Below are positions 1 through 64,000 of a stretch of 64,000 bases of DNA, piece after piece. The DNA is from Streptomyces sp. NBC_00461 (GTDB lineage: Bacteria > Actinomycetota > Actinomycetes > Streptomycetales > Streptomycetaceae). Location of the stretch: positions 3,381,001 to 3,445,000 of the forward strand of contig NZ_CP107902.1 in the NCBI RefSeq assembly GCF_036013935.1, read 5' to 3'. Under the pieces are notes generated by a model. That model made no database searches. It was given only the letters and a program-made list of their open reading frames with translations, and was not told the DNA's origin. Position 1 is the stretch's first letter. Every line of letters begins with the position of its first letter. The translations under genes were made by a program, and so were the position numbers.

Positions 1-225
1 CTCGTCCAGCCACCGCTCGGAGAGCGCGTCGTCCTCGACGGCGTCGTGCAGCCAGGCCGCGGCGATCTGTTCCTCGTCGCCACCGCGCGCCGAGACGCCT
101 TCGGCGACGGCCCGCAGGTGCTCGGCGTACGACCGTCCCGCCTTGTCGGTCTGGCCCTCGTGGGCGGCGCGGGCGGCGGCCTCGACCTCGGCCAGGGTCA
201 TCGGGGTACGGGATCTTCCGGTCAC
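1..225 (-). CDS. HD-domain (guanosine polyphosphate hydrolase-like) protein, partial
   Basis: The first 75 codons of a minus-strand gene that runs off the left edge. The pattern is that of small HD-superfamily phosphohydrolases related to (p)ppGpp hydrolases: an early AHEGQTDKAGRSY segment followed by AAAWLHDAVED, where the HD pair is a metal ligand. The proposed GTG start overlaps the TGA of the upstream permease (GTGA), which suggests translational coupling; an ATG nine codons further in (199-201) is an alternative start. The substrate cannot be told from the fragment. It may be co-transcribed with the ABC transporter only by proximity. Confidence 0.7.
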   Translation of the reverse strand, partial: MTGRSRTPMTLAEVEAAARAAHEGQTDKAGRSYAEHLRAVAEGVSARGGDEEQIAAAWLHDAVEDDALSERWLDE

Positions 226-2654
226 TCCTCCAGTGTCTCCCTGCGCAGCGCGGCGCGGGCCGGGAGGGTCGCCGCCGTCAGCCCGAGGACGACGATCCCG
301 CCGGCGAACGAGCCGTACACCAGCGGGGGTATGTACGGCCCCTGCCCGGTCAGCCCCTTCATCATCGGCACGAGCGTGGCCAGGGCGATGGCCGTGCCGA
401 GGGCGATGCCCGCGAGGGCGACCAGGAGGGCCTCCCAGCGGATCATGCGCAGCACCTGGCGGCGGGTGGAGCCGATGAGGCGGAGCGTGCCGAGTTCACG
501 GCGCCGGTCGAGGACGGTCATCACCAGCGTGTTGGCGGCGGCGACAGCCGCGAAGCCGCCGAGGACGCCGGCCATCAGGGAGTTGGCCCAGGCGTTGAGC
601 TCGCGGTCCAGGGACTGGGCGCTGGTGTAGTCGCCGCGGTCGAGAACGGTACCGAGGGGTGCGAGCCCGGCCGCCTTTCCGCCCTTCGTCCACAGTTCGG
701 CGTCGTAGGCGGAGGTGACGTGGGTGGCGAGGTCGGCGCGGGCCATGGTGACCTGGGAGAGCCCCATGCCGCGTGCGTACGTCGCCGTGACGACCGGTGC
801 GGCCTTCGTGCCGTCGGGCAGGCGGAGGTGGAGGCGGTCGCCGACCTTGACGCCGGCGTTGTCGGCGAGGGAGGTGTCGACGGCGATCTCGCCCCGCTTC
901 AGGGCGAGTCGGCCCTGCCTGACGTCCAGGTCCTGTACGGCCGTCAGGTCATGGACCGATCCGTCGACGCCCTGGGCGGAGGCCGAGTCCAGGCCGCCCG
1001 ACATCGGGACCAGCACGGACGTCTTCAACAGGCCGACGGCGGCGATGACTTCGGGGGTGCGCCCGGCTCGTCGTACGGCGTCCGGGGTCAGGCCCGGGTC
1101 GGCGGTGACGATGTGGTCGGCTCGGATGCCGGCGTGCTGCTGGTCGGCGGTGACGCGGTCCGTGCTGGTCTGCATGAAGATCAGCACGGAGGAGAAGGCC
1201 ATGGCGAGCACGATCGGGGTGATCGCGGAGGCCAACCGGCGAGCGTTCGTACGGGAGTTGGCGGCGGCGAGCACGGCGGAGGCGCCGGCGCCGCGCAGCG
1301 GGAGCCCGAACAGGGCGGCGCAGGCGCGGGCGACGAACGGGCCGAGCAGGGCCACGGCCAGCATGAAGAGGAAGACGATGCCGAGTGCCGTGTTGGCCGC
1401 GTCGTCGCCGGTGAGGGAGGACGAGAGACCGCCGCACACGCAGCCGCCCACCGCGGCGGCGATGCCCAGGGGCGTACGGATCCAGCCGGGGCGCAGCCGT
1501 TCCACGGACGCCTCGCTCAGCGCCTGGCCGGGTTTGATGCGGGAGCTGCGGTGGGCTGCGATGTAGCCGGAGAGGAGGGCGGCGAGGAGCACCGCGCCAC
1601 TCGCGGAGACGAGCGGGATCCAGGAGACGGAAAGGTGCACCGGCTGAGGCACCGCGCCCCTGTCCTGCAGCTGCCCGAACCACCAGCGGGCCAGGGCGAT
1701 TCCGGGCAGGCAGCCCAGGGCGGCCGCGACCGGGGCGACGAGGAGGGTCTCGGTGGCGATCGTGCGGCGGATCTGGCGGGGCGTGGTGCCGATGGCCCGC
1801 AACAGGGCGAAATCGCGGGCGCGTTGGCCCACGGCGAGCGCGACGGTGCCGGCCGCGGTGAAGACGGCGACCATGGTGGCGACACCGCCGAAGGAGCCGC
1901 CGATACCGATGAGCATCTCCTTGGCCTCGCCCAGCGCGGGATCCTCGACGGTGCCGCGGTCGTCACCGGTGTGGACCTTCGCACTGTTGCCCAGGGCGTG
2001 CGCCACCTGCGACTTGAGGGCGCTGGTGGAGACGCCGGGCTCGGGCAGTACGGCGATGGCGTCGACGCGGCCCGGGTGTCCGGAGACGCGTACGGCTTCG
2101 GTGTCGGCGAACCAGGCGGTGGCGCCCGGGGTGTTGGCGGTCCCGGAGACGCGGTAGGTGTGCGTGCCCGCGGGGGTGGTGAGGGTGATGTGTGCGCCGA
2201 CCGTACCCCTGCCTTCGGCCAGGACGATCTCGCCGGGGTGCGGCGGGCGGCCGGAGGTGAGTTTCTCGCCGGTGAAGGCGGTGGAGGCCCAATTGTGGGC
2301 GGTGAAGGGGCCGTTCGGGCCGCGCCCGGGGAAGGTGACGTCCGCGACGGCCGTACGGGCGCCGGGTGCCGAGGCCGCCTTCGCGACCAGGGAGTCGTCG
2401 AGGCGGGCGCGGTCGGGGATCGGTTCGCTGTCCGCGTCGTCGCCGTGGCCGTAGGGGGCGCGCTGGTCGGCGGCTGCCACCACCGGGGCGGCCGCGTAGC
2501 GGGCGGGCGGGACGGTGGCGCGGATGCCGGTCTCCAGGAGGATGCCGCAGGCGGACACGACCATGGCGGCCATCGCGAACGCGATGAAGGTGCCGACGAA
2601 CGCCGAGGGGCGGAAGCGGAGGGCCGCGCGGGCGAGGCCGTTGGGTGTGAACAT
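222..2654 (-). CDS. FtsX-type ABC transporter permease (two FtsX domains)
   Basis: An 810-residue membrane protein and the partner of the ATPase that ends at its start. The N-terminal membrane anchor (residues about 15-40) is followed by a roughly 200-residue extracytoplasmic domain, a three-helix FtsX domain (about 245-390), two further helices, a second extracytoplasmic domain and a final FtsX domain reaching the C-terminus (GELGTLRLIGSTRRQV is the typical cytoplasmic coupling segment; an earlier ALLRAIGTTPRQIRR is its counterpart). Family members act as mechanotransmission exporters or in cell-envelope stress response, often of antimicrobial peptides, rather than as classical importers. 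The ATG overlaps the ATPase stop (ATGA), so the two are coupled. An open frame extends 199 codons upstream but lies inside the ATPase gene and is not used. No two-component system is adjacent. Confidence 0.9.
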   Translation of the reverse strand: MFTPNGLARAALRFRPSAFVGTFIAFAMAAMVVSACGILLETGIRATVPPARYAAAPVVAAADQRAPYGHGDDADSEPIPDRARLDDSLVAKAASAPGARTAVADVTFPGRGPNGPFTAHNWASTAFTGEKLTSGRPPHPGEIVLAEGRGTVGAHITLTTPAGTHTYRVSGTANTPGATAWFADTEAVRVSGHPGRVDAIAVLPEPGVSTSALKSQVAHALGNSAKVHTGDDRGTVEDPALGEAKEMLIGIGGSFGGVATMVAVFTAAGTVALAVGQRARDFALLRAIGTTPRQIRRTIATETLLVAPVAAALGCLPGIALARWWFGQLQDRGAVPQPVHLSVSWIPLVSASGAVLLAALLSGYIAAHRSSRIKPGQALSEASVERLRPGWIRTPLGIAAAVGGCVCGGLSSSLTGDDAANTALGIVFLFMLAVALLGPFVARACAALFGLPLRGAGASAVLAAANSRTNARRLASAITPIVLAMAFSSVLIFMQTSTDRVTADQQHAGIRADHIVTADPGLTPDAVRRAGRTPEVIAAVGLLKTSVLVPMSGGLDSASAQGVDGSVHDLTAVQDLDVRQGRLALKRGEIAVDTSLADNAGVKVGDRLHLRLPDGTKAAPVVTATYARGMGLSQVTMARADLATHVTSAYDAELWTKGGKAAGLAPLGTVLDRGDYTSAQSLDRELNAWANSLMAGVLGGFAAVAAANTLVMTVLDRRRELGTLRLIGSTRRQVLRMIRWEALLVALAGIALGTAIALATLVPMMKGLTGQGPYIPPLVYGSFAGGIVVLGLTAATLPARAALRRETLEE

Positions 2655-3412
2655 CACGCCGCGGCCTGTGCGTAGGAGGGGCGTGCGGTGAGAGCGGTCA
2701 TGCGTGCGGCGATCCGCTCGGCCGGCGCACGGTCCAGGTGGTCGACGATCTCGCCGTCGGACAGGAACAGGACGCGGTCCGCCCAGGCCGCCGCCGTGGG
2801 GTCGTGGGTGACCATGACGACCGTGGCGTCCTGGGTGTCGACGGCCTGGCGCAGGAGGGAGAGGATCTCGGCGGCCGTCGTGGTGTCCAGGGCGCCGGTG
2901 GGCTCGTCCGCGAAGACGACGTCGGGGCGGGTGACCAGGGCGCGGGCGATCGCGACGCGCTGTTGCTGGCCGCCGGAGAGCTGGCCGGGGCGACGGCGGG
3001 CCTTGTCGGTCAGGCCCACCTGGGCGAGGACCTCGGCGGCACGGCGACGGTCGGGCCGATGGCCCGCCAGCCGCATCGGCAGGACGACGTTCTGCTCGAC
3101 CGTGAGGGACGCCAGCAGGTTGAAGGCCTGGAAGACGAAGCCGAGGCGGGTGCGGCGCAGCGCGGTGAGCTTGTTCTCCTTCATGCCGGTGATCTCCGTG
3201 CCGCCCAGCCGGACGGTGCCCGCGGTGGGGCGGTCCAGGCCTGCCGCGCACTGCAGAAAGGTGGACTTTCCGGAGCCGGAGGGGCCCATGACGGCGGTGA
3301 AGCTCCCGCGGGAGAGGGTGAGGTCGATGCCGCGCAGGGCGTGCACGGCGCTGCCGCCGCGGCCGTAGCGCTTGCGGACTCCGTGCAGTTCTACGGCCCA
3401 GTCGCCTGACAT
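2654..3412 (-). CDS. ABC transporter ATP-binding protein (LolD/MacB type)
   Basis: A 252-residue nucleotide-binding subunit that powers the FtsX-type permease encoded immediately downstream. It has Walker A GPSGSGKS (about residue 43), Q-loop FVFQAFNLL, signature LSGGQQQR, Walker B VVFADEPTGALD and H-loop VMVTHD. The ADEPTGALD wording is characteristic of the LolD/MacB/FtsE group, which matches an FtsX permease. The ATG is preceded by a purine-rich GGAAACCGG stretch. It heads the ATPase-permease-HD unit on the minus strand. Cargo is unknown. Confidence 0.93.
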   Translation of the reverse strand: MSGDWAVELHGVRKRYGRGGSAVHALRGIDLTLSRGSFTAVMGPSGSGKSTFLQCAAGLDRPTAGTVRLGGTEITGMKENKLTALRRTRLGFVFQAFNLLASLTVEQNVVLPMRLAGHRPDRRRAAEVLAQVGLTDKARRRPGQLSGGQQQRVAIARALVTRPDVVFADEPTGALDTTTAAEILSLLRQAVDTQDATVVMVTHDPTAAAWADRVLFLSDGEIVDHLDRAPAERIAARMTALTARPSYAQAAA

Positions 3413-3530
3413 GCCGGTTTCCTTCCGGTCCGTGGTGTGCTTCGAACCTACGGATCGGAGGCGGGTGCGGGCGATGAGGGCGGCTGGCGAATGGGACCGG
3501 GGGTAAACCCCACCTGCCGGCGCCGCGGGC

Positions 3531-4721
3531 TCAGTGCGGCGTCGGCTGCTGGGCCGTCGCCGTCGGCCCCTCCCTGGAGATCAGCAGCAGCGCCCTGTCG
3601 TCGTTCACGTCCTTCGCCACCGCCTCGATGAGGTGCCAGGCGGCGCCGTGGAAGCCGCCGGCGACATAGCGGTCGGCCTCGCCGGTGAGGCGGTCTATGC
3701 CCTCCACGATGTCGCGGTCGGACGTCTCCACGAGACCGTCCGTGAACAGCATCAGCACGTCGCCGGGGCGCAGCGAGCCCTTCACGGGGTCGAACTGCGC
3801 GCCGTCGTACACACCGAGGAGCGGTCCCTCGGCCGCCTTCTCCTCCCAGCGCCCGCTGCCCGCGCTGAGCTGCAGCCCCGGTGGATGCCCGGCGTTGTAC
3901 AGCTCGTAGTCGCCGGAGTCGAGGTCCAGCACGAGGTGGATCGAGGTCGCGAAGCCCTCGTCCCAGTCCTGGCGGAGCAGATAGCCGTTGGCCGCCGGGA
4001 GGAAGGCGTGCGGGGGAAGCGAGCCCAGCAGGCCTCCGAAGGCCCCCGACAGCAGCAGCGCACGCGAGCCCGCGTCCATGCCCTTGCCCGACACGTCCGT
4101 CAGGACGACCTCAAGAGTGCGGCCCCCGTTCGTCCGCGCCGCGACCACGAAGTCGCCGGAGAAGGACTGGCCGCCCGCCGGGCGCAGCGCCATCTCGCGG
4201 TGCCAGCCAATCGGCAGCTGCGGGAGCTTGCTCTGCACCCGGATGCGTTCGCGAAGGTCGAAGAGCATGGTGCCGCCGCGCCGCCAGGGCACGCCGACCC
4301 GGCTGCGGAACTGGGCGATGAGCAGACCGAAGAAGCCGCAGGCGGCGACCACCAGCACGACGCCGGGCGTGACACGGGAAGGGCCCTCCGTGTAGGGCCC
4401 CAGTTTCACCGACTCCACGATCAGTGCCGTGGCCGCGGCCGCGTAGAGACCGAGCAGGCTCGACGGGCGCAGCAGCAGGCCGCCCGCCACGATCGGGAGG
4501 ACGAGGACGGCCGGGGAGCACCACACCGCGTTGGCGAGCGTGACAGCCGCGATCACCGGGACGGTGATGAGCAGACCGGCCAGCGCGACCCAGTCCGAAC
4601 CGTCCCCGCGGAAGTAGTCGACAGCGCTTCTGCGCAGGCCGACGCGGACCCGGTGCCACTGCATCTTCAACCGGGCCGTGAACGTCTCGGCTTCCGCGCG
4701 CCGCTCTCGTCCTGCTGCCAT
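3531..4721 (-). CDS. Membrane-anchored SpoIIE-family PP2C phosphatase
   Basis: A 396-residue protein with about four N-terminal membrane helices (residues about 45-145) followed by a cytoplasmic SpoIIE/PPM phosphatase domain (about 165-390). Metal-binding and catalytic landmarks are SGDF, LTDVSGKGMDAG, NAGHPPG and MLFTDGLVE. In streptomycetes such phosphatases usually act on anti-anti-sigma factors in partner-switching pathways, but no RsbW/RsbV-like gene is nearby, so the target is unknown. It stands alone on the minus strand, divergent from the Eis-like gene. The first motif reads SGDFVV rather than the commoner GGDFYD, a mild deviation. Confidence 0.9.
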   Translation of the reverse strand: MAAGRERRAEAETFTARLKMQWHRVRVGLRRSAVDYFRGDGSDWVALAGLLITVPVIAAVTLANAVWCSPAVLVLPIVAGGLLLRPSSLLGLYAAAATALIVESVKLGPYTEGPSRVTPGVVLVVAACGFFGLLIAQFRSRVGVPWRRGGTMLFDLRERIRVQSKLPQLPIGWHREMALRPAGGQSFSGDFVVAARTNGGRTLEVVLTDVSGKGMDAGSRALLLSGAFGGLLGSLPPHAFLPAANGYLLRQDWDEGFATSIHLVLDLDSGDYELYNAGHPPGLQLSAGSGRWEEKAAEGPLLGVYDGAQFDPVKGSLRPGDVLMLFTDGLVETSDRDIVEGIDRLTGEADRYVAGGFHGAAWHLIEAVAKDVNDDRALLLISREGPTATAQQPTPH

Positions 4722-4792
4722 TAGTTCGGGACCCTATCCATCGGACCAGCTGCTTGGCACGGGAGGTCCCACTTGTCCCCCGTCCGAGGTTC

Positions 4793-4814
4793 AACTTCAC
4801 AGTGAACTTCACAG
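4793..4814. promoter_or_regulatory. Candidate operator between SpoIIE phosphatase and Eis-like gene
   Basis: The decamer AACTTCACAG occurs twice in direct orientation with a 12-base period (4793-4802 and 4805-4814), and the first copy overlaps a perfect palindrome TTCACAGTGAA (4796-4806). The site lies about 70 bases from each of two divergent start codons. That it binds a regulator is inference. Confidence 0.35.
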
Positions 4815-4883
4815 AAAGCCGTTGCGGGTCCGGCAAGACGAAATTCCCTCGCTCGTCCTGCAATGCCCTGGTAGGCATGGTTC

Positions 4884-6113
4884 ATGGGCACTGACTTGCG
4901 CGTGCTGCGCCGGGACGACTGGGACGAGTGGTACGACAACTTGATCCGCGCCTTCGGCGGGCGTCCGGAGTCCGCCGAGGAGCGGGAGCTGTGGCGCCAG
5001 CTCACCGAGACGGACCGTTCCCTCGGCGTCTGGGACGGTGACATGTGCGTGGCGACGGCGGGAGCGTTCGGCTTCCGGCTGACCGTGCCCGGCGGGGCCG
5101 CGGTGTCCGCGGCCGGCGTGACCATGGTCAGCGTGGCCGCCACGCACCGGCGTCGCGGGCTGCTGACGTCGATGATGCGGCGCCAGCTGGACGACGTACG
5201 GTCCTGGGGCGAGCCGCTGGCCGTCCTGACGGCCTCCGAACCCGCGATCTACGGTCGGTTCGGGTACGGCGTCGGGACGTTCAACGTCAACGCCGAGATC
5301 GACACGACCCGGGTCCGGCTGTCCGTGCCGCCCGGCACCGATGACGTACGGCTGCGGTACGCCTCGCCCGCCGGGTCGCTCGGCGCGTGCGAGGCCGTGT
5401 ACGCGCAGCTGGTGGCGCGGCGGCCGGGCATGGTGGCGCGGATTCCGGGCTGGGAGAGGCTGTGGGTGCTCGACCCGGAGAGCGAGCGGGACGGTGCGTC
5501 GCCGCTGCAGTGCGTACTCGCGGAGCGCGGAGGCCAGGTCGTCGGGTACGCGCGCTTCCGGATCAAGGGCGACTGGGAGGCCGCGGGTCCCAAGGGCACG
5601 GTCGTGGCGCAGGACGTGGACGCGCTGGATCCGGCGGCTCACGCGGCGCTGTGGCGGTTCCTGTTCGACATCGACCTGACGTCGAAGATCGACGTGCGGC
5701 GCCGTCCGATGGACGAGCCGTGGCAGTACCTGGTCTCCGACATCCGGCGCTGCTCGCTGCTGGTCCGGGACTCGCTGCACGTGCGGCTGGTGGACGTGGG
5801 TGCGGCGCTCGGGGCCCGCACCTACCAGGCGCCGCTGGATGTGGTGTTGGAGGTCGAGGACTCCTTCTGCCCCTGGAACAGCGGGCGTTGGCGCCTGACC
5901 GGCGACCCGAAGGGCGCCTCCTGCGAGCGTACGCAGGACTCCGCCGATCTCGCCCTGTCCGTACGGGAGTTGGCGTCGGCGTACCTGGGCGCGGTCCCGC
6001 TGACGTCACTGGCGGCCGCCGGGCGGGTGCACGAGCTCCGACAGGGCGCACTGACCGAGGCGTCGGTCGCCTTCGGCTCACCGGTGGTGCCGTGGCTGCC
6101 GCACGGGTTCTAG
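4884..6113 (+). CDS. Eis-like GNAT family N-acetyltransferase
   Basis: A 409-residue protein with the architecture and length (about 400-410) of the Eis group: an N-terminal GNAT fold with the acetyl-CoA loop in VAATHRRRGLLTSMMRRQ (residues about 78-95), a central second acetyltransferase-like domain and a C-terminal SCP2-like domain. Mycobacterial Eis acetylates aminoglycosides and other amines, and streptomycete relatives are mostly uncharacterised, so a substrate is not assigned. The protein ends with a free carboxylate on a PHGF tail, as Eis proteins do. It converges with the glycosylase gene across a 27-base gap. Confidence 0.85.
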   Translation: MGTDLRVLRRDDWDEWYDNLIRAFGGRPESAEERELWRQLTETDRSLGVWDGDMCVATAGAFGFRLTVPGGAAVSAAGVTMVSVAATHRRRGLLTSMMRRQLDDVRSWGEPLAVLTASEPAIYGRFGYGVGTFNVNAEIDTTRVRLSVPPGTDDVRLRYASPAGSLGACEAVYAQLVARRPGMVARIPGWERLWVLDPESERDGASPLQCVLAERGGQVVGYARFRIKGDWEAAGPKGTVVAQDVDALDPAAHAALWRFLFDIDLTSKIDVRRRPMDEPWQYLVSDIRRCSLLVRDSLHVRLVDVGAALGARTYQAPLDVVLEVEDSFCPWNSGRWRLTGDPKGASCERTQDSADLALSVRELASAYLGAVPLTSLAAAGRVHELRQGALTEASVAFGSPVVPWLPHGF

Positions 6114-6140
6114 GTGCACTGATCTGAAGGGGCCCGCGGG

Positions 6141-6950
6141 TCAGGGCTGTTGGCAGGTGGGGCACCAGAAGAGGTTGCGGGCGGCGAGGTCGGCGGTGCG
6201 GATCTCGCCGCCGCAGATGTGGCAGGGCAGGGTGGCCCGCCGGTAGACGTACACCTCGCCGCCGTGGTCGTCGACGCGCGGCGGGCGGCCCATCGCCTCC
6301 GGGGTGTGCTCCGGGCGGACGGTGTCGATGCGGTTGTTGCGGACGCCCTCACGCATCAGCTCGACCAGGTCCGCCCAGACGGCGTCCCACTGGGCCGGGG
6401 TGATGTCCCGGCCGGCGCGGTAGGGGTCGATGGTGTGCCGGAAGAGGACCTCGGCACGGTAGACGTTGCCGACGCCGGCGATCACCTTCTGGTCCATGAG
6501 GAGCGCGGCGATCGTCGTACGGCTGCGGGAGATCCGCCGGTACGCCGCCTGCGGGTCGGCGTCCGCGCGCAGGGGGTCGGGGCCGAGGCGGTCGTGTACC
6601 GCCTGCTTCTCGGCGTCCGTGATCAGGGCGCACGTCGTCGGGCCACGCAGGTCGACGTACGACGTGGCGTTCGCGAGGCGGAGGCGGACGGTGTCGGTGG
6701 GCGGCGGCGCGGGGGCGTCACCGAAGGCGACCTTGCCGAACAGGCCCAGGTGGATGTGGACCCAGTCGGAGTCGCGGAAGCCCAGGAAGAGGTGCTTGCC
6801 GTGGGCTTCGCTGCGGGTGAGTTCGGCGCCGTCGAGCAGTTCCGCGGCGTCGGAGAACTTGCCCTGGGGGCTCGTCACTCGCGGTGCCGTGCCGAGGAAG
6901 CGGGCCGCGTAGTCCTTGGCCAGACGGTGGATCGTGTGCCCCTCAGGCAC
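6141..6950 (-). CDS. Fpg/Nei family DNA glycosylase / AP lyase
   Basis: A 269-residue base-excision repair enzyme removing oxidised bases. The GTG start was chosen because it places the catalytic Pro-2 and Glu-3 of PEGHTIHRLA directly after the initiator and is preceded by AGGAG at the right distance; a longer upstream frame would bury the essential N-terminal proline. The H2TH region contains QKVIAGVGNVYRAEVLFR with the invariant Asn, and the C-terminal zinc finger is CHICGG followed about 17 residues later by CPTC. The PEGHTIHR N-terminus resembles actinobacterial Nei/Nei2-type proteins more than MutM, so damage preference is uncertain. Confidence 0.93.
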   Translation of the reverse strand: MPEGHTIHRLAKDYAARFLGTAPRVTSPQGKFSDAAELLDGAELTRSEAHGKHLFLGFRDSDWVHIHLGLFGKVAFGDAPAPPPTDTVRLRLANATSYVDLRGPTTCALITDAEKQAVHDRLGPDPLRADADPQAAYRRISRSRTTIAALLMDQKVIAGVGNVYRAEVLFRHTIDPYRAGRDITPAQWDAVWADLVELMREGVRNNRIDTVRPEHTPEAMGRPPRVDDHGGEVYVYRRATLPCHICGGEIRTADLAARNLFWCPTCQQP

Positions 6951-6980
6951 GGTGGCTCCTGTTCGTGCGTGGGTGGGGGC

Positions 6981-7016
6981 GGGGGCGGGCATGGGGGCGG
7001 GCGTGGGGGCGGGCGT
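6981..7016 (+). repeat. G-rich 12-bp tandem repeat upstream of the glycosylase gene
   Basis: Three copies of a 12-base unit of the form GGGGCGGGCRTG, within a longer G-rich tract (6968-7020). The G-runs are on the plus strand, opposite to the glycosylase mRNA. Four or more GGG runs could form a quadruplex, but no function is shown. Confidence 0.5.
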
Positions 7017-7055
7017 GGGGTTTTTCGCCCCTACCGCCCTTACCCGTACCCATCC

Positions 7056-7124
7056 CCAGGGGCTCCGCCCCTGGACCCCCGTCGGCCCGAGGGCCTCGTC
7101 CTCAAACGCCGGACGGGCTGAAAA
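7056..7124 (+). repeat. Streptomyces-type dispersed intergenic repeat, copy 1
   Basis: A hairpin CCAGGGGC-TCC-GCCCCTGG (7056-7074) is followed by the conserved block CCTCGTCCTCAAACGCCGG continuing GACGGGCTGAAAA (7093-7124). The block ends one base before the rpiB stop codon. Two further copies lie near 20.3 kb after ssuB. The hairpin could serve as a terminator for rpiB. Such GGGGCTCCGCCCC + CCTCAAACGCCGG elements are widespread between Streptomyces genes. Confidence 0.8.
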
Positions 7125-7610
7125 CTACTGCTGCGGGTGGTGCGCCGGGATCGGGGGCAGGTCGCCCGTCGTCTCGTAGTCCGCAAGCATGTCGATACGG
7201 CGGATGTGGCGCTCGTCACCCGAGAACGGGGTGCCCAGGAAGGTCTCGACGAACTTCGTCGCCTCCTCCTGCGTGTGCATCCGGGCGCCCACCGCCACGA
7301 CGTTGGCGTTGTTGTGCTGGCGGCCGAGCGACGCGGTCTCCTCGCTCCACGCGAGAGCGGCGCGCACACCCTTCACCTTGTTCGCCGCGATCTGCTCGCC
7401 GTTGCCCGAGCCGCCGATCACGATGCCGAGGGAATCGGGGTCCGCGACCGTCCTCTCCGCGGCACGGAGGCAGAAGGGCGGGTAGTCGTCCTGGGCGTCG
7501 TAGATGTGCGGGCCGCAGTCGACGGGGTCGTGGCCGGCCGCCCTGAGCCACTCGACGAGGTGGTTCTTGAGTTCGAGGCCGGCATGGTCGGAGCCGAGAT
7601 ACACGCGCAT
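7125..7610 (-). CDS. rpiB: Ribose-5-phosphate isomerase B
   Basis: A 161-residue cytoplasmic enzyme of the RpiB/LacAB family that interconverts ribulose-5-phosphate and ribose-5-phosphate in the pentose phosphate pathway. The N-terminus MRVYLGSDHAGLELK is the family hallmark, with phosphate-binding SDHAG, the active-site segment FCLRAAERT and the anion-hole loop IGGSGNGEQIAANK; HNNANVVAVGAR follows. Length fits actinobacterial RpiB. The ATG was chosen over an upstream extension because the family begins exactly here. The stop codon abuts a dispersed intergenic repeat. Confidence 0.95.
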   Translation of the reverse strand: MRVYLGSDHAGLELKNHLVEWLRAAGHDPVDCGPHIYDAQDDYPPFCLRAAERTVADPDSLGIVIGGSGNGEQIAANKVKGVRAALAWSEETASLGRQHNNANVVAVGARMHTQEEATKFVETFLGTPFSGDERHIRRIDMLADYETTGDLPPIPAHHPQQ

Positions 7611-7731
7611 GGTTCCGAGTGTGACATGGGTGTTTCCGGGCAGCAGCCCCGGGTGTCGGCCAGGAAAATCCGGAGCCCAACCACGGAACCTCAAGGAAAC
7701 CTCAAGTAACGATCTGGATTCAAAGGTTCAC

Positions 7732-7809
7732 GAATTCCTTTGCCTCCGTTTCACTGGACCAACTCGTACGCCGCTCGTACGAAACCGCTCACCCGGCGCA
7801 AAGGAATTC
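7732..7809 (+). promoter_or_regulatory. Structured mRNA leader able to sequester the permease ribosome-binding site
   Basis: GAATTCCTTTGC (7732-7743) is perfectly complementary to GCAAAGGAATTC (7798-7809), and the right arm contains the AAAGGAA ribosome-binding site of the permease gene starting at 7815. Inside the 54-base loop sits a second perfect hairpin, TCGTACG-CCGCT-CGTACGA (7764-7782). Folding of the long stem would block translation initiation; an alternative is DNA-level operator function. Upstream, AACCTCAAG is directly repeated (7687 and 7698). Confidence 0.5.
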
Positions 7810-7814
7810 CCCCC

Positions 7815-9233
7815 ATGACTGGTCTCCAGGCCGGACTGAAGAACCGCCATCTGACGATGATCGCCATCGGCGGCGTCATCGGAGCCGGCCTCTTCGTCGG
7901 CTCCAGCTCAGGAATCGCCACCGCAGGACCCGGCATCCTCCTGTCGTACGCACTCGTCGGCACGCTCGTCGTCCTCGTGATGCGGATGCTCGGCGAGATG
8001 TCCGCGGCCAACCCGACCTCCGGCTCGTTCTCGGCGCACGCCGACCGGGCGCTCGGCCGCTGGGCCGGCTTCTCCATCGGCTGGCTCTACTGGTTCTTCT
8101 GGGTCGTGGTGCTCGCGGTGGAGGCCACCGCCGGTGCCAAGATCCTGGAGGGCTGGATGCCGGCCGTCCCGCAGTGGGGCTGGGCCCTGATCGTGATGGT
8201 GGTGCTGACCGCCACCAACCTCGTCTCCGTGGGCTCCTACGGCGAGTTCGAGTTCTGGTTCGCCGGGATCAAGGTCGTCGCGATCGGCGCGTTCATCGTC
8301 GTCGGCGGGCTCGCGGTCTTCGGTGTGCTGCCGGGCGTCGACAGCGACAAGGCCGGCCTGAGCAACCTCACCTCCCACGGCGGGTTCCTGCCCCACGGCC
8401 CCGGCGCGATCCTCACCGGTGTCCTGCTGGTCGTCTTCTCCTTCATGGGCAGCGAGATCGCGACGCTGGCGGCCGGCGAGTCGGAGAACCCGCAGCGCGC
8501 GGTGACGAAGTCGACCAACAGCATCATCTGGCGTATCGCCGTCTTCTACCTGGGCTCGATCCTCGTCGTCGTGTCCCTGCTCCCGTGGAACGACCCGTCG
8601 ATCAAGGAGCAGGGCTCCTACGTCGCCGCCCTCGGCTCCCTCGGGATCCCGCACGCCGCTCAGATCATGAACTTCATCGTGCTGACGTCGGTGCTGTCCT
8701 GCCTCAACTCCGGCCTCTACACGGCCTCCCGGATGGCCTTCTCGCTCGGTGAGCGGGGCGACGCGCCGAAGATGTTCGCCCGGACCACGTCCCGCGGTGT
8801 GCCGATGGCCGCGATCGTCGCGTCGGTGGTGTTCGGCTTCGTCGCCGTCTTCTTCAACTACAAGTTCCCGGACTCGGTCTTCCTCTTCCTGGTCAACTCC
8901 AGTGGTGCGGTGGCCCTGTTCGTCTGGCTGGTGATCTGCTTCTCGCAGCTGCGGATGCGGAAGATCATCCAGGCCGAGGCGCCGGAGAAGCTGGTCGTGA
9001 AGATGTGGCTGTACCCGTATCTGACCTGGGCGACGGCCGGGCTGATCGTGTTCGTGCTCGGCTACATGCTCACGGACACGGAGCACGACGGGCGCGAGAC
9101 CGTACTGCTGTCGCTGCTGGTCGCGGCGGTCGTGCTCGTCATCTCCGTCGTGAAGCAGAAGGTGGGCGGGAGCCGGGCCGTCGTCGACGGCACGTCGTCC
9201 GTGTCGGCGCGGGACAAGGTCAAGACCCGCTGA
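7815..9233 (+). CDS. Amino acid permease, APC superfamily (GabP/AnsP-like)
   Basis: A 472-residue secondary transporter with 12 predicted membrane helices. The N-terminal HLTMIAIGGVIGAGLFVGSS and MRMLGEMSAANPTSGSFS segments are the substrate/Na-site helix and consensus loop of the amino acid transporter family that includes GabP, AnsP and AroP. Start set at the ATG after AAAGGAATT. A close relative is encoded at 22.8 kb. Exact substrate (GABA, Asn or similar) is not decided by sequence alone. It is a single-gene unit with an unusual leader and a strong terminator hairpin downstream. Confidence 0.88.
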   Translation: MTGLQAGLKNRHLTMIAIGGVIGAGLFVGSSSGIATAGPGILLSYALVGTLVVLVMRMLGEMSAANPTSGSFSAHADRALGRWAGFSIGWLYWFFWVVVLAVEATAGAKILEGWMPAVPQWGWALIVMVVLTATNLVSVGSYGEFEFWFAGIKVVAIGAFIVVGGLAVFGVLPGVDSDKAGLSNLTSHGGFLPHGPGAILTGVLLVVFSFMGSEIATLAAGESENPQRAVTKSTNSIIWRIAVFYLGSILVVVSLLPWNDPSIKEQGSYVAALGSLGIPHAAQIMNFIVLTSVLSCLNSGLYTASRMAFSLGERGDAPKMFARTTSRGVPMAAIVASVVFGFVAVFFNYKFPDSVFLFLVNSSGAVALFVWLVICFSQLRMRKIIQAEAPEKLVVKMWLYPYLTWATAGLIVFVLGYMLTDTEHDGRETVLLSLLVAAVVLVISVVKQKVGGSRAVVDGTSSVSARDKVKTR

Positions 9234-9246
9234 CGTCGGCTGTCGG

Positions 9247-9279
9247 AGGGGCTCGCGGTGACCGCCGCGGGCCCCTTTC
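9247..9279. terminator. Bidirectional terminator hairpin between permease and kinase
   Basis: A GC-rich hairpin with arms AGGGGCTCGCGG and CCGCGGGCCCCT (one G-T type mismatch) and TTT after the right arm. It lies between the convergent permease and Ser/Thr kinase genes and can serve both. Confidence 0.7.
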
Positions 9280-9285
9280 GCGTGT

Positions 9286-12200
9286 TCACAGCACCGTGAA
9301 GCTGTCCTTGACCTTGCCGTAGGTCTTGAGCGCCTGGGCTTCGTCCTCCGGCTGGTACCAGGTGTTGATCTGGTACGACTTCCCTTCCTGGTCGAACCCC
9401 AGCAGCCGGGCGTGCCACGGGACTCCCTTCAGCGTGAAGGTGTACTCCCAGACCACCGCCGGGTTGCCGCGGAACGTCGTCTTCTCCAGGCGGATCTTCT
9501 GGTAGTCCTGCCCCTGGTGGGCGTTCTCCTCCGACTTCTGCCAGGTCTCCATCAGGTCGCCGCGGGCGATGGACGACTTGCCCACGAGCTCCTGTGTGGC
9601 GTCGGGAGACGTGTAGTGCACCTCCGACCCCGTCTGCAGATCCCGCCGCCAGCCCGCCGGAGTCGCCCACGCGAACCCACCGGCCTCCCGGTGCGTGCCC
9701 GGCGGCAGGCTCTGCGGCCTGGACGTGCCCTCGACGGTGGGCGACGAGCTGCCGCCGGGTGTGGTGGCGGACGTGGACGGTGAGGTCGAGGAGCCTGCGC
9801 GATCGTCGCCGGGCGACCCGGAGTGCGGCAGGAGGACCACGGCGACCACGGCACCGGCGGCGGCCACTCCGACGGCGGCGACGATCCCGGCACGGCGCCG
9901 GCTGCGGCGGGGGGTGGCCGGGGCCGCGGGGCCGGGGAGTTCGCCCTGGGGGGTGCGGAGGGGGTGGGGACCCAGCGCGGGGCGGGTGGCCTGTTCGGAC
10001 GTGGGGGGCGGGCTCTGGCGGGAGCGACGCGGCTCGGGAGCACGCGCGCTGTGCTGTGAGCCCTGGTGGAGGCCGGTCGAGGAATCGGAACCGTTCCCCT
10101 GCGCGGGGCTCTCCTCGGTGACCGGGTGAGGGCGGACGAGCGAGACCCCGGACCGTCGAGGGGGCGCGGAACCGGCCACGGGGGGCGCGGAATTGGCGGA
10201 CGGGGTCTCGGAGCGGACCTCCGAGCGGAGTTCGGAGGGGACTTCGGTGGAGGCGTTGGGGGGTTCAGCGTGTGTGTAGGGGGCGGGGGGCTGGGCGTGT
10301 GCGTGGGGAACGGGGGGCTCGGCGTGCGTGTGGAGCGCAGCGGGCTCGGCGTACGCGGAGGAGTCGTCGGGCTCGGCGTATGCGGAGTAGTCGTGGGGCT
10401 CTATGCGGGTGGACGGGAGGTTGGGCCCGGCGTGGGCGGGGGCCTCGCCGGATTCCGTATGCGTGGCGGCGGGTCCCTGAAGGTCGGCGGGTGCATGAAG
10501 TGGCTCCGCGGACGGGGGCGCCGTTGCCGCGGAGGTGGCAGGGGCTGGTTGTGCCGCTGTGGGTTTGTCGGAGGCGTCGGCTGTGCCGGCCCCGGCCGGG
10601 GCGCGGTCCCGGCGGAAGTCGTGGGTGTCCGGCAGGTCTTGCGGTACCGCGTCCTCGACGGAGTCCGATTCGGGTTGCCTGGGGTCACGGGCTGCGCGTA
10701 CGAGTCGGGTGCCCAGGTAGGCCGGGGTGGGTGCTTCGTTCGGGTCCCAGGGGGCGGGAGAGGCCGGCTCCGAGGGGCTGGGGGCGTCCGCGGGCGCGTC
10801 CAGGTCCGCGGGCGCGTCCAGGTCTGCGGGCGCGTCTTGGTCTGCGGGGGCGTCTTGGTCTGCGGGGGCGTCGGTCCCGGTGCCGGCCCCTGGCCCTGAC
10901 TCGGCAGCAGGCTCGGAACGCGCCACGCGCCCGTGCACGGGTCGGGGCGGGGGCTCGGGCTCGGATTGCGCGGGGGGTACGAGGCCGCCCGCCTCCGTTG
11001 GTTCGGCTTCAGAAGCGGGCCCGGGTTCCACCCCGGGTTGGAAGTCGCGCTGCACCGCGGGCGTGGGCCCGCCCGCCACGCTCGGTTCGGCTGCGGAAGT
11101 CCTCGTGGACCCCGCCGCGGGCATGGAGTCGCGCTGCGCTGAGGGGCTGAGCCCACCCGCCACCATCGACTCGCCTTCAGAAGCCGACCCGCACTCGGCC
11201 GCAGGCACGCTCCCTGCCGCTGACCCTGACCCAGGCCCAGGCCCGGCCGAAGGCACACTCCCCGGGCTTGGCCCGGATCCGACCGCAGGCGCACTCCCCC
11301 GCCCGGTCGCAGGCTCGGGCGCAGACGCACTCCCCGCGCCACGCCCAGGTCCAGCCGGAGACGCACTCCCCGAACCCGGCCCAGGTGCAACCTGAGCCGC
11401 GGACCCACCCCCCGGGCTTGGCCCGGATCCGACCGCAGGCACGACCCCCGGCCCACGCCCAGGTCCACGCTCACCCCCGGGTCCACGCCCAGGTCCAGCC
11501 GGAGACGCACTCCCCGAACCCGGCCCAGGTGCAACCTGAGCCGCGGACCCACCCCCCGGGCTTGGCCCGGATCCGACCGCAGACACGACCCCCGGCCCAC
11601 GCCCAGGTCCACGCTCACCCCCGGGTCCACGCCCAGGTCCAGCCGGAGACGCGCCCCCCGGCCCAGGTCCAGGTCCGGCCACCGGCGCACCCCCCGGGCC
11701 CGCCCTCTCCCCCTTCTCTCTCTCCTCCCTCTCCTCCCTCTCCTCCCCCTCCGCCGGCTCGGGCTCACGTGCGCCCCGGGGAACCAATGGCTCTCCCCCA
11801 GCCGCCGGTTGACCCGCATCCGGGTCTGACCCGTGCGAGCCATGCGCCCCGCCCGTACCCTCCTTCGGTCGTGGTGGGCCGGATGGGCCGGGCGGGCCGT
11901 CGGCTTCTCCCCCGCCGACGGGGAGGGTCGGTGTGGAGGGTGGGTAGGCGAGGGGGCGGAGGGCTGCCTCCAGGTCCTCCAGGGCCGGGCGGACCGATGG
12001 TTCCTTCTCCAGCAGTGCGGCCAGGACGTCCCTGAGGGGGCCGGCCGCGGCGGGGAGTTCGGGCTCCTCGTAGAGGACCGCGTGCAGTGTGGCGAGAGTT
12101 GTGTCGCGGGAGAAGGGGGAACGGCCGCCGAGGGCCGCGCAGAGCGTCGCGCCCAGGGACCAGATGTCCGACGGCGGCCCCTGTGGGCGGCCGGAGATGC

Positions 12201-12804
12201 GCTCGGGGGCCATGTAGTCGGGGGAGCCGACGAGCATGCCGACCATGGTGAGCGCCTTGGCGTCCTGGATCGCGGCGATGCCGAAGTCCGTGAGGACGAT
12301 ACGTTCGCCGACCGCCTCCACCAGGACGTTCCCCGGTTTGATGTCCCGGTGCAGTACGCCGCGTGCGTGCACCTGGCGCAGGGCGGCCACCAGACCGAGC
12401 CCGATCCGGGCCGTGCCGGCCGGCCCCAGCGGCCCCTCCTCCACCAGCATCCGTTCCAGGGAGCGGCCGACGACCAACTCCATGACGATCCACAGGCGTT
12501 CGCCCTCGTCGACGACGTCGTAGACCCGCACGACATTGGGATGGTCGATCCGGGCCGTGGCCCTGGCCTCGCGCAGCGTGCGTTCACGACGGGTGCGGGT
12601 GTCCTCCGCGTCCAGTCCGTCTATCCGCATCTCCTTGACGGCGACCGGGCGATCGAGCATTTCGTCGGCGGCTCGCCACACCCGCCCCATTCCCCCCTGG
12701 CCGATACTCTCGACCAACCGATAGCGCCCCGTCACCAGTGTCCCTGGGACTCCGCCGCTCCTCGTGTTCCCCGAATTCCCCGGCAATCCGCTACACCCCC
12801 TCAA
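9286..12804 (-). CDS. Receptor-like Ser/Thr protein kinase with repeat-rich linker and extracellular sensor
   Basis: Up to 1172 residues. The kinase domain (about 25-290) has the P-loop GQGGMGRVW, VAVKEMRI lysine, HRDIKPGNV catalytic loop, DFGIA and APERISG, so it should be active. A 690-residue Pro/Ala/Gly/Glu linker follows, then one membrane helix (about 985-1005) and an extracellular domain of about 140 residues ending in KVKDSFTVL, without PASTA repeats. The linker contains a near-perfect 144-bp DNA tandem repeat and an 18-bp repeat coding for DAPAD(L/Q). The start is unsure: TTG at 12804, TTG at 12786 (with GAGGGGG upstream) and GTG at 12735 are all in frame before TGRYRLVESIG. It is divergent from the LPKTG surface-protein gene, with about 130 bases between. 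Confidence 0.92.
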   Translation of the reverse strand: MRGCSGLPGNSGNTRSGGVPGTLVTGRYRLVESIGQGGMGRVWRAADEMLDRPVAVKEMRIDGLDAEDTRTRRERTLREARATARIDHPNVVRVYDVVDEGERLWIVMELVVGRSLERMLVEEGPLGPAGTARIGLGLVAALRQVHARGVLHRDIKPGNVLVEAVGERIVLTDFGIAAIQDAKALTMVGMLVGSPDYMAPERISGRPQGPPSDIWSLGATLCAALGGRSPFSRDTTLATLHAVLYEEPELPAAAGPLRDVLAALLEKEPSVRPALEDLEAALRPLAYPPSTPTLPVGGGEADGPPGPSGPPRPKEGTGGAHGSHGSDPDAGQPAAGGEPLVPRGAREPEPAEGEEREEREEREKGERAGPGGAPVAGPGPGPGGASPAGPGRGPGGERGPGRGPGVVSAVGSGPSPGGGSAAQVAPGPGSGSASPAGPGRGPGGERGPGRGPGVVPAVGSGPSPGGGSAAQVAPGPGSGSASPAGPGRGAGSASAPEPATGRGSAPAVGSGPSPGSVPSAGPGPGSGSAAGSVPAAECGSASEGESMVAGGLSPSAQRDSMPAAGSTRTSAAEPSVAGGPTPAVQRDFQPGVEPGPASEAEPTEAGGLVPPAQSEPEPPPRPVHGRVARSEPAAESGPGAGTGTDAPADQDAPADQDAPADLDAPADLDAPADAPSPSEPASPAPWDPNEAPTPAYLGTRLVRAARDPRQPESDSVEDAVPQDLPDTHDFRRDRAPAGAGTADASDKPTAAQPAPATSAATAPPSAEPLHAPADLQGPAATHTESGEAPAHAGPNLPSTRIEPHDYSAYAEPDDSSAYAEPAALHTHAEPPVPHAHAQPPAPYTHAEPPNASTEVPSELRSEVRSETPSANSAPPVAGSAPPRRSGVSLVRPHPVTEESPAQGNGSDSSTGLHQGSQHSARAPEPRRSRQSPPPTSEQATRPALGPHPLRTPQGELPGPAAPATPRRSRRRAGIVAAVGVAAAGAVVAVVLLPHSGSPGDDRAGSSTSPSTSATTPGGSSSPTVEGTSRPQSLPPGTHREAGGFAWATPAGWRRDLQTGSEVHYTSPDATQELVGKSSIARGDLMETWQKSEENAHQGQDYQKIRLEKTTFRGNPAVVWEYTFTLKGVPWHARLLGFDQEGKSYQINTWYQPEDEAQALKTYGKVKDSFTVL
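10786..10875 (-). repeat. 18-bp tandem repeat (five copies) in kinase linker
   Basis: Five consecutive 18-base units (first two GTCCGCGGGCGCGTCCAG on the plus strand, later ones with C-to-T and AG-to-TG changes) code on the minus strand for repeats of DAPADL or DAPADQ. The gradient of changes suggests stepwise duplication. In-frame period, so the linker length can vary without breaking the gene. Confidence 0.85.
11340..11652 (-). repeat. 144-bp near-perfect tandem repeat in kinase linker
   Basis: The unit beginning CCAGCCGGAGACGCACTCCC starts at 11351 and recurs at 11495, and its first bases recur at 11639, giving an exact 144-base (48-codon) period with slightly over two copies. The only difference I find between the two full copies is one base (GCAGGCACG versus GCAGACACG), which changes Pro to Ser. 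This implies a recent duplication or gene conversion. Confidence 0.9.
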
Positions 12805-12931
12805 TTACCTCAACAACACCCCGACTGAAACACAATGGTCACACTTCATGCCGTACCAGCATAGTGCGGAGAAATCTTGTGGTACCTCTTCAAGTACTGC
12901 GAATTCAGGCGCAGCCAAGGGGGATTTGAAC

Positions 12932-13663
12932 ATGAGTTCTCTTCGCACGACGACCATCGCGGGATCGCTGGTCGCGGCATCTTTCTCGGCGGTGATGATC
13001 CTTTCCTTCACCGCCAGCGCGGACGATCAGGGGCCCGGCAGTGGCAAAGGGGGAAAGGCCGTCGACGAGGCACCGGCAGGTGTAAAGCTGACCACTCTCC
13101 TGCCTTCGAAGATCTCCGTCGACAACGGCTCCCAAAAGACGGCTATTACCGCCACGGTCAAGAACGAGGGGACGAAGGACAGCGGAAAGATCCAGCTTCT
13201 GGTCGTCGGTTTCGACGGCCTCACGGTGAAGGGCGTCCAAGGCTGCTCCCAGATTGACGAAAAGAATCTTCCGGAGGGCTCGAACAGCGGTTTCTCCTGC
13301 CCGATCGACAATCTCGCGGCCGGCAAGTCGAAGTCGTACGCCGTCGATGCCACGTACGACCTGCGCAAGGCCGGCAAGATCTGTCTGCCCGTGCAGTCCG
13401 GTGACGGGAAGAAGACGTACTGGCAGCAGGGCCCGGTTCCGTTCGGTACGACGAACCCGTCGCCGAACGCCCCGGCCACCCCGCTGCTCCTCGGCACCGA
13501 CAACAAGCCGGTGGCGCCGGGCGGCGACCAGAAGGAGCTGCCGAAGACCGGCGTCGGGCGGGACGTCCTGCCACTCGGTGCGGCGGGCGCGACGCTGATG
13601 GCGGCCGGTGCGGCGGGGCTGTGGTGGTCGTCCCGGCGGCCGACCCGGCAACTGCGCGGCTGA
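12932..13663 (+). CDS. LPKTG cell-wall-anchored surface protein
   Basis: A 243-residue exported protein. The signal peptide (SLVAASFSAVMILSFTASA, residues about 12-30) is followed by a Ser/Lys-rich start, an Ig/CARDB-like beta domain (about 48-165, ITATVKNEGTKDSGKIQ wording), a Pro/Thr linker and a C-terminal sortase signal: LPKTG at about residue 207, a hydrophobic stretch and SSRRPTRQLRG tail. Start chosen for AAGGGGGATTTGAAC upstream. LPxTG is unusual in streptomycetes, where LAxTG class E signals are commoner. No sortase gene is in the window. It is divergent from the receptor-like kinase, so a functional link is possible but unproven. Confidence 0.85.
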   Translation: MSSLRTTTIAGSLVAASFSAVMILSFTASADDQGPGSGKGGKAVDEAPAGVKLTTLLPSKISVDNGSQKTAITATVKNEGTKDSGKIQLLVVGFDGLTVKGVQGCSQIDEKNLPEGSNSGFSCPIDNLAAGKSKSYAVDATYDLRKAGKICLPVQSGDGKKTYWQQGPVPFGTTNPSPNAPATPLLLGTDNKPVAPGGDQKELPKTGVGRDVLPLGAAGATLMAAGAAGLWWSSRRPTRQLRG

Positions 13664-13678
13664 GCGGACCCACCAGAG

Positions 13679-13710
13679 GGCCGGGGTGCGGCAACAGGTG
13701 CACCCCGGCC
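13679..13710 (+). terminator. Terminator hairpin after the surface protein gene
   Basis: GGCCGGGGTGC and GCACCCCGGCC form perfect 11-bp arms with a 10-base loop, 15 bases after the stop codon. No T-run follows, as is common in high-GC actinobacteria. Confidence 0.7.
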
Positions 13711-13759
13711 TCGAACGACCCTAAAAAGCTGACGGCGTCTGTCAGGTTATGCGGGCACG

Positions 13760-15121
13760 ATGCCTGCAATGAACTTCGCCGACCAGTCCGATCAGTCCCA
13801 CGAGAGCGACCAGTCCGACGTCACAGTCCTTCACCCCGGCGACCCCGGCTACGAGGAGGAACTCGCCGGTTTCCAGACCGGGTTCACCCAGCGACCCGCC
13901 GTGGTGTTCGCCGCCTCCTCGGCCCAGGACGTGATCGCCGCCGTGCGGTACGCGGCCGAACGGGACCTGCCGGTCGGTGTCCAGGCCACCGGCCACGGAC
14001 TGCCCGGCGCCTCGGAGGGCGGCGTCCTGGTCACGACGAAGCGCATGGACAGGGTGAGTGTCGACCCCGAGGCCCGTACCGTCCGGGTCGGGGCGGGCGT
14101 CCGCTGGGGGCAGGTCGTGGCGGCCGCCGAGCCGTACGGCCTCGCACCGCTCAACGGCTCCGCCCCGAGCGTCGGGGCCGTCTCCTACACACTGAGCGGC
14201 GGGCTGGGCATCCTGGCCCGGGAGTTCGGCTACGCGGCCGACCATGTGCGCGCCCTGGACGTGGTCACCGCCGACGGCCGGCTCCGGCAGGTGACCCGGG
14301 AGTCCGACCCCGGCCTGTACTGGGCCCTCCTCGGCGGCGGCCACAACTTCGGCGTCGTCACCGAGCTGGAGATCGGCCTCGTACCCGTGAGGACGCTGTA
14401 CGGCGGTTCTGTCGCCTTCGACGGGCGGGAGGCCGATCCGGCGGTCCTGCTGCGGGCGTACGAGGAGTGGACGCGGACCGTGCCGGAGGGGCTGACCTCG
14501 TCCTTCGCGGCCGTACCGTACCCGGACATCCCGGCGCTGCCGCCGCATCTGCGCGGTCGGTACGTCGTCTCCGTGCGGGTCGCGTACACCGGCGCCGACG
14601 GCGAGGAACTCACCGCCCCGCTGCGGGAGTTCGGGCCGGTACTCGCCGACTCCCTGCGCGAGATGCCGTACGCCGAGAGCCGCACCATCCACAGTGATCC
14701 GGACTTCCCGCACGCGTACTACGGGGACAGTGCGGTGCTGAGCGAGCTGGACGTGGCGAGGGCCGGGGAGCTGCTCGCCGCCGTCGGGCCGGACGCGGGC
14801 GGGCCGATGTGCGTGGTGCAGATCAATCATCTGGGCGGGGCGCTCGCGCGGCCCGCGCCGAACTCGGTGCCGTATCGCGAAGGGCGTTTCCTGGTACGGC
14901 TGTTGACGGTGGGCGACCGGGACGCGGCACGGGCCGTGCTGGATCCGGCGTTCGCGCTGCTCGCGCCGGTCACGATCGGCCGTGCGCTCAACTTCGCGTT
15001 CGGCGCCGGCGACCGGACCGCGGGGCTGTACGACGCCGGGACGCGAAAGAGGCTCGCCGGGCTGAAGGCGCAGTACGACCCGGCGAACCTCTTCCGCGCC
15101 AACTACAACGTCGGCGCGTGA
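13760..15121 (+). CDS. BBE-like FAD-linked oxidoreductase
   Basis: A 453-residue flavoprotein of the berberine-bridge/p-cresol methylhydroxylase fold: FAD-binding domain in two parts (residues about 35-215) and a C-terminal BBE segment ending NLFRANYNVGA. QATGHGLPGASEGG carries the histidine that usually binds FAD covalently. The second cysteine found in bicovalent members is absent (SGGLGILAREFGYAADHV), so a monocovalent flavin is expected. Substrate is unknown; relatives oxidise sugars, alkaloids or polyketides. ATG 13760 or the third-codon-downstream ATG 13769 could be used, and no good ribosome-binding site precedes either. Its stop lies in a 15-bp repeat array shared with bioY. Confidence 0.88.
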   Translation: MPAMNFADQSDQSHESDQSDVTVLHPGDPGYEEELAGFQTGFTQRPAVVFAASSAQDVIAAVRYAAERDLPVGVQATGHGLPGASEGGVLVTTKRMDRVSVDPEARTVRVGAGVRWGQVVAAAEPYGLAPLNGSAPSVGAVSYTLSGGLGILAREFGYAADHVRALDVVTADGRLRQVTRESDPGLYWALLGGGHNFGVVTELEIGLVPVRTLYGGSVAFDGREADPAVLLRAYEEWTRTVPEGLTSSFAAVPYPDIPALPPHLRGRYVVSVRVAYTGADGEELTAPLREFGPVLADSLREMPYAESRTIHSDPDFPHAYYGDSAVLSELDVARAGELLAAVGPDAGGPMCVVQINHLGGALARPAPNSVPYREGRFLVRLLTVGDRDAARAVLDPAFALLAPVTIGRALNFAFGAGDRTAGLYDAGTRKRLAGLKAQYDPANLFRANYNVGA

Positions 15122-15200
15122 GCGACCGGCGCATGGAGGGCAGGCGCGTGAGCGACCGGCACGTCAGCGACCGGCACGTGAGCGACCGGCACGTCAGCGC
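15118..15200. repeat. 15-bp repeat array containing both convergent stop codons
   Basis: GTGAGCGACCGG followed by CAC recurs with a 15-base period (15148, 15163, 15178, 15193 partial, alternating GTG and GTC starts), and an earlier copy begins at 15118. The first copy includes the TGA of the FAD oxidase gene and the last includes the TGA (reverse TCA) of bioY. The units contain a short palindromic core. Transcription-termination roles are possible. Confidence 0.8.
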
Positions 15201-15772
15201 TTGTCGACGAGCTTCCAGGCGGTGGGCATGGCCCCCATCGCCAGGGCGGCCTTCACGGCGTCGCCGATCAGGAACGGGGTGAGGCCGGCCGCGATCGCCG
15301 CGGACAGGGAGAGGTCGGCGGCGTAGGCCAGGTACGGGACGCCGACGGCGTAGATGATCGCCTCGCCCAGCAGCATCGTGCCCGCCATGCGGGGCACCGA
15401 GCGGTCGGCGCCGCGGCGGGCCAGGGCGCCCACCACGGTGGAGGCGAGCATCATGCCGAGGATGTAGCCGAAGGAGACGGAGACACCCGAGGTGCCGCCG
15501 GCGAACCACGGCACACCGGCGAGGCCGGCCAGCGCGTACAGCACGAGCGCGCTCAGGCCGCGGCTCGCGCCGAGCGTCGTGCCGACCAGCAGGGCGGCGA
15601 AGGTCTGGCCGGTCACCGGCACCGGGGAGCCCGGGACGGGCACGGAGATCTGGGCCGCGAGGCCGGTGAGCGCGGCGCCGCCGAGCACGAGTGCCACGTC
15701 CCGGACGCGGGACGCGGGCAGGAGGTCGGCGAGGACCTCGCGGGGGCGGACGGTGGCGGCAGCGGTGCTCAT
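15194..15772 (-). CDS. bioY: Biotin transporter substrate-binding (S) component BioY
   Basis: A 192-residue protein with six predicted membrane helices, the S-component of an ECF-type biotin importer. Family marks: ISVPVPGSPVPVTGQTFAALL, GASRGLSALVLYALAGLAGVPWFAGG and FGYILGMMLAS, then FLIGDAVKAALA near the C-terminus. The start ATG has GGAG seven bases upstream; a longer frame begins 12 codons earlier. No bioM/bioN genes are nearby, so it either acts alone, as shown for some BioY proteins, or uses a shared ECF module. The biotin biosynthesis genes are not in this window. Confidence 0.93.
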   Translation of the reverse strand: MSTAAATVRPREVLADLLPASRVRDVALVLGGAALTGLAAQISVPVPGSPVPVTGQTFAALLVGTTLGASRGLSALVLYALAGLAGVPWFAGGTSGVSVSFGYILGMMLASTVVGALARRGADRSVPRMAGTMLLGEAIIYAVGVPYLAYAADLSLSAAIAAGLTPFLIGDAVKAALAMGAMPTAWKLVDKR

Positions 15773-15992
15773 GGGGACTCCGCGGGTGACGGGGACATGC
15801 TGGGACACGATGACGCTATCCCGGCGGCCTCGCGTCGATCACCGTCAGCGCTCGACAAAGCGTGGAACGGGGGCTTGGTGGGCTCCCGACAAAGAGTGCC
15901 ACTTGCACCGGTCTCGACGTGATGCCGGTCACTGAGGCAGGGAGGCCGCGGTCACCCCGCGAGGTGCGGGCGGTCTGTGGGATCCCACCAAA

Positions 15993-16019
15993 TGAATCCT
16001 AGCGGTCTGGCCGGATTCA
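15993..16019. promoter_or_regulatory. Inverted repeat upstream of leader peptide and ROK gene (candidate ROK operator)
   Basis: TGAATCC and GGATTCA form a perfect 7-bp inverted repeat with 13 bases between, ending 26 bases before the leader-peptide ATG. A TACTCT hexamer (16032-16037) sits seven bases before that ATG and could be the -10 box of a leaderless transcript. The rest of 15773-15992 holds nothing recognisable apart from the bioY promoter side. Confidence 0.35.
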
Positions 16020-16044
16020 CGCTTTCTGGCCTACTCTTCAAGCC

Positions 16045-16131
16045 ATGGTTGCCCAGGCCCGGAACTTCACGTCGCGTCGCTATGTCGACCTGCGACGCCA
16101 GGGCACTGCCACCTGTCGCCGTCCGGTGTGA
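16045..16131 (+). CDS. Putative Cys-type attenuation leader peptide (28 aa)
   Basis: A very short frame ending in TGA. Its middle SRRYVDL and end TATCRRPV match the pattern of actinobacterial putative leader peptides found before sulfur-metabolism genes, commonly written RRxVDLxR...CR. The single Cys codon lies five codons before the stop. It precedes the ROK regulator and the sulfonate genes. In mycobacteria, short upstream frames rich in terminal Cys codons have been reported to act as cysteine-responsive attenuators; the same is inferred here. Start may be leaderless: no ribosome-binding site is evident. Confidence 0.65.
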   Translation: MVAQARNFTSRRYVDLRRQGTATCRRPV

Positions 16132-16204
16132 GGCGGCCCCGGAACGGTTTCGGCACGCCTCGACCTCCGAGACATGTCGGCCCCGGTCCCGAGGACGGTC
16201 TCCC

Positions 16205-17410
16205 ATGCCCCGAACAGCGGCACCCCCTGTCACCTCCCCCGCCCCTGCCCCTGCCCCTGCCCCCACCGCCCGCCGCCGGACGAGCGCGAGCGTGGTGCTG
16301 CGGTCCGTGCTGGACCACGGTCCGGTGGCGCGCAGCACCATCGCCCGGCTGACCGGCCTGTCACCGGCGTCGGTGACGGACTACTGCGCCCGCTTCACCG
16401 AACTCGGCCTGATCCGCGAGGCGTCCGCGCCCCGGCGGTCGAACGGTGTCGGGCGCCCGCACGTCCCCGTCGACCTGGATGACTCACGGTTCGTGGTCGG
16501 CGGGGTGCATGTGGCGGTGCCGTACACCACGGTCGCGCTGCTCGATCTGCGCGGTCGGGTGGTCGCCCGGCGCGAGCTGAAGCACGAGGGCACCGATCCC
16601 GGCCGGGTGCTGGCGCGGGCGGCCGACGGGCTGGCGGCGCTGCTGGCCAGCGCGCCCGGCTGCCGACCGCTCGGCGTCGGCGTGGCCCTCGGCGGCTGGG
16701 TGGACCGGGAGTCCGGGACCGTGGTGGAGCATCCGATGCTGGGCTGGCGGGAGGTGGCGGTGCGCGAGGTGCTCGGCCGGCGTACCGGGCTGCCGGTCCA
16801 TGTGGACGGACACTCCCGGGCGTTGGTCAACGCGGAGCGGCTGTTCGGTCCGGCGCGGGAGAGCGGGAGCGTGCTGCACCTGTTCGTCGGCAACGTGGTC
16901 GACGCGGCCTTCGCCACCAACGACGAGGTGCACCACGGCCCCCGCTCGCAGGCGGGCGCGATCGCGCATCTGCCGGTGCCGGGCAGCACGGAGCCGTGCG
17001 CGTGCGGGCGAATCGGCTGCCTCCAGGCCGAGTTGAGCGAGCGGACGCTGTGCCGGCGGGCGCGCGAGGCGGGCGTCGTCGAGGGCGTGAACCCGATGCA
17101 CGTGGTCGCGGCGGCGGCAGCGGGCGATCCGGAGGCCGTACGGCTGCTGGTGGAGCGCGCGGCCGCGATCGGGCGGGCGGCGCGGCTTCTGCTGGACGTG
17201 CTCAATCCGGAGACGGTGGTCGTGACGGAGGTCGGGATCATTCACCGGGAGGACTGCCTGAGGGCGCTGCGCGAAGGGGTCGGGGACGAACGCGCGGCTT
17301 CCGTCGTGCCCACGAGTTTCCCGGATTCGGTGCTCGCCGTGGCCGGTGGTTCGGTGGCTCTCGACGTGCTCTACCGGGATCCCCTGGCCACGTCACCTGA
17401 GGCTATTTAA
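16205..17410 (+). CDS. ROK-family transcriptional regulator
   Basis: A 401-residue NagC/XylR-type regulator. After a Pro/Ala-rich start, a winged helix (residues about 25-85: SVLDHGPVARSTIARLTGLSPASVTDY) is followed by a ROK sugar-kinase-like domain (about 95-390). The ROK zinc site appears as CACGRIGCLQAE. The usual glucokinase catalytic DxG region is VALGGWVDRESG, and the expected GH segment reads VHVDGHSRALVNAE. It lies just upstream of the sulfonate-uptake genes, in the same direction, and is probably their regulator; ROK proteins generally sense sugars, so the inducer here is an open question. The ATG is preceded by GAGGACGG. Longer upstream frames overlap the leader peptide and are not favoured. 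Confidence 0.9.
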   Translation: MPRTAAPPVTSPAPAPAPAPTARRRTSASVVLRSVLDHGPVARSTIARLTGLSPASVTDYCARFTELGLIREASAPRRSNGVGRPHVPVDLDDSRFVVGGVHVAVPYTTVALLDLRGRVVARRELKHEGTDPGRVLARAADGLAALLASAPGCRPLGVGVALGGWVDRESGTVVEHPMLGWREVAVREVLGRRTGLPVHVDGHSRALVNAERLFGPARESGSVLHLFVGNVVDAAFATNDEVHHGPRSQAGAIAHLPVPGSTEPCACGRIGCLQAELSERTLCRRAREAGVVEGVNPMHVVAAAAAGDPEAVRLLVERAAAIGRAARLLLDVLNPETVVVTEVGIIHREDCLRALREGVGDERAASVVPTSFPDSVLAVAGGSVALDVLYRDPLATSPEAI

Positions 17411-17443
17411 TTCAGAAACTCCGAATGTTGACAGGGATAGCCG

Positions 17444-17503
17444 ATGACCGGGAACATCCTGCTCATGAGCCCGTTCGTGAGCTGTCGCACCCTTTGTTGC
17501 TGA
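17444..17503 (+). CDS. Second putative leader peptide, ending Cys-Cys-stop (19 aa)
   Basis: An ATG frame with AGGGAT upstream, ending SCRTLCC then TGA, located between the ROK stop and the binding-protein gene. Three of the last six residues are Cys. ACACG (17503-17507) and CGTGT (17514-17518) form a small hairpin overlapping the stop codon, so ribosome position could alter downstream folding. By analogy with Cys-rich upstream frames in mycobacteria, it may let Cys-tRNA supply control the sulfonate operon. Too short for homology to prove it. Confidence 0.5.
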   Translation: MTGNILLMSPFVSCRTLCC

Positions 17504-17617
17504 CACGTTGCCGCGTGTGAAGCGCTCATTTCTTCCTGCGTGAATTTTCTTTCCTGGGCCTTCTTGTGCCCGGAATTCCGCATGCTTTCCTGCCTTCTGA
17601 ACTCACGGAGTCCTCCC

Positions 17618-18685
17618 ATGCCTTCCTCTTCCCTGCCGGGTGTCGACCGACGGCTCTTCCTCGCCTCGCTGCTCGGTGCCGCGGCCGGTGTCGCCGGGCT
17701 GAGCGGCTGCGCCGGCAGCAGCGCGGCCGCCGACAGCAAGGGCGTCTCGACCGCCCCGCTCGCCGACAAGGTCCCGGCCGGTACGAGCCTGAAGATCGCC
17801 TCGTACCTGGGCACCCAGCAACTCCAGTTCAAGCTGGCCAAGTTGGACGACCTGCCGTTCAAGGTGTCGAACTGGCTGAACATCGGCGCCGGACCGGACG
17901 TCATCAACGCGTTCCGCGCCAAGTCCCTGGATGTCGGCAACAATGCCGGGATTCCGCCGATCCAGGCGCACTACCAGGGATTCGACGCGAAGATCGTCGC
18001 GATCAACATCACCCGCAAGCCCAACTACCTCTTCGCCACCAAGCCCGGCAGCGACATCCGGTCGGTCGCCGATTTCAAGGGCAAGAAGCTCGCCTTCTCG
18101 CAGGGGCAGGCCCAAGGTGTCGTGCTTCTGCGGGCGTTGAAGAAGGCCGGACTGAAGTACGACGACGTCGAGCTCGTCCCGCTGACCAGCAACCAGTTCC
18201 TGACGGCCCTGCAGTCCGGCCAGGTCGACATCGCGCCACTCGCCAACACCCAGGTGCCCTCCTATCTGCAGCAGTACGGGTCCAAGGGCGCCCACGTCAT
18301 CAAGACGGACGTCGTCGACCTCCTCAACCTCCTGTGGGCGCCGACCGCCGTGCTCAACGACTCCGCGAAGGCCGCCGCGGTCGCCGCGTACATCCCGTAC
18401 TGGGCCAAGGGCCAGGTCTGGACGTACGAGAACCCCGACGCCTGGAACGAGGAGTTCTACGTCAAGACGCAGAACGTGACGCTCGCCCAGGCCCAGGGCA
18501 TCACCAAGCTCGCCAACAAGCCGCTGTTCCCGCCGAGTTGGGACGAGGCGATCAAGTGGGAGCAGGAGACCGCCGATCTGCTGGCGAAGGGCGGCTTCGT
18601 GAAGAAGTTCGACGTGTCCACGCTCTTCGACCACCGCTTCGAGTCCATCGCCGCCAAGGCCGTGCCGGCGGAGTACCGGAGGTGA
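17618..18685 (+). CDS. ssuA: Sulfonate/taurine ABC transporter substrate-binding lipoprotein
   Basis: A 355-residue SsuA/TauA-type (NMT1/THI5-like fold) periplasmic-binding protein. A twin-arginine motif DRRLFLASLLG and lipobox LSGC (Cys at about residue 31) predict Tat export and lipid anchoring. Two-lobe landmarks are LNIGAGPDVINAFRAKSLDVG, KGKKLAFSQGQAQGVVLLRALKKAG (split here by a helix break) and LQSGQVDIAPL. GGAG lies seven bases before the ATG. Its TGA is directly followed by ssuC, with shared GGAGG. Substrate class follows from neighbours (SsuC/B, LLM monooxygenase, TauD) and is not proven. Confidence 0.85.
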   Translation: MPSSSLPGVDRRLFLASLLGAAAGVAGLSGCAGSSAAADSKGVSTAPLADKVPAGTSLKIASYLGTQQLQFKLAKLDDLPFKVSNWLNIGAGPDVINAFRAKSLDVGNNAGIPPIQAHYQGFDAKIVAINITRKPNYLFATKPGSDIRSVADFKGKKLAFSQGQAQGVVLLRALKKAGLKYDDVELVPLTSNQFLTALQSGQVDIAPLANTQVPSYLQQYGSKGAHVIKTDVVDLLNLLWAPTAVLNDSAKAAAVAAYIPYWAKGQVWTYENPDAWNEEFYVKTQNVTLAQAQGITKLANKPLFPPSWDEAIKWEQETADLLAKGGFVKKFDVSTLFDHRFESIAAKAVPAEYRR

Positions 18686-18690
18686 CCGCC

Positions 18691-19554
18691 ATGACCACCA
18701 CCACGACCACCACGACCACCGCTGCCGCGCCGTTGACGGGCGAGGAGGAGGGCCACCGCCGGCCACGCCGACGAGCACGGCGCGGCCTCTCCCCCGGCAA
18801 GCCCTTCCCCGCCTCCCGGCTGGTCGGCCCAGCCCTCCTCGTCGCCCTGTGGGCCGCCGCCTCCGCCGCCGGACGGCTGGACCCCGGCGCGATCCCGGCT
18901 CCCTGGACGGTGCTGAGGACGGCCGGACGTCTGTGGACCTCCGGGAGCCTGCCCACCGACATCCTGACCTCGCTGGAGCGCGCCGCGTACGGCTTCGCGA
19001 TCGGCCTCACCGCGGGCGTCGTCCTCGCGCTGGCGTCCGGGCTCAGCCGGGTCGGCGAGGCGCTGATCGACGGAACGGTGCAGCTCAACCGGGCGGTCCC
19101 GACGCTCGGTCTGATCCCGCTGTTCATCCTGTGGCTGGGCATCGGCGAGACCTTCAAGATCGCGATCATCGCCATCGTCGTCTACATCCCGATCTATCTG
19201 AACACGCACGCCGCGCTGTCCGGCATCGACAGCCGCTTCGTCGAACTGGCCGAGGTGCAGGGCCTGTCGAAGCTCCAGTTCGTCCGCCAGATCGTCATCC
19301 CCGGCGCACTGCCCGGATTCTTCGTGGGGCTCCGGCTCGGTGTGACCGGCTCCTGGCTCGGTCTGGTGGTGCTGGAGCAGATCAACGCCACCAGCGGCCT
19401 CGGCTACATGATGTTCCAGGCCCAGAACTACGGCCAGTCGGACGTCATCCTCGTCGGTCTTCTCGTCTACGGCGTCTTCGGCCTCATCTCCGACAGCGCG
19501 GTCCGTCTCGTCGAACGGAGGGTGCTGTCATGGCGCCGCACACTGAGCAGCTGA
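18691..19554 (+). CDS. ssuC: Sulfonate-type ABC transporter permease
   Basis: A 287-residue inner-membrane subunit with six or so helices. The cytoplasmic N-terminus begins with nine threonines from ACC/ACG repeats and then a basic stretch before the first helix (about residue 45). The ATPase-coupling EAA loop reads ELAEVQGLSKLQFVRQIVIPG. SsuC/TauC/NrtB family wording is clear in LIPLFILWLGIGETFK and NRAVPTLG. The ATG follows GGAGG by eight bases; an in-frame GTG overlaps the ssuA stop but has no room for a ribosome-binding site. It overlaps ssuB by 25 bases. Confidence 0.9.
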   Translation: MTTTTTTTTTAAAPLTGEEEGHRRPRRRARRGLSPGKPFPASRLVGPALLVALWAAASAAGRLDPGAIPAPWTVLRTAGRLWTSGSLPTDILTSLERAAYGFAIGLTAGVVLALASGLSRVGEALIDGTVQLNRAVPTLGLIPLFILWLGIGETFKIAIIAIVVYIPIYLNTHAALSGIDSRFVELAEVQGLSKLQFVRQIVIPGALPGFFVGLRLGVTGSWLGLVVLEQINATSGLGYMMFQAQNYGQSDVILVGLLVYGVFGLISDSAVRLVERRVLSWRRTLSS

Positions 19555-20246
19555 CCCGGCCCGCCGTCCAGCTCAGGGGACTCACCAGGTCGTTCGAGGG
19601 GCGCACGGTCCTCGACGGCATCGATCTGGACCTGCCGGCCGGACAGTTCACGGCCCTCCTCGGGCACAGCGGCTCCGGCAAGAGCACTCTGCTGCGGGCG
19701 ATCGCGGGGCTGGACCACAAGGTCTCCGGGAGCGGCCAACTCACCGCCCCGGACCGGGTGTCCGTGGTCTTCCAGGACTCCCGGCTGCTGCCCTGGCGCC
19801 GGATCCTGGACAACGTACTCCTCGGCCTGGACGGCAAGGAGGCGGCGCAGCGGGGCCGTGAGGCGCTCGCCGAGGTGGGTCTGGAAGGCCGCGAACGTGC
19901 CTGGCCCAACGAGCTGTCCGGCGGTGAGGCGCAGCGTGCGGCGCTTGCGCGCTCCCTTGTGCGGGAGCCCGAACTCCTGCTGGCGGACGAGCCGTTCGGG
20001 GCGCTGGACGCCCTGACCCGGATCAAGATGCACGGTCTGCTCAGGGAGTTGTGGCAGCGCCACCGGCCCTCTGTGCTGCTCGTCACCCACGACGTGGACG
20101 AGGCGGTTGTCCTCGCGGACCGGGTGCTGGTGCTTGAGCGGGGGCGGATCGGGCTCGACCTGGCCATCGATCGTGATGCGGGTGCGCGTGGTGAGTACCG
20201 GGCGCGGTTGCTCGCGGCGCTGGGTGTGACCGAGGACGTCAGGTGA
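19530..20246 (+). CDS. ssuB: Sulfonate-type ABC transporter ATP-binding protein
   Basis: A 238-residue ATPase with Walker A GHSGSGKS, Q-loop VFQDSRLLPW (the SsuB/TauB/NrtD hallmark), signature LSGGEAQR, Walker B LLLADEPFGALD and H-loop VTHDVDEA. GGAGGG precedes the ATG, which lies inside the end of ssuC, so translation is coupled. It completes the SsuA-C-B importer. A hairpin and two dispersed repeats follow, which may reduce read-through to the monooxygenase genes. Confidence 0.92.
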   Translation: MAPHTEQLTRPAVQLRGLTRSFEGRTVLDGIDLDLPAGQFTALLGHSGSGKSTLLRAIAGLDHKVSGSGQLTAPDRVSVVFQDSRLLPWRRILDNVLLGLDGKEAAQRGREALAEVGLEGRERAWPNELSGGEAQRAALARSLVREPELLLADEPFGALDALTRIKMHGLLRELWQRHRPSVLLVTHDVDEAVVLADRVLVLERGRIGLDLAIDRDAGARGEYRARLLAALGVTEDVR

Positions 20247-20264
20247 TCCTCGGTCCCGCCGGTT

Positions 20265-20391
20265 CTGGGGGCTGCCGCCCCCAGGCCCCCGCTTCGGCCT
20301 GAACGGCCTCGTCCTCAAACGCCGGACGGGCTGAAAAGCAGCCCCCTCCGGCACGGGCTGCCTCGTCCTCAAACGCCGACCGGGCTGGAAA
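20265..20391 (+). repeat. Dispersed intergenic repeat, copies 2 and 3, with terminator-like hairpin
   Basis: CTGGGGGC-TGCC-GCCCCCAG (20265-20284) forms a hairpin, followed by two copies of the CCTCGTCCTCAAACGCCGG block (20306-20337, identical over 32 bases to the copy at 7093, and 20360-20391 with changes). The element splits the transporter genes from the oxygenase genes. Nothing coding is seen in 20247-20434. Confidence 0.8.
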
Positions 20392-20434
20392 TCAGCCCCC
20401 GATCGCACTTTCTCCTGTCGCAAAGGACCCATCC

Positions 20435-21781
20435 ATGCCCCGGCAACTCCACCTCAACGCCTTCCTCATGAACACCGGCCATCACGAGGCCTCGTGGCGG
20501 CTTCCCGAGAGTGATCCGTTCGCGCACGTCGAGCTGGCCCACTACGTACGGCTGGCGAAGATCGCCGAGCGCGGCACCTTCGACTCACTGTTCCTCGCCG
20601 ACGGGCCGCAGCTGTGGAGCAATCTCGCGCAGCGCCCCGCCGGGGCCCTGGAGCCGCTCACCCTGCTGACCGCGCTGGCGACTGCCACCGAGCACATCGG
20701 GCTGATCGCCACCGCCTCCACCTCCTACAACTCGCCCTACAACCTGGCCCGTAAGTTCGCCTCGCTGGACATCATCAGCGGCGGCCGGGCGGGCTGGAAC
20801 ATCGTCACCACCGCCGGTGCCGAGGCGGCGCGCAACTTCGGTCTGGAGCACGAGCCCGCGCACGCCGAACGGTACGCACGGGCCGCGGAGTTCCTGGATG
20901 TCGCCGTCAAGCTCTGGGACAGCTGGGAGGACGACACGGTCGTCGGCGACAAGGCGGCCGGTGTCTGGGGCGACGACGCGAAGATCCATCCGCCCCGGCA
21001 CAAGGGGACGTACTTCAGCGTCGAGGGTCCTCTCAACGTCCCGCGCTCACCGCAGGGTTACCCGCTGCTCGTGCAGGCGGGGTCGAGCGAGGACGGCAAG
21101 GCGTTCGCGGCCCGGTACGCGGAGGCGGTGTTCACCGCGCAGCAGACCCTCGCCGACGCGCAGGCCTTCTACGCCGACCTCAAGTCCCGTACGGCGGCGG
21201 CCGGCCGGGATCCCGAGCACATCAAGGTGCTGCCCGGGATCGTGCCGGTCATCGGGTCCACGGAGGCCGAGGCACTCGCGAACGAGCGGGTCCTGGAGGA
21301 CCACATCGTGTACGCGCACGGCGTGGACCGCCTGGAGAGCCTCCTCCAACTACAGCCCGGCACCCTGGAGTTGGACCGGCAGCTGCCCGCCGACCTGCCG
21401 CCCGAGGACGCCATCGAAGGCGCCAAGAGCCGCTACACGCTCGTCGTCGAACTCGCCCGACGTGACCGTCTCACCGTCCGGCAGCTGATCGGCCGGCTCG
21501 GCGGCGGGCGCGGCCACCTCACCTTCGCCGGAACGCCCGAGCAGGTCGCCGACGCGATCGGGACGTGGTTCACGCAGGGCGCCGCGGACGGCTTCAACAT
21601 CATGCCCGCCGTGCTGCCGTCCGGCCTGGAGACCTTCGTCGAGCACGTCGTCCCGATCCTCCGCGCCCGGGGCCTGCTCCGCGAGGAGTACGGCCCGCGG
21701 CAGACCCTCCGGGAGCGCTACGGCCTCCCCCGCCCCGCCAACCAGCACCTCACCACCACTCCCGCACCCGTCCTCGTCTGA
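20435..21781 (+). CDS. LLM-class FMN-dependent monooxygenase (NtaA/DszA/SsuD-like)
   Basis: A 448-residue TIM-barrel flavin monooxygenase of the NtaA/SnaA/DszA branch, which uses reduced FMN from a separate reductase. Family landmarks: HLNAFLMNTGHHEASWR near the N-terminus, FDSLFLADG, TSTSYNSPYNLARKFASLD, SGGRAGWNIVTTAG, PLLVQAGSS and GTPEQVADAIGTWF near the C-terminus. Within a sulfonate-uptake locus the likely job is oxidative cleavage of a carbon-sulfur bond in an imported sulfonate or sulfone. No flavin reductase gene is adjacent, so reduced flavin must come from elsewhere. The gene follows the repeat-rich spacer and is 12 bases ahead of the dioxygenase gene. Confidence 0.88.
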   Translation: MPRQLHLNAFLMNTGHHEASWRLPESDPFAHVELAHYVRLAKIAERGTFDSLFLADGPQLWSNLAQRPAGALEPLTLLTALATATEHIGLIATASTSYNSPYNLARKFASLDIISGGRAGWNIVTTAGAEAARNFGLEHEPAHAERYARAAEFLDVAVKLWDSWEDDTVVGDKAAGVWGDDAKIHPPRHKGTYFSVEGPLNVPRSPQGYPLLVQAGSSEDGKAFAARYAEAVFTAQQTLADAQAFYADLKSRTAAAGRDPEHIKVLPGIVPVIGSTEAEALANERVLEDHIVYAHGVDRLESLLQLQPGTLELDRQLPADLPPEDAIEGAKSRYTLVVELARRDRLTVRQLIGRLGGGRGHLTFAGTPEQVADAIGTWFTQGAADGFNIMPAVLPSGLETFVEHVVPILRARGLLREEYGPRQTLRERYGLPRPANQHLTTTPAPVLV

Positions 21782-21793
21782 AAGGGACCGCTC

Positions 21794-22690
21794 ATGTCCG
21801 GCATCGAAATCCAGAAGGTCACCGCGCACATCGGCGCCCGGGTCTTTGGCGTCGAGATCTCCAAGCCCCTGGACGAGGAGACGGTCGTCGCGATCCGCGA
21901 GGCCCTCAACGTCCACAAGGCTCTCGTCTTCGACGACGTGAACCTGGACGACGAGGGCCAGCAGGCCTTCGTCCGCCACCTCGGCGACATCACCACCGCC
22001 CATCCGACGGTGTCGTCCGTGGACGGCGTCCCGAACGTCCTGCCCGTCGACAGCGAGCGGGGCCGCGCCGCCAACAACTGGCACACCGACGTCACGTTCG
22101 TCCTCAACCCGCCGCAGGCCAGCACCCTGCGCAGCATCAAACTCCCGCCGTACGGCGGCGAGACCCTGATCGCCAGTTCCGCGGCCGCCTACCGCCAGCT
22201 GCCCGAATCGCTGCGGCGGCTCGCGGACACGCTGTGGGCCGAGCACACCAACGACTACGACTACGCCGTACCGGACGAGGAGGTCGACGAGCAGCTCGCC
22301 GCCCAGCGGGCCCAGTTCACGTCGATCAAGTACCGCACGGTCCACCCGGTGGTCCGCGTCCACCCGCTCACCGGTGAACGCGGCCTGTTCATCGGCGGGT
22401 TCGCGCAGCGGATCGTGGGCCTGTCGCCGGCCGAGGGACGCAAGATCCTGGACCTGCTCCAGGCGTACGTCACCCGGCCGGAGAACATCCTGCGCCACCG
22501 CTGGTCCGAGAACCAGCTCGTGCTGTTCGACAACCGCATCACCCAGCACTACGCGGTCGACAACTACGACGGTCTGCCGCGCCGTCTGCACCGGGTGACC
22601 GTCGCCGGTGACGTGCCGGCCGGCATCGAGGGCAAGGAGAGCTACTCGATCGAGGGGGACGCCTCGCACTACACGTCCGTAGCCGCGTAG
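21794..22690 (+). CDS. tauD: TauD/AtsK-type Fe(II)/2-oxoglutarate dioxygenase
   Basis: A 298-residue non-haem iron oxygenase that hydroxylates taurine or related sulfonates/alkyl sulfates so that sulfite or sulfate is released. The metal triad is visible as NWHTDVTF (H-x-D at about residues 94 and 96) and the distal His in DNRITQHYAVDNY; the 2-oxoglutarate Arg lies in PRRLHRVTVAG. Length and order fit the TauD family. AAAGGGA precedes the ATG. A strong hairpin follows the gene. It gives the locus a second, oxygen-dependent desulfonation route besides the flavin monooxygenase. Taurine itself is not proven as substrate. Confidence 0.88.
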   Translation: MSGIEIQKVTAHIGARVFGVEISKPLDEETVVAIREALNVHKALVFDDVNLDDEGQQAFVRHLGDITTAHPTVSSVDGVPNVLPVDSERGRAANNWHTDVTFVLNPPQASTLRSIKLPPYGGETLIASSAAAYRQLPESLRRLADTLWAEHTNDYDYAVPDEEVDEQLAAQRAQFTSIKYRTVHPVVRVHPLTGERGLFIGGFAQRIVGLSPAEGRKILDLLQAYVTRPENILRHRWSENQLVLFDNRITQHYAVDNYDGLPRRLHRVTVAGDVPAGIEGKESYSIEGDASHYTSVAA

Positions 22691-22719
22691 TCACACCCTG
22701 CGACAGGCGCGTCCGGATG

Positions 22720-22777
22720 CTGGGCAGTCTCCCCCTGCGAGCGGGGAGGCTGCCCAGACTGTGGGCGTTTTTGCCCA
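22720..22777 (+). terminator. Double terminator hairpin after the dioxygenase gene
   Basis: CTGGGCAG-T-CTCCCC and GGGGAG-G-CTGCCCAG pair almost perfectly (22720-22757); a second hairpin TGGGC-GTTTTT-GCCCA follows (22762-22777). Together they probably end the sulfonate transcript before the permease. Confidence 0.75.
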
Positions 22778-22803
22778 TCTATTGCACTGGACGAGCCGGG
22801 CCC

Positions 22804-24189
22804 ATGCCGAACAGCACCACCACGGTCGAGACACCGCCTCAGGCGGACGACGCCACTCTGTCCCACAGCCTCAAGCAGCGTCACCTGTCGATGATCGCCC
22901 TGGGCGGCGTCATCGGCGCGGGCCTGTTCGTGGGCTCCGGCGCGGGGATCGCCGCCGCCGGCCCCTCCATCGTCATCGCCTACGCCCTCTCCGGCCTGCT
23001 CGTGATGCTGGTGATGCGGATGCTCGGCGAGATGTCGGCCGCGTACCCCTCCTCTGGCTCCTTCTCGGCGCACGCGGAACGCGCCATCGGCCCCTGGGCG
23101 GGCTTCACCGCGGGCTGGTCCTTCTGGGTGCTGCTGTGCACCGCCGTGGGCCTGGAGGGCATCGGGGCCGCGAAGATCGTGACGGGCTGGCTGCCGGGGA
23201 CGCCCGAGTGGGCGTGGGTGGCCCTCTTCATGGTCGTCTTCTGTGCCACGAACCTCGCCGCGGTGAAGAACTTCGGCGAGTTCGAGTTCTGGTTCGCGGC
23301 CCTGAAGGTCGGCGCGATCAGTCTGTTCCTGGTGCTGGGTGTGCTGGCGATCGCCGGCGTCCTGCCCGGCACGAACGCCCCGGGCACCTCGAACCTCACC
23401 GACTTCCTGCCGCACGGCAGCGAGGGCCTGATCATCGGCGTGCTCGCCTCGATCTTCGCGTACGGCGGCCTGGAGACGGTCACCATCGCGGCGGCCGAGT
23501 CGGAGGATCCGGTGCGTGGCGTGGCGAGCGCCGTCCGCACCGCCATGTGGCGCATCGCGCTCTTCTACATCGGCTCGATGGCGGTCATCGTCACCCTGGT
23601 CCCCTGGGACTCGAAGGAGGTCGTCGAGAAGGGCCCGTACGTCGCCGCCCTCGACCACCTCGGCATCCCCGGCGCCGGTCAGCTCATGAACGTCGTCGTC
23701 CTGGTCGCCCTCCTGTCGGCCATGAACGCCAACGTCTACGGCTCCTCCCGCATCGCCTACTCGCTGGTGCGGCGCGGCCTGGGCCCGAAGGCGCTGGGCC
23801 GGGTGTCGGGCGGGGTGCCGCGGGTCGGCGTCCTCGTCTCCTGCGTCTTCGGCTTCGGGTGCGTGGTGCTGAGCTACTGGCGGCCGGACGACGTCTTCCC
23901 CTGGCTGCTCAACATGATCGGCGCGGTGATCCTGGTCGTCTGGCTCCTCATCGCGGTCTCGCAGCTGCGGCTGCGCGCGCAGCTGAACCGGGAGGCCCCA
24001 CAGAAGCTGGTCGTCCGCATGTGGGCGTACCCGTGGCTGACCTGGGTCGCGCTGGCGGCCATGGCGGCGATCTTCGTCCTGATGGCCCGGGATCCCGGCA
24101 CCCGCACCCAGCTCTGCTACACCGGCGGAATGACCGCGGTCCTGGCGGCCGTCGGGTACGCCCGGCAGAGGACGCGCGCCAACGCCTGA
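22804..24189 (+). CDS. Amino acid permease, APC superfamily (second GabP-like)
   Basis: A 461-residue, 12-helix transporter closely similar to the permease at 7.8 kb (shared RHLSMIALGGVIGAGLFVGS, MRMLGEMSAAYPSSGSFS, FGEFEFWFA). Its place after the sulfonate genes could mean it carries a sulfonated or thiol amino compound, but the strong hairpins before it argue for separate transcription. CACTGGAC occurs just upstream of both permease genes (22784 and in the leader near 7753), perhaps by chance. The ribosome-binding site is weak. A perfect terminator follows. Confidence 0.87.
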   Translation: MPNSTTTVETPPQADDATLSHSLKQRHLSMIALGGVIGAGLFVGSGAGIAAAGPSIVIAYALSGLLVMLVMRMLGEMSAAYPSSGSFSAHAERAIGPWAGFTAGWSFWVLLCTAVGLEGIGAAKIVTGWLPGTPEWAWVALFMVVFCATNLAAVKNFGEFEFWFAALKVGAISLFLVLGVLAIAGVLPGTNAPGTSNLTDFLPHGSEGLIIGVLASIFAYGGLETVTIAAAESEDPVRGVASAVRTAMWRIALFYIGSMAVIVTLVPWDSKEVVEKGPYVAALDHLGIPGAGQLMNVVVLVALLSAMNANVYGSSRIAYSLVRRGLGPKALGRVSGGVPRVGVLVSCVFGFGCVVLSYWRPDDVFPWLLNMIGAVILVVWLLIAVSQLRLRAQLNREAPQKLVVRMWAYPWLTWVALAAMAAIFVLMARDPGTRTQLCYTGGMTAVLAAVGYARQRTRANA

Positions 24190-24258
24190 CGCTCCGCCCG
24201 CGCCGAATCACGAGGCCGCGAAGTCCCGGGCGAACGTGCTGCTGCCGGCTCCCTGAGA

Positions 24259-24288
24259 GCCCCCGCGAGGACGTGACTCGCGGGGGTT
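24259..24288. terminator. Bidirectional intrinsic terminator
   Basis: CCCCCGCGAG-GACGTGA-CTCGCGGGGG with TTT after the right arm, between the convergent permease and methyltransferase genes. Confidence 0.85.
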
Positions 24289-24316
24289 TCCCATGCCGCT
24301 AAGGCCTTCGTCGCTG

Positions 24317-25093
24317 CTACGGCTTTCGTCCGAGGCCGCCGTGCTGGCCGATCGGCGTGGTCGCCGCACCCGGCTCCGGATGCCACAGCGGGACGGACAC
24401 GATGCCCGGTTCCACCAGTTCCAGCCCGTCGAAGAAGGCCGTGATCTGCTCCACCGGGCGCAGGAAGTACGGCACCGCGCCCGTCTCGTTGTAGGCGTCC
24501 TGGGCCCGCTCGTACTCGGGGTCGGTGCCGCGTGAGCCCTCGTTGAGGGAGAGGTAGCTGCCGGAGGGCAGGCCCGCCAGCAGGCCCCGGACCAGGTCGC
24601 GGGCCTGGTCGTGGTCGGCGACGTGACCGAGGATGCCGCTGAGGATCAGCGCGGTCGGCCGTGTGAGGTCGAGGGTCTTTCCGGCCGCTTCGAGGATGCG
24701 GTCGTGCTCGTACAGGCTCAGGTCCTCGTACGCCGTCACGCCCTCGGGCGTGGAGGTGAGCAGGGCACGCGCGTGGGTGAGGACCAGCGGGTCGTTGTCC
24801 ACGTAGACGATCTTCGCCTCGGGGGCGTGGCGCTGGGCGACCTCGTGGGTGTTGTCGACGGTCGGCAGACCGGTCCCGACGTCCAGGAACTGCCGTACGC
24901 CCGCCTCCGTGACGAGATACCGGATGCTGCGTCCGAGGAAGGCGCGACTGCTGCGGGCGATGGTGACGATGCCGGGGAAGACGGCGGTGTAGGCGTCACC
25001 GGCCGCCTCGTCCACGGGGTAGTTGTCCTTGCCGCCGAGCCAGTAGTTCCAGATCCGGGCCGAGTGCGGCACGGAGGTGTCGATGTCCGTCAT
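24317..25093 (-). CDS. SAM-dependent methyltransferase, Methyltransf_19 (DUF574) family
   Basis: A 258-residue protein of a family expanded in streptomycetes. Typical start VPHSARIWNYWLGGKDNYPVD, SAM-binding FLDVGTGLPT and VYVDNDPLVLTHARALL, and C-terminal FFDGLELVEPGIV. Natural substrates of this family are mostly unknown. It is the last gene of a minus-strand unit after the kinase and the histidine phosphatase (12-base gap), but may belong functionally elsewhere, since members are often solitary. Confidence 0.88.
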   Translation of the reverse strand: MTDIDTSVPHSARIWNYWLGGKDNYPVDEAAGDAYTAVFPGIVTIARSSRAFLGRSIRYLVTEAGVRQFLDVGTGLPTVDNTHEVAQRHAPEAKIVYVDNDPLVLTHARALLTSTPEGVTAYEDLSLYEHDRILEAAGKTLDLTRPTALILSGILGHVADHDQARDLVRGLLAGLPSGSYLSLNEGSRGTDPEYERAQDAYNETGAVPYFLRPVEQITAFFDGLELVEPGIVSVPLWHPEPGAATTPIGQHGGLGRKP

Positions 25094-25105
25094 ACGGTCA
25101 TCCTC

Positions 25106-25726
25106 CTACTCCTCGTCCGGCTCGCACGGCACGTTCAACGAGATCAGCCCAACCGACATGACATCCATACGGAGTTCGGTGACCGCGGCGTTGCGCAGCT
25201 GCGGGAAGACACGGCGGTAGTCGGAGAGCGGGACGGACAGCAGACCGCACAGGACCAGCCGCAGCAGGGTGTTGTGGGCGACGACCAGGACGCGTCCGGC
25301 GTCGTGGGCGGCGGCGATGCGGTGCAGGGCGGCGGCGCCCCGTGCGGCGGCGGCCCTCGGGTCCTCGGCGCCGGGGAACGGGTGGGCCACCGGGTCGGCG
25401 CGGAAGGCCTCCGCCGCCCTCGGGTCCTCGCGCGCGAACTCGGCGAGCGTCCTGCCCTCCATCACCCCGAAGTCGCATTCCCTCAGGTCGGGTTCGCGAT
25501 GCGGGGCGAGGCCGAGGGCGCGGCAGGCGGGGTCGGCGGTGGCGGTCGCCCGGGAGACCGGGGACGTCCAGATCGCGTCGACGGGATGGGCCGCGGCCCA
25601 GCGGCCGAGGGCCTTCGCCTGCGCGCGGCCCGTGTCGGTGAGCGCCACGTCGCTCACCCCCGCGTAACGGTTCTCGGCGTGCCAGACGGTCTGCCCGTGC
25701 CGGGCCAGCAGAAGGGTCGTACTCAT
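25106..25726 (-). CDS. Histidine phosphatase (phosphoglycerate mutase-like)
   Basis: A 206-residue cytoplasmic phosphatase. The phospho-acceptor motif LARHGQT is at residues 7-13, with a partner RxxxTA in SPVSRATATA, the acid ECDFGVMEG and the second His in VLVVAHNTLL. Such enzymes remove phosphate from sugar phosphates, nucleotides or cofactors. Its ATG overlaps the kinase TGA (ATGA), so the kinase and phosphatase are translated together, a surprising pairing unless they act on different intermediates. A much longer upstream frame is only the antisense-phase shadow of the kinase gene. Confidence 0.9.
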   Translation of the reverse strand: MSTTLLLARHGQTVWHAENRYAGVSDVALTDTGRAQAKALGRWAAAHPVDAIWTSPVSRATATADPACRALGLAPHREPDLRECDFGVMEGRTLAEFAREDPRAAEAFRADPVAHPFPGAEDPRAAAARGAAALHRIAAAHDAGRVLVVAHNTLLRLVLCGLLSVPLSDYRRVFPQLRNAAVTELRMDVMSVGLISLNVPCEPDEE

Positions 25727-27162
25727 GAAGGCGAAGTATCCACGGTGAGCCGCCTGTGTGCGTGGGCCGCCACCGTCGGCGAAAGCCAGCCCCGTGCCGT
25801 CAGTTCGTCGACCAGGCGGGAGTACGGCTCGGCGAACAGCGCCGTACGGCCGGGGCGCGGTTCGAGGACCGTGTCGATGCGGACCATGCGTTCGGCGACG
25901 TCCGTCAGGGGGCCCGATCCCGTGCCGTGGGCGGCCAGTGCGGCCATGCCCAGGGCGGGTTCGGTCTGCTTCGGTACGCGGGCCGGGCGGCCGAGGACAT
26001 CGGCGCGCAGCTGGTTCCAGTACGGGCTGCGGGCGCCGCCGCCGGTGAAGGTGAGCGGGCCGTCCAGCGGCGCGCCGAGGTGGTCCAGATAGTCCAGGCA
26101 GAGCCGTTCCGCGAAGGCGACGCCTTGCAGCAGCGCGGCCCACAGGTCGGCGTCGCCGTCCGGCTCGCCCAGGACCAGGGCGGAGGCGTCCGGCGCGAGG
26201 AACGGGAACCGTTCGCCGGACGACACAAGGGGGTAGGCCACCGCGCCCGAGGGTTCGTGGGCTGCCGCCCGCGCGTCCATCGTGGCCGGGTCGGCGCCCG
26301 CGAAGGCGGCGGTCAGCACCCCCGCGCCCACGCTGGACGCCCCGCCGGGCAGCCAACTGCCGTCCGGTGCGCGGTGGTTGTAGACCACGCCGGTGGCGTC
26401 GTGGATGGGGGTGACGGAGGCCCCCTTCAGGACGAGCGTCGTGCCGAGCACCGAGTTCCAGGAGCCGGGGCGCAGCGCCCCGGACGCGATCTGGGCCGCG
26501 CAGCCGTCGGTCATCCCGGCGATCACGGGGGTGCCGGCCGGGATGCCGGTGGCCTCGGCGGCGGCCGGGCAGACCTCGCCGAGGGGGGTGCCGGGGCGGA
26601 CGACGTCGGGCAGGGAGGGCGCGTGGGGGACGGCCGGCCAGGCGTCGCGCTCCACGTCGTACGCCGTCTTGAGGGCGTGGCTGGAATCGGTGGGGACGGG
26701 GTGGCCGACGAGGCGGGCGGTGACGATGTCGGGCTGGTGGGCGATGTGCCCGTGCCCATGGGTGCGCAACAGCCACAGCGCCTTCGGCAGCCCCCAGGTG
26801 TTCTGCACCGTGAGCCCCGCCCCGCGCAGCCGCTCCCCCTCGGCCCACGCCCGCCCGTCGTCGTACATCAGCGCGGGGCTCACGGGCCATCCCGCCGCAT
26901 CCGTCAGCAGCACGGTCCCGGACGTCCCGCACACCGCGAGCCCGCCGACCCGGGCGGGCCGGTCCCTGAGCGCGACCCGGGCCGCCGCGCACACCGCCGT
27001 CCACCACTGCTCCGGATCCTGTTCGTGCCGTACCCCGTCGCGCCGCCCCTCCAACGGGGCCGAACCGGCGCCGAGGACCGTGCCGTCGGCGGTGACGAGC
27101 AGCACGCGGACGCTCTGTGTGCCCAGGTCGATCCCCAGCCACGCGTCACGCTCGTGTCCCAT
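25723..27162 (-). CDS. FGGY-family carbohydrate kinase (xylulokinase-like)
   Basis: A 479-residue two-domain sugar kinase. N-terminal phosphate-1 loop GIDLGTQSVRV, mid-protein GMTDGCAAQIASGAL, then ATP-binding FTGGGARSPYWNQL and adenosine loop near the C-terminus. It resembles xylulokinases but FGGY enzymes also phosphorylate ribulose, erythrulose, glycerol and others, so the substrate is open. The ATG has GGGAGG five bases upstream. It is the first gene of the minus-strand unit and is divergent from the binding-protein gene of a sugar ABC importer; the shared region holds a 12-bp palindrome, suggesting joint control by the DeoR regulator. Confidence 0.9.
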   Translation of the reverse strand: MGHERDAWLGIDLGTQSVRVLLVTADGTVLGAGSAPLEGRRDGVRHEQDPEQWWTAVCAAARVALRDRPARVGGLAVCGTSGTVLLTDAAGWPVSPALMYDDGRAWAEGERLRGAGLTVQNTWGLPKALWLLRTHGHGHIAHQPDIVTARLVGHPVPTDSSHALKTAYDVERDAWPAVPHAPSLPDVVRPGTPLGEVCPAAAEATGIPAGTPVIAGMTDGCAAQIASGALRPGSWNSVLGTTLVLKGASVTPIHDATGVVYNHRAPDGSWLPGGASSVGAGVLTAAFAGADPATMDARAAAHEPSGAVAYPLVSSGERFPFLAPDASALVLGEPDGDADLWAALLQGVAFAERLCLDYLDHLGAPLDGPLTFTGGGARSPYWNQLRADVLGRPARVPKQTEPALGMAALAAHGTGSGPLTDVAERMVRIDTVLEPRPGRTALFAEPYSRLVDELTARGWLSPTVAAHAHRRLTVDTSPS

Positions 27163-27272
27163 CCGGACCTCCCATGGATCGCGACCCGGCATGTGAACTT
27201 CTCACTCTGCACCGATATTTTCGCGTGCGCGAGGGATTGACGGTCATCTTCCGCCGTTACACCCTCTGTTAA

Positions 27273-27284
27273 CGAGTCGACTCG
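27273..27284. promoter_or_regulatory. Palindromic candidate operator of the carbohydrate locus
   Basis: CGAGTCGACTCG is a perfect 12-bp palindrome lying between the divergent kinase and binding-protein genes, 51 bases before the latter. It sits inside a looser inverted repeat running from GTTAAC to GTCAAC (27269-27294). Binding by the DeoR-type regulator encoded at 31.6 kb is the obvious guess. A TTGACG box lies at 27237-27242. Confidence 0.45.
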
Positions 27285-27334
27285 ACGTGTCAACCAAACA
27301 GCGCACCGGGCCCAACCCCACGCGGAGGTCACGG

Positions 27335-28756
27335 ATGGACACGCACGCGCACGACCGCCGACGCTTCCTCGCCCTCACCGCGGGGGCCGCCGCGACCCCG
27401 TTACTCGCGGCCTGCGGCGCGGGCTTCGGCGGGGACGACAACAGGAGCGACGGCTCGGCCGCCGACGACGTCACCGGCTCCTTCGACTGGAAACGGGAGA
27501 AGGGCACGACGGTCAGGGCACTGCTCAACAAGCACCCGTACACGGACGCCCTGATCGCCGACCTGAAGTCCTTCACCGAGAAGACCGGCATCAAGGTCGA
27601 GTACGACGTCTTCCCCGAGGACAACTACTTCGACAAGCTCACCGTCGACCTGTCCAGCGGTCGCGCCTCCTACGACGTGTTCATGCTGGGCGCGTACATG
27701 GTCTGGCAGTACGGGCCGCCGGGCTGGCTGGAGGATCTCGGGCCCTGGATGCGCAACTCCTCGGCCACCGGCGCCGAATGGGACCAGGCCGACTTCTTCC
27801 CCAACCTCCTCCAGGCCGACCAGTGGTCGCTCAGGGCGGGCGCGCCGCTCGGGCAGGGCGGACAGTACGCGCTGCCGTGGGGCTGGGAGACGAACGTCGT
27901 CGCCTACAACACCGAGGTCTTCAAGAAACTCGGGCTGAAACCGGCGGAGACCTTCGACGAGCTGCGCGAGATCTCCGGGGCCATCAAGAGGAAGGCGCCC
28001 GGGGCCGGTTACGACGGCATGTACGGGATCGCCGTGCGCGGGTCCCGCAGCTGGGCCACCATCCACCCCGGCTTCATGACCATGTACGCCCGCAACGGCC
28101 TGCACGACTTCACCGTGAACGGCGGCAAGCTGAAGCCCGCCATGAACACCCCGGAGGCGATCGCCTTCACGCAGGACTGGGCCGGCATGGTCAAGCAGGG
28201 CGGGCCGCCGTCCTGGACCTCGTACACCTGGTACCAGTGCTCCAGCGACCTCGGCGCGAAGAAGGCGGGCATGCTCTTCGACGCCGACACGGCCGCCTAC
28301 TTCCAGGCGGTGAAGGGCGCCTCCCCCGCCTCCGGGAAGATCGCCTTCCACCCGGGGCCGAAGGGACCGGACGGCTCCCTCGCCACCAACATGTGGATCT
28401 GGTCGCTCGGCATGAACGCCAAGTCCAAGAGGAAGAGCGCCGGTTGGCTGTTCCTGCAGTGGGCGACCGGCAAGGAGCACCTGCGCAAGGCCGCCATCAC
28501 CGGCAACCACATCGACCCGGTGCGGAAGTCGGTCAGCCAGGACGCGGCCTACAAGGACAAGATGAAGCACCTGCCGGGCTTCATCGAGACCTTCGAGACG
28601 GTCGTCGACCAGACGAGGATCCAGTTCACCCCGCAGGCCCAGTTCTTCGACGCGACCACCAGCTGGGCCGCGGCCCTCCAGGAGATCTACGGCGGCAAGA
28701 ACGCGAAGTCGGTACTGAACGGCCTGGCGGGCGACCTCGCCTCCAAGGTGGGCTGA
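27335..28756 (+). CDS. Sugar ABC transporter substrate-binding lipoprotein (family 1, CUT1)
   Basis: A 473-residue extracellular solute-binding protein. DRRRFLALTAG is a twin-arginine signal and LLAAC the lipobox (Cys 26). Typical binding-protein segments include YDVFMLGAYM, LPWGWETNVVAYN, GMYGIAVRG and AGWLFLQWATG. Codon 23, inside the signal peptide, is TTA, the rare leucine codon read by the bldA tRNA in streptomycetes; I found no other in-frame TTA in the genes annotated here. Uptake may therefore be tied to development. GGAGGTCACGG precedes the ATG. It heads an eight-gene plus-strand unit. Substrate unknown. Confidence 0.9.
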   Translation: MDTHAHDRRRFLALTAGAAATPLLAACGAGFGGDDNRSDGSAADDVTGSFDWKREKGTTVRALLNKHPYTDALIADLKSFTEKTGIKVEYDVFPEDNYFDKLTVDLSSGRASYDVFMLGAYMVWQYGPPGWLEDLGPWMRNSSATGAEWDQADFFPNLLQADQWSLRAGAPLGQGGQYALPWGWETNVVAYNTEVFKKLGLKPAETFDELREISGAIKRKAPGAGYDGMYGIAVRGSRSWATIHPGFMTMYARNGLHDFTVNGGKLKPAMNTPEAIAFTQDWAGMVKQGGPPSWTSYTWYQCSSDLGAKKAGMLFDADTAAYFQAVKGASPASGKIAFHPGPKGPDGSLATNMWIWSLGMNAKSKRKSAGWLFLQWATGKEHLRKAAITGNHIDPVRKSVSQDAAYKDKMKHLPGFIETFETVVDQTRIQFTPQAQFFDATTSWAAALQEIYGGKNAKSVLNGLAGDLASKVG

Positions 28757-28762
28757 GCGGCG

Positions 28763-29644
28763 ATGGGCTGGCGGCTGACCCTGCGCCCGTACGTCCTCAT
28801 CGTCCCGGCGCTGCTGCTGACCTGCGGGATCCTCTATCCGTTCGGACTCGGGCTCTACTACACGCTGTTCGACTTCTCGGCGAGCAAACCGCAGCCGGAC
28901 ATGGTGCGGTTCGAGAACTACGAGACGGTCTTCACGCAGGACGCCTTCTGGAACTCCGCGTGGGTGACCGTGCTGTACGCCGTCGGAGCCGCCGCGGTCG
29001 AGACCGTGCTCGGTGTCGCCGTCGCCCTGCTGCTGCACCGTTCGTCGATCGTCGGCCGGGTGCTGGAGAAGATCCTCATCCTGCCGCTGATGATCGCCCC
29101 GGTGATCGCCGCGATCATCTGGAAGCTGATGCTCCAGCCGTCGGTGGGGGTGGTGAACCACCTGCTGAAACCCTTCGGGCTGGGGGGAGTCCAGTGGACG
29201 GACACCCCGGCCGGCGCGCTGCTGTCGTCGATCGCCGTGGACGTCTGGGTCTACACCCCGTTCGTGGCGATCCTCGCCCTGGCCGGTCTGCGGTCGCTGC
29301 CCACCTCCCCCTTCGAGGCGGCGGCCGTGGACGGCGCGGGCTGGTGGTACACCTTCCGGCGGCTGACCCTGCCGATGCTGTGGCCGTACGTCCTGGTCGC
29401 GGTGATCTTCCGGTTCATGGACTCGCTGAAGGTCTTCGACATCATCTACGCCCTGACGGAGGGCGGCCCGGGCGACTCGACCGTCGTCCTGCAGATCCGT
29501 GCCTACCTGGAGGCGATCCGCTTCCAGCGCTACAGCTTCGGGATCAGCTACACGATCGTGCTGTGGGCGGTGGTGTACCTGGCCGCGATGGTGCTCGTAC
29601 GCCATCTCGGCACGATCCAGCGGAAGGCGGCCGAGGCGAAATGA
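28763..29644 (+). CDS. Sugar ABC transporter permease (MalF type)
   Basis: A 293-residue inner-membrane protein with six helices. The EAA coupling loop reads EAAAVDGAGWWYTFRRLTLP. The opening YVLIVPALLLTCGILYPFGLGLYYTLFDF is normal for CUT1 permeases (written in part: PALLLT, YPFGLGLYYTLFDF). Six bases separate it from the binding-protein stop. Its end overlaps the second permease (ATGA). Confidence 0.92.
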   Translation: MGWRLTLRPYVLIVPALLLTCGILYPFGLGLYYTLFDFSASKPQPDMVRFENYETVFTQDAFWNSAWVTVLYAVGAAAVETVLGVAVALLLHRSSIVGRVLEKILILPLMIAPVIAAIIWKLMLQPSVGVVNHLLKPFGLGGVQWTDTPAGALLSSIAVDVWVYTPFVAILALAGLRSLPTSPFEAAAVDGAGWWYTFRRLTLPMLWPYVLVAVIFRFMDSLKVFDIIYALTEGGPGDSTVVLQIRAYLEAIRFQRYSFGISYTIVLWAVVYLAAMVLVRHLGTIQRKAAEAK

Positions 29645-30471
29645 CCGTCAGGAAACGCCTGTTGGGATGGCTGGCCGATGTCGCGCTCATCCTCTACTTC
29701 GTCTTCGCCCTGTTCCCGATCGCCTGGATGGTGATCCTGTCCCTGAAGCCCGCGAACCAGCTCTTCAGCACCTACTTCTCCTTCACGCCGACCCTCGACG
29801 GGTACCGGACCGTCCTCGGCGACAGCGAGGGCATCCCGTTCGTGCGGTTCTTCGTCAACAGCCTGGTGGTGTCGGTGGGGGCGGTCGTGCTGTCGCTGGT
29901 GGTCGGGCTGCCGGCGGCGTACGCGTCGGCCCGCTGGCGGTTCAAGGGCTCGGAGAACCTGATGTTCACGCTGCTGTCGTTCCGGTTCGCGCCCGAACTC
30001 ACCGTGATCATCCCGCTGTTCGTGCTCTACCAGAAGCTCGGCCTTTTCGACACGTACGTCGGCATGATCTGGGTCCTGCAGCTCGTCACGCTGCCGCTGA
30101 TCGTGTGGATCATGCGGTCCTACTTCGCCGATCTGACACCGGAGCTGGAGCAGGCGGCCCTGCTGGACGGGTACTCGCGCAAGCAGGCGTTCTTCAAGGT
30201 CGCCCTGCCACTGGTCAAGCCGGGCATCGCGGCGGTGTCGCTGCTGGCCTTCATCTTCGCCTGGAACAACTTCGTCTTCCCGCTGATCCTCACCTCCAGC
30301 GAGGCCCAGACGGTGACGGTGGGCGCCCTGTCCTTCCTCGGCGGCGACCGCCCCAAGTACAACCTCACGGCCGCGGCGGCGCTGGTGTCGGTCGTACCGC
30401 CCCTCCTGTTGGCCCTCACCATCCAGCGGTATCTGGTGCGGGGGCTGTCGTTCGGTGCGGTGAAGTCGTGA
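29641..30471 (+). CDS. Sugar ABC transporter permease (MalG type)
   Basis: A 276-residue partner permease with six helices. The EAA loop is EQAALLDGYSRKQAFFKVAL; FPIAWMVILSLKP near the N-terminus and FAWNNFVFPLIL near the C-terminus are standard for MalG-type subunits. The ATG overlaps the previous stop, and its TGA overlaps the GTG of the first ATPase gene, so the transporter is tightly coupled. Confidence 0.92.
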   Translation: MTVRKRLLGWLADVALILYFVFALFPIAWMVILSLKPANQLFSTYFSFTPTLDGYRTVLGDSEGIPFVRFFVNSLVVSVGAVVLSLVVGLPAAYASARWRFKGSENLMFTLLSFRFAPELTVIIPLFVLYQKLGLFDTYVGMIWVLQLVTLPLIVWIMRSYFADLTPELEQAALLDGYSRKQAFFKVALPLVKPGIAAVSLLAFIFAWNNFVFPLILTSSEAQTVTVGALSFLGGDRPKYNLTAAAALVSVVPPLLLALTIQRYLVRGLSFGAVKS

Positions 30472-31556
30472 TCGGGCTGCGGGGGATCACCAAGGCGTAC
30501 GGCAGGGTCACCGCCCTCGACGGGCTCGAACTGGACGTACGCGAGGGCGAGTTCTTCTGTCTGCTCGGTCCGTCCGGTGCCGGCAAGACGACCACGCTCA
30601 AGACCGTCGCCGGGCTGGAACAGCCCGACTTCGGGACGGTCCTGCTCGACGGCAGGGACATGGCGGGCGTCGAGCCGTACGACCGGGGTGTGGCGATGTG
30701 CTTCGAGAGCTACGCCCTCTACCCGCACCGCTCGGCCTACGACAACCTGGCCTCCCCGCTCCGCTCGCCCCGCCACCGCCTGCCCGCCGCCGAGGCCCGC
30801 GACCGGATCGGCGCCATCGCCGAACTGCTCGGCATCAGCGCCCTGTTGGACCGCCGGGTCGGACAGCTCTCCAACGGCCAGCGGCAGCGCGTCGCGCTCG
30901 GCCGGGTCCTGGTCCGCCCCGCCCGCGCCTTCCTGCTCGACGAGCCCCTCTCCCACCTCGACGCCAAGCTCCGCCAGCAGATGCGGGCCGAGCTGAAGGC
31001 GATCGGAGCGGTCCAGAACACGACCACCCTCTACGTCACCCACGACTCCCTGGAAGCGCTGGCTCTCGGCGACCGGATCGGGGTGATCCGGGACGGGCGG
31101 ATCGTGCAGACGGGGACGCGGGAGGAGATCTGGTACCGGCCGTGCGACACCGAGGTGGCGCGGGCCTTCGGGCGGCCGCGGATCAATCTGCTGCCGGGGA
31201 CGGTGACCGAGGACGGCGGCTTCCGGTCGACGGACGGGAAGGTGGAACTGCCGCTCCGGGTGAAGGCGCAGGCCGGCACGGACGTACTGGTCGGCGTGCG
31301 GCCCCGGGACATCGCGCTGAAGGGCGTCGCCGGCCACGAACTCACCGGCACCGTCTACGTCACCGAGGTGCTCGGCCGTTCGGTGGAGGTGACGGTCCGG
31401 CTCGGCGGGCAGCACGCGTCGCTGGTCGTCCCGCGCGGCGACACGGCCGGGCTGCGTCCCGACGATCCGGTACGGCTGACCGTCCGGCCTGAGAACCTGC
31501 TGCTGTTCGAGGCCGACCGGCCCGGGCGCCCAGGACGACTGATCGGGACACGATGA
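30468..31556 (+). CDS. Sugar ABC transporter ATPase, first of two
   Basis: A 362-residue MalK/UgpC-like subunit: Walker A GPSGAGKT, Walker B FLLDEPLSHLD, H-loop VTHDSLEA and a C-terminal TOBE/OB domain from about 235. Two deviations stand out: the signature is LSNGQRQR instead of LSGGQ, and the Q-loop reads CFESYALYPH with Glu where Gln is usual. The second ATPase gene of this unit carries parallel changes, suggesting a heterodimeric pair as in the rhizobial glycerol importer, which also uses two ATPases. It starts at a GTG overlapping the permease stop and ends overlapping the DeoR gene (ATGA). Confidence 0.9.
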   Translation: MIGLRGITKAYGRVTALDGLELDVREGEFFCLLGPSGAGKTTTLKTVAGLEQPDFGTVLLDGRDMAGVEPYDRGVAMCFESYALYPHRSAYDNLASPLRSPRHRLPAAEARDRIGAIAELLGISALLDRRVGQLSNGQRQRVALGRVLVRPARAFLLDEPLSHLDAKLRQQMRAELKAIGAVQNTTTLYVTHDSLEALALGDRIGVIRDGRIVQTGTREEIWYRPCDTEVARAFGRPRINLLPGTVTEDGGFRSTDGKVELPLRVKAQAGTDVLVGVRPRDIALKGVAGHELTGTVYVTEVLGRSVEVTVRLGGQHASLVVPRGDTAGLRPDDPVRLTVRPENLLLFEADRPGRPGRLIGTR

Positions 31557-32416
31557 GCAGCACCAGCAGCGCGCATCAGCAGGGGCCCGCGGCCCGCCAG
31601 GCCGCCATGGCCGAGCAGGTCCTGGCCGACGGATCGGCGACGGCGGCCGAGCTGGCCGAACGCTTCGGGGTGAGCCTGATGACCATCCACCGGGACCTCG
31701 ACGAGCTCGAACGGCAGGGCATCGTCCGGAAGTTCAGAGGTGGGGTGACCGCCCAGCCGTCCGGGGTCTTCGAGTCGAACGTGCAGTACCGGCTGAAGAC
31801 CATGCGCGCCGAGAAGGCCGCCGTCGCCGAGCACGCGCTGAAGTCGATAGAGCCCGGCATGGCGATCATGCTGGACGACTCCACCTCCACCCTGGAGATA
31901 GCCCGCAGGCTCCGCCTCGGCGACATCACCCCGCTCACGGTCGTCACCAACTTCCTGGAGGCCATCAACCTCCTCTCCGACCAGCGGGGCATCCATCTGA
32001 TGGCCCTGGGCGGGGAATACGACCCGCTGCACTCCTCCTTCCTCGGCGTCTCCTGCGTCGAGGCCGTCCAGTCGCTGCGCGTGGACGTCTGCTTCGCCTC
32101 CACGTCGGCCGTGCACGGGGGCTACGCCTACCACCAGGAGCAGCACATCGTGTCCGTGAAGCGGGCGATGCTCGACTCGGCCGCCCGCAACGTCCTGCTG
32201 ATCGACCACACCAAGCTCGCCCGGGTCGCCCTGCACCGGGTCGTCCCGCTGTCCCGCTTCGACCTGCTCCTCGTGGACGACGGGGCGTCGGCGGAGGCAC
32301 TGCGGGACCTGGACGAGCACAAGGTCCGTTACGAGGTGTGCACCACGACAGCCACCACGGCCTCGACTATCACGACAGCCACAAGGGGCGGCGATGACCG
32401 AGCTGGAGCTACGTGA
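31553..32416 (+). CDS. DeoR/GlpR-family transcriptional regulator
   Basis: A 287-residue repressor-type protein: N-terminal DeoR winged helix (residues about 17-70; TAAELAERFGVSLMTIHRDLDELERQG in parts, with the family's IxRDLxxL pattern) and a C-terminal sugar-phosphate-sensing DeoRC domain (LDDSTSTLEIARRL, VTNFLEAINLL, VLLIDHTKL). Family members are relieved by a phosphorylated sugar, so the inducer is probably a product of one of the two FGGY kinases. It is placed between the two ATPase genes, overlapping both, so it is made together with the transporter it likely controls. Confidence 0.92.
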   Translation: MSSTSSAHQQGPAARQAAMAEQVLADGSATAAELAERFGVSLMTIHRDLDELERQGIVRKFRGGVTAQPSGVFESNVQYRLKTMRAEKAAVAEHALKSIEPGMAIMLDDSTSTLEIARRLRLGDITPLTVVTNFLEAINLLSDQRGIHLMALGGEYDPLHSSFLGVSCVEAVQSLRVDVCFASTSAVHGGYAYHQEQHIVSVKRAMLDSAARNVLLIDHTKLARVALHRVVPLSRFDLLLVDDGASAEALRDLDEHKVRYEVCTTTATTASTITTATRGGDDRAGAT

Positions 32417-33473
32417 TCTGCGCAAGACGTTCCGGTCCCGGGGCCGGCCGTCGGTGGACGCCGTACGCGGCATCGACCTCGCGCTGCACTCCGGGGAGCT
32501 GCTCGGGCTGCTGGGCCCCTCGGGCTGCGGCAAGTCCACGACCCTGCGGATGATCGCCGGCCTGGAGACCGTGACCGGCGGGGACATCCTGGTGGCCGGC
32601 AGGTCCGTGACCGACCGTCCCGCCCAGGCCCGCAACATGGGGGTCGCCTTCGAGAACTACGCGCTGTATCCCCCGCTGACGGTGGCGGAGAACCTGGCCT
32701 TCGGGCTGAAGGCACGCAGGGGGAGCGATCGGAGGGACGTGGCGCGCAAGGTCGCCGAGATCGCCGACCGCGTCGACCTCACCGGCATCCTCGACGCCCG
32801 CCCGGCGGGCCTGTCCAGCGGCCAGAAGCAACGGGTCTCCCTGGCCCGCGCACTCGTCCGCGAACCGGACGTACTGCTCCTCGACGAACCCCTCTCCCAC
32901 CTCGACGCCGCCCAGCGCGACACCACGCGCCGCGAACTCAAGCGCATCCAGCGGGACTTGGGCCATACGACGATCCTTGTCACGCACGACCAGGAGGAGG
33001 CCCTCTCCCTCGCCGACCGGATCGCGGTGATGAAGGACGGCGTCATCCAGCAGCTCGGCACGCCCTACGAGATCTACGACAGCCCCGCCAACGTGTTCGT
33101 CGCGGACTTCGTCGGCGAACCCGCGATCAACCTCCTCCCCGGCATCGCGGATGCGGACGGCCACGCCCGGCTGTCGGCCGCGGTCAGGATCGCGCTGCCT
33201 CTCCCGGTGCCGGCGGGCCGCGAGGTCGTCGTCGGTATCCGCCCCGAGGACCTGCACCTCACCGGCGACGAGGGCCTGCCCGCCCGGGTCGTCGCCCACG
33301 AACCCCTCCTGGAGGCGGGCATCGCCACCCTCGCCCTCGACGGCGTCGAACGCTCCCTCGTCGTCCTCACCGACCCCGAGGTGCGCCTCGCGCACGACGA
33401 GCCCGTACGGGTCACCGCCGACGCGCGCCTCACCCATGTCTTCGACGCCGAGACGGGAGACTCCCTGCGATGA
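32394..33473 (+). CDS. Sugar ABC transporter ATPase, second of two
   Basis: A 359-residue MalK-like ATPase with Walker A GPSGCGKS, Walker B LLLDEPLSHLD, H-loop VTHDQEEA and a C-terminal OB/TOBE region. The signature is LSSGQKQR and the Q-loop AFENYALYP, so like its partner it lacks the second Gly of LSGGQ and has Glu in the Q-loop. It overlaps the regulator gene by 23 bases and its stop overlaps the dehydrogenase ATG (ATGA). Confidence 0.9.
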   Translation: MTELELRDLRKTFRSRGRPSVDAVRGIDLALHSGELLGLLGPSGCGKSTTLRMIAGLETVTGGDILVAGRSVTDRPAQARNMGVAFENYALYPPLTVAENLAFGLKARRGSDRRDVARKVAEIADRVDLTGILDARPAGLSSGQKQRVSLARALVREPDVLLLDEPLSHLDAAQRDTTRRELKRIQRDLGHTTILVTHDQEEALSLADRIAVMKDGVIQQLGTPYEIYDSPANVFVADFVGEPAINLLPGIADADGHARLSAAVRIALPLPVPAGREVVVGIRPEDLHLTGDEGLPARVVAHEPLLEAGIATLALDGVERSLVVLTDPEVRLAHDEPVRVTADARLTHVFDAETGDSLR

Positions 33474-34528
33474 GCGATCCGACGAGTGAGCCGATGAGCG
33501 AACCGGTGAGCGAACCCGTGCGGGTCGTCGCCGCCGGTGACCACTTCATCCTGCCGTCGCTCATCACGGCGGCGATCGGCCGTGAAGCCGCCTGTGACGT
33601 GAGCGAACTGACCCTCGGCTGGCCGCTGGAACCCTTCGGCCCGGTCGCCGAGGTGACGGAGGCCAGCGACGCCGAGGAGGAGCTGATCGATGCGCTCGTC
33701 GGCGCGACCGTGCTGGTCACCCAGATGGGGCCGGTGACGGAACGCGTCCTGGAGGCGTGTCCCGACCTGCGGCTGGTCGTCGTGTGCCGGGGCGGACCGG
33801 TCAACGTCAACCTGGACGCGGCCAAGCGGCACGACGTCCGCGTCTGCTTCGCCCCGGGCCGCAACGCCGCCGCCACCGCCGAGTTCACCGTCGGCCTGCT
33901 CCTGTCGGCCCTGCGCCGCATCCCCCAGGCACACAACCTCCTTGCAGGGCAGGGCAGTTGGGAGGGGGCGACGTACTACACGTACGAGCACAGCGGTCTG
34001 GAGCTGGAGGACCTGCCCGTCGGGCTGGTCGGCTACGGCGCCGTCGGCAGCCGGGTGGCCCGCGCGCTGTGCGCCTTCGGCGCGCAGGTGATGGTGCACG
34101 ACCCCTATGTGCGCGGCGAGATCCACGGTCTGCGGGTCGCCTCGCTGGACGAACTCCTGCGCCACTCCCGGGTGATCACGCTGCACGCCCGGCTCACGCC
34201 GCAGACCTACGGCCTGATCGGCGCCCGCGAACTGGCGCTGCTGCCGCAGGGCGCGGTGGTCGTGAACGCGGCACGCGGCCCGCTGCTCGACGAGGACGCG
34301 CTGTGCGACGCCCTGGAGAGCGGGCAGGTGTCGGCCGCCGCCCTCGACACCTACGTACAGGAGCCGTTGCCGGCGGACTCACGGCTGCGCGCGCTCGCCG
34401 AACGCGTCGTACTGACCCCGCATCTGGGCGGCGCCTCGCGCGCGGTGGCGGAGAAGGCGGCGCGGATCGCCGCGGCGGAGGTGGGGCGCTGGGTGCGCGG
34501 GGAAGCGCTGGCGCACGCTCTGACCTGA
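33470..34528 (+). CDS. D-isomer-specific 2-hydroxyacid dehydrogenase
   Basis: A 352-residue NAD(P)-dependent enzyme. Rossmann loop VGYGAVGSRVARAL (about residue 184), catalytic Arg in VNAARGPLLDEDAL, Glu in YVQEPLP and the His of LTPHLGGAS. Family members interconvert 2-hydroxy and 2-oxo acids (3-phosphoglycerate, glycerate, erythronate-4-phosphate and others). Here it presumably oxidises or reduces an intermediate of the imported sugar. The N-terminus is a repeat of SEP units coded by near-identical 12- to 15-base stretches with several in-frame starts (33470, 33494), so the true start is uncertain. Confidence 0.88.
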   Translation: MSDPTSEPMSEPVSEPVRVVAAGDHFILPSLITAAIGREAACDVSELTLGWPLEPFGPVAEVTEASDAEEELIDALVGATVLVTQMGPVTERVLEACPDLRLVVVCRGGPVNVNLDAAKRHDVRVCFAPGRNAAATAEFTVGLLLSALRRIPQAHNLLAGQGSWEGATYYTYEHSGLELEDLPVGLVGYGAVGSRVARALCAFGAQVMVHDPYVRGEIHGLRVASLDELLRHSRVITLHARLTPQTYGLIGARELALLPQGAVVVNAARGPLLDEDALCDALESGQVSAAALDTYVQEPLPADSRLRALAERVVLTPHLGGASRAVAEKAARIAAAEVGRWVRGEALAHALT

Positions 34529-34565
34529 GTGCCGGGAAGTGTCGTCGTTCGCATGCAGCGCCGTC

Positions 34566-34612
34566 GTGGCCGGTCGCGCCCGCGCGGCCAAGCCGCACAC
34601 CGATACCGCCCG
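34566..34612 (+). repeat. Short direct repeat flanking the second kinase gene, left copy
   Basis: GTGGCCG, CCCGCG, then AGCCGC-ACA-CCGATACCGCCCG occur in the same order as in the copy at 36173-36211; the last 22 bases match at 19 positions. It lies 42 bases before the kinase ATG. Role unknown: shared promoter element or remnant of an insertion. Confidence 0.55.
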
Positions 34613-34654
34613 CGTCCCTCCGGGGCGCTGCCGAACCGCAGAGGAGAGCGCGTC

Positions 34655-36079
34655 ATGTACGTCGGGATCGACGTGGGTACGTCCATGGTGAAGGCCGCCG
34701 CGTTCGACGGCGAGGGACGTGAACTGGCCGTCGAGGCACGCCCGGTGGGGCTCGCGCTGCACGGCGGCGTCGTGGAGCAGGACATGGAGGAGGTGTACGC
34801 GGCTGTCGTCGGCGTGCTGCAGGAGTTGACGGCGCGGGTGCCCGAGCCCGTCGAGCTGGCCGGGCTGACCGGGCAGGGCGACGGGGTCTGGCTGGTCGAC
34901 AAGGAGGGGCGCCCGGTCCGCCCCGCGGCCTCGTGGATGGACGGCCGCGCCCATGAACTGCTCGACCAGTGGCTGGCGGACGGCACCTTCGAGGCGGTGT
35001 TCCGGCGGACCGGGAGCGCCATGTTCCCGGGCTGCCCGGGCCCGCTGCTGGCCTGGTTCGACCGCTACGAACCGCACTCCCTCGATGCCGCGGCCACCGC
35101 CCTGTACTGCAAGGACATGGTCTTCCGGCGGCTGACCGGCGCCCCGGCGACGACGGACGTGTCGGACGCGTCGATGCCGTTCCTCGACCCGCGCACGAGG
35201 ACGTACGACAACCGGGCGGTCGAGCTGCTCGGCCTCACCCACCGCCGCGGTCTGCTCGCGCCCGTCGGCGACCCGATCACGACGGCCGAGGCGCTCGGCG
35301 AGGGCCTGCCGTCGGGCACACGGCTCGCGAACGGCCCGTACGACCTCCCGTCCTGCGCTCTCGGCGCGGGCGTGACGACGCCGGGGGACGGTCTGCTGAT
35401 CGTCGGCACCTGCCTGGCCAGCCTGGTCGCGACGACCGACCTCGACCTGACCGGGGAGCCGGCCGGCCTGTACATCTCCACCGACCGCCCAGGTCACCGG
35501 CTGCGCGCCATGCCCGCGATGGTCGGCACGGCGGCCCTCGACTGGGTGCTGTCGACCACCGGCGTCCACCACGAGGAGGTCGACGCGCTGCTCGCCGGGA
35601 CCCCGCCCGGGGCGAACGGTGTGCGAGTCCTGCCGTACTTCGCCCCGTCGGGTGAGCGCGCTCCCTTCGTGGAGCCGCACCTGCGTGCCGAACTCACCGG
35701 TATCTCCCTGGAGTCGACGAAGGGCGACCTGATCCGCGCCACCTGCGAGGGCATCGGCTTCGCGGCCCGGCACTGCCTGGAGGCCGCCGGCCTCAAGGGC
35801 ACGCTCGCGGTCTGCGGCGGCGGCACCCGCAGCGCCGCGTGGATGCGGCTGCTCGCCGACGTCCTGGGCCGCCCGCTGAGGATCGTCGAGGGTGAAGTGG
35901 GCGCGCGCGGCGCGGTGCTGGCGGCGGCGCAGCGGTACGGGATCGCCCTGGACGCGTCCGCCTGGACCGAGCCGACGGCGGTGGTCGACCCGGACGCGGC
36001 ACGGGCGGCGTACTACGCGGAGGCCTACGAGGACCATCTGGCCCGGCTCACGGCGGCCCGGGGCCGGGCACGCGGGTGA
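34655..36079 (+). CDS. FGGY-family carbohydrate kinase, second of the locus
   Basis: A 474-residue sugar kinase with GIDVGTSMVKAAAFD at the N-terminus, GLTGQGDGVWLVD, the substrate-region WMDGRAHE, and ATP-site VCGGGTRSAAWMRLLADVLG. It is only distantly like the kinase on the opposite strand and probably acts on a different intermediate or isomer. GAGGAGAG precedes the ATG. A 126-base gap separates it from the dehydrogenase gene, and short direct repeats lie on both sides, so it may have joined the cluster separately. Substrate not recognised. Confidence 0.9.
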   Translation: MYVGIDVGTSMVKAAAFDGEGRELAVEARPVGLALHGGVVEQDMEEVYAAVVGVLQELTARVPEPVELAGLTGQGDGVWLVDKEGRPVRPAASWMDGRAHELLDQWLADGTFEAVFRRTGSAMFPGCPGPLLAWFDRYEPHSLDAAATALYCKDMVFRRLTGAPATTDVSDASMPFLDPRTRTYDNRAVELLGLTHRRGLLAPVGDPITTAEALGEGLPSGTRLANGPYDLPSCALGAGVTTPGDGLLIVGTCLASLVATTDLDLTGEPAGLYISTDRPGHRLRAMPAMVGTAALDWVLSTTGVHHEEVDALLAGTPPGANGVRVLPYFAPSGERAPFVEPHLRAELTGISLESTKGDLIRATCEGIGFAARHCLEAAGLKGTLAVCGGGTRSAAWMRLLADVLGRPLRIVEGEVGARGAVLAAAQRYGIALDASAWTEPTAVVDPDAARAAYYAEAYEDHLARLTAARGRARG

Positions 36080-36172
36080 ACGACGAGGACGACTTCGGGG
36101 ACGACTTCGGGGCGATTCCGGAGGCGCCTTCGCCGAGTACGCGCTGTACTACCCCTGAGGGTCGACGCGGGT

Positions 36173-36211
36173 GTGGCCGCCCGCGGCGGAGCCGCTGTCC
36201 GATACCGCCCG
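36173..36211 (+). repeat. Short direct repeat flanking the second kinase gene, right copy
   Basis: Contains AGCCGC-TGT-CCGATACCGCCCG, matching the copy before the kinase. It lies 29 bases before the ATG of the small zinc-ribbon gene. The remaining spacer 36080-36240 has a repeated GACGACTTCGGGG and an open frame continuous with the zinc-ribbon gene, which I do not regard as coding. Confidence 0.55.
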
Positions 36212-36240
36212 GACCTGGCGGTGATCGCGAGGAGGGGTTG

Positions 36241-36468
36241 ATGACCGAGATCGAGCGGGAGTGCCCGACGTGCCGGAGCAGGCAGAGGTTCCGCCTGCTC
36301 ACCAACGCGGAGAAGGCGGCCGTCCGCGAGAAGAAGGGCCCCCGCTTCTTCGTGGGCAACCTGTGGCGCTGCACGGCCGAGGGGTGCCTCTGGTACCAGC
36401 CGTACCTGAACAGGGGCAAGGGCGAGCGCTTTCCCGAGGAGTTCGGGGAGGCGGCCAAGGGGACGTGA
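36241..36468 (+). CDS. Small zinc-ribbon-like protein A (75 aa)
   Basis: A short basic protein with CPTCR at residues 9-13 and LWRCTAEGC about 32 residues later, a likely four-Cys zinc ribbon. GGAGGGG lies four bases before the ATG. It is clearly related to the next gene: both have C-x-T-C-R, LT eight residues on, and G-x-R...VG before the second Cys cluster. Function unknown; proteins of this size could bind nucleic acid or act as metal-dependent accessory factors. Confidence 0.65.
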   Translation: MTEIERECPTCRSRQRFRLLTNAEKAAVREKKGPRFFVGNLWRCTAEGCLWYQPYLNRGKGERFPEEFGEAAKGT

Positions 36469-36558
36469 GAGCAGCAAGAGCGTGACGTGGGGAAGGTTCC
36501 GCGAGAACGTGTCTCGCGGAGCCTTCCGGTGGCCGAGCCTCCGGTGGACCGTGACGTC

Positions 36559-36759
36559 ATGGCGAATCCACGGAAGCTGTACTGCGAGACCTGCCGTCAC
36601 GACGAGAAGCACAGTCCGCTGACGAAAGACCAGCAGGACAAGCTCCGCGACGCCACAGGGCGCAGGTACGTGGGCGACTTCTTCGTCTGCGACTGCGGGA
36701 CTCTGCGAACCGGCCTGAACTCGTCCCCCTTCGACCGGCCCAGGCGGCTGCCCGACTGA
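36559..36759 (+). CDS. Small zinc-ribbon-like protein B (66 aa)
   Basis: A paralogue of the preceding small protein, with CETCR near the N-terminus and FFVCDCG downstream. The second Cys pair is closer (C-D-C) than in protein A (C-x4-C), so metal binding may differ. The start is the ATG giving MANPRKLYCETCR; a longer frame begins 24 codons earlier. No known family recognised. Confidence 0.6.
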   Translation: MANPRKLYCETCRHDEKHSPLTKDQQDKLRDATGRRYVGDFFVCDCGTLRTGLNSSPFDRPRRLPD

Positions 36760-36777
36760 GCCGCCCGGCTCACGGGG

Positions 36778-37440
36778 TCACAGGTTGCTGAAGTCCGGGC
36801 CCGCCGTCCGTGTCCGCTTGATCTCGTAGAAGCCGGGGACCGAGGCGACGGCGAGGGTGCCGTCCCAGAGCCTGGCGGCTTCCTCGCCCTTGGGGGCCGG
36901 GGTGACGACCGGGCCGAAGAAGGCGATCTGCTCGCCGTCCGCGCCGGGGACGGCGATGACCGGGGTGCCGACCTCCTGGCCGACCTTCTCGATGCCCTCC
37001 TTGTGGGAGGCGCGCAGCTCGGCCTCGAACTCGAAGTCCTCCTGGTCGGCGTAGTCGATCAGGTCGGCGGGCAGGCCGACGTCGGCCAGGGCGCCCACGA
37101 TCGCCTCGACGGTCGGGCCCTCGCCCTGGTTGTGGATGCGGGTGCCGAGCGCCGTGTAGAGGGGGCCGACGACGTCCGCGCCGTGCTTCTGCCAAGCCGC
37201 CGTCACCACGCGCACCGGCTTCCACGCCTTGGTCGCGAGCATCTCCCGGTACTGCTCGGGCAGCTCGTCGATCCGGTCCTCGTTCAGCACGGCCAGGCTC
37301 ATGATGTGCCAGTGGACCTCTATGTCCCGGACCTTCTCCACTTCCAGCACCCATCGGGAGGTCATCCAGGCCCAGGGGCACAGCGGGTCGAACCAGAAGT
37401 CGACGGGGGTCTTGGTGGACGACGTCGCGGTCTCGGACAT
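36778..37440 (-). CDS. DsbA-like thioredoxin-fold protein, Rv2466c (mycothiol-dependent nitroreductase) family
   Basis: A 220-residue cytoplasmic protein colinear with mycobacterial Rv2466c, which uses mycothiol and a CPWC active site. Here the same place reads WFDPLCPWAWMTSRW, so the second (resolving) Cys is an alanine and the protein is a monothiol. Other family marks: LNEDRIDELPEQYR, GTRIHNQGEG, VGTPVIAV, and EIKRTRTAGPDF at the end. CTAGGAGAG precedes the ATG. It converges on the zinc-ribbon genes and is divergent from pepN. Confidence 0.9.
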   Translation of the reverse strand: MSETATSSTKTPVDFWFDPLCPWAWMTSRWVLEVEKVRDIEVHWHIMSLAVLNEDRIDELPEQYREMLATKAWKPVRVVTAAWQKHGADVVGPLYTALGTRIHNQGEGPTVEAIVGALADVGLPADLIDYADQEDFEFEAELRASHKEGIEKVGQEVGTPVIAVPGADGEQIAFFGPVVTPAPKGEEAARLWDGTLAVASVPGFYEIKRTRTAGPDFSNL

Positions 37441-37589
37441 GGCTCTCCTAGGAATACGGCCGTTTCCCAGGGCAACACCGGGCATCACCGACCCCATTCC
37501 CGGTGTCCGGCGTCAGGTGCACATGGCAGGATCGGTCCTGTTCCGCCGCACCCCACCCATGCCCGATATGTCCAGAGGGAGTACCGCCC

Positions 37590-40169
37590 GTGCCCGGTGA
37601 GAATCTGACCCGCGACGAGGCCCGGGAGCGGGCCGCCCTGCTGTCCGTCGACGGTTACGACGTGTCCCTCGACCTGCGTACGGCGGTGGGGGACGTGGCC
37701 GAGGAGGGACGGCGCACCTTCCGCTCGGTGACCACGATCCGCTTCCGCAGCAACGAGCCGGGCGCCACCACCTTCGCCGACCTGATCGCGCCGAGTGTGA
37801 CGGCCGTCTCACTCAACGGCCGGGACCTCGACCCGGGCGCGGTCTTCGACGGTTCGCGGATCCTCCTGGAGGACCTCGCCGCGGAGAACGAGCTGGTCGT
37901 CGACGCGCAGTGCGCCTACTCCCGCACCGGTGAGGGCATGCACCGCTTCGTCGACCCGGAGGACGGCGAGGTGTATCTGTACACCCAGTACGAGCCGGCC
38001 GACTCCCGCCGGGTCTTCGCGAACTTCGAGCAGCCGGACCTCAAGGCCCCGTTCCGCTTCGAGGTGCGGGCGCCGGAGGGCTGGACGGTGTGGAGCAACG
38101 GGGTCGGTGAACTGGCGGACGGCGTCTGGAGGTTCGCGGAGACCAAGCCGATCTCGACATACATCACGTGCGTGACGGCGGGCCCGTACCACTACGTGAC
38201 CGACTCCTACGAGCGGACCTTCGAGGACGGCTCGCGGCTGGAGATCCCCCTCGGCGCCCTGTGCCGCAAGGGCCTGGCCCCCTACTTCGACTCGGACGAC
38301 GTCTTCCTCGTCACCAAGCAGGGCCTGGACTTCTTCCACGACCACTTCGACTACCCGTACCCCTTCGGGAAGTACGACCAGGCGTTCGTCCCCGAGTACA
38401 ACCTCGGCGCGATGGAGAACCCCGGACTGGTCACCTTCCGCGAGGAGTTCATCTTCCGGGGCAAGGTCACGCGGGCCTCGTACGAGGGTCGGGCCAACGT
38501 CATCCTGCACGAGATGGCGCACATGTGGTTCGGCGACCTGGTCACCATGGAGTGGTGGGACGACCTGTGGCTCAAGGAGTCCTTCGCGGACTTCATGGGC
38601 GCGTTCGCGCTGGTCGGCGCCACCCGATTCACCGACGGCTGGATCACCTTCGCCAACCGCCGCAAGGCCTGGGCGTACCGCGCGGACCAGCTGCCCTCCA
38701 CCCACCCGATCACCGCCGACATCCGCGACCTCCAGGACGCGAAGCTCAACTTCGACGGCATCACCTACGCCAAGGGCGCCTCCGTACTGAAGCAGGTGGT
38801 GGCGTACGTCGGCCAGGACGCGTTCCTGGAGGGCGCACGGCGCTACTTCAAGCGGCACGCGTACGGCAACACACGCCTCGGCGACCTCCTGTCGGCCCTG
38901 GAGGAGACCAGCGGCCGGGACATGGCGACGTGGGCGGGCAGCTGGCTGCAGACAGCGGGCGTCAACTCCCTCACCCCGCACGTGCTGTTGGACGCGGAGG
39001 GCCGGGTCGACGAGCTGGCGGTTGTGCAGGAGGCCGCCGAGTCGCACCCCGAACTGCGGCCGCACCGCGTGGCGGTGGGCCTGTACCGGCGTACGGCCGA
39101 GGGCGGCCTGGAGCGGTACGCGCGCGCCGAGGCGGACGTCGACGGCCCGCGTACGGTCGTGGCGGAGCTGGCCGGCGCCGAGGCCCCCGAGCTGGTGCTG
39201 GTCAACGACGACGACCTCACGTACTGCAAGATCCGCTTCGACGACAGCTCGCTGGCCGCACTGCGCGAGCACCTCGGTGCGATGGCCGACCCGCTGGCCC
39301 GCGCCCTGTGCTGGTCGGCGCTGTGGAACCTGACCCGGGACGCGCTGCTGCCCGCGGCCGACTTCATCGACCTGGTGACGCGTTTCGCGCACCGCGAGTC
39401 CGACATCGGCGTCCTGCAGATGCTGCACGCCTGGGCGAACTCGGCGCTGGTCAACTACGCGGCGCCGGCCTGGCGGCCGACGGGCGAGCGGCTGCTGGCC
39501 CAGACCGCGCTGCGGGATCTGCGGGCGGCCGAGCCGGGCAGCGAGCACCAGCTGGCGTGGGCCCGTTTCCTCGCCTCGGTGGCGTCGGCGCCGGCCGATC
39601 TGGCGCTGCTGCGCGGCCTGTTGGACGGCACCGAGAAGGTCGAAGGACTGGAGGTCGACCAGGAGCTGCGCTGGGCGTTCCTGGAGCCGCTGGCGGCCCA
39701 CGGAGTCGCGGACGAGACGGCGCTGGCGGCCGAACTCGCCCGCGACGACACGGCGTCCGGCAAGCGCCACCAGGTCCGCTGCCTGGCCGCCCGCCCCTCG
39801 GCGGCGGTGAAGGCGCAGGCCTGGGCGCAGGTGGTGGAGTCGGACGCGCTGTCCAACGCCCTGGTGGAGGCCACGATCGCGGGCTTCGCGCAGCCTTCGC
39901 AGCGGGAGCTGACCGCGCCGTACGTCTCGAAGTACTTCGCGGTGATCGAGCGGGTCTGGCGGGAGCGGTCGATCCAGATCGGGATGGACGTGGTCCGGGG
40001 CCTGTTCCCGGCCCATCCGGCCGAGCGGGACGCGCAGCCGACGCTGGACGCGGCGGACGCCTGGCTCGCCGCCCACGAGGACGCGGCGCCGGCGCTGCGG
40101 AGGCTGGTGCTGGAGTCGCGCGACGACCTGGCGCGGGCGCTGCGGGCCCAGGCTTTGGCCAACGGTTGA
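37590..40169 (+). CDS. pepN: Aminopeptidase N (M1 family), first copy
   Basis: An 859-residue zinc metallopeptidase removing N-terminal residues from peptides. The M1 exopeptidase motif is GAMENPG, and the zinc site is HEMAHMWFGD with the third ligand in LWLKESFADF. N-terminal beta domain (1-190), catalytic domain (190-440), then the ERAP1-like alpha C-terminal domain. No signal peptide, so cytoplasmic. The GTG start is preceded by GAGGGAG. The second pepN at 55.0 kb has the same predicted length and a start of the same form, VPGxNLTR. Confidence 0.95.
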   Translation: MPGENLTRDEARERAALLSVDGYDVSLDLRTAVGDVAEEGRRTFRSVTTIRFRSNEPGATTFADLIAPSVTAVSLNGRDLDPGAVFDGSRILLEDLAAENELVVDAQCAYSRTGEGMHRFVDPEDGEVYLYTQYEPADSRRVFANFEQPDLKAPFRFEVRAPEGWTVWSNGVGELADGVWRFAETKPISTYITCVTAGPYHYVTDSYERTFEDGSRLEIPLGALCRKGLAPYFDSDDVFLVTKQGLDFFHDHFDYPYPFGKYDQAFVPEYNLGAMENPGLVTFREEFIFRGKVTRASYEGRANVILHEMAHMWFGDLVTMEWWDDLWLKESFADFMGAFALVGATRFTDGWITFANRRKAWAYRADQLPSTHPITADIRDLQDAKLNFDGITYAKGASVLKQVVAYVGQDAFLEGARRYFKRHAYGNTRLGDLLSALEETSGRDMATWAGSWLQTAGVNSLTPHVLLDAEGRVDELAVVQEAAESHPELRPHRVAVGLYRRTAEGGLERYARAEADVDGPRTVVAELAGAEAPELVLVNDDDLTYCKIRFDDSSLAALREHLGAMADPLARALCWSALWNLTRDALLPAADFIDLVTRFAHRESDIGVLQMLHAWANSALVNYAAPAWRPTGERLLAQTALRDLRAAEPGSEHQLAWARFLASVASAPADLALLRGLLDGTEKVEGLEVDQELRWAFLEPLAAHGVADETALAAELARDDTASGKRHQVRCLAARPSAAVKAQAWAQVVESDALSNALVEATIAGFAQPSQRELTAPYVSKYFAVIERVWRERSIQIGMDVVRGLFPAHPAERDAQPTLDAADAWLAAHEDAAPALRRLVLESRDDLARALRAQALANG

Positions 40170-40210
40170 TCCGCCCGTGACCGTTACGGAATGCGGTCAA
40201 TAACACCCGT

Positions 40211-40245
40211 AACCCCTGGTCCAACCCGAACGGACCAGGGGTTTT
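40211..40245 (+). terminator. Intrinsic terminator of the first pepN
   Basis: AACCCCTGGTCC and GGACCAGGGGTT form perfect 12-bp arms with a nine-base loop, and TTTT follows. Confidence 0.92.
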
Positions 40246-40356
40246 CCGTGCCCTATCGGCATCCGAACACCCGTCCTTTAGTGGCACCTTGTCCGTATTT
40301 GTCGACGAGCGTGTAACAGCGGTTAAAGAGCGGACCAGGCGCGGAAAACCCCCGGC

Positions 40357-41403
40357 ATGAACCACAACACGCCGCTCCCCCCGGCCTCCCCCCGCCCCCT
40401 CCGCCACCTCGCCGAGGTGCACCGCCGCGTCCTGACGACCGCTCAGCTCCGCGCGCACGGCGTCACGTCCGCGGAGATGACCGAGCAGTGCCGCGCGGGC
40501 GGTCCCTGGCAGCAGATCCTCCCGGGCGTCTTCCTTCTCCACCCGGGCCCGCCGACCAGCGAGGAGCGGCTGCACGCGGTGCTGATGTACGCGGCGCGAG
40601 AGTCGTCCGCCGGGGTGCCGGCGCAACCGGGCGCGGACGACCCCCACCACCCGGTCTACCCGGAGGCGATGATCACGGGGCTGGCGGCCCTGAACCTGCA
40701 CGGCTTCACGTCGGCGCCCCCGCTGCTGTCGCTGGAGAAGGTCGACGTCCTGGTCCCCCGGCTGCGGCGGCTGCGCTCGACGGGCTGCGCACGGATCGTC
40801 CGCACGCCGGCGCTGCCGACTCCCCAGCAGGTGACGGGAGTTCCGATCGCCCCGGTGCCGCGGGCCCTGGCCGACGCGGTCTCCGAACTGGCGGACGCGG
40901 GCGCGGTGCGCCGGCTGCTGACGGAGGCGGTGCGCGGCGGCCACTGCGAACCGGCCTCGGTGGTACGGGCGTTGAACCAGGCGAAGCTGCTCAGCCGGCC
41001 GCACGTGGTGGACGCGGTGGACTCGCTGCTCGCCGAGGGCCGCGCGATCGCCGAGGACCGCCTGTACCGGATGGTCCACGACCACGGCCTGCCCGACCCG
41101 GTCTGGAACGTCGACCTCCGCCTCCCGGGCGGCCCCCACCTCGGCGGCCTGGACGCGTACTGGCCCGAGCAGGCGGTGGCGGTGGAGCTGGACACACGGG
41201 CCCCCCGCCAGGACGAGGACGCGATGTGGTCGGAGTACGCCCGCAAGCGGGAGACCTTGGAGCGGCTGGGCATCACGGTCGTGTACGTCACCCCGAAGAA
41301 ACTCCGCGACTCGATGGAGCAGCAGGCCACGGTCGTCCGTACGGCGCTCATGGCGTCCGGCGACCGGGACCCGGCCGCGTATGTCGTGGTGCTGCCCCGG
41401 TAG
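40357..41403 (+). CDS. AbiEi-like N-terminal domain / DUF559-type nuclease-fold protein
   Basis: A 348-residue protein. The first 60 residues (HRRVLTTAQLRAHGVTSAEM) resemble the winged helix of AbiEi-type antitoxins; the C-terminal 100 residues look like the DUF559/Vsr-like PD-(D/E)xK fold (LDAYWPEQAVAVELDT, then a basic helix and GITVVYVTPKKL). Actinobacteria have many such proteins without a toxin partner, and no AbiEii gene is present, so a toxin-antitoxin role is not supported. Nuclease activity is possible but unproven. The ribosome-binding site is not obvious. Confidence 0.7.
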   Translation: MNHNTPLPPASPRPLRHLAEVHRRVLTTAQLRAHGVTSAEMTEQCRAGGPWQQILPGVFLLHPGPPTSEERLHAVLMYAARESSAGVPAQPGADDPHHPVYPEAMITGLAALNLHGFTSAPPLLSLEKVDVLVPRLRRLRSTGCARIVRTPALPTPQQVTGVPIAPVPRALADAVSELADAGAVRRLLTEAVRGGHCEPASVVRALNQAKLLSRPHVVDAVDSLLAEGRAIAEDRLYRMVHDHGLPDPVWNVDLRLPGGPHLGGLDAYWPEQAVAVELDTRAPRQDEDAMWSEYARKRETLERLGITVVYVTPKKLRDSMEQQATVVRTALMASGDRDPAAYVVVLPR

Positions 41404-41452
41404 TGACGGACCGGGACCGGTATCCGGGAGGACCGGTATCAGGAGGGGAGAG

Positions 41453-41484
41453 GAGGGGGCCGCCGGGTGCCGGCGGCCCCCTCC
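41453..41484. terminator. Very strong hairpin after the AbiEi-like gene
   Basis: GAGGGGGC-C-CGCCGG pairs with CCGGCGGCCCCCTC, one base bulged, with a tiny GTG-type loop. It lies between the AbiEi-like stop and the end of a minus-strand gene remnant, so it may be an old bidirectional terminator. Confidence 0.75.
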
Positions 41485-41495
41485 TCGTACGCGGT

Positions 41496-41595
41496 CAGGA
41501 GGCCAGCGACTGTGCCCGCTCGGGCTGGAGCACGAGGTCGTAGGTGTCGTCGCAGCTGCCCTCGTCCAGGCAGGGAAGCAGCGCAGGGCGTCGCG
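41496..41595 (-). pseudogene. 3' end remnant of an unidentified minus-strand gene
   Basis: On the minus strand a frame ends CLDEGSCDDTYDLVLQPERA plus QSLAS and a TGA, with the look of a genuine protein C-terminus next to a terminator hairpin. Upstream of about 41600 similarity to any protein-like composition stops where an MFS remnant on the plus strand begins. The parent family is not recognised. Confidence 0.35.
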
Positions 41596-42058
41596 GGCCG
41601 CGAGGTGCGCCGCCTCGATGACTCCCGCGTGGCCGCGCTGGCGCTGGTCACCGCCCTGGCCGTCCTGACCTGGCTCCCGGACGTCCCCGGCACGGCGGGC
41701 GCTACGGCCGGGCGGCTGAACCTACTGCGCCGGGGCCCGGTCCGCTGGGGCCTGGTGACGACGTTCGGCCTCTACTTCGCGGCGTACACGATGTACACGT
41801 ATCTGTCCCCCATCGCACACCGGGCAACCGGCCTGGACAGCACGGGCGTTGCGGCACTCCCAGTTCCTGGGCGTCGCGGTCGCCGGAGCCCTCGGAGGTC
41901 TGACCCTGTCCACGGCCGGCGCGGCCGGGGTGCCCGCGGTGGTGGGCGCGATCGCGTTGGCGGCGCTGGTGAGTGTGCGTCAGGTACTGCCGGCGACCGA
42001 GGCCGGCGAGCGGGTGGGTGCCTCATCGACGACGCCGAGGTCGGCCCGCGTGGAGTGA
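41596..42058 (+). pseudogene. Decayed MFS transporter fragments
   Basis: One plus-strand frame (about 41596-41854) encodes two MFS-like helices (RVAALALVTALAVLTWLP and GLVTTFGLYFAAYTMYTYLS); it then breaks, and a second frame (41849-42058) gives a terminal MFS pair (GVAVAGALGGLTLSTAGAAG, VVGAIALAALVSVRQVLPA). The first half, about three central helices and the start codon are missing. I read this as an arabinose-efflux-type permease reduced by deletion and frameshift. The rest of the spacer to 42237 holds only a possible minus-strand C-terminus (EPDWLLRAEVGRTVRARLVR, stop at 42082) with no start. Confidence 0.65.
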
Positions 42059-42237
42059 CGCCAGGGCGGCGGGCCCGACGGTCACCTCACCAGCCGGGCC
42101 CGCACCGTCCTGCCCACCTCGGCACGCAGGAGCCAGTCCGGTTCGACGGCCGCCCCTGCCGGGGTGCGACTGGGGCTGAAGCAGCTACGGAGATCAGGCC
42201 GACGACCACCGCGCTCCGCCCCTCGGGCCCGAAGCTC

Positions 42238-43446
42238 TCAGAGCGATTCCGGGAGCGCCGGCCTTGCGGCAGCCCCTGCGGCGACCCGGTCGAGCAGCGC
42301 GGCGTACGAGGCGATCATCCGCGTACGGCTGAAGCGTTCGCGGCTTGCGGCGAGGGCCGGGGCGAGGTCGGCGCGGGATGCCGCCGCTTCCGTCCAGGCC
42401 CGGGCGATCGCCGCCGGGTCGGGCGGCGTGACGAAGCCGTGGCCCGCCACGATCACCGCGCTGTCGCCGACGTCGGTGGCGACCGGTACGGCGCCGCACA
42501 TCATGCCCTCGACCAGGCACAGCGGGGCCGCCTCGCCCCACGAGGACGTCAGCGCGACGACGTCGGCACCGGCGTACACGGACTCCATGTCGTGCCGGAC
42601 GCCCAGCAGCCGGACCCGGTCCGTGGGTGACCGCTGTGCCCCGAACGCGGCCTCGATGTCCGCGTCCAGCCCCGGGTTCGCCGCTGTCATGCCCGCCCCG
42701 CACATCAGCACATGCCCGTCGGGCTCCCGCTCCAGCCACGCACGCGCCGCCCGCAGGAACAGCGGGACGTTCTTCATCGCGTCGTAGCGGGCCGCGAAGA
42801 CGACCACCGGTGCCGCCACCGGGATGCCGAGGGCGGTCCGCAGGGCCAGTCGCCGGGCCGGGTCGGGGCGGAAGCGGAGCAGGTCCACGCCGTTCGGGAC
42901 GACGTGAAGCAGGTCGGCCGGGATGCCGGCGGCCTCGTACGCGACCCGGGTCGACTCCGCACAGCACACGCACGCCACCACCGTGCCGTCGGCGATCGCG
43001 GCCTTCAGCTCGTCGAGGGCCGGCCCCTGGTTCTCCGGATCGGAGCGGTGCAGACAGACCACGATGGGGCGGCGCGGCAGGCCCGCCTGGTTGAGCAGGC
43101 GCAGCGGCTGCTCCTTGAGGGACAGGATGACGTCCACGTCGGCCGTCGCCCGCGCCGTATCGGCCAGCTCGGGGCCGGTGAATCCGGCCTGATCACCACT
43201 TGCGGGAAACACCCGGCCCAGGGAGGAGACACCCACTCCGGCCGCGGTCAGCGACCGGTAGCAGGCGTCGTCCTCCATGCGCTGCCGAGTGGCCTCCCGG
43301 TGCACCTCGGCATGGATGCTCAGCACACGATGATGCTGGTCACCCTCCTGTAGGCCCAGGAGGACATCGCTATGGAGTATCCGGGCCCCGCCGGAGAAGA
43401 AGCCCTCGTACACCGAGAGCACGTGCAGTCCGCGCCTCGTGCGCAT
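42238..43446 (-). CDS. Family-4 glycosyltransferase
   Basis: A 402-residue GT-B enzyme. The C-terminal nucleotide-sugar half carries VVFAARYDAMKNVPLFLRA, LLGVRHDMESVYAGADVVAL and the E-x7-E motif in SSWGEAAPLCLVEGM, typical of retaining GT4 transferases. No signal peptide or membrane helix, so it acts in the cytoplasm, perhaps peripherally at the membrane. Start chosen at the ATG giving MRTRRGLHVLSVYEG; a TTG lies seven codons upstream. It stands apart from other sugar-polymer genes, so donor and acceptor are unknown. Confidence 0.88.
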   Translation of the reverse strand: MRTRRGLHVLSVYEGFFSGGARILHSDVLLGLQEGDQHHRVLSIHAEVHREATRQRMEDDACYRSLTAAGVGVSSLGRVFPASGDQAGFTGPELADTARATADVDVILSLKEQPLRLLNQAGLPRRPIVVCLHRSDPENQGPALDELKAAIADGTVVACVCCAESTRVAYEAAGIPADLLHVVPNGVDLLRFRPDPARRLALRTALGIPVAAPVVVFAARYDAMKNVPLFLRAARAWLEREPDGHVLMCGAGMTAANPGLDADIEAAFGAQRSPTDRVRLLGVRHDMESVYAGADVVALTSSWGEAAPLCLVEGMMCGAVPVATDVGDSAVIVAGHGFVTPPDPAAIARAWTEAAASRADLAPALAASRERFSRTRMIASYAALLDRVAAGAAARPALPESL

Positions 43447-43681
43447 ACGACCACCCGCCTTGCACAAATCGAGCCATCCCCGTGAATGCCGGGTTAGCCG
43501 ATATGAGGCGGCATGGACGTTTCGTACGGATGAACTCGGCGTCTCGTGTCGGAGTCCGCTGGATTACCTCACGGTCATTCGCTCCAGAACTCCGCATCGA
43601 GCACGGCGTCGGTGTCCCCGGACCAGTCCCCGTTGAAGTTGGACGCCTGCCGTTTCCGGCCCCGTTCTCAGCCCTTGTCCC

Positions 43682-45448
43682 TCAGGCCTTCTTCAGCACC
43701 AGTTCCGTGTTGCGGTCGTTCGCGTCGCCGCCGAGCGAGGTGCCGGCGCCTGGGGCGTTGTACGACAGCTCGCGGTAGAGGGCCGCGAGGCCGGTCTGGG
43801 TGAGGTCGGAGAAGTCCGTGTGGTGCGGGGCCGAGGACTCGACGAGCGTCGTGAACAGGGAGATCGTGCCGTCCTTGTTGTCCGTCAGCTCGATGACCCG
43901 GGCGAGCTGGGGGTAGTCCACGTGGGACGCGGTGGAGATCTCCCAGAAGGAGCGGCCGCCGGAGGCCGCGTGCGGGGTGATGTCGTTACGGTGGATGTGG
44001 CCGTTCACCCAGGCGAGGACGTTGCGGTGGGCGCCGAGGGTCGCGATGACCTCCTGGCCGTTGTGCCGCCGCTCGTTCGGACGGGCCGGGTCCACGTGGT
44101 TCGTGTTCGTCATGGTCTTGCTGGTGTGGTGGCTGAAGACGACGACGTACGAGTCCTTGTTGTCCCGCAGCTGCTTGTCCAGCCACTTCAACTGGGCCGT
44201 ACCGATGGAGCCTTCGTAGTGGCCGCCCGGGTCGGTGGTGTCGAGGCTGATGCCGACGACGTCGTCGGCGATCCGGAAGGTGTAGTACTGGGTGCCCGCC
44301 GCGAGGTTGGCGCTGGAGTAGCCGTGCCCGACCGGACCCACACCGCGGTACGCGGGGTCGAGGTGGGCCTTGAGGTACTCGGTCGGGGTGTACGGGGCGC
44401 GCTTCTCGTCCGCGGTCACCGAGCGCATGTCACGGCTGTGCGCCTTGAGCATGTCCCGGAAGGCGGTGCCCTTGGGGTCGTTGCCGTTCTTGATGTGGTT
44501 CTGGAGCTTCGTCGCCTCGGACGCGGACAGGGACATCAGCTTCCTGCCGCCGACCGCGTACTCGGCGAGCCAGGAGTCGCCGTGGCCGTAGCAGCCGAGC
44601 GGCATGGCGTCGTGGTTGCCGACCGTGGAGTACCAGGGCAGGTTCAGGCCGGGGCTCTGGACCTCGCGGATGGCGGCGGCAAGGAAGCCCTGCAGATGCG
44701 GGAAGCCGAGCTGCTTGTCTCCGTCGCGCACGGTGGAGTCGGGCTGCCAGTACGTCTTGAGGCCGCTGTTCTGGACGCCCTCGTAGTGCCGCGGATCACC
44801 GGAGTTGGGGGTGATACGTCCGCCGCTCATGATCTTCAGGAACCATTCGAGCTCGGACTTGGCGTTGTTGTCCGTGTTGTCGCCCGTGGTCATCGCGAAG
44901 TGCAGCGGCGTCCCGGTGACGGGGGCGCCGCGCAGCGCGTTGATCCGCTCGACCAGCGAGACCGCGCCCTGCACGGTGAGCGCCTCGTGGGGACGCCAGG
45001 CGTGCTTGTCGGTGGAGCGCAGGTACTCCAGGCGCATCGGGTGCTGGGAGTCGATCAGGTGCAGGTCGGTGAGCTGCACGAACGCGGCGAGCGCGGTACG
45101 GCGGCCGGCGCGGCCCGTCCTGGGGGCGGCCAGCTCGCTGCGCACGACCCGGCTCCAGCCCGGACCGTCACCGAGGCGACGGTAGCCGGAGCCGGTGCGC
45201 GGGGCGGCGACGGTGGCGAGGGTGGTGCCCTTGGTGTACGGGGCGAGGGGGGCGGCCGGGGCCTGGCGGGACTGCGCCACGACCCGAGTGCCCTCGGTGG
45301 TGGCGGTTGTGGCGGTGGCGGCCTGGCTGTCGGTGGGCCGCAGGGCGTAGCCGAGGCCTGCGGAGACGGCCGCCGCGCCGGTGGCGGCGAGGACGGTACG
45401 GCGGTTGATCGCCGGGATGGTGGCGGCGACAGAGCGTATGCGCGACAT
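43682..45448 (-). CDS. Tat-exported calcineurin-like metallophosphoesterase (TIGR03767 family)
   Basis: A 588-residue secreted phosphoesterase. NRRTVLAATGAAAVSAGLGYA is a twin-arginine signal (given in parts: NRRTVLAAT). Metal-site motifs appear in order: FVQLTDLHLID, TTGDNTDN, TVGNHDAM, VVFSHHTS and VNGHIHRND. The family name is known from propionibacterial and streptomycete proteins, but the substrate is not. GGGGAG lies before the chosen ATG. The 248-base upstream spacer has PHO-box-like repeats. The 235-base gap to the glycosyltransferase holds nothing recognised. Confidence 0.9.
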   Translation of the reverse strand: MSRIRSVAATIPAINRRTVLAATGAAAVSAGLGYALRPTDSQAATATTATTEGTRVVAQSRQAPAAPLAPYTKGTTLATVAAPRTGSGYRRLGDGPGWSRVVRSELAAPRTGRAGRRTALAAFVQLTDLHLIDSQHPMRLEYLRSTDKHAWRPHEALTVQGAVSLVERINALRGAPVTGTPLHFAMTTGDNTDNNAKSELEWFLKIMSGGRITPNSGDPRHYEGVQNSGLKTYWQPDSTVRDGDKQLGFPHLQGFLAAAIREVQSPGLNLPWYSTVGNHDAMPLGCYGHGDSWLAEYAVGGRKLMSLSASEATKLQNHIKNGNDPKGTAFRDMLKAHSRDMRSVTADEKRAPYTPTEYLKAHLDPAYRGVGPVGHGYSSANLAAGTQYYTFRIADDVVGISLDTTDPGGHYEGSIGTAQLKWLDKQLRDNKDSYVVVFSHHTSKTMTNTNHVDPARPNERRHNGQEVIATLGAHRNVLAWVNGHIHRNDITPHAASGGRSFWEISTASHVDYPQLARVIELTDNKDGTISLFTTLVESSAPHHTDFSDLTQTGLAALYRELSYNAPGAGTSLGGDANDRNTELVLKKA

Positions 45449-45614
45449 GGCGCGATCTCCCCGAGTACTACGCGTCGGCAGTGGTCGCGGGTCGTTTCGC
45501 TGTCGCGAACAACCCGCTCGCTCTGGATGCTTGGCATCGGGGATGACCTGTGCGTGAACGAGACGGCAACGCGCAACGCCGATCACCGTACGTCGATCTT
45601 GGGCCACCCTGCGC

Positions 45615-45668
45615 GTTCACGCCCGCTCGTCGGACCGCCCGGGGGTGGTCACCCAGTGTTCATTTTTC
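45615..45668. promoter_or_regulatory. PHO-box-like repeats upstream of the metallophosphoesterase
   Basis: GGTCACCCAGT and GTTCATTTTTC are adjacent 11-base units (45647-45668) resembling the streptomycete PhoP direct-repeat unit GTTCACC-N4, and GTTCACGCCCG lies at 45615. They point away from the phosphoesterase gene, which weakens the case. They are 167-220 bases from its start codon. Confidence 0.3.
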
Positions 45669-45696
45669 GGGGTAGGGGAGGGAGTCCGCCCCTGCC

Positions 45697-46158
45697 TCAC
45701 TCGCGGACGGCAGATGTCACATGCCCCGACGCCGGCCGCTCCCGCCAAAGCGCCAGTCCGGCGTCGACCAGTCCCACCCGGTTGAGGCCCGCCACCTCCT
45801 CCAGCGGATGCCAGGCCGCCATGTCCGTGGACCCGCCGACCTCGGGGCGCAGTTCGCCGCCGGTGATGCGGGCCTCGTAGATCAGCCGCAGGCCCTGGTG
45901 GTCGACCGTGCGGCCGAAGCGGCGGGGGAAGCGGCGCCGGTTCGTGTCGACGCCCAGCAGGCCCGTCACCTCGATGTCGTAGCCGGTCTCCTCGTCGACC
46001 TCCCGCCGGACAGTGTCGTAGGGGTCTTCCCCGTGTTCCATTCCGCCGCCCGGCAGGGTCCACTCGGGGACGCCGTCCCCGTCGATCCAACGGGCCAGGA
46101 GGAGCTGGTCGTCGCGGACACACATGGCGTAGGCCGCCACCCTCAGTTTCCTGCGCAC
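45697..46158 (-). CDS. Nudix hydrolase
   Basis: A 153-residue pyrophosphohydrolase. The Nudix box is complete: GGGMEHGEDPYDTVRREVDE followed by ETGY, giving G-x5-E-x7-REVxEExG. Substrate (nucleotide, nucleotide-sugar or similar) is unknown. GTG start. It follows the PNPOx-like gene after nine bases, on the same strand. Confidence 0.9.
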   Translation of the reverse strand: MRRKLRVAAYAMCVRDDQLLLARWIDGDGVPEWTLPGGGMEHGEDPYDTVRREVDEETGYDIEVTGLLGVDTNRRRFPRRFGRTVDHQGLRLIYEARITGGELRPEVGGSTDMAAWHPLEEVAGLNRVGLVDAGLALWRERPASGHVTSAVRE

Positions 46159-46167
46159 ATACGGACG

Positions 46168-47055
46168 TTAGACCGCCGGAGAGGGATTGGCAGGCGAGTA
46201 TTCGGGCGCCGACCAGCGCAGCGGGATCGCGGACGGGGTCTCGACGACTTCCGTGACACCGAAGCGCACCCGTCGCTCCCCGTCCGCACCGAACTCCGTG
46301 CGCGCCTCGCCCGTCAGTTGCAGCGTCGTGCCGGTCGTCCAGTCCAGGAACAGCAGCCCCGCCCGCGGGTCCGCCGCGAGGTTGCCGAGGGTGAGGAACA
46401 TGGAGTTGCCCGGGTAGTCCCGCCAGATGAGTTCCCGCGGTGAAGCAGCCCGTACGAAGCCCGGGTTGCCGCCACGATGGCTCACGTCGACGCCCCGGTC
46501 ATGGACCGTGGCGACGAAGAAGGTGTCCGCGTCGAGCACGAACCGCCGCTGTGCGGTGCTCAGTTCGCCGCTCGTCTGGGACCGTCCCGGCGCACGGTCG
46601 TCCAGCAGCTCGTACGACTCTCTCCGCTGGATGTACTTGGGGCAGTTGGAGAACACCCGGTCCGCCGTCACCGCCAACCCCCGTGCCGTGGGCCTGAGTC
46701 GGCCGTTGAGACGCATCCGGCGGCGGGTGCGGGGGTCGACGGCGATGGAGCCCACGGGGGTGCCCTCGGTCGCGCATGCAGTCGTCAGCGGGTCGCCCGG
46801 GCGCACGCTGCCCGCAACCGACATCTGGTGCGGGCCCGTCGCCCGCGCGAAACCGGGGGCGCCGGTCAGCGCCGACGTCCAGACGCGGCCCGTCTCCGGG
46901 GCCGCGGCGCCCAGCACCAGCAGCGGCTGCAGTTCCAGGAAGGCCGCGGCCACCGGCTTGATGCCCTCGCCTATCGCCCGGCCCACATGGTCGGCGACCT
47001 CCCGCACGCCGACCCGGTCCTGCAGCGCCCGCGAACCCGCGTGATACACGGCCAC
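46168..47055 (-). CDS. Pyridoxamine-5'-phosphate-oxidase-like flavin/haem-binding protein
   Basis: A 295-residue split-barrel protein. Two halves resemble PNPOx-fold repeats: an N-terminal FLELQPLLVLGAAAPETGRVW with ALTG and a C-terminal half with FFVATVHDRG, VSHRGGNPGFVR, ELIWRDYPGNSMFLTLGNLA and GLLFLDW. Proteins of this layout bind FMN, F420 or haem and often act on peroxides or reactive small molecules. GTG start two bases after the VOC-family stop, so the two are one unit, controlled together with the divergent CGNR gene. Confidence 0.8.
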   Translation of the reverse strand: MAVYHAGSRALQDRVGVREVADHVGRAIGEGIKPVAAAFLELQPLLVLGAAAPETGRVWTSALTGAPGFARATGPHQMSVAGSVRPGDPLTTACATEGTPVGSIAVDPRTRRRMRLNGRLRPTARGLAVTADRVFSNCPKYIQRRESYELLDDRAPGRSQTSGELSTAQRRFVLDADTFFVATVHDRGVDVSHRGGNPGFVRAASPRELIWRDYPGNSMFLTLGNLAADPRAGLLFLDWTTGTTLQLTGEARTEFGADGERRVRFGVTEVVETPSAIPLRWSAPEYSPANPSPAV

Positions 47056-47057
47056 GA

Positions 47058-47501
47058 CTAGAAGAACCCGCAGGTCGGAGCCGCCTCATGGGGGGCCGGC
47101 GCGCCCTCGGCGCCGCTCGGCACCGAGATCTCCAGGCGGGTGCCGTCGGGGTCGTGGAAGAAGATGCCGCCCGACGCCGCGCCCTCGCCATGGGCCACCA
47201 CACCGTCGTACGCGAAGTCGACGCCGTAGGTGCGCAGTGCCGTCTCGTACTCCCTGACCTGCTCGATCGACTGCGCCTGGAGCGCGAGGTGGTGCAGGCC
47301 GGCGTGGGTGCCGTCGTAGGGCTGCTGCGCCTGCTGCCAGAGGGTGAGCACCAGGTGCTCTCCGTCGCCCAGGAACGCGAACCGCCTGTCCTCGTCCTTG
47401 CCCTCCCTCAGGAGTACGAAGCCCAGGACGTCCCGGTAGAAGGCCAGTGATCGGTCGAGGTCGGTGACGTTCAGGCCGATGTGGCCCGTGTGCAGGGTCA
47501 T
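47058..47501 (-). CDS. VOC-family (glyoxalase/dioxygenase superfamily) protein
   Basis: A 147-residue protein with two beta-alpha-beta-beta-beta modules: HIGLNVTDLDRSLAFYRDVLGF and HHLALQAQSIEQV...GIFFHDPDGTRLEISVP, the first His, the second His and the C-terminal Glu being the usual metal ligands. Acts in the cytoplasm; could be a glyoxalase, fosfomycin-type resistance protein or dioxygenase. GGGAGAG precedes the ATG. Co-transcribed with the PNPOx-like gene and divergent from a CGNR regulator. Confidence 0.88.
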   Translation of the reverse strand: MTLHTGHIGLNVTDLDRSLAFYRDVLGFVLLREGKDEDRRFAFLGDGEHLVLTLWQQAQQPYDGTHAGLHHLALQAQSIEQVREYETALRTYGVDFAYDGVVAHGEGAASGGIFFHDPDGTRLEISVPSGAEGAPAPHEAAPTCGFF

Positions 47502-47530
47502 TGCTCTCCCTCTCGGTCGCAACCGTCGAG

Positions 47531-47564
47531 TTATAACCATCATTAAGCACGTTAGAGGTTAGAA
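47531..47564. promoter_or_regulatory. Inverted repeat in the VOC/CGNR divergent promoter
   Basis: TTATAACC and GGTTAGAA (47531-47538, 47557-47564) are inverted and match at seven of eight positions; a third GGTTAGC lies near 47599. The AT-rich patch is unusual for this window. Candidate operator for the CGNR protein; inference. Confidence 0.4.
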
Positions 47565-47633
47565 TCAGGAGGCGTCAACCGGTCACGTAAACTTCAGTGG
47601 TTAGCCGAAGGTGGTTGCGAAAGGAGTCGCCCC

Positions 47634-48176
47634 ATGCCCGCCGCCCCAGATCCGCGCCCCCTCACCGGTGAGCCCCTCGCGCTCGACCTGCTCAACACGC
47701 GATGGAACAAGGAAGGGGTCGTGCAGGATCTGCTCACCGACGTCGACGGGCTCGCGGTGTGGCTCGACGCCAACGGGCTCGACGGGCGGTTCGACGCCGA
47801 CGCGACGACCCTGCGCCATACCCTCCAGGCCCGTGACGCCCTGAAGAAGGCCGTGGACGGATCACTCACGGAAGGCGCCGGCGCCGTCGACGCCGTTCTC
47901 ACGCACGGGCGGATCCGGGCCACGCTCACCGCCGACGGCCCCGGCGAGCTGCCCGAGTTCGGCGACCCGTCCTGGGGCCCCGCCTGGCTTGCCGCCCGCA
48001 GCTATCTGGAGCTGCTCTCGACCGCCTCCGACCGCATCCGCGGCTGCGCCCACGACGCGTGCATCCTGCATTTCTTCGACACGTCGAGGAACGGCACGCG
48101 CCGCTGGTGCTCCATGGCCGCCTGCGGAAACAGGGCGAAGGCGTCCCGGCATTACGCGCGCACAAAGGAATCCTGA
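47634..48176 (+). CDS. CGNR zinc-finger (ABATE-domain) regulator
   Basis: A 180-residue protein. The N-terminal ABATE domain starts PLALDLLNTRW; the C-terminal zinc finger is CAHDAC ... WCSMAACGNRAKASRHYAR, with the eponymous CGNR. Such proteins are thought to be stress-responsive DNA-binding regulators, often beside genes for detoxification, which fits the divergent VOC/PNPOx unit. AAAGGAG precedes the ATG. Confidence 0.9.
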   Translation: MPAAPDPRPLTGEPLALDLLNTRWNKEGVVQDLLTDVDGLAVWLDANGLDGRFDADATTLRHTLQARDALKKAVDGSLTEGAGAVDAVLTHGRIRATLTADGPGELPEFGDPSWGPAWLAARSYLELLSTASDRIRGCAHDACILHFFDTSRNGTRRWCSMAACGNRAKASRHYARTKES

Positions 48177-48348
48177 ACCGCCGTAGCACTCCATACGATT
48201 TGATGCTATTGGGGACTCATACCCCTAAAGGGCATCGGGGGTTTTCCCCATACGTCGATATCGTTTCGGTCAACACTTCCCAAACAACTGTCCCTTGGGT
48301 AAAGCTGCGCTCGTCCGGCACTGGACTCTTCACCTCAAAGGGATGCCG

Positions 48349-51300
48349 ATGACCCTCACTCCTCAGCGCGATCCCATATCGGGCGCGAGACGCGTGGCCC
48401 GCATAGCCGTGGCCGCCGGTCTTGTCACCGCGCTCTCCGCGGCGGGGCCGATACCGATGGCGTTCTCCGCCGACGCTCCGACCCCGGGCTCCACCGCCCC
48501 CTCGGACGGCAGCGTCAAGTCCGCCCACGACAAACTCGGTTCGGACGACGCGGACCTCCTCGCCGAGGCCCAGGCCGACGGCGACAAGAACGTCACGATG
48601 ATGATCGCCACCGCGCCGGGGCAGACCGAGCAGGTCGCCGAGAAGCTGGACGCGGTCAAGGGCGGCTCGGTGGGCCGGACCTACGACAAGCTCGGCTACG
48701 TCCGCGCCACCGTCCCGACCGGCAGGGCCCAGTCGGCCATCGCGGCCGCCGCGAAGCTCTCCTCCGTGCACGGCATCGACCTGCGCGAGGAGATACCGCT
48801 GGACGACCCGAGCGTGAGCGCCGGCTCCGCCAAGACCTCGTCGGCGAAGGCCACTTACCCGGCCCCCGGCATGAAGACCCCCGCCAGGAACCCGTACAAC
48901 CCGTCCTTCGAGACGGGCGCCGTCGACTTCGTGAAGAAGAACCCGAAGGCGGACGGCCGCGGTGTCACCATCGGCATCCTCGACTCGGGCGTGGACCTCG
49001 GCCACCCCGCCCTGCAGAAGACCACCACCGGTGAGCGGAAGATCGTCGACTGGGTGACGGCGACCGACCCGATCGTCGACAGCGACGCCACCTGGCGGCC
49101 GATGGTCACCGCGGTCTCCGGCCCCACCTTCACCTACAGCGGCCGGACCTGGACGGCGCCCGCCGGGTCGTACCAGGTCAGCACCTTCAGCGAGGCCGCC
49201 ACCGCGGGCGGCGACGCGAAGGGCGACGCCAACCGGGACGGCGACACGACGGACAAGTGGGGTGTCCTCTACGACGCCGCCGCCGGCACCGTCCGCGTCG
49301 ACCTGAACAACAACTACGACTTCTCCGACGACGCACCGATGAAGCCGTACAAGGACGGTTACCAGGTCGGCTACTTCGGGACGGACAACCCGTCGACCGA
49401 CGTCGTGGAGCGCCAGCCGTTCGTCGTGCAGATCCGCAAGGACGTGCCGATGGACCCGTTCGGCGACGACTGGGTCGGCAAGAAGGCCGACTTCGTCAAC
49501 ATCGGCGTCATCGAGTCCGAGCACGGTACGCACGTCGCCGGCATCACCTCCGCCCACGGACTGTTCGGCGGAAAGATGAACGGCGAGGCCCCGGGCGCGA
49601 AGATCGTCTCGTCCCGTGCCTGCACCTGGAGCGGCGGCTGCACCAACGTCGCGCTCACCGAGGGCATGATCGACCTCGTCGTCAACCGCGGTGTCGACAT
49701 CGTGAACATGTCGATCGGCGGCCTCCCGGCCCTCAACGACGGCAACAACGCCCGTGCCGAGCTGTACACGCGGCTCATCGACACCTACGGCGTGCAGCTG
49801 GTGATATCGGCGGGCAACTCCGGTCCCGGTGCCAACACCATCGGCGACCCGGGCCTGGCCGACAAGGTGATCTCCGTCGGCGCCACCATCTCCAAGGAGA
49901 CCTGGGCGTCCAACTACGGCTCGGTCGTGGAGAAGAAGTACCAGATGATGCCCTTCTCCTCGCGCGGTCCGCGTGAGGACGGCGGCTTCACACCCACCCT
50001 GTCCGCGCCGGGTGCCTCGATCAACACCACCCAGACCTGGCTGCCGGGCTCCCCGGTCGCCGATTCGGGCTACACGCTGCCGGCCGGCTACTCGATGCTG
50101 CAGGGCACGTCCATGGCGTCCCCGCAGGCCGCCGGTGCCTCCGCGCTGCTGCTGAGCGCCGCCAAGCAGAGGCACATCGCGCTGACGCCGGCGGCCCTGC
50201 GCACGGCGCTGACCTCAACAGCCGATCACATCAAGGGTGTTCAGGCGTACGAGGAGGGCGCGGGCCTCATCGACATCGTCGACGCCTGGGACTCGATCCG
50301 CGACGCCGCCAAGGCCCAAGACGCCGTGCCCAACAACTACGCCGTCAAGGCGCCGGTCGACACCGCGATCGACTACGCCCTGAAGACGCCGGGCTTCGGC
50401 ACGGGTCTGTACGACCGCGAGGGCGGCCTCAAGGCCGGTGACAAGAAGACGTACGACGTCACCGTCACCCGCACCTCCGGCTCGGACAAGGCGATCCGGC
50501 ACGAGCTGCACTTCGCGAACAACGCCGGTGACACCTTCAGGATCGTCGGCTCCGACACGGTGAAGCTGCCGCTGAACCAGCCGGTGACCGTCAAGGTGCG
50601 GGCGAACCCGCGGTCCGCGGGCATCAAGAGCGCGATCCTGGAGGTCGACGACCCGAGGACGGAGGGGATCGACAAGCAGATCCTCACCACCGTCGTGGTC
50701 TCGGCGCCGGTGAACTTCACCTACTCCGCGTCGAACAGCGTGCAGCGCAACAGCACGCGGTCCTACTTCGTGACCGTGCCCGAGGGCGCCACGTCGCTGG
50801 AGGCGGCGATCAGCGGGCTGAAGGACAAGAGCCAGACCCGCTTCATCTCGATCCACCCCTACGGCGTCCCGGTCGAGGACACCGGCACCCCGTACTGCTA
50901 CAGCAACTACCCGAACACCAACGGCTGCAAGCCCGACGTGCGTTCGTACGCGGACCCGCAGGCAGGCGTGTGGGAGATCGAGGTCGAGTCGCGCCGTACG
51001 TCGCCGCTGCTCGACAACCCCTACAAGCTGGACCTCGCCGTCTACGGCGCGGCCTTCGACCCGGCGACCGTGACCGTCCCCGAGGCGAAGGTGGGCACCC
51101 CGGCCGCCGTCTCCTGGAAGGTGACCAACAAGTTCGCCGCCCTCGACGGCAAGCTCGCCGGCGGCCCGCTCGGCTCGGCGAAGTCGGACCGCCCGTCCAT
51201 CAAGCAGGGCGAGACCCGCACCACCACCGTCGAGGTGCCCGCGGGCGCCAAGTCGCTGGACGTCGCCATCGGCAACGTCTCGGACGCGGCCGCCGACCTC

Positions 51301-51675
51301 GACCTGACGGTGAAGAACGCCGCCGGTACCGTCGTCGGCCAGTCTGCCGACGGCGACTCCGAGGAGGCCGTGTCCGTCGCCTCGCCCGCCGCCGGTACCT
51401 ACACCATCGAGGTCACCGGCTACTCGATCCCCGCCGGCTCCACGGACTACGACTACCGGGACGTCTTCTTCTCCCCGTCCCTGGGCACCGTGACCGTCGA
51501 CGACTCGACCCCCGTCAAGCTCGGCACGGGCGACTCGGCGACCGTCTCCGGCAGCGTCACCGCCGCGGCGGCCGCTCCGGAGGGCCGCGAGTTCTTCGGC
51601 CAGGTCCAGCTGGTGAACGCACGCGGCACGGTCGCGGGCACCGGCAGCGTGAAGATCGAGAAGGTCACGCCGTAG
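48349..51675 (+). CDS. Secreted subtilisin-like serine protease (S8, tripeptidyl-peptidase II-like)
   Basis: An 1108-residue exported protease. A signal peptide (residues about 15-42) is followed by an I9-like propeptide (about 75-150). The catalytic triad is Asp212 (ILDSGVD), His392 (EHGTHVAG) and Ser588 (GTSMASP). The 180-residue Asp-His spacing is far above the 30-40 of normal subtilisins and recalls TPPII. Beta-sandwich domains follow to the C-terminus, the last being PPC-like (LDLTVKNAAGTVVGQ, GTYTIEVTGYS). The second of two close ATGs has AAAGGG at the right spacing. A terminator follows. Likely an extracellular feeding or maturation protease. Confidence 0.93.
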   Translation: MTLTPQRDPISGARRVARIAVAAGLVTALSAAGPIPMAFSADAPTPGSTAPSDGSVKSAHDKLGSDDADLLAEAQADGDKNVTMMIATAPGQTEQVAEKLDAVKGGSVGRTYDKLGYVRATVPTGRAQSAIAAAAKLSSVHGIDLREEIPLDDPSVSAGSAKTSSAKATYPAPGMKTPARNPYNPSFETGAVDFVKKNPKADGRGVTIGILDSGVDLGHPALQKTTTGERKIVDWVTATDPIVDSDATWRPMVTAVSGPTFTYSGRTWTAPAGSYQVSTFSEAATAGGDAKGDANRDGDTTDKWGVLYDAAAGTVRVDLNNNYDFSDDAPMKPYKDGYQVGYFGTDNPSTDVVERQPFVVQIRKDVPMDPFGDDWVGKKADFVNIGVIESEHGTHVAGITSAHGLFGGKMNGEAPGAKIVSSRACTWSGGCTNVALTEGMIDLVVNRGVDIVNMSIGGLPALNDGNNARAELYTRLIDTYGVQLVISAGNSGPGANTIGDPGLADKVISVGATISKETWASNYGSVVEKKYQMMPFSSRGPREDGGFTPTLSAPGASINTTQTWLPGSPVADSGYTLPAGYSMLQGTSMASPQAAGASALLLSAAKQRHIALTPAALRTALTSTADHIKGVQAYEEGAGLIDIVDAWDSIRDAAKAQDAVPNNYAVKAPVDTAIDYALKTPGFGTGLYDREGGLKAGDKKTYDVTVTRTSGSDKAIRHELHFANNAGDTFRIVGSDTVKLPLNQPVTVKVRANPRSAGIKSAILEVDDPRTEGIDKQILTTVVVSAPVNFTYSASNSVQRNSTRSYFVTVPEGATSLEAAISGLKDKSQTRFISIHPYGVPVEDTGTPYCYSNYPNTNGCKPDVRSYADPQAGVWEIEVESRRTSPLLDNPYKLDLAVYGAAFDPATVTVPEAKVGTPAAVSWKVTNKFAALDGKLAGGPLGSAKSDRPSIKQGETRTTTVEVPAGAKSLDVAIGNVSDAAADLDLTVKNAAGTVVGQSADGDSEEAVSVASPAAGTYTIEVTGYSIPAGSTDYDYRDVFFSPSLGTVTVDDSTPVKLGTGDSATVSGSVTAAAAAPEGREFFGQVQLVNARGTVAGTGSVKIEKVTP

Positions 51676-51696
51676 TCGGGCAGTGATACGGCGGTG

Positions 51697-51730
51697 GGGG
51701 CGGGCGTCCGTAAGGGCGCCCGCCCCTTCT
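51697..51730. terminator. Bidirectional terminator after the subtilase
   Basis: GGGGCGGGCG and CGCCCGCCCC form perfect 10-bp arms with a 10-base loop and TTCT following, between the convergent protease and anti-sigma genes. Confidence 0.85.
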
Positions 51731-51744
51731 CGTCTTCCCGTCCC

Positions 51745-52476
51745 TCACTCGCAGGAGATGCCGGCCGACTCGGGCAGCGCCCGGCCGAGCCCGGCGCGCT
51801 CGCGGGCGATCGACTTCTCGCCCACGAGCACGTAGTCCGGGGTGACGGCGTGCTGCGGGACGGCCACGAGGATGCGGTCGCCCTTGTGCAGGGCCTTCTG
51901 GAGAGCGCCCTCGTCGATCACGAGGGTGAGCTGCTTCTCGGCCTTCTCCGGCTTGTACGAGCGGGTCACGTGCAGGGTGATCCGGTCCTGCTCGGAGGCT
52001 CCGGGCAGCTGCTCGACGTCCGTCACCTCGCCCTCGGCGACCAGACGGGCGCAGGCGAGGTAGCCGGGACTCGAGAAGGGGGAGCGGGCGGAGGTGTCCG
52101 CCTTGGCGCCCGAGGCACTGCCGGAGTCCTCGTTCGCACCGCTCCCGGCCTGGACCACCAGCCAGCCCATCCCCGCCAGGACCGTCGCGACGGCGGCCAC
52201 GGCGAGTGAGCCGAAGGCGAACCTGCGCACCGGACGCCAGTTCCGCGGCGCCCGTACCGGAGCGGGTTCCTCCTGCGGCCGCGCGTCCTCGGCCAGCGCG
52301 TTGCCGATGATCCCGAGCTGCTCCCGCAGCAGTGCCACGTCGGCCGTCGCCCTGCGGTGTTCGGCCATGAACGCGGCGTCGGCACGGGTTTCGGCCGGCA
52401 ACTCCTCGCCGGTGATCGCGGCCATCAGCGCGTCGGTGCCGTCGTACATCTCGTGCGTCTCGTGTTCGGCGGTCAT
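51745..52476 (-). CDS. Probable membrane anti-sigma factor
   Basis: A 243-residue single-pass protein: a cytoplasmic acidic/alpha-helical N-terminus (residues 1-80, AAFMAEHRRATADVALLREQ), one membrane helix (about 88-110) and an extracytoplasmic domain of about 130 residues with paired cysteines (YLACARL and the final SCE). No HxxxCxxC zinc motif is visible, so it is not a ZAS-type factor. Position one base after the ECF sigma gene (TGAGATG) is the main argument for its role. Signal sensed is unknown. Confidence 0.75.
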   Translation of the reverse strand: MTAEHETHEMYDGTDALMAAITGEELPAETRADAAFMAEHRRATADVALLREQLGIIGNALAEDARPQEEPAPVRAPRNWRPVRRFAFGSLAVAAVATVLAGMGWLVVQAGSGANEDSGSASGAKADTSARSPFSSPGYLACARLVAEGEVTDVEQLPGASEQDRITLHVTRSYKPEKAEKQLTLVIDEGALQKALHKGDRILVAVPQHAVTPDYVLVGEKSIARERAGLGRALPESAGISCE

Positions 52477-52477
52477 C

Positions 52478-53005
52478 TCACACCACCTCGTCCTCGTGCA
52501 GGCGGGCGCGCAGGGCCCGTACCGCCGTGTGCAGCCGGCTCTTGACGGTGCCCTCCGGGACGCCGAGCTCCTCGGCGATCGAGCGGACCGGCAGGTCGGC
52601 GAAGAAGCGCAGGACGAGGACCTGACGCTGGGGGTCGGGCAGTTCGTCGAGGCCCTGGGCGACGGCGAGGGAGAGCACGCTGGTGTCCTCCCCGGAGGGG
52701 TGCTCCAGCTGCCTCAGGGAGGCCAGCCGCTCGCCGATCCGCTCCTGGCGCTTCTTGGCCCGGTGCCAGTCCATGGCCAGGTTGGAGGCGACGACGGCCA
52801 CCCACGCGGAGACGTCGCGCGGGGCCTCGTACCCCTTCGCGGCGCGCTCCAGCAGCCGCAGGCGGACCTGCTGCACCCCGTCCGGCAGGTCCGTCTGCGG
52901 CACCCCGCCCAGCGCGAGCACCGCCCGCACCCGGCGTTCCTGAGCCGCGTCCAGAGGATCCCCCTGATCGTCCCTCTGGACCCGGCGGGCCTTTCTGCGC
53001 AGCAC
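52478..53005 (-). CDS. ECF-family RNA polymerase sigma factor
   Basis: A 175-residue sigma factor with region 2 (DGVQQVRLRLLERA...AWVAVVASNLAMDWHRAKKR, in parts) and region 4 (LPDPQRQVLVLRFFADLPVRSIAEELGVPEGTVKSRL, in parts), the latter a clear helix-turn-helix. GTG start with GAGGGGGG upstream. It is the first gene of a sigma/anti-sigma pair; autoregulation is usual for such pairs but no promoter was identified. Confidence 0.92.
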   Translation of the reverse strand: MLRRKARRVQRDDQGDPLDAAQERRVRAVLALGGVPQTDLPDGVQQVRLRLLERAAKGYEAPRDVSAWVAVVASNLAMDWHRAKKRQERIGERLASLRQLEHPSGEDTSVLSLAVAQGLDELPDPQRQVLVLRFFADLPVRSIAEELGVPEGTVKSRLHTAVRALRARLHEDEVV

Positions 53006-54347
<1,342 letters not shown>

Positions 54348-54357
54348 TGCCCGGGCG

Positions 54358-54828
54358 CTAGCCCCTCCTGACCTCGTAGAGGAAGCAGCCGTACTCGACG
54401 GCCCTGACGTGGACGAGTGCCACGGACGGGTCGTCGAACGCGTTCTGGAAGGCCCTGTCGTCGGGGGCCTCGACCAGCTCACCGCCGAGGATGTGCCCGT
54501 CGGCCGAGTAGCGGCGGACCGTGCGGTGGGCGTTGGCGAACGGGTAGCCGTCGCCCTCCGGACCGGGGCACTCGTCCGCGTGGATGAAGACGGGGCCCTG
54601 CTCGTCGTACGCACCGGGTTCGGCGCCCGTCCCGGCCGCCCAGCGGCGCAGGGGCGCGTAGGAGACGAGGGCGATCACCTCGCCCGGCTCGCTGCGGCGC
54701 AGACAGCAGCGCAGTGGGGCGCCGCCTTCGTCGTCGATGCCGGCTGTCATCGGGCGGCCCGCGTCGTCGGCGGTGCGCAGCTCCTTGAGGACGGACGGTT
54801 CGATGGGTCGTGCGGTGTGGGTCGTCAT
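54358..54828 (-). CDS. DUF1203 protein
   Basis: A 156-residue protein with the DUF1203 hallmarks PLRCCLRRS, GEVIALVSYAPL, GPVFIHADEC and YPFANAHRTVRRY. Function unknown; small, soluble, no signal. It converges with asd across 10 bases and is divergent from the second pepN. Confidence 0.85.
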   Translation of the reverse strand: MTTHTARPIEPSVLKELRTADDAGRPMTAGIDDEGGAPLRCCLRRSEPGEVIALVSYAPLRRWAAGTGAEPGAYDEQGPVFIHADECPGPEGDGYPFANAHRTVRRYSADGHILGGELVEAPDDRAFQNAFDDPSVALVHVRAVEYGCFLYEVRRG

Positions 54829-55009
54829 GCGTTCCAGGCTGGCGCGGACGGGGCTGGATGACTGGCGGGATTCGGACGCGGCATTTTATGCGGCATGTGA
54901 CGTGGCATTCCGGACGCCGACCGGGCGAGCCATCGGGAAAACCCTCGTCGCCCTCCCCACGGTCACGTGGAAGGATGGCGCAACCCACACATAACGAGGA
55001 GATGACCGC

Positions 55010-57589
55010 GTGCCTGGCACAAACCTGACTCGCGAAGAGGCGCAGCAGCGGGCGACGCTGCTCACCGTTGACTCGTACGAGATCGATCTCGACCTCTCCG
55101 GCGCGCAGGAGGGCGGCACCTACCGGTCCGTGACCACGGTGCGTTTCGACGTGGCCGAAAACGGTGCCGCGTCCTTCATCGACCTGGTGGCCCCCACCGT
55201 TCACGAGGTGACGCTCAACGGCGACGCGCTCGACCCCGCCGAGGTCTTCAAGGACTCGCGCATCGCCCTCCCGGAGCTGCTCGAGGGCCGCAACATCGTG
55301 CGGGTCGTCGCCGACTGCGCCTACACCAACACCGGTGAGGGCCTGCACCGCTTCGTCGACCCCGTCGACGAACAGGCCTATCTCTACACCCAGTTCGAGG
55401 TCCCGGACGCCCGCCGCGTCTTCGCGTCCTTCGAGCAGCCCGACCTGAAGGCGACCTTCCAGTTCACGGTGAAGGCACCCACCGGCTGGACCGTCATCTC
55501 CAACTCGCCGACGCCCGAGCCCAAGGACGACACCTGGGCCTTCGAGCCGACCCCGCGGATCTCGTCGTACATCACGGCGCTCATCGTCGGCCCGTACCAC
55601 TCGGTCCACAGCGTGTACGAGAAGGACGGGCAGTCCGTCCCGCTCGGCATCTACTGCCGGCCCTCGCTCGCCGAGTTCCTCGACTCCGACGCGATCTTCG
55701 AGGTCACGCGGCAGGGCTTCGAGTGGTTCCAGGAGAAGTTCGACTACGCGTACCCGTTCAAGAAGTACGACCAGCTGTTCGTGCCGGAGTTCAACGCGGG
55801 CGCGATGGAGAACGCCGGCGCGGTGACCATCCGCGACCAGTACGTCTTCCGCTCCAAGGTCACCGACGCGTCGTACGAGCTGCGCGCCGAGACGATCCTG
55901 CACGAGCTGGCCCACATGTGGTTCGGCGACCTGGTCACCATGGAGTGGTGGAACGACCTGTGGCTGAACGAGTCGTTCGCCACCTACACCTCCATCGCCT
56001 GCCAGGCGTACCACCCCCAGTCCCGCTGGCCGCACTCCTGGACCACCTTCGCCAACTCCATGAAGACGTGGGCCTACCGCCAGGACCAGTTGCCCTCGAC
56101 CCACCCGATCATGGCCGAGATCAACGACCTCGACGACGTGCTCGTCAACTTCGACGGCATCACCTACGCCAAGGGCGCGAGCGTCCTGAAGCAGCTCGTG
56201 GCGTACGTCGGCATGGACGAGTTCTTCGCGGGCGTGCAGGCGTACTTCAAGCGCCACGCCTTCGGCAACACGCGCCTGTCCGACCTGCTGGGCGCGCTGG
56301 AGGAGACCTCGGGCCGTGACCTGGGGACCTGGTCGCAGAAGTGGCTGCAGACCGCCGGTATCAACGTCCTGCGCCCGGAGATCGAGACAGACGGTGAAGG
56401 CGGGGCGGGCGTCATCACCTCCTTCGCGATCCGTCAGGAGGCCCCCGCCCTGCCCGCCGGCGCGAAGGGCGCGCCCACCCTGCGCCCGCACCGTATCGCC
56501 GTCGGCCTGTACGAACTCGACGCCGAGACGGGCAAGCTGGTGCGCGACGAGCGTGTCGAACTGGACGTGGACGGCGAGTTGACCGCGGTACCGCAGCTGG
56601 TCGGCAAGCGCCGTCCGGCCGTCGTGCTGCTCAACGACGACGACCTGTCGTACGCCAAGGTCCGCCTGGACGAGGAGTCCCTCGCGTTCGTCACCGAGCA
56701 CCTCGGGGACTTCGAGTCGTCGCTCCCCCGCGCCCTGTGCTGGGCCTCGGCCTGGGACATGACGCGGGACGCGGAGCTGGCGACCCGTGACTACCTCTCC
56801 CTGGTCCTGTCGGGCATCGGCAAGGAGTCCGACATCGGTGTCGTGCAGTCGCTGCACCGCCAGGTGAAGCTGGCCATCGACCTGTACGCCGACCCGGCGA
56901 CCCGCGAGGCCCTGCTGAACCGCTGGACCGACGCCACGCTCGCCCACCTGCGCACGTCCGCACCGGGCAGCGACCACCAGCTGGCCTGGGCGCGGGCGTT
57001 CGCGGCGACGGCCCGGACGCCGGAGCAGCTGGACCTGCTGGACTCCCTGCTCGAAGGTGCGCAGACGATCGAGGGCCTGGCCGTCGACACCGAGCTGCGC
57101 TGGGCGTTCGTGCAGCGGCTCGCGGCGGTCGGCCGCTACGACGAGACGGAGATCGCCGGCGAGTACGAGCGGGACAGGACGGCCGCCGGTGAGCGCCATG
57201 CCGCCAGCGCCCGTGCCGCCCGGCCGACGGAAGAGGCCAAGGCGGAGGTGTGGGCGCAGGTCGTCGAGTCCGACAAGCTGCCGAACGCCGTCCAGGAGGC
57301 CGTCATCGGCGGTTTCGTCCAGACCGACCAGCGTGAGCTGCTCGCCCCGTACGCCGAGAAGTACTTCGAGGTGGTCAAGGGCGTCTGGGACTCCCGCTCG
57401 CACGAGATCGCCCAGCAGATCGCGGTCGGCCTCTACCCGGCCGTCCAGGTCTCGCAGGAGACGCTGGACCGGACGGACGCCTGGCTGGCCTCCGCCGAGC
57501 CCGGCGCGGCCCTGCGCCGCCTGGTCTCCGAGTCCCGCTCGGGCGTGGAGCGCGCGCTGAAGGCACAGGCAGCGGACGCGCTCCGCTAA
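55010..57589 (+). CDS. pepN: Aminopeptidase N (M1 family), second copy
   Basis: An 859-residue M1 zinc aminopeptidase with GAMENAG, zinc site HELAHMWFGDLVTMEWW and third ligand in LWLNESFATY. Same length as the copy at 37.6 kb and colinear throughout, but diverged in many positions, so the duplication is old. GTG start with GAGGAGATGACC upstream. It probably encodes the housekeeping enzyme or a paralogue with different peptide preference; the sequence alone cannot say which copy is ancestral. Confidence 0.95.
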   Translation: MPGTNLTREEAQQRATLLTVDSYEIDLDLSGAQEGGTYRSVTTVRFDVAENGAASFIDLVAPTVHEVTLNGDALDPAEVFKDSRIALPELLEGRNIVRVVADCAYTNTGEGLHRFVDPVDEQAYLYTQFEVPDARRVFASFEQPDLKATFQFTVKAPTGWTVISNSPTPEPKDDTWAFEPTPRISSYITALIVGPYHSVHSVYEKDGQSVPLGIYCRPSLAEFLDSDAIFEVTRQGFEWFQEKFDYAYPFKKYDQLFVPEFNAGAMENAGAVTIRDQYVFRSKVTDASYELRAETILHELAHMWFGDLVTMEWWNDLWLNESFATYTSIACQAYHPQSRWPHSWTTFANSMKTWAYRQDQLPSTHPIMAEINDLDDVLVNFDGITYAKGASVLKQLVAYVGMDEFFAGVQAYFKRHAFGNTRLSDLLGALEETSGRDLGTWSQKWLQTAGINVLRPEIETDGEGGAGVITSFAIRQEAPALPAGAKGAPTLRPHRIAVGLYELDAETGKLVRDERVELDVDGELTAVPQLVGKRRPAVVLLNDDDLSYAKVRLDEESLAFVTEHLGDFESSLPRALCWASAWDMTRDAELATRDYLSLVLSGIGKESDIGVVQSLHRQVKLAIDLYADPATREALLNRWTDATLAHLRTSAPGSDHQLAWARAFAATARTPEQLDLLDSLLEGAQTIEGLAVDTELRWAFVQRLAAVGRYDETEIAGEYERDRTAAGERHAASARAARPTEEAKAEVWAQVVESDKLPNAVQEAVIGGFVQTDQRELLAPYAEKYFEVVKGVWDSRSHEIAQQIAVGLYPAVQVSQETLDRTDAWLASAEPGAALRRLVSESRSGVERALKAQAADALR

Positions 57590-57626
57590 AGGTGCCGCGA
57601 TGGGCCGTCGGTTGTCCGCGGCATCA

Positions 57627-57696
57627 TCGTGGTTGGTCGCGCAGTTCCCGCGCCCCTTTGGGGCGCTCAGGGCGTCCGGCGATTTGCCGGGCGCCC
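57627..57696 (+). repeat. Streptomyces-type GGTCGCGCAGTTCCCGCGCCCC repeat with hairpins
   Basis: The sequence TGGTCGCGCAGTTCCCGCGC continuing CCCTTTGGGGCGC (57627-57666) is of a type scattered between streptomycete genes; its end forms GCGCCCC-TTT-GGGGCGC. A second hairpin GGGCG-CCGGC/GCCGG-CGCCC (57670-57696) follows. They lie between the convergent pepN and SDR genes and probably end both transcripts. Confidence 0.7.
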
Positions 57697-57707
57697 TTCG
57701 CGTGCGT

Positions 57708-58466
57708 TCAGCGCGCGATCATTCCACCCGTCACGTTGACGAAGGTGCCGGTGATGCCGGCCGCGTGGTCGGAGGCGAGGAAGACGGCCGTGGCGGCGAC
57801 GTCGGCGAGGGTGGGGTTGCGGCGGGTCATGCGCATCCCGGCGAGCTGGTCGATGATGCCCTGTACGGCGGCCGCGTCGATGGCCGGGTTGACCGCGGAG
57901 AGCTTCTCGACGGTGAAGGTCTCGGGCACTCCGGCCGCCCACAGGCCGACGGCCCGCACCCCGCGCGGGCCGCACTCCACCGCGAGGTTGCGGACGAGCG
58001 TGTCGATGGCGGCGTCGGCGGGCCCCGTGCCGCCCATCATCGGACTGCCGTGCGCGGAAGCGCTGTTGAGGGTGAGGATCACGCCCGAGCCGCGTTCGGC
58101 CATCCGGCGGGCGGCGCCGCGGGCGGTGATGAAGCCCGCGCGGGTGCCGTTGACGACGGGCCGCAGGAAGTCGTCCACGGGCATCTCGGTGAGCGGGGCG
58201 CCCTGCACGTCGCCGCGGCTGACGAGGTTGAAGGAGATGTCGACGTCGCCGACGCGGGCGAGATGCTCCTCCACGGCCGCCTCGTCGAGGGCGTCCACCA
58301 CGGCGACCTCGGCGTCCTTGATGTCGTCGGCCACCGCCTGAAGCGTTTCCCGGGTGCGTCCGACGAGGTGCACGCGGGCGCCCTCGGCCGCGAAGGCGCG
58401 GGCGACCGCCCCGCCGATCGAGCCGCCGGCGCCGTAGACGATCGCCGTCTTGTCGGTGAGCAGCAT
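57708..58466 (-). CDS. Short-chain dehydrogenase/reductase, catalytic residues degenerate
   Basis: A 252-residue Rossmann-fold protein. The cofactor loop GAGGSIGGAVA and the catalytic-like Ser in LTLNSASAHG are present, and TGTFVNVTGGM ends the fold normally. But where Y-x3-K is expected the sequence reads GGTGPADAAID, so both the catalytic Tyr and Lys are missing (Thr and Asp at the aligned places). It may bind NAD without classical reductase action, or belong to a subgroup with altered chemistry. GAAGGAG precedes the ATG. Confidence 0.85.
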   Translation of the reverse strand: MLLTDKTAIVYGAGGSIGGAVARAFAAEGARVHLVGRTRETLQAVADDIKDAEVAVVDALDEAAVEEHLARVGDVDISFNLVSRGDVQGAPLTEMPVDDFLRPVVNGTRAGFITARGAARRMAERGSGVILTLNSASAHGSPMMGGTGPADAAIDTLVRNLAVECGPRGVRAVGLWAAGVPETFTVEKLSAVNPAIDAAAVQGIIDQLAGMRMTRRNPTLADVAATAVFLASDHAAGITGTFVNVTGGMIAR

Positions 58467-58562
58467 GGTGGTCTCCTTCGGAGGTGTTCCGTATGCGGAG
58501 GTGTTCCGTATCGGTCGGTCATACAGACGCACGGCACCCCGAACGCTCATCGGCCGGCAGGG

Positions 58563-59945
58563 TCACAGGCGCAGCGGCAGGCCGAAGGCCGGAAAGAGAT
58601 GCGGTTCGAAGGACATGACCTCCACGACGCGGTCGTCGCCGTCGAAGCGGAGGACGTCGAGGACCTGGGCGCGGTAGACGTTCGTTCCTGGCCTGCGGAC
58701 GTAACCGCCCGCCGCCAGCTGGCCGTTGGCGCGGGCGGGCAGGTGGCGCCAGTGCCCGAAGAACATGGGGGACGCCGGGTCGAGGGTCGGGAGCAGAAAG
58801 TCGACGAGGGCGTCGCGGCCCGTGAACCAGAACGGGTTCGGCGGCATGGTGAGCGTGACGTCCTTGCTCAGCAGCTCGGTCATAGCCGCGAGGTCGAGCC
58901 GTTCCGCTGCGGCCATGTACCGCTGCAGGACGGCGCGTTGGGCCTCGGTGGGCTCGGTGGCGGTCCAGTCGGCGCGCCTGCGGGGCAGGTGGTCGCGGAG
59001 GGTGGGGCGGGCGCGCTGCAGGGCGCTGTTGGCGGAGGCCACGGTCAGGTCGAGGGCCTCGGCGGTCTCGGCCGCGGTCAGGCCGAGGACGTCCCGCAGG
59101 ATCAGCACGGCGCGCTGGCGGGGCGGCAGATGCTGGATGGCGGCGAGGAAGACCAGCTCCAGGGTCTCGCGGGAGACGGCGGCGGCGTCCGGACGGTCCT
59201 CCTCGGCGGTGGGCAGCTCGTCGTCCGGGTAGGGCTGCAGCCAGGTGACCCGGGCGGGTGGATCGCCGGTGCCGTGGTTCATGCCGGGGATCGGTTCGTA
59301 GCGCTGTGGGCGGCGGGCGGTGCGGCGCTGGAAGTCGAGGCAGGCGTTGGTGGCGATGCGGTACAGCCAGGTGCGTGCGCCGGCCCGCCCCTCGAAGCCG
59401 TCCCGGGCCCGCCAGGCCCGCAGGAACGTCTCCTGCACGAGGTCCTCGGCGTCGTCGTAGGAGCCGGTCATGCGGTAGCAGTGCACCTGGATCTCGTGCC
59501 GGTGGGACTCGGTGAGGGCGGCGAAGTCGGCTTCGGTGAGGAGGGATACGGGGCGGGAGCGTTCCGTAACGGGGGCCGGTGTGACGGATTCCGTCACCGT
59601 GTCCCGGGACACCTTCGGCGTCTCCCGGGAAACGTTCGCCGTGTCCCGGGCCAGTCGTGCCACGCGCCGCAGCCGAGCGACGGAGGACGAGAGTTCGGTC
59701 GCTCCCGAGTACAGGACCGAGGGAGGCTGCGGTGCCAGCTCCTTCACCTGCCGGGCGATGTCCTCGATCAGGCCGTCCACTCCCGCCGCTCCGGTCGCCC
59801 CGGCCGCTCCGCTCCCATCGAACTCGTGTCGCCTGCGGTACGCCTTCTGCCGGCACGCGGCCGAGCAGTACACCGAGCTGCGGCCCGTGCGGCCGGCCCG
59901 GGCGGGAAGCGGTTTGCCACAACTGGCACAGACCTGGGCGACCAC
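58563..59945 (-). CDS. Zinc-finger/ECF sigma/SnoaL-like fusion protein
   Basis: A 460-residue sigma factor. N-terminus: a four-Cys zinc motif CASCG ... VYCSAACRQKAYRRR (residues about 6-38). A linker with repeated SRET/SRDT units follows, then sigma region 2 (about 140-205: DDAEDLVQETFLRAW), region 4 (about 265-315: HLPPRQRAVLILRDVLGLT) and a C-terminal SnoaL/NTF2-like domain (about 340-460) as in ECF41/SigJ-type factors, which lack separate anti-sigma proteins. The GTG start has GGAGG five bases upstream. The zinc motif in front of a sigma factor is the odd element. Confidence 0.85.
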   Translation of the reverse strand: MVAQVCASCGKPLPARAGRTGRSSVYCSAACRQKAYRRRHEFDGSGAAGATGAAGVDGLIEDIARQVKELAPQPPSVLYSGATELSSSVARLRRVARLARDTANVSRETPKVSRDTVTESVTPAPVTERSRPVSLLTEADFAALTESHRHEIQVHCYRMTGSYDDAEDLVQETFLRAWRARDGFEGRAGARTWLYRIATNACLDFQRRTARRPQRYEPIPGMNHGTGDPPARVTWLQPYPDDELPTAEEDRPDAAAVSRETLELVFLAAIQHLPPRQRAVLILRDVLGLTAAETAEALDLTVASANSALQRARPTLRDHLPRRRADWTATEPTEAQRAVLQRYMAAAERLDLAAMTELLSKDVTLTMPPNPFWFTGRDALVDFLLPTLDPASPMFFGHWRHLPARANGQLAAGGYVRRPGTNVYRAQVLDVLRFDGDDRVVEVMSFEPHLFPAFGLPLRL

Positions 59946-59994
59946 GGGCACCTCCGGAAGTCCGGGCTTTGCGTCACGCGGGGACGGTGTGACG

Positions 59995-60939
59995 CTATCG
60001 CGAGTCGGTGCCCGTGATGCGGGTCCGAACCGACTTCTCGGTGAGGCCCGCGGCAACGGTCCGCAACACCTCCAGCACCCGCCCCACCGCCGCCCCCTCC
60101 TCGGCCCCCTTCCGTACGGCCGCCACCACGTGCCGTCTCGGCCGGTCCGCCGGCAGTTCCCGCATGACCACGCCCTCCCTTCCCACGGCCGCCATGCGCG
60201 GTACGAGCGCGACCCCCATCCCGGCCTCGACCATCGCCAGGATCGCCGTCCACCCGGCCGCCGAATGCGCCTGGACGGGGCTGAAGCCGGCCGCCTCGCA
60301 GGCCCCGCGGGTGATGTCCGACCAGGGCCCGCTCCCGCCGAAGATCCACGGCTCCCCGGCGAGACCGGCGAGCCGCAGCCCGTCCGCGGCGGCGAGGGCG
60401 TGGTCGCGGGGCAGGGCGACGTCGAGGGGGTCGGCGAGCAGCGGGACCCGGGTGAAGCGGGGGTCGGCCGCCGTCGGGGCCTGTGCGGCGAGGGACAGCG
60501 CGAGGTCGACGTCCCCGGCGGCCAGCAGCTCGTACGCCTCCCCGGCCTCCGCCTCGCGCACCCGCACGCTCACCCCGGGGTGCGCGGTCCGCAGCGCCTT
60601 CACGGCCGGTACGACGAGGGCGGGTACGGCGGTGGAGAAGGCGCCGACCCGCACCTCGCCGACCTCACCGTGCGCGAAGGCCGCCAACGCGGCGTCGGCG
60701 CGCTCCAGTTGCTCGAACACCGCCTCGGCGTGCCCGAGCACCAGCCGCGCCGCGTCCGTCAGCCGCACCCGCCGCCCGTGCGCCTCCAGCAAGGGCACGC
60801 CGAGCTGTTTGGCCAAATTGGTCAGCTGCTGCGACACGGCTGACGGCGTCATCCGCAGCGCCTCGGCCGTCGCGGTCACGGTCCCGCGCTCCCTGAGCGT
60901 CCGCAGGATCTGCAGTTTCCGGATGTCCCACTCGGCCAT
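59995..60939 (-). CDS. LysR-family transcriptional regulator
   Basis: A 314-residue regulator: N-terminal winged helix (TATAEALRMTPSAVSQQLTNL) and a two-lobe effector domain (about 90-300; VRVGAFSTAVPALVVPAV, ALVPRMAAVG). It lies nine bases after an EamA exporter gene on the same strand, so it is probably co-transcribed with it and may control it. The effector is unknown. Confidence 0.92.
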   Translation of the reverse strand: MAEWDIRKLQILRTLRERGTVTATAEALRMTPSAVSQQLTNLAKQLGVPLLEAHGRRVRLTDAARLVLGHAEAVFEQLERADAALAAFAHGEVGEVRVGAFSTAVPALVVPAVKALRTAHPGVSVRVREAEAGEAYELLAAGDVDLALSLAAQAPTAADPRFTRVPLLADPLDVALPRDHALAAADGLRLAGLAGEPWIFGGSGPWSDITRGACEAAGFSPVQAHSAAGWTAILAMVEAGMGVALVPRMAAVGREGVVMRELPADRPRRHVVAAVRKGAEEGAAVGRVLEVLRTVAAGLTEKSVRTRITGTDSR

Positions 60940-60948
60940 GGCGGCAAC

Positions 60949-61872
60949 CTATACGGCGGCGCCGAGCACCACTCCGCCGACGATCAGCGACATGCACAGC
61001 AACCGTGCCTGGCCGAGCGTCTCACCGAGCACGGCCCGGGACAGCAGAGCCACGCACACCGGCTGAAGGTGGTAGACGGCTCCGGCACGAGCCGGACCGA
61101 CGAGCGCGATCGCCCTGTTCCAGGCGAAGAAGGCCACGGCCGAGGAGGCGATCCCGACGTAGAGCAGCGGAAGGACCGTGCCGGCCGTCGGCTGGAACCC
61201 GCCCTGGACGGCGAGGCTGACCCCGAAGGCGGGCAGCAGCATGGCGTCGCCCAGCAGGAACATGGTGAACAGGAAGGCCGCGCCGCCGAGTTCGGCCGGT
61301 TTGCGCCGCAGTACCGCGCTGTAGGAGCCGAAGCAGCACGCGGCGGCGATCATCCAGAGGTCACCCAGGGAGAAGCCGGCCCCGCCTCCCATGAGCAGCA
61401 GCACGCCCCCGCACGCCATCAGCAGTCCGGCGACCCTGCGTGCCCCCAGCCGCACACCGCCCACCCTCTCGAACACCGCCATCAGCACCGGCGAGGCGGC
61501 CATGATCATGCCCATGCCGGCGGCCGGGACGGTCAGCCCCGCCTGGTTGACGAGGGTGTTGTAGACGCTCACGCCGAGGAGCGAGGCGAGCAGCACGAAG
61601 CCGAGGTGACTCCGTATCAACTGCCGTTGCCGCCAGGCCTGTCGGGCTCCGAAGGGAGCGACGGCGACGAGCGCCACCAGCCAGCGCCAGAAGGCCTGCT
61701 GCACCGGAGGCACGCTGTCGTGCAGGGCCCGGGAGGTGACGAAGCTGCCGGACCACACGAGGGTGGCCAGCGCGGCGAACGCGAGCCCGCGGAGGAGGGC
61801 GTCGCGGGGCGCGGTGCGGGTGACGGAGGAGGTCTTGGTCGTAGGGGCGGTCCGGTGCAGGACGGCGGCCAC
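60949..61872 (-). CDS. EamA-family (DMT) transporter, first copy
   Basis: A 307-residue membrane protein with ten helices in two EamA repeats (LVWSGSFVTSRALHDSVPP and YVGIASSAVAFFAWNRAI are typical). Usually exporters of amino acids or small metabolites. GTG start. Precedes the LysR gene and follows a second EamA gene by 35 bases, all on the minus strand. Confidence 0.9.
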   Translation of the reverse strand: MAAVLHRTAPTTKTSSVTRTAPRDALLRGLAFAALATLVWSGSFVTSRALHDSVPPVQQAFWRWLVALVAVAPFGARQAWRQRQLIRSHLGFVLLASLLGVSVYNTLVNQAGLTVPAAGMGMIMAASPVLMAVFERVGGVRLGARRVAGLLMACGGVLLLMGGGAGFSLGDLWMIAAACCFGSYSAVLRRKPAELGGAAFLFTMFLLGDAMLLPAFGVSLAVQGGFQPTAGTVLPLLYVGIASSAVAFFAWNRAIALVGPARAGAVYHLQPVCVALLSRAVLGETLGQARLLCMSLIVGGVVLGAAV

Positions 61873-61907
61873 AGATGTCCTTTCACTGATCGGGGATCTC
61901 GGTGGAT

Positions 61908-62855
61908 CTACCGTCGCAGCGCCGCACCTGTCACGTCCATCGAATGTTTTTGACCGATATGTTCAGCTGAACTGAACGATTGCCGGGTCCCCCTCGGCCG
62001 GAGCTGCCCGGCCACCGTCGCCCCGAAGGCCAGGGCCATGCCCGTCAGCTGAAGGGGTGTCAGCGCCTGGTCGAGGGCCGCCCAGCCGACGATCGCCGCC
62101 GTCAGCGGTGACAGCGGGCCGAGGAAGGTGACCTGTGTGGCGGTGAGCCGGCCGATGCCGCGGAACCAGAGCCAGTACGCGACCGCCGTATTGGCGAGGG
62201 CGAGATAGAGGTAGCCGCCGACGGCGCGGCCGTCGAGCGCGGGCGGCGCGCCCTCGACCAGGAGGGCGAGGGGCGCGATGAGCAGGCCGCCCGCGGTGAG
62301 CTGCCAGCCGGTGAGGGCAAGCGGGCCGACACCCTCGGGGCGGCCCCACCGCTTGGTGAGCACCGTGCCGGTGGACATGGACGCGGTGGCGGCGAGGGCC
62401 GCCAGGACGCCCAGCCCGTCCAGCGCCCCGGCCGCCTTCAGTACGACGAGAGTGACGCCGAAGGCCGCCGCGATCCCCGTGAGCAGCGTCCGCAGGGTCG
62501 GCCGCTCCCCCAGCAGCACCGCCGCGAGCCCGGCGACGAACAGTGGGCCGACCGACCCCACGACCGCCGCCATGCCGCCCGGCAGCCGGTAGGCGGAGAG
62601 GAAGAGGAGGGGGAAGAAGGCGCCGATGTTGAGTGCGCCGAGGACCGCGGCCTTCCACCACCAGGCGCCGCGCGGAAGGACACGGGTGATCCCGAGGAGC
62701 AGCAGGCCGGCGGGGAGAGCACGCACCAGGCCGGTGAAGAGCGGGCGGTCGGGCGGCAGGAACTGGGTGGTGACGGCGTACGTGGTGCCCCAGGAGACGG
62801 GGGCGAGGGCGGTGAGGGCGGTGAGGGACATGAGAGCGCTGCGGTTCGCGGGCAT
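61908..62855 (-). CDS. EamA-family (DMT) transporter, second copy
   Basis: A 315-residue ten-helix exporter with EamA repeats (PVSWGTTYAVTTQFLPPDRP; ALANTAVAYWLWFRGIGRL) and a polar C-terminal tail. Its sequence resembles the neighbouring EamA protein only in family features. It is divergent from a MarR gene, with a long palindrome between, so it is probably the target of that regulator. Confidence 0.9.
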   Translation of the reverse strand: MPANRSALMSLTALTALAPVSWGTTYAVTTQFLPPDRPLFTGLVRALPAGLLLLGITRVLPRGAWWWKAAVLGALNIGAFFPLLFLSAYRLPGGMAAVVGSVGPLFVAGLAAVLLGERPTLRTLLTGIAAAFGVTLVVLKAAGALDGLGVLAALAATASMSTGTVLTKRWGRPEGVGPLALTGWQLTAGGLLIAPLALLVEGAPPALDGRAVGGYLYLALANTAVAYWLWFRGIGRLTATQVTFLGPLSPLTAAIVGWAALDQALTPLQLTGMALAFGATVAGQLRPRGTRQSFSSAEHIGQKHSMDVTGAALRR

Positions 62856-62890
62856 GACGGGGACCCTTCTGCGACCCTTCGAAGTAGGTC

Positions 62891-62964
62891 GACGGTAAGT
62901 AGCTTAGCCCTAAGCTACTTACCGTCAAGCCACTGGCCATCAAGTCACTGATCGCCAAGTCACT
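62891..62964. promoter_or_regulatory. MarR-type operator: 36-bp palindrome plus 15-bp direct repeats
   Basis: GACGGTAAGTAGCTTAG and CTAAGCTACTTACCGTC form perfect 17-bp arms with CC between (62891-62926). Immediately after, CAAGCCACT, CAAGTCACT and CAAGTCACT follow at exactly 15-base steps (62926, 62941, 62956). The palindrome starts 36 bases from the EamA start; the repeats run to 39 bases before the MarR start. Confidence 0.7.
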
Positions 62965-63002
62965 TTCTTGCGGGCGACCGGAATGGGACGGATACTCGCC
63001 GC

Positions 63003-63518
63003 ATGACTGCGCAGCACAACGACCCCGTCGACGCGATCATCGGCCAGTGGGCCGAGGTGCGGCCCGATCTCGACACCGCCGCGATGGAGGTCTTCGGGCG
63101 GATCTTCCGGCTGTCGCGCACGATGGGCGACCGGATGGAGCGGGCGTACGCGCCCTACGGGATCTCGCGCGGCGAGTTCGACGTCCTCGCCACGCTGCGC
63201 CGCTCCGGCGAGCCGTACACCCTCTCGCCCCGCCAGCTGTCCGGCACGCTGATGCTCACCACGGGCGGCATGACCGGCCGCCTCGACAAACTGGAGCGGG
63301 CCGGCCTGCTGCGCCGCTCCCCCGACCCGCACGACCGCCGTGCGCTCCAAGTGACGCTCACGGACAAGGGGTTGGCCATCATCGACGAGGCGGTCGGCGC
63401 CGGCCTCGCCGCCGAGACCGAGGCCCTGTCCGCCCTGGGCGCCGAACGGGCCGGCCAACTGGCCGACCTGCTGCGGGAGTTGCTCGCGGGGACGGCCACG
63501 GGGGCCGGCCGGCCCTGA
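63003..63518 (+). CDS. MarR-family transcriptional regulator
   Basis: A 171-residue winged-helix protein: YGISRGEFDVLATLRRSG, recognition helix region LSPRQLSGTLMLTTGGMTG, wing DPHDRRALQVTLTDKG. Members act as dimers on palindromes and release DNA on binding phenolic or other small ligands. It probably represses itself and the divergent EamA exporter through the palindrome between them. Confidence 0.92.
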   Translation: MTAQHNDPVDAIIGQWAEVRPDLDTAAMEVFGRIFRLSRTMGDRMERAYAPYGISRGEFDVLATLRRSGEPYTLSPRQLSGTLMLTTGGMTGRLDKLERAGLLRRSPDPHDRRALQVTLTDKGLAIIDEAVGAGLAAETEALSALGAERAGQLADLLRELLAGTATGAGRP

Positions 63519-63519
63519 G

Positions 63520-64000
63520 TCAGCCCAAGTGGCGCGCGACCGCCTCCTCGATCGTCGCCGCGTCCGCCGAGTCCGCCGCCCAGGCCACGTACCCGTCGGG
63601 GCGGACCAGGACGGTCGAGCGCCGGCCGCTCGCCCAGCGCTCCACCGCCAGCCGGTCCTTGCGGGCGCCCTGATCCTCGTACGCCTCCGGGGTGATCAGC
63701 ACGAACCGGCCGCCGCGCAGGGCCTCGTAGAGGCGGCCGCCCTCCAGGGCGACGTCCGGGACGCGGGTGCCGGTGAGGCGGTGGGCGCCGCGGGGGGCGG
63801 GGTAGCGGTAGCCGATGCCCGTGATCTGGCCGACCCCCTTGCGCCGGGCGGGACCGACGGTGTCGAGGAAGGTGGTGAGCGCGGACCGCAGCGCCAGTTC
63901 CCAGGAGCGCTTGGCCATCGCGAGGCGGACGATGCCGCCACTGCTGCGCAGGACGGCCCGGCCGACGGGGTGGCGCTCGGCCTGGTAGGTGTCGAGGAGG
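63520..64000 (-). CDS. FAD-dependent aromatic hydroxylase, C-terminal part
   Basis: The last 160 codons of a minus-strand gene whose start lies beyond the right edge. LLDTYQAERHPVG is the conserved end of the FAD domain of PHBH/PgaE-type hydroxylases, followed by the thioredoxin-like C-terminal domain ending with VLVRPDGYVAWAADS. Relatives hydroxylate polyketides, phenols or drugs such as rifampicin. It converges with the MarR gene, so it could belong to the same detoxification setting. Confidence 0.85.
   Translation of the reverse strand, partial: LLDTYQAERHPVGRAVLRSSGGIVRLAMAKRSWELALRSALTTFLDTVGPARRKGVGQITGIGYRYPAPRGAHRLTGTRVPDVALEGGRLYEALRGGRFVLITPEAYEDQGARKDRLAVERWASGRRSTVLVRPDGYVAWAADSADAATIEEAVARHLG

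What the first reader, a model, noticed from the sequence alone, without database searches (positions are those of the whole stretch)
24317..36079. Unassigned carbohydrate pathway with two FGGY kinases, phosphatase and 2-hydroxyacid dehydrogenase
Two divergent units share a palindrome and combine a dual-ATPase importer, DeoR regulator, two unlike FGGY kinases, a kinase-coupled histidine phosphatase and a dehydrogenase. I know of no characterised pathway with this exact set; a tetritol, pentitol or sugar-acid route is possible. This is the best candidate for an undescribed metabolic system here.
Basis: inference. Interest (0 to 1): 0.7.

Follow-up and report, generated by a model that had tools for sequence, protein, structure and literature searches.

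The report
Sugar-alcohol pathway that moves its phosphate

Summary
In detail: a dual-ATPase importer, DeoR regulator, two FGGY kinases (K1, K2), a kinase-coupled histidine phosphatase, a 2-hydroxyacid-dehydrogenase-family enzyme (DH) and a 12-bp palindrome between the two units. The genes travel together: all 42 of 394 sampled class genomes with K1 also have K2. The pathway is not wholly undescribed. Nine of ten proteins match, one to one, the Sinorhizobium locus for erythritol, adonitol and L-arabitol: MptA-E, EryA (K2), RbtA (DH, named by position), RbtB (K1) and EryR (DeoR). EryB, LalA, RbtC, EryC, TpiB and RpiB were not found near K2; the histidine phosphatase may stand in for RbtC. K2-DH pairs occur with three endings: phosphatase plus K1, HAD phosphatase plus dihydroxyacetone-kinase-like kinase plus RpiB, or class II aldolase. 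My best reading is a phosphate-relocating route: polyol, polyol-1-P (K2), ketose-1-P (DH), ketose (phosphatase), ketose-5-P (K1), probably ribitol to D-ribulose-5-P. K1 carries the D-ribulose-kinase signature. Membership of the polyol-locus family is about 0.9 likely, the exact order of steps about 0.55. No enzyme activity was tested. Verdict: new variant of a known kind.

The parts
25106..25726 (-). Histidine phosphatase (Pase), predicted ketose-1-phosphate phosphatase; may take the place of RbtC
   Evidence: His_Phos_1; overlaps K1 by 4 bases; found with K1, same strand, in 39 of the 41 K2 places that have K1, in 33 of the 39 within 400 bases of it; the other two stretches end before its place
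25723..27162 (-). FGGY kinase K1, RbtB-like, predicted D-ribulokinase
   Evidence: Best solved relatives SePSK/AtXK-1; 36% to S. fredii RbtB; only match of S. fredii RbtB in this genome at E<=1e-10
27273..27284 (.). 12-bp palindrome CGAGTCGACTCG, candidate DeoR operator
27335..28756 (+). Solute-binding protein (MptA-like)
   Evidence: SBP_bac_1; 44% to S. fredii MptA
28763..29644 (+). ABC permease (MptB-like)
   Evidence: 44%
29641..30471 (+). ABC permease (MptC-like)
   Evidence: 50%
30471..31556 (+). ABC ATPase (MptD-like)
   Evidence: 41%
31553..32416 (+). DeoR regulator (EryR-like)
   Evidence: DeoRC; 47% to EryR
32394..33473 (+). ABC ATPase (MptE-like)
   Evidence: 40%
33470..34528 (+). 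2-hydroxyacid-dehydrogenase-family enzyme DH (RbtA-like), predicted polyol-phosphate dehydrogenase
   Evidence: 2-Hacid_dh; 42% to S. fredii RbtA, best match of RbtA in this genome; Arg/Glu/His triad plus Arg107 and Arg131 conserved
34655..36079 (+). FGGY kinase K2 (EryA-like), predicted polyol kinase
   Evidence: FGGY; 36% to S. fredii EryA, best match of EryA in this genome

Best explanation
The cluster is an actinobacterial, trimmed version of the rhizobial Mpt/Ery/Rbt polyol locus. It imports and degrades a short sugar alcohol, most likely the pentitol ribitol (adonitol) and perhaps L-arabitol or erythritol. Proposed route: (1) the five-gene importer takes up the polyol under DeoR control; (2) K2 phosphorylates one end (D-ribitol-1-phosphate); (3) DH oxidises C2 with NAD+ (D-ribulose-1-phosphate); (4) the histidine phosphatase removes the C1 phosphate (D-ribulose); [quoted passage not shown] Shown by comparison: gene set, one-to-one relation to the rhizobial locus, co-inheritance, exchangeable endings, conserved catalytic and specificity residues. 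Inferred: every reaction, their order and the substrate. Probabilities: polyol locus 0.9; steps 2-5 in this order 0.55; ribitol as main substrate 0.45.
For: Nine one-to-one matches of 36-50% to the S. fredii locus. The gene order in S. fredii CCBAU 45436, NGR234 and S. meliloti Ak57 fits the protein list in PMC3599248. S. fredii EryA, RbtB and RbtA find K2, K1 and DH as best match in this genome. In S. meliloti EryA and MptABCDE also serve adonitol and L-arabitol, lalA-rbtABC serve those pentitols but not erythritol, and fucA is dispensable (PMC3599248, sections 3 and 13). K1: specificity residues S, G, D, V agree with SePSK, a D-ribulose kinase (PMC4880283, abstract and passages); the residues essential there (Asp8, Thr11, Asp221) are kept. 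Exchanged endings: of 49 K2 places 41 have K1 and 6 have HAD + DhaK/L-type kinase + RpiB (one has both), 1 has an aldolase, 2 are cut by contig ends. The three genomes with K2 but no K1 are two of the HAD/DhaKL kind and the aldolase one. Loci with the two endings interleave in the K2 and DH trees, so the first two enzymes appear shared while the ending changes.
Against: No activity was tested, and members of DH's family normally act on 2-hydroxy/2-keto acids (general knowledge). EryB, present throughout the published set, was not found near K2 in the window. L087 and L088 carry K1 and phosphatase but also further FGGY kinases and class II aldolases, so other routes are possible. K2 places without DH within 9 kb: 4 of 49; three of those genomes have DH in a second K2 locus, the fourth has it about 10 kb away. 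Of the 80 named loci, L081 and L084 have K1 and DH but no phosphatase where the stretch should show it, L028 and L079 lack DH, L039 lacks K1, and L082 has K2 alone. L109 and L119 have a K2 relative without DH. SePSK Ser12, which contacts a second D-ribulose, is Gln in K1; the paper says that site may be an artefact. The histidine phosphatase has no counterpart in the rhizobial locus. The RpiB of L089 passes a ribose-5-phosphate isomerase model, not the D-erythrulose-4-phosphate one.
Confidence: 0.55

Rival explanations
1. Same polyol locus, but the ketose-1-phosphate is cleaved by an aldolase encoded elsewhere; K1 and the phosphatase only recycle escaped or misphosphorylated ketose (metabolite repair).
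For: K2-DH-class II aldolase triples exist in Alphaproteobacteria (L110, L115, L118, L167, L169), and an aldolase-like gene lies near the pair in Streptomyces L120 and L151. The L118 aldolase matches a ribulose-1-phosphate aldolase model, though below its cut-off and less well than fuculose-phosphate aldolase. L081 and L084 lack the phosphatase.
Against: K1 is in 41 of 49 K2 places and only 1 of 49 shows an aldolase match within 9 kb; fucA is dispensable in S. meliloti while rbtABC serve pentitols (PMC3599248, sections 3 and 13).
Confidence: 0.15
2. A sugar-acid route: DH interconverts a 2-hydroxy and a 2-keto sugar acid, and the two kinases phosphorylate the acid and its product.
For: DH belongs to the 2-hydroxyacid dehydrogenase family with an intact Arg/Glu/His triad.
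Against: DH, K2 and the importer are the counterparts of RbtA, EryA and Mpt of a polyol locus. The same DH occurs beside a D-ribulokinase-like and beside a dihydroxyacetone-kinase-like ending, for which I can name no common acid. Its loop reads RGGPVN where two phosphoglycerate dehydrogenases read GVGLDN.
Confidence: 0.1
3. Two parallel, unlinked kinase activities (for example D-xylulose and D-ribulose) in one regulon for mixed pentoses.
For: Both kinases score best against the xylulokinase model.
Against: That cut-off is missed by far (160 and 195.5 against 380.25 bits); a free-sugar regulon does not explain the coupled phosphatase; all 42 genomes with K1 have K2.
Confidence: 0.12

Closest known systems
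Sinorhizobium meliloti/fredii erythritol-adonitol-L-arabitol locus (mptABCDE-eryA-rbtA-eryB-lalA-rbtBC-eryC-eryR-tpiB-rpiB; Geddes et al., PMC3599248)
   Same: Importer with two ATPases, EryA-, RbtA- and RbtB-like enzymes and a DeoR (EryR) regulator; one-to-one 36-50% identity
   Different: EryB, LalA, RbtC, EryC, TpiB and RpiB not found near K2 in the window; histidine phosphatase instead of the HAD RbtC; two divergent units
SePSK / AtXK-1 D-ribulose-kinase-like FGGY proteins (PMC4880283)
   Same: K1: best solved-structure match, same essential Asp, Thr and Asp, similar GTSG/GTSA motif
   Different: Ser12 position is Gln; K1 is longer; AtXK-1 itself responded little to D-ribulose; K1 activity untested
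Tetritol catabolism with EltD, LerK, LerI and DerI (passages of PMC10733421)
   Same: Ends in a D-erythrulose-4-phosphate isomerase; the sister loci L089, L123, L124, L126, L133 and L140 hold an RpiB-type isomerase that could do the same step
   Different: There the polyol is oxidised before it is phosphorylated; here K2 is predicted to act first

Membership tests
Rhizobial mpt-ery-rbt polyol locus | Five-gene importer MptABCDE | tested here: met
   40-50% one-to-one to all five
Rhizobial mpt-ery-rbt polyol locus | EryA-, RbtA-, RbtB- and EryR-like genes | tested here: met
   (EryR only); the name RbtA rests on gene order, as the paper's figure was not seen
Rhizobial mpt-ery-rbt polyol locus | EryB, ubiquitous in the published set | tested here: not met
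   None found within 9 kb of K2 in the window; the rest of the genome was not searched for it
Rhizobial mpt-ery-rbt polyol locus | LalA, RbtC, EryC, TpiB, RpiB | tested here: not met
   None found within 9 kb of K2 in the window; the rest of the genome was not searched for them
Rhizobial mpt-ery-rbt polyol locus | Growth on erythritol, adonitol or L-arabitol | not testable with these tools
   needs strains
D-ribulose kinase (SePSK type), K1 | Essential residues Asp8, Thr11 and Asp221 | tested here: met
   alignment, read by eye; residues from PMC4880283 passages
D-ribulose kinase (SePSK type), K1 | Second-site contact Ser12 | tested here: not met
   Gln in K1; the paper says this site may be an artefact
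Xylulokinase XylB (TIGR01312) | Curated cut-off 380.25 bits | tested here: not met
   K1 160, K2 195.5
Phosphoglycerate dehydrogenase (TIGR01327), DH | Curated cut-off 454 bits | tested here: not met
   211.7
D-isomer specific 2-hydroxyacid dehydrogenases (Pfam), DH | Both domains and the Arg/Glu/His triad | tested here: met
   triad in 56 of 57 DH proteins, the exception (the L133 protein as extracted) having gaps there; triad positions recalled
alpha-Ribazole phosphatase CobC (TIGR03162), Pase | Curated cut-off 162.9 bits | tested here: not met
   122

The most novel reading that the evidence does not exclude
A bacterial polyol route that relocates the phosphate: C1 phosphorylation, C2 oxidation by a 2-hydroxyacid-dehydrogenase-family enzyme acting on a polyol phosphate, C1 dephosphorylation, then C5 (or C4) phosphorylation. 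It would have exchangeable endings for C5 and C4 polyols across Actinomycetota and Alphaproteobacteria, and would explain what RbtA, RbtB and RbtC do in Sinorhizobium.
Probability: 0.5. Interest if true: 0.65.

Novelty: new variant of a known kind. Interest (0 to 1): 0.52.

Why it matters
If right, it gives specific, testable reactions to four co-inherited genes of widespread bacteria that are annotated only generically, suggests reactions for RbtA, RbtB and RbtC of rhizobia, adds polyol phosphates to the substrates of the 2-hydroxyacid dehydrogenase family, and shows a modular design in which the first two steps stay and the ending is swapped, perhaps by chain length.

Tried and rejected
Rejected: (a) that the GlpD-like gene of G565 (L122) replaces DH. 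A whole-genome check found DH at 45% about 10 kb from K2, just outside the fetched stretch. (b) that K1 or K2 is a plain xylulokinase: cut-offs missed by far. (c) that the methyltransferase 24317-25093 belongs to the pathway: of 56 loci scanned only one (Streptomyces) has it near. (d) that DH has a deleted loop: the aligned loop has no gap, it is only substituted.

Led nowhere: literature searches listed nothing that I recognised on this gene set in Actinomycetota; one search listed only PMC3599248. Titles, starts of abstracts and term counts of an open-access library were seen, so absence from print is not shown. The primary 2012 genetics paper is not held. Regions of other K2 or DH relatives (L097-L103, L105, L106) were set aside after reading their gene lists by eye; L104 has an aldolase-DH-kinase set. 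Protein searches listed only the best 120 hits each, among those with an organism name all Streptomyces. No structure was predicted.

Thresholds were my choice: K2 E<=1e-55, K1 E<=1e-75, DH E<=1e-50. More distant relatives exist below them, including DH-FGGY pairs, mostly beside a class I aldolase-like gene (L092-L095, L104). Neighbour calls used identity floors (K1, DH, Pase 40%; HAD 45%; K2 34%) and 9 kb. One search counted the phosphatase in 36 of the 41 places with K1; a later check found it, whole or cut, in three more (L091, L160, L161), and in L156 and L157 the stretch ends first.
Full report
Observation. The region holds two divergent units. Minus strand: K1 (FGGY kinase, 25723-27162) and a histidine phosphatase (25106-25726) that overlaps it by 4 bases. 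Plus strand: solute-binding protein, two permeases, ATPase, DeoR, second ATPase, DH (2-hydroxyacid dehydrogenase family) and K2 (FGGY kinase, ATG at 34655). A perfect 12-bp palindrome lies at 27273-27284. Of 74 named Streptomyces loci with a usable gap beside K1, it is present in 36 of 47 where the SBP is next, 4 of 10 where DeoR is next, 0 of 16 where DH is next and 0 of 1 where K2 is next. No curated NCBIfam cut-off is met by either kinase, DH or the phosphatase.

Do the genes travel together? A scan of GTDB genomes with K2 kept the best 80 of 146 relatives, all 80 Streptomyces. At 55% identity and 60% coverage, 48 of the 80 have all five importer genes and 32 have none; shorter remnants of an ATPase gene show in L017, L040, L054 and L067. 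Of the 32, 26 keep DH and K1, 25 of them with the phosphatase. L017 keeps a scar in which the start of the SBP gene runs into what looks like the tail of the first ATPase gene (read by eye), so there the importer was lost by deletion. Exceptions: L081 and L084 have K1 but no phosphatase although the stretch reaches its place; L028 and L079 lack DH; L039 lacks K1; L082 has K2 alone, next to the upstream permease gene; L041, L074, L075 and L086 are cut by contig ends. In 394 genomes drawn evenly from the class, K2 (E<=1e-55) occurs in 45 and K1 (E<=1e-75) in 42; all 42 have K2.

Relation to a known system. The Sinorhizobium fredii plasmid locus L113 reads SorC, SBP, two permeases, two ATPases, kinase, 2-hydroxyacid dehydrogenase, GlpD-like, class II aldolase, kinase, HAD hydrolase, TIM-barrel epimerase, DeoR, TpiB, RpiB (regulators, importer and TpiB named by eye). 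Its last gene passes the cut-off of the D-erythrulose-4-phosphate isomerase model (253.6 against 240). NGR234, named in PMC3599248 as carrying the locus on a plasmid, has the same 16 matches in the same order. S. meliloti Ak57 has the same order plus a short aldolase after the dehydrogenase, as expected for fucA1; its mptC- and rbtC-like stretches match in two overlapping pieces, so those copies may be broken. From the order in which PMC3599248 lists the proteins (Methods passage), the dehydrogenase between EryA and EryB is RbtA and the second kinase is RbtB; this is my inference, as the figure was not seen. Window against L113: K1-RbtB 36%, K2-EryA 36%, DH-RbtA 42%, SBP-MptA 44%, permeases 44% and 50%, ATPases 41% and 40%, DeoR-EryR 47%; only the phosphatase has no partner. 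S. fredii EryA, RbtB and RbtA find K2 (212.6 against 69.7 bits for the next), K1 (the only match at E<=1e-10) and DH (236.2 against 154.4) in this genome. PMC3599248 (sections 3, 9 and 13 read, passages elsewhere) states that in S. meliloti MptABCDE and EryA also serve adonitol and L-arabitol, that lalA-rbtABC serve these but not erythritol, and that fucA is dispensable. The 2012 genetics paper itself was not held.

Specificity residues. Of five positions from PMC3245297 (abstract and passages seen; glycerol kinase Arg83, Glu84, Tyr135, Asp245, Phe270), four could be placed with this genome's own glycerol kinases as rulers: K1 S, G, D, V; RbtB S, G, D, T; K2 G, D, D, A; EryA G, D, D, M. SePSK, shown to phosphorylate D-ribulose (PMC4880283, abstract and passages), reads S, G, D, V by the alignment, which I read by eye. 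The Tyr135 position was placed only by motif. Over 48 K1 proteins S, G and D are invariant; over 63 K2 proteins the Glu84 position (Asp) and the Asp245 position are invariant, and 39 read GDGDA, including loci of both endings. In DH the triad plus Arg107 is kept in 56 of 57, one (L133, as extracted) being gapped there, and Arg131 in 57 of 57. RGGPVN stands where the two closest phosphoglycerate dehydrogenases shown read GVGLDN; P, V and N are kept in 56 of 57 and the two G in 54. Neither Arg is at the aligned place in the five solved chains shown, two of which are one protein. That these arginines bind a phosphate is my guess.

Endings. All 49 K2 places (the window and 48 fetched stretches) were scored for neighbours within 9 kb. 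K1 is present in 41. The histidine phosphatase was counted in 36 of these and is present in 39 when the limit is dropped; in the other two the stretch ends before its place. In 33 of the 39 it lies within 400 bases of K1 on the same strand, in six it is on the same strand 0.6-2.3 kb away. Six places have a HAD phosphatase, a DhaK/DhaL-type kinase and an RpiB-type isomerase (L089, L123, L124, L126, L133, L140); L124 has both sets. One has an aldolase match (L151). Two are cut at a contig end (L125, L163). L122 has a HAD and a GlpD-like gene besides phosphatase and K1. DH is present in 45; the other four genomes have DH elsewhere, three in a second K2 locus and one about 10 kb away. In L089 the HAD is nearest to hexitol phosphatase HxpB (below cut-off), and the isomerase passes the ribose-5-phosphate isomerase model TIGR02133 but not the rhizobial D-erythrulose-4-phosphate one (152.8 against 240). 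In FastTree trees of K2 and DH, loci with the HAD/DhaKL/RpiB ending fall in more than one place among loci with the K1 ending; support for the mixed branches was not printed. In Alphaproteobacteria the pair has a fuculose-aldolase-like gene next to it in L110, L115, L118, L167 and L169, not in S. fredii L113 and L168.

Mechanism. A phosphatase coupled to a second kinase, after a first kinase and a dehydrogenase, makes sense if the first phosphate sits on the wrong carbon. With EryA-type phosphorylation at C1 (D-erythritol-1-phosphate; recalled, and echoed only by a database name) and oxidation at C2, erythritol gives D-erythrulose-1-P and ribitol gives D-ribulose-1-P. [quoted passage not shown] The two actinobacterial endings have enzymes of just these kinds. 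An aldolase would be a third exit from the same ketose-1-phosphate. Each reaction is inferred.

Limits. Identities of 36-50% do not fix a substrate. L087 and L088 hold further kinases and aldolases. Phylogenetic dependence was not corrected for in the counts: 34 of the 49 places come from two families. The missing rhizobial genes were sought only near K2, not in the whole genome.

Noticed in passing
window 22064-22158: ARAGORN calls a tRNA-Ser on the minus strand inside the open reading frame 21794-22690 on the plus strand; probably a false positive.
   Followed up: no
L109 10869-13473: A Shinella plasmid has a K2 relative (about 50%) without DH or K1 nearby but beside 2-oxoacid dehydrogenase subunits, lipoyl synthase, GlpD and a class II fructose-bisphosphate aldolase; perhaps a fourth ending.
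   Followed up: no
L116, L117, L170: Rhodobacterales plasmids pair an RbtA-like dehydrogenase with a fuculose-aldolase-like gene, an FGGY kinase, an acetolactate-synthase-like gene and CoA transferases; function unclear.
   Followed up: partly
L092-L095, L104: A distant DH-FGGY kinase pair, mostly next to a class I aldolase-like gene, recurs in other Actinomycetota.
   Followed up: partly
L017: Deletion scar of the importer: SBP start followed by what looks like the tail of the first ATPase gene.
   Followed up: partly
window 24317-25093: Methyltransferase-like gene 12 bases from the phosphatase, kept in many of the named Streptomyces loci but found in only one of 56 loci scanned.
   Followed up: partly
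L167 9327-10180 and 19605-20446: The mptC- and rbtC-like stretches of S. meliloti Ak57 match in two overlapping pieces each and carry no annotated gene in the table shown; possible frame changes or sequencing errors.
   Followed up: no
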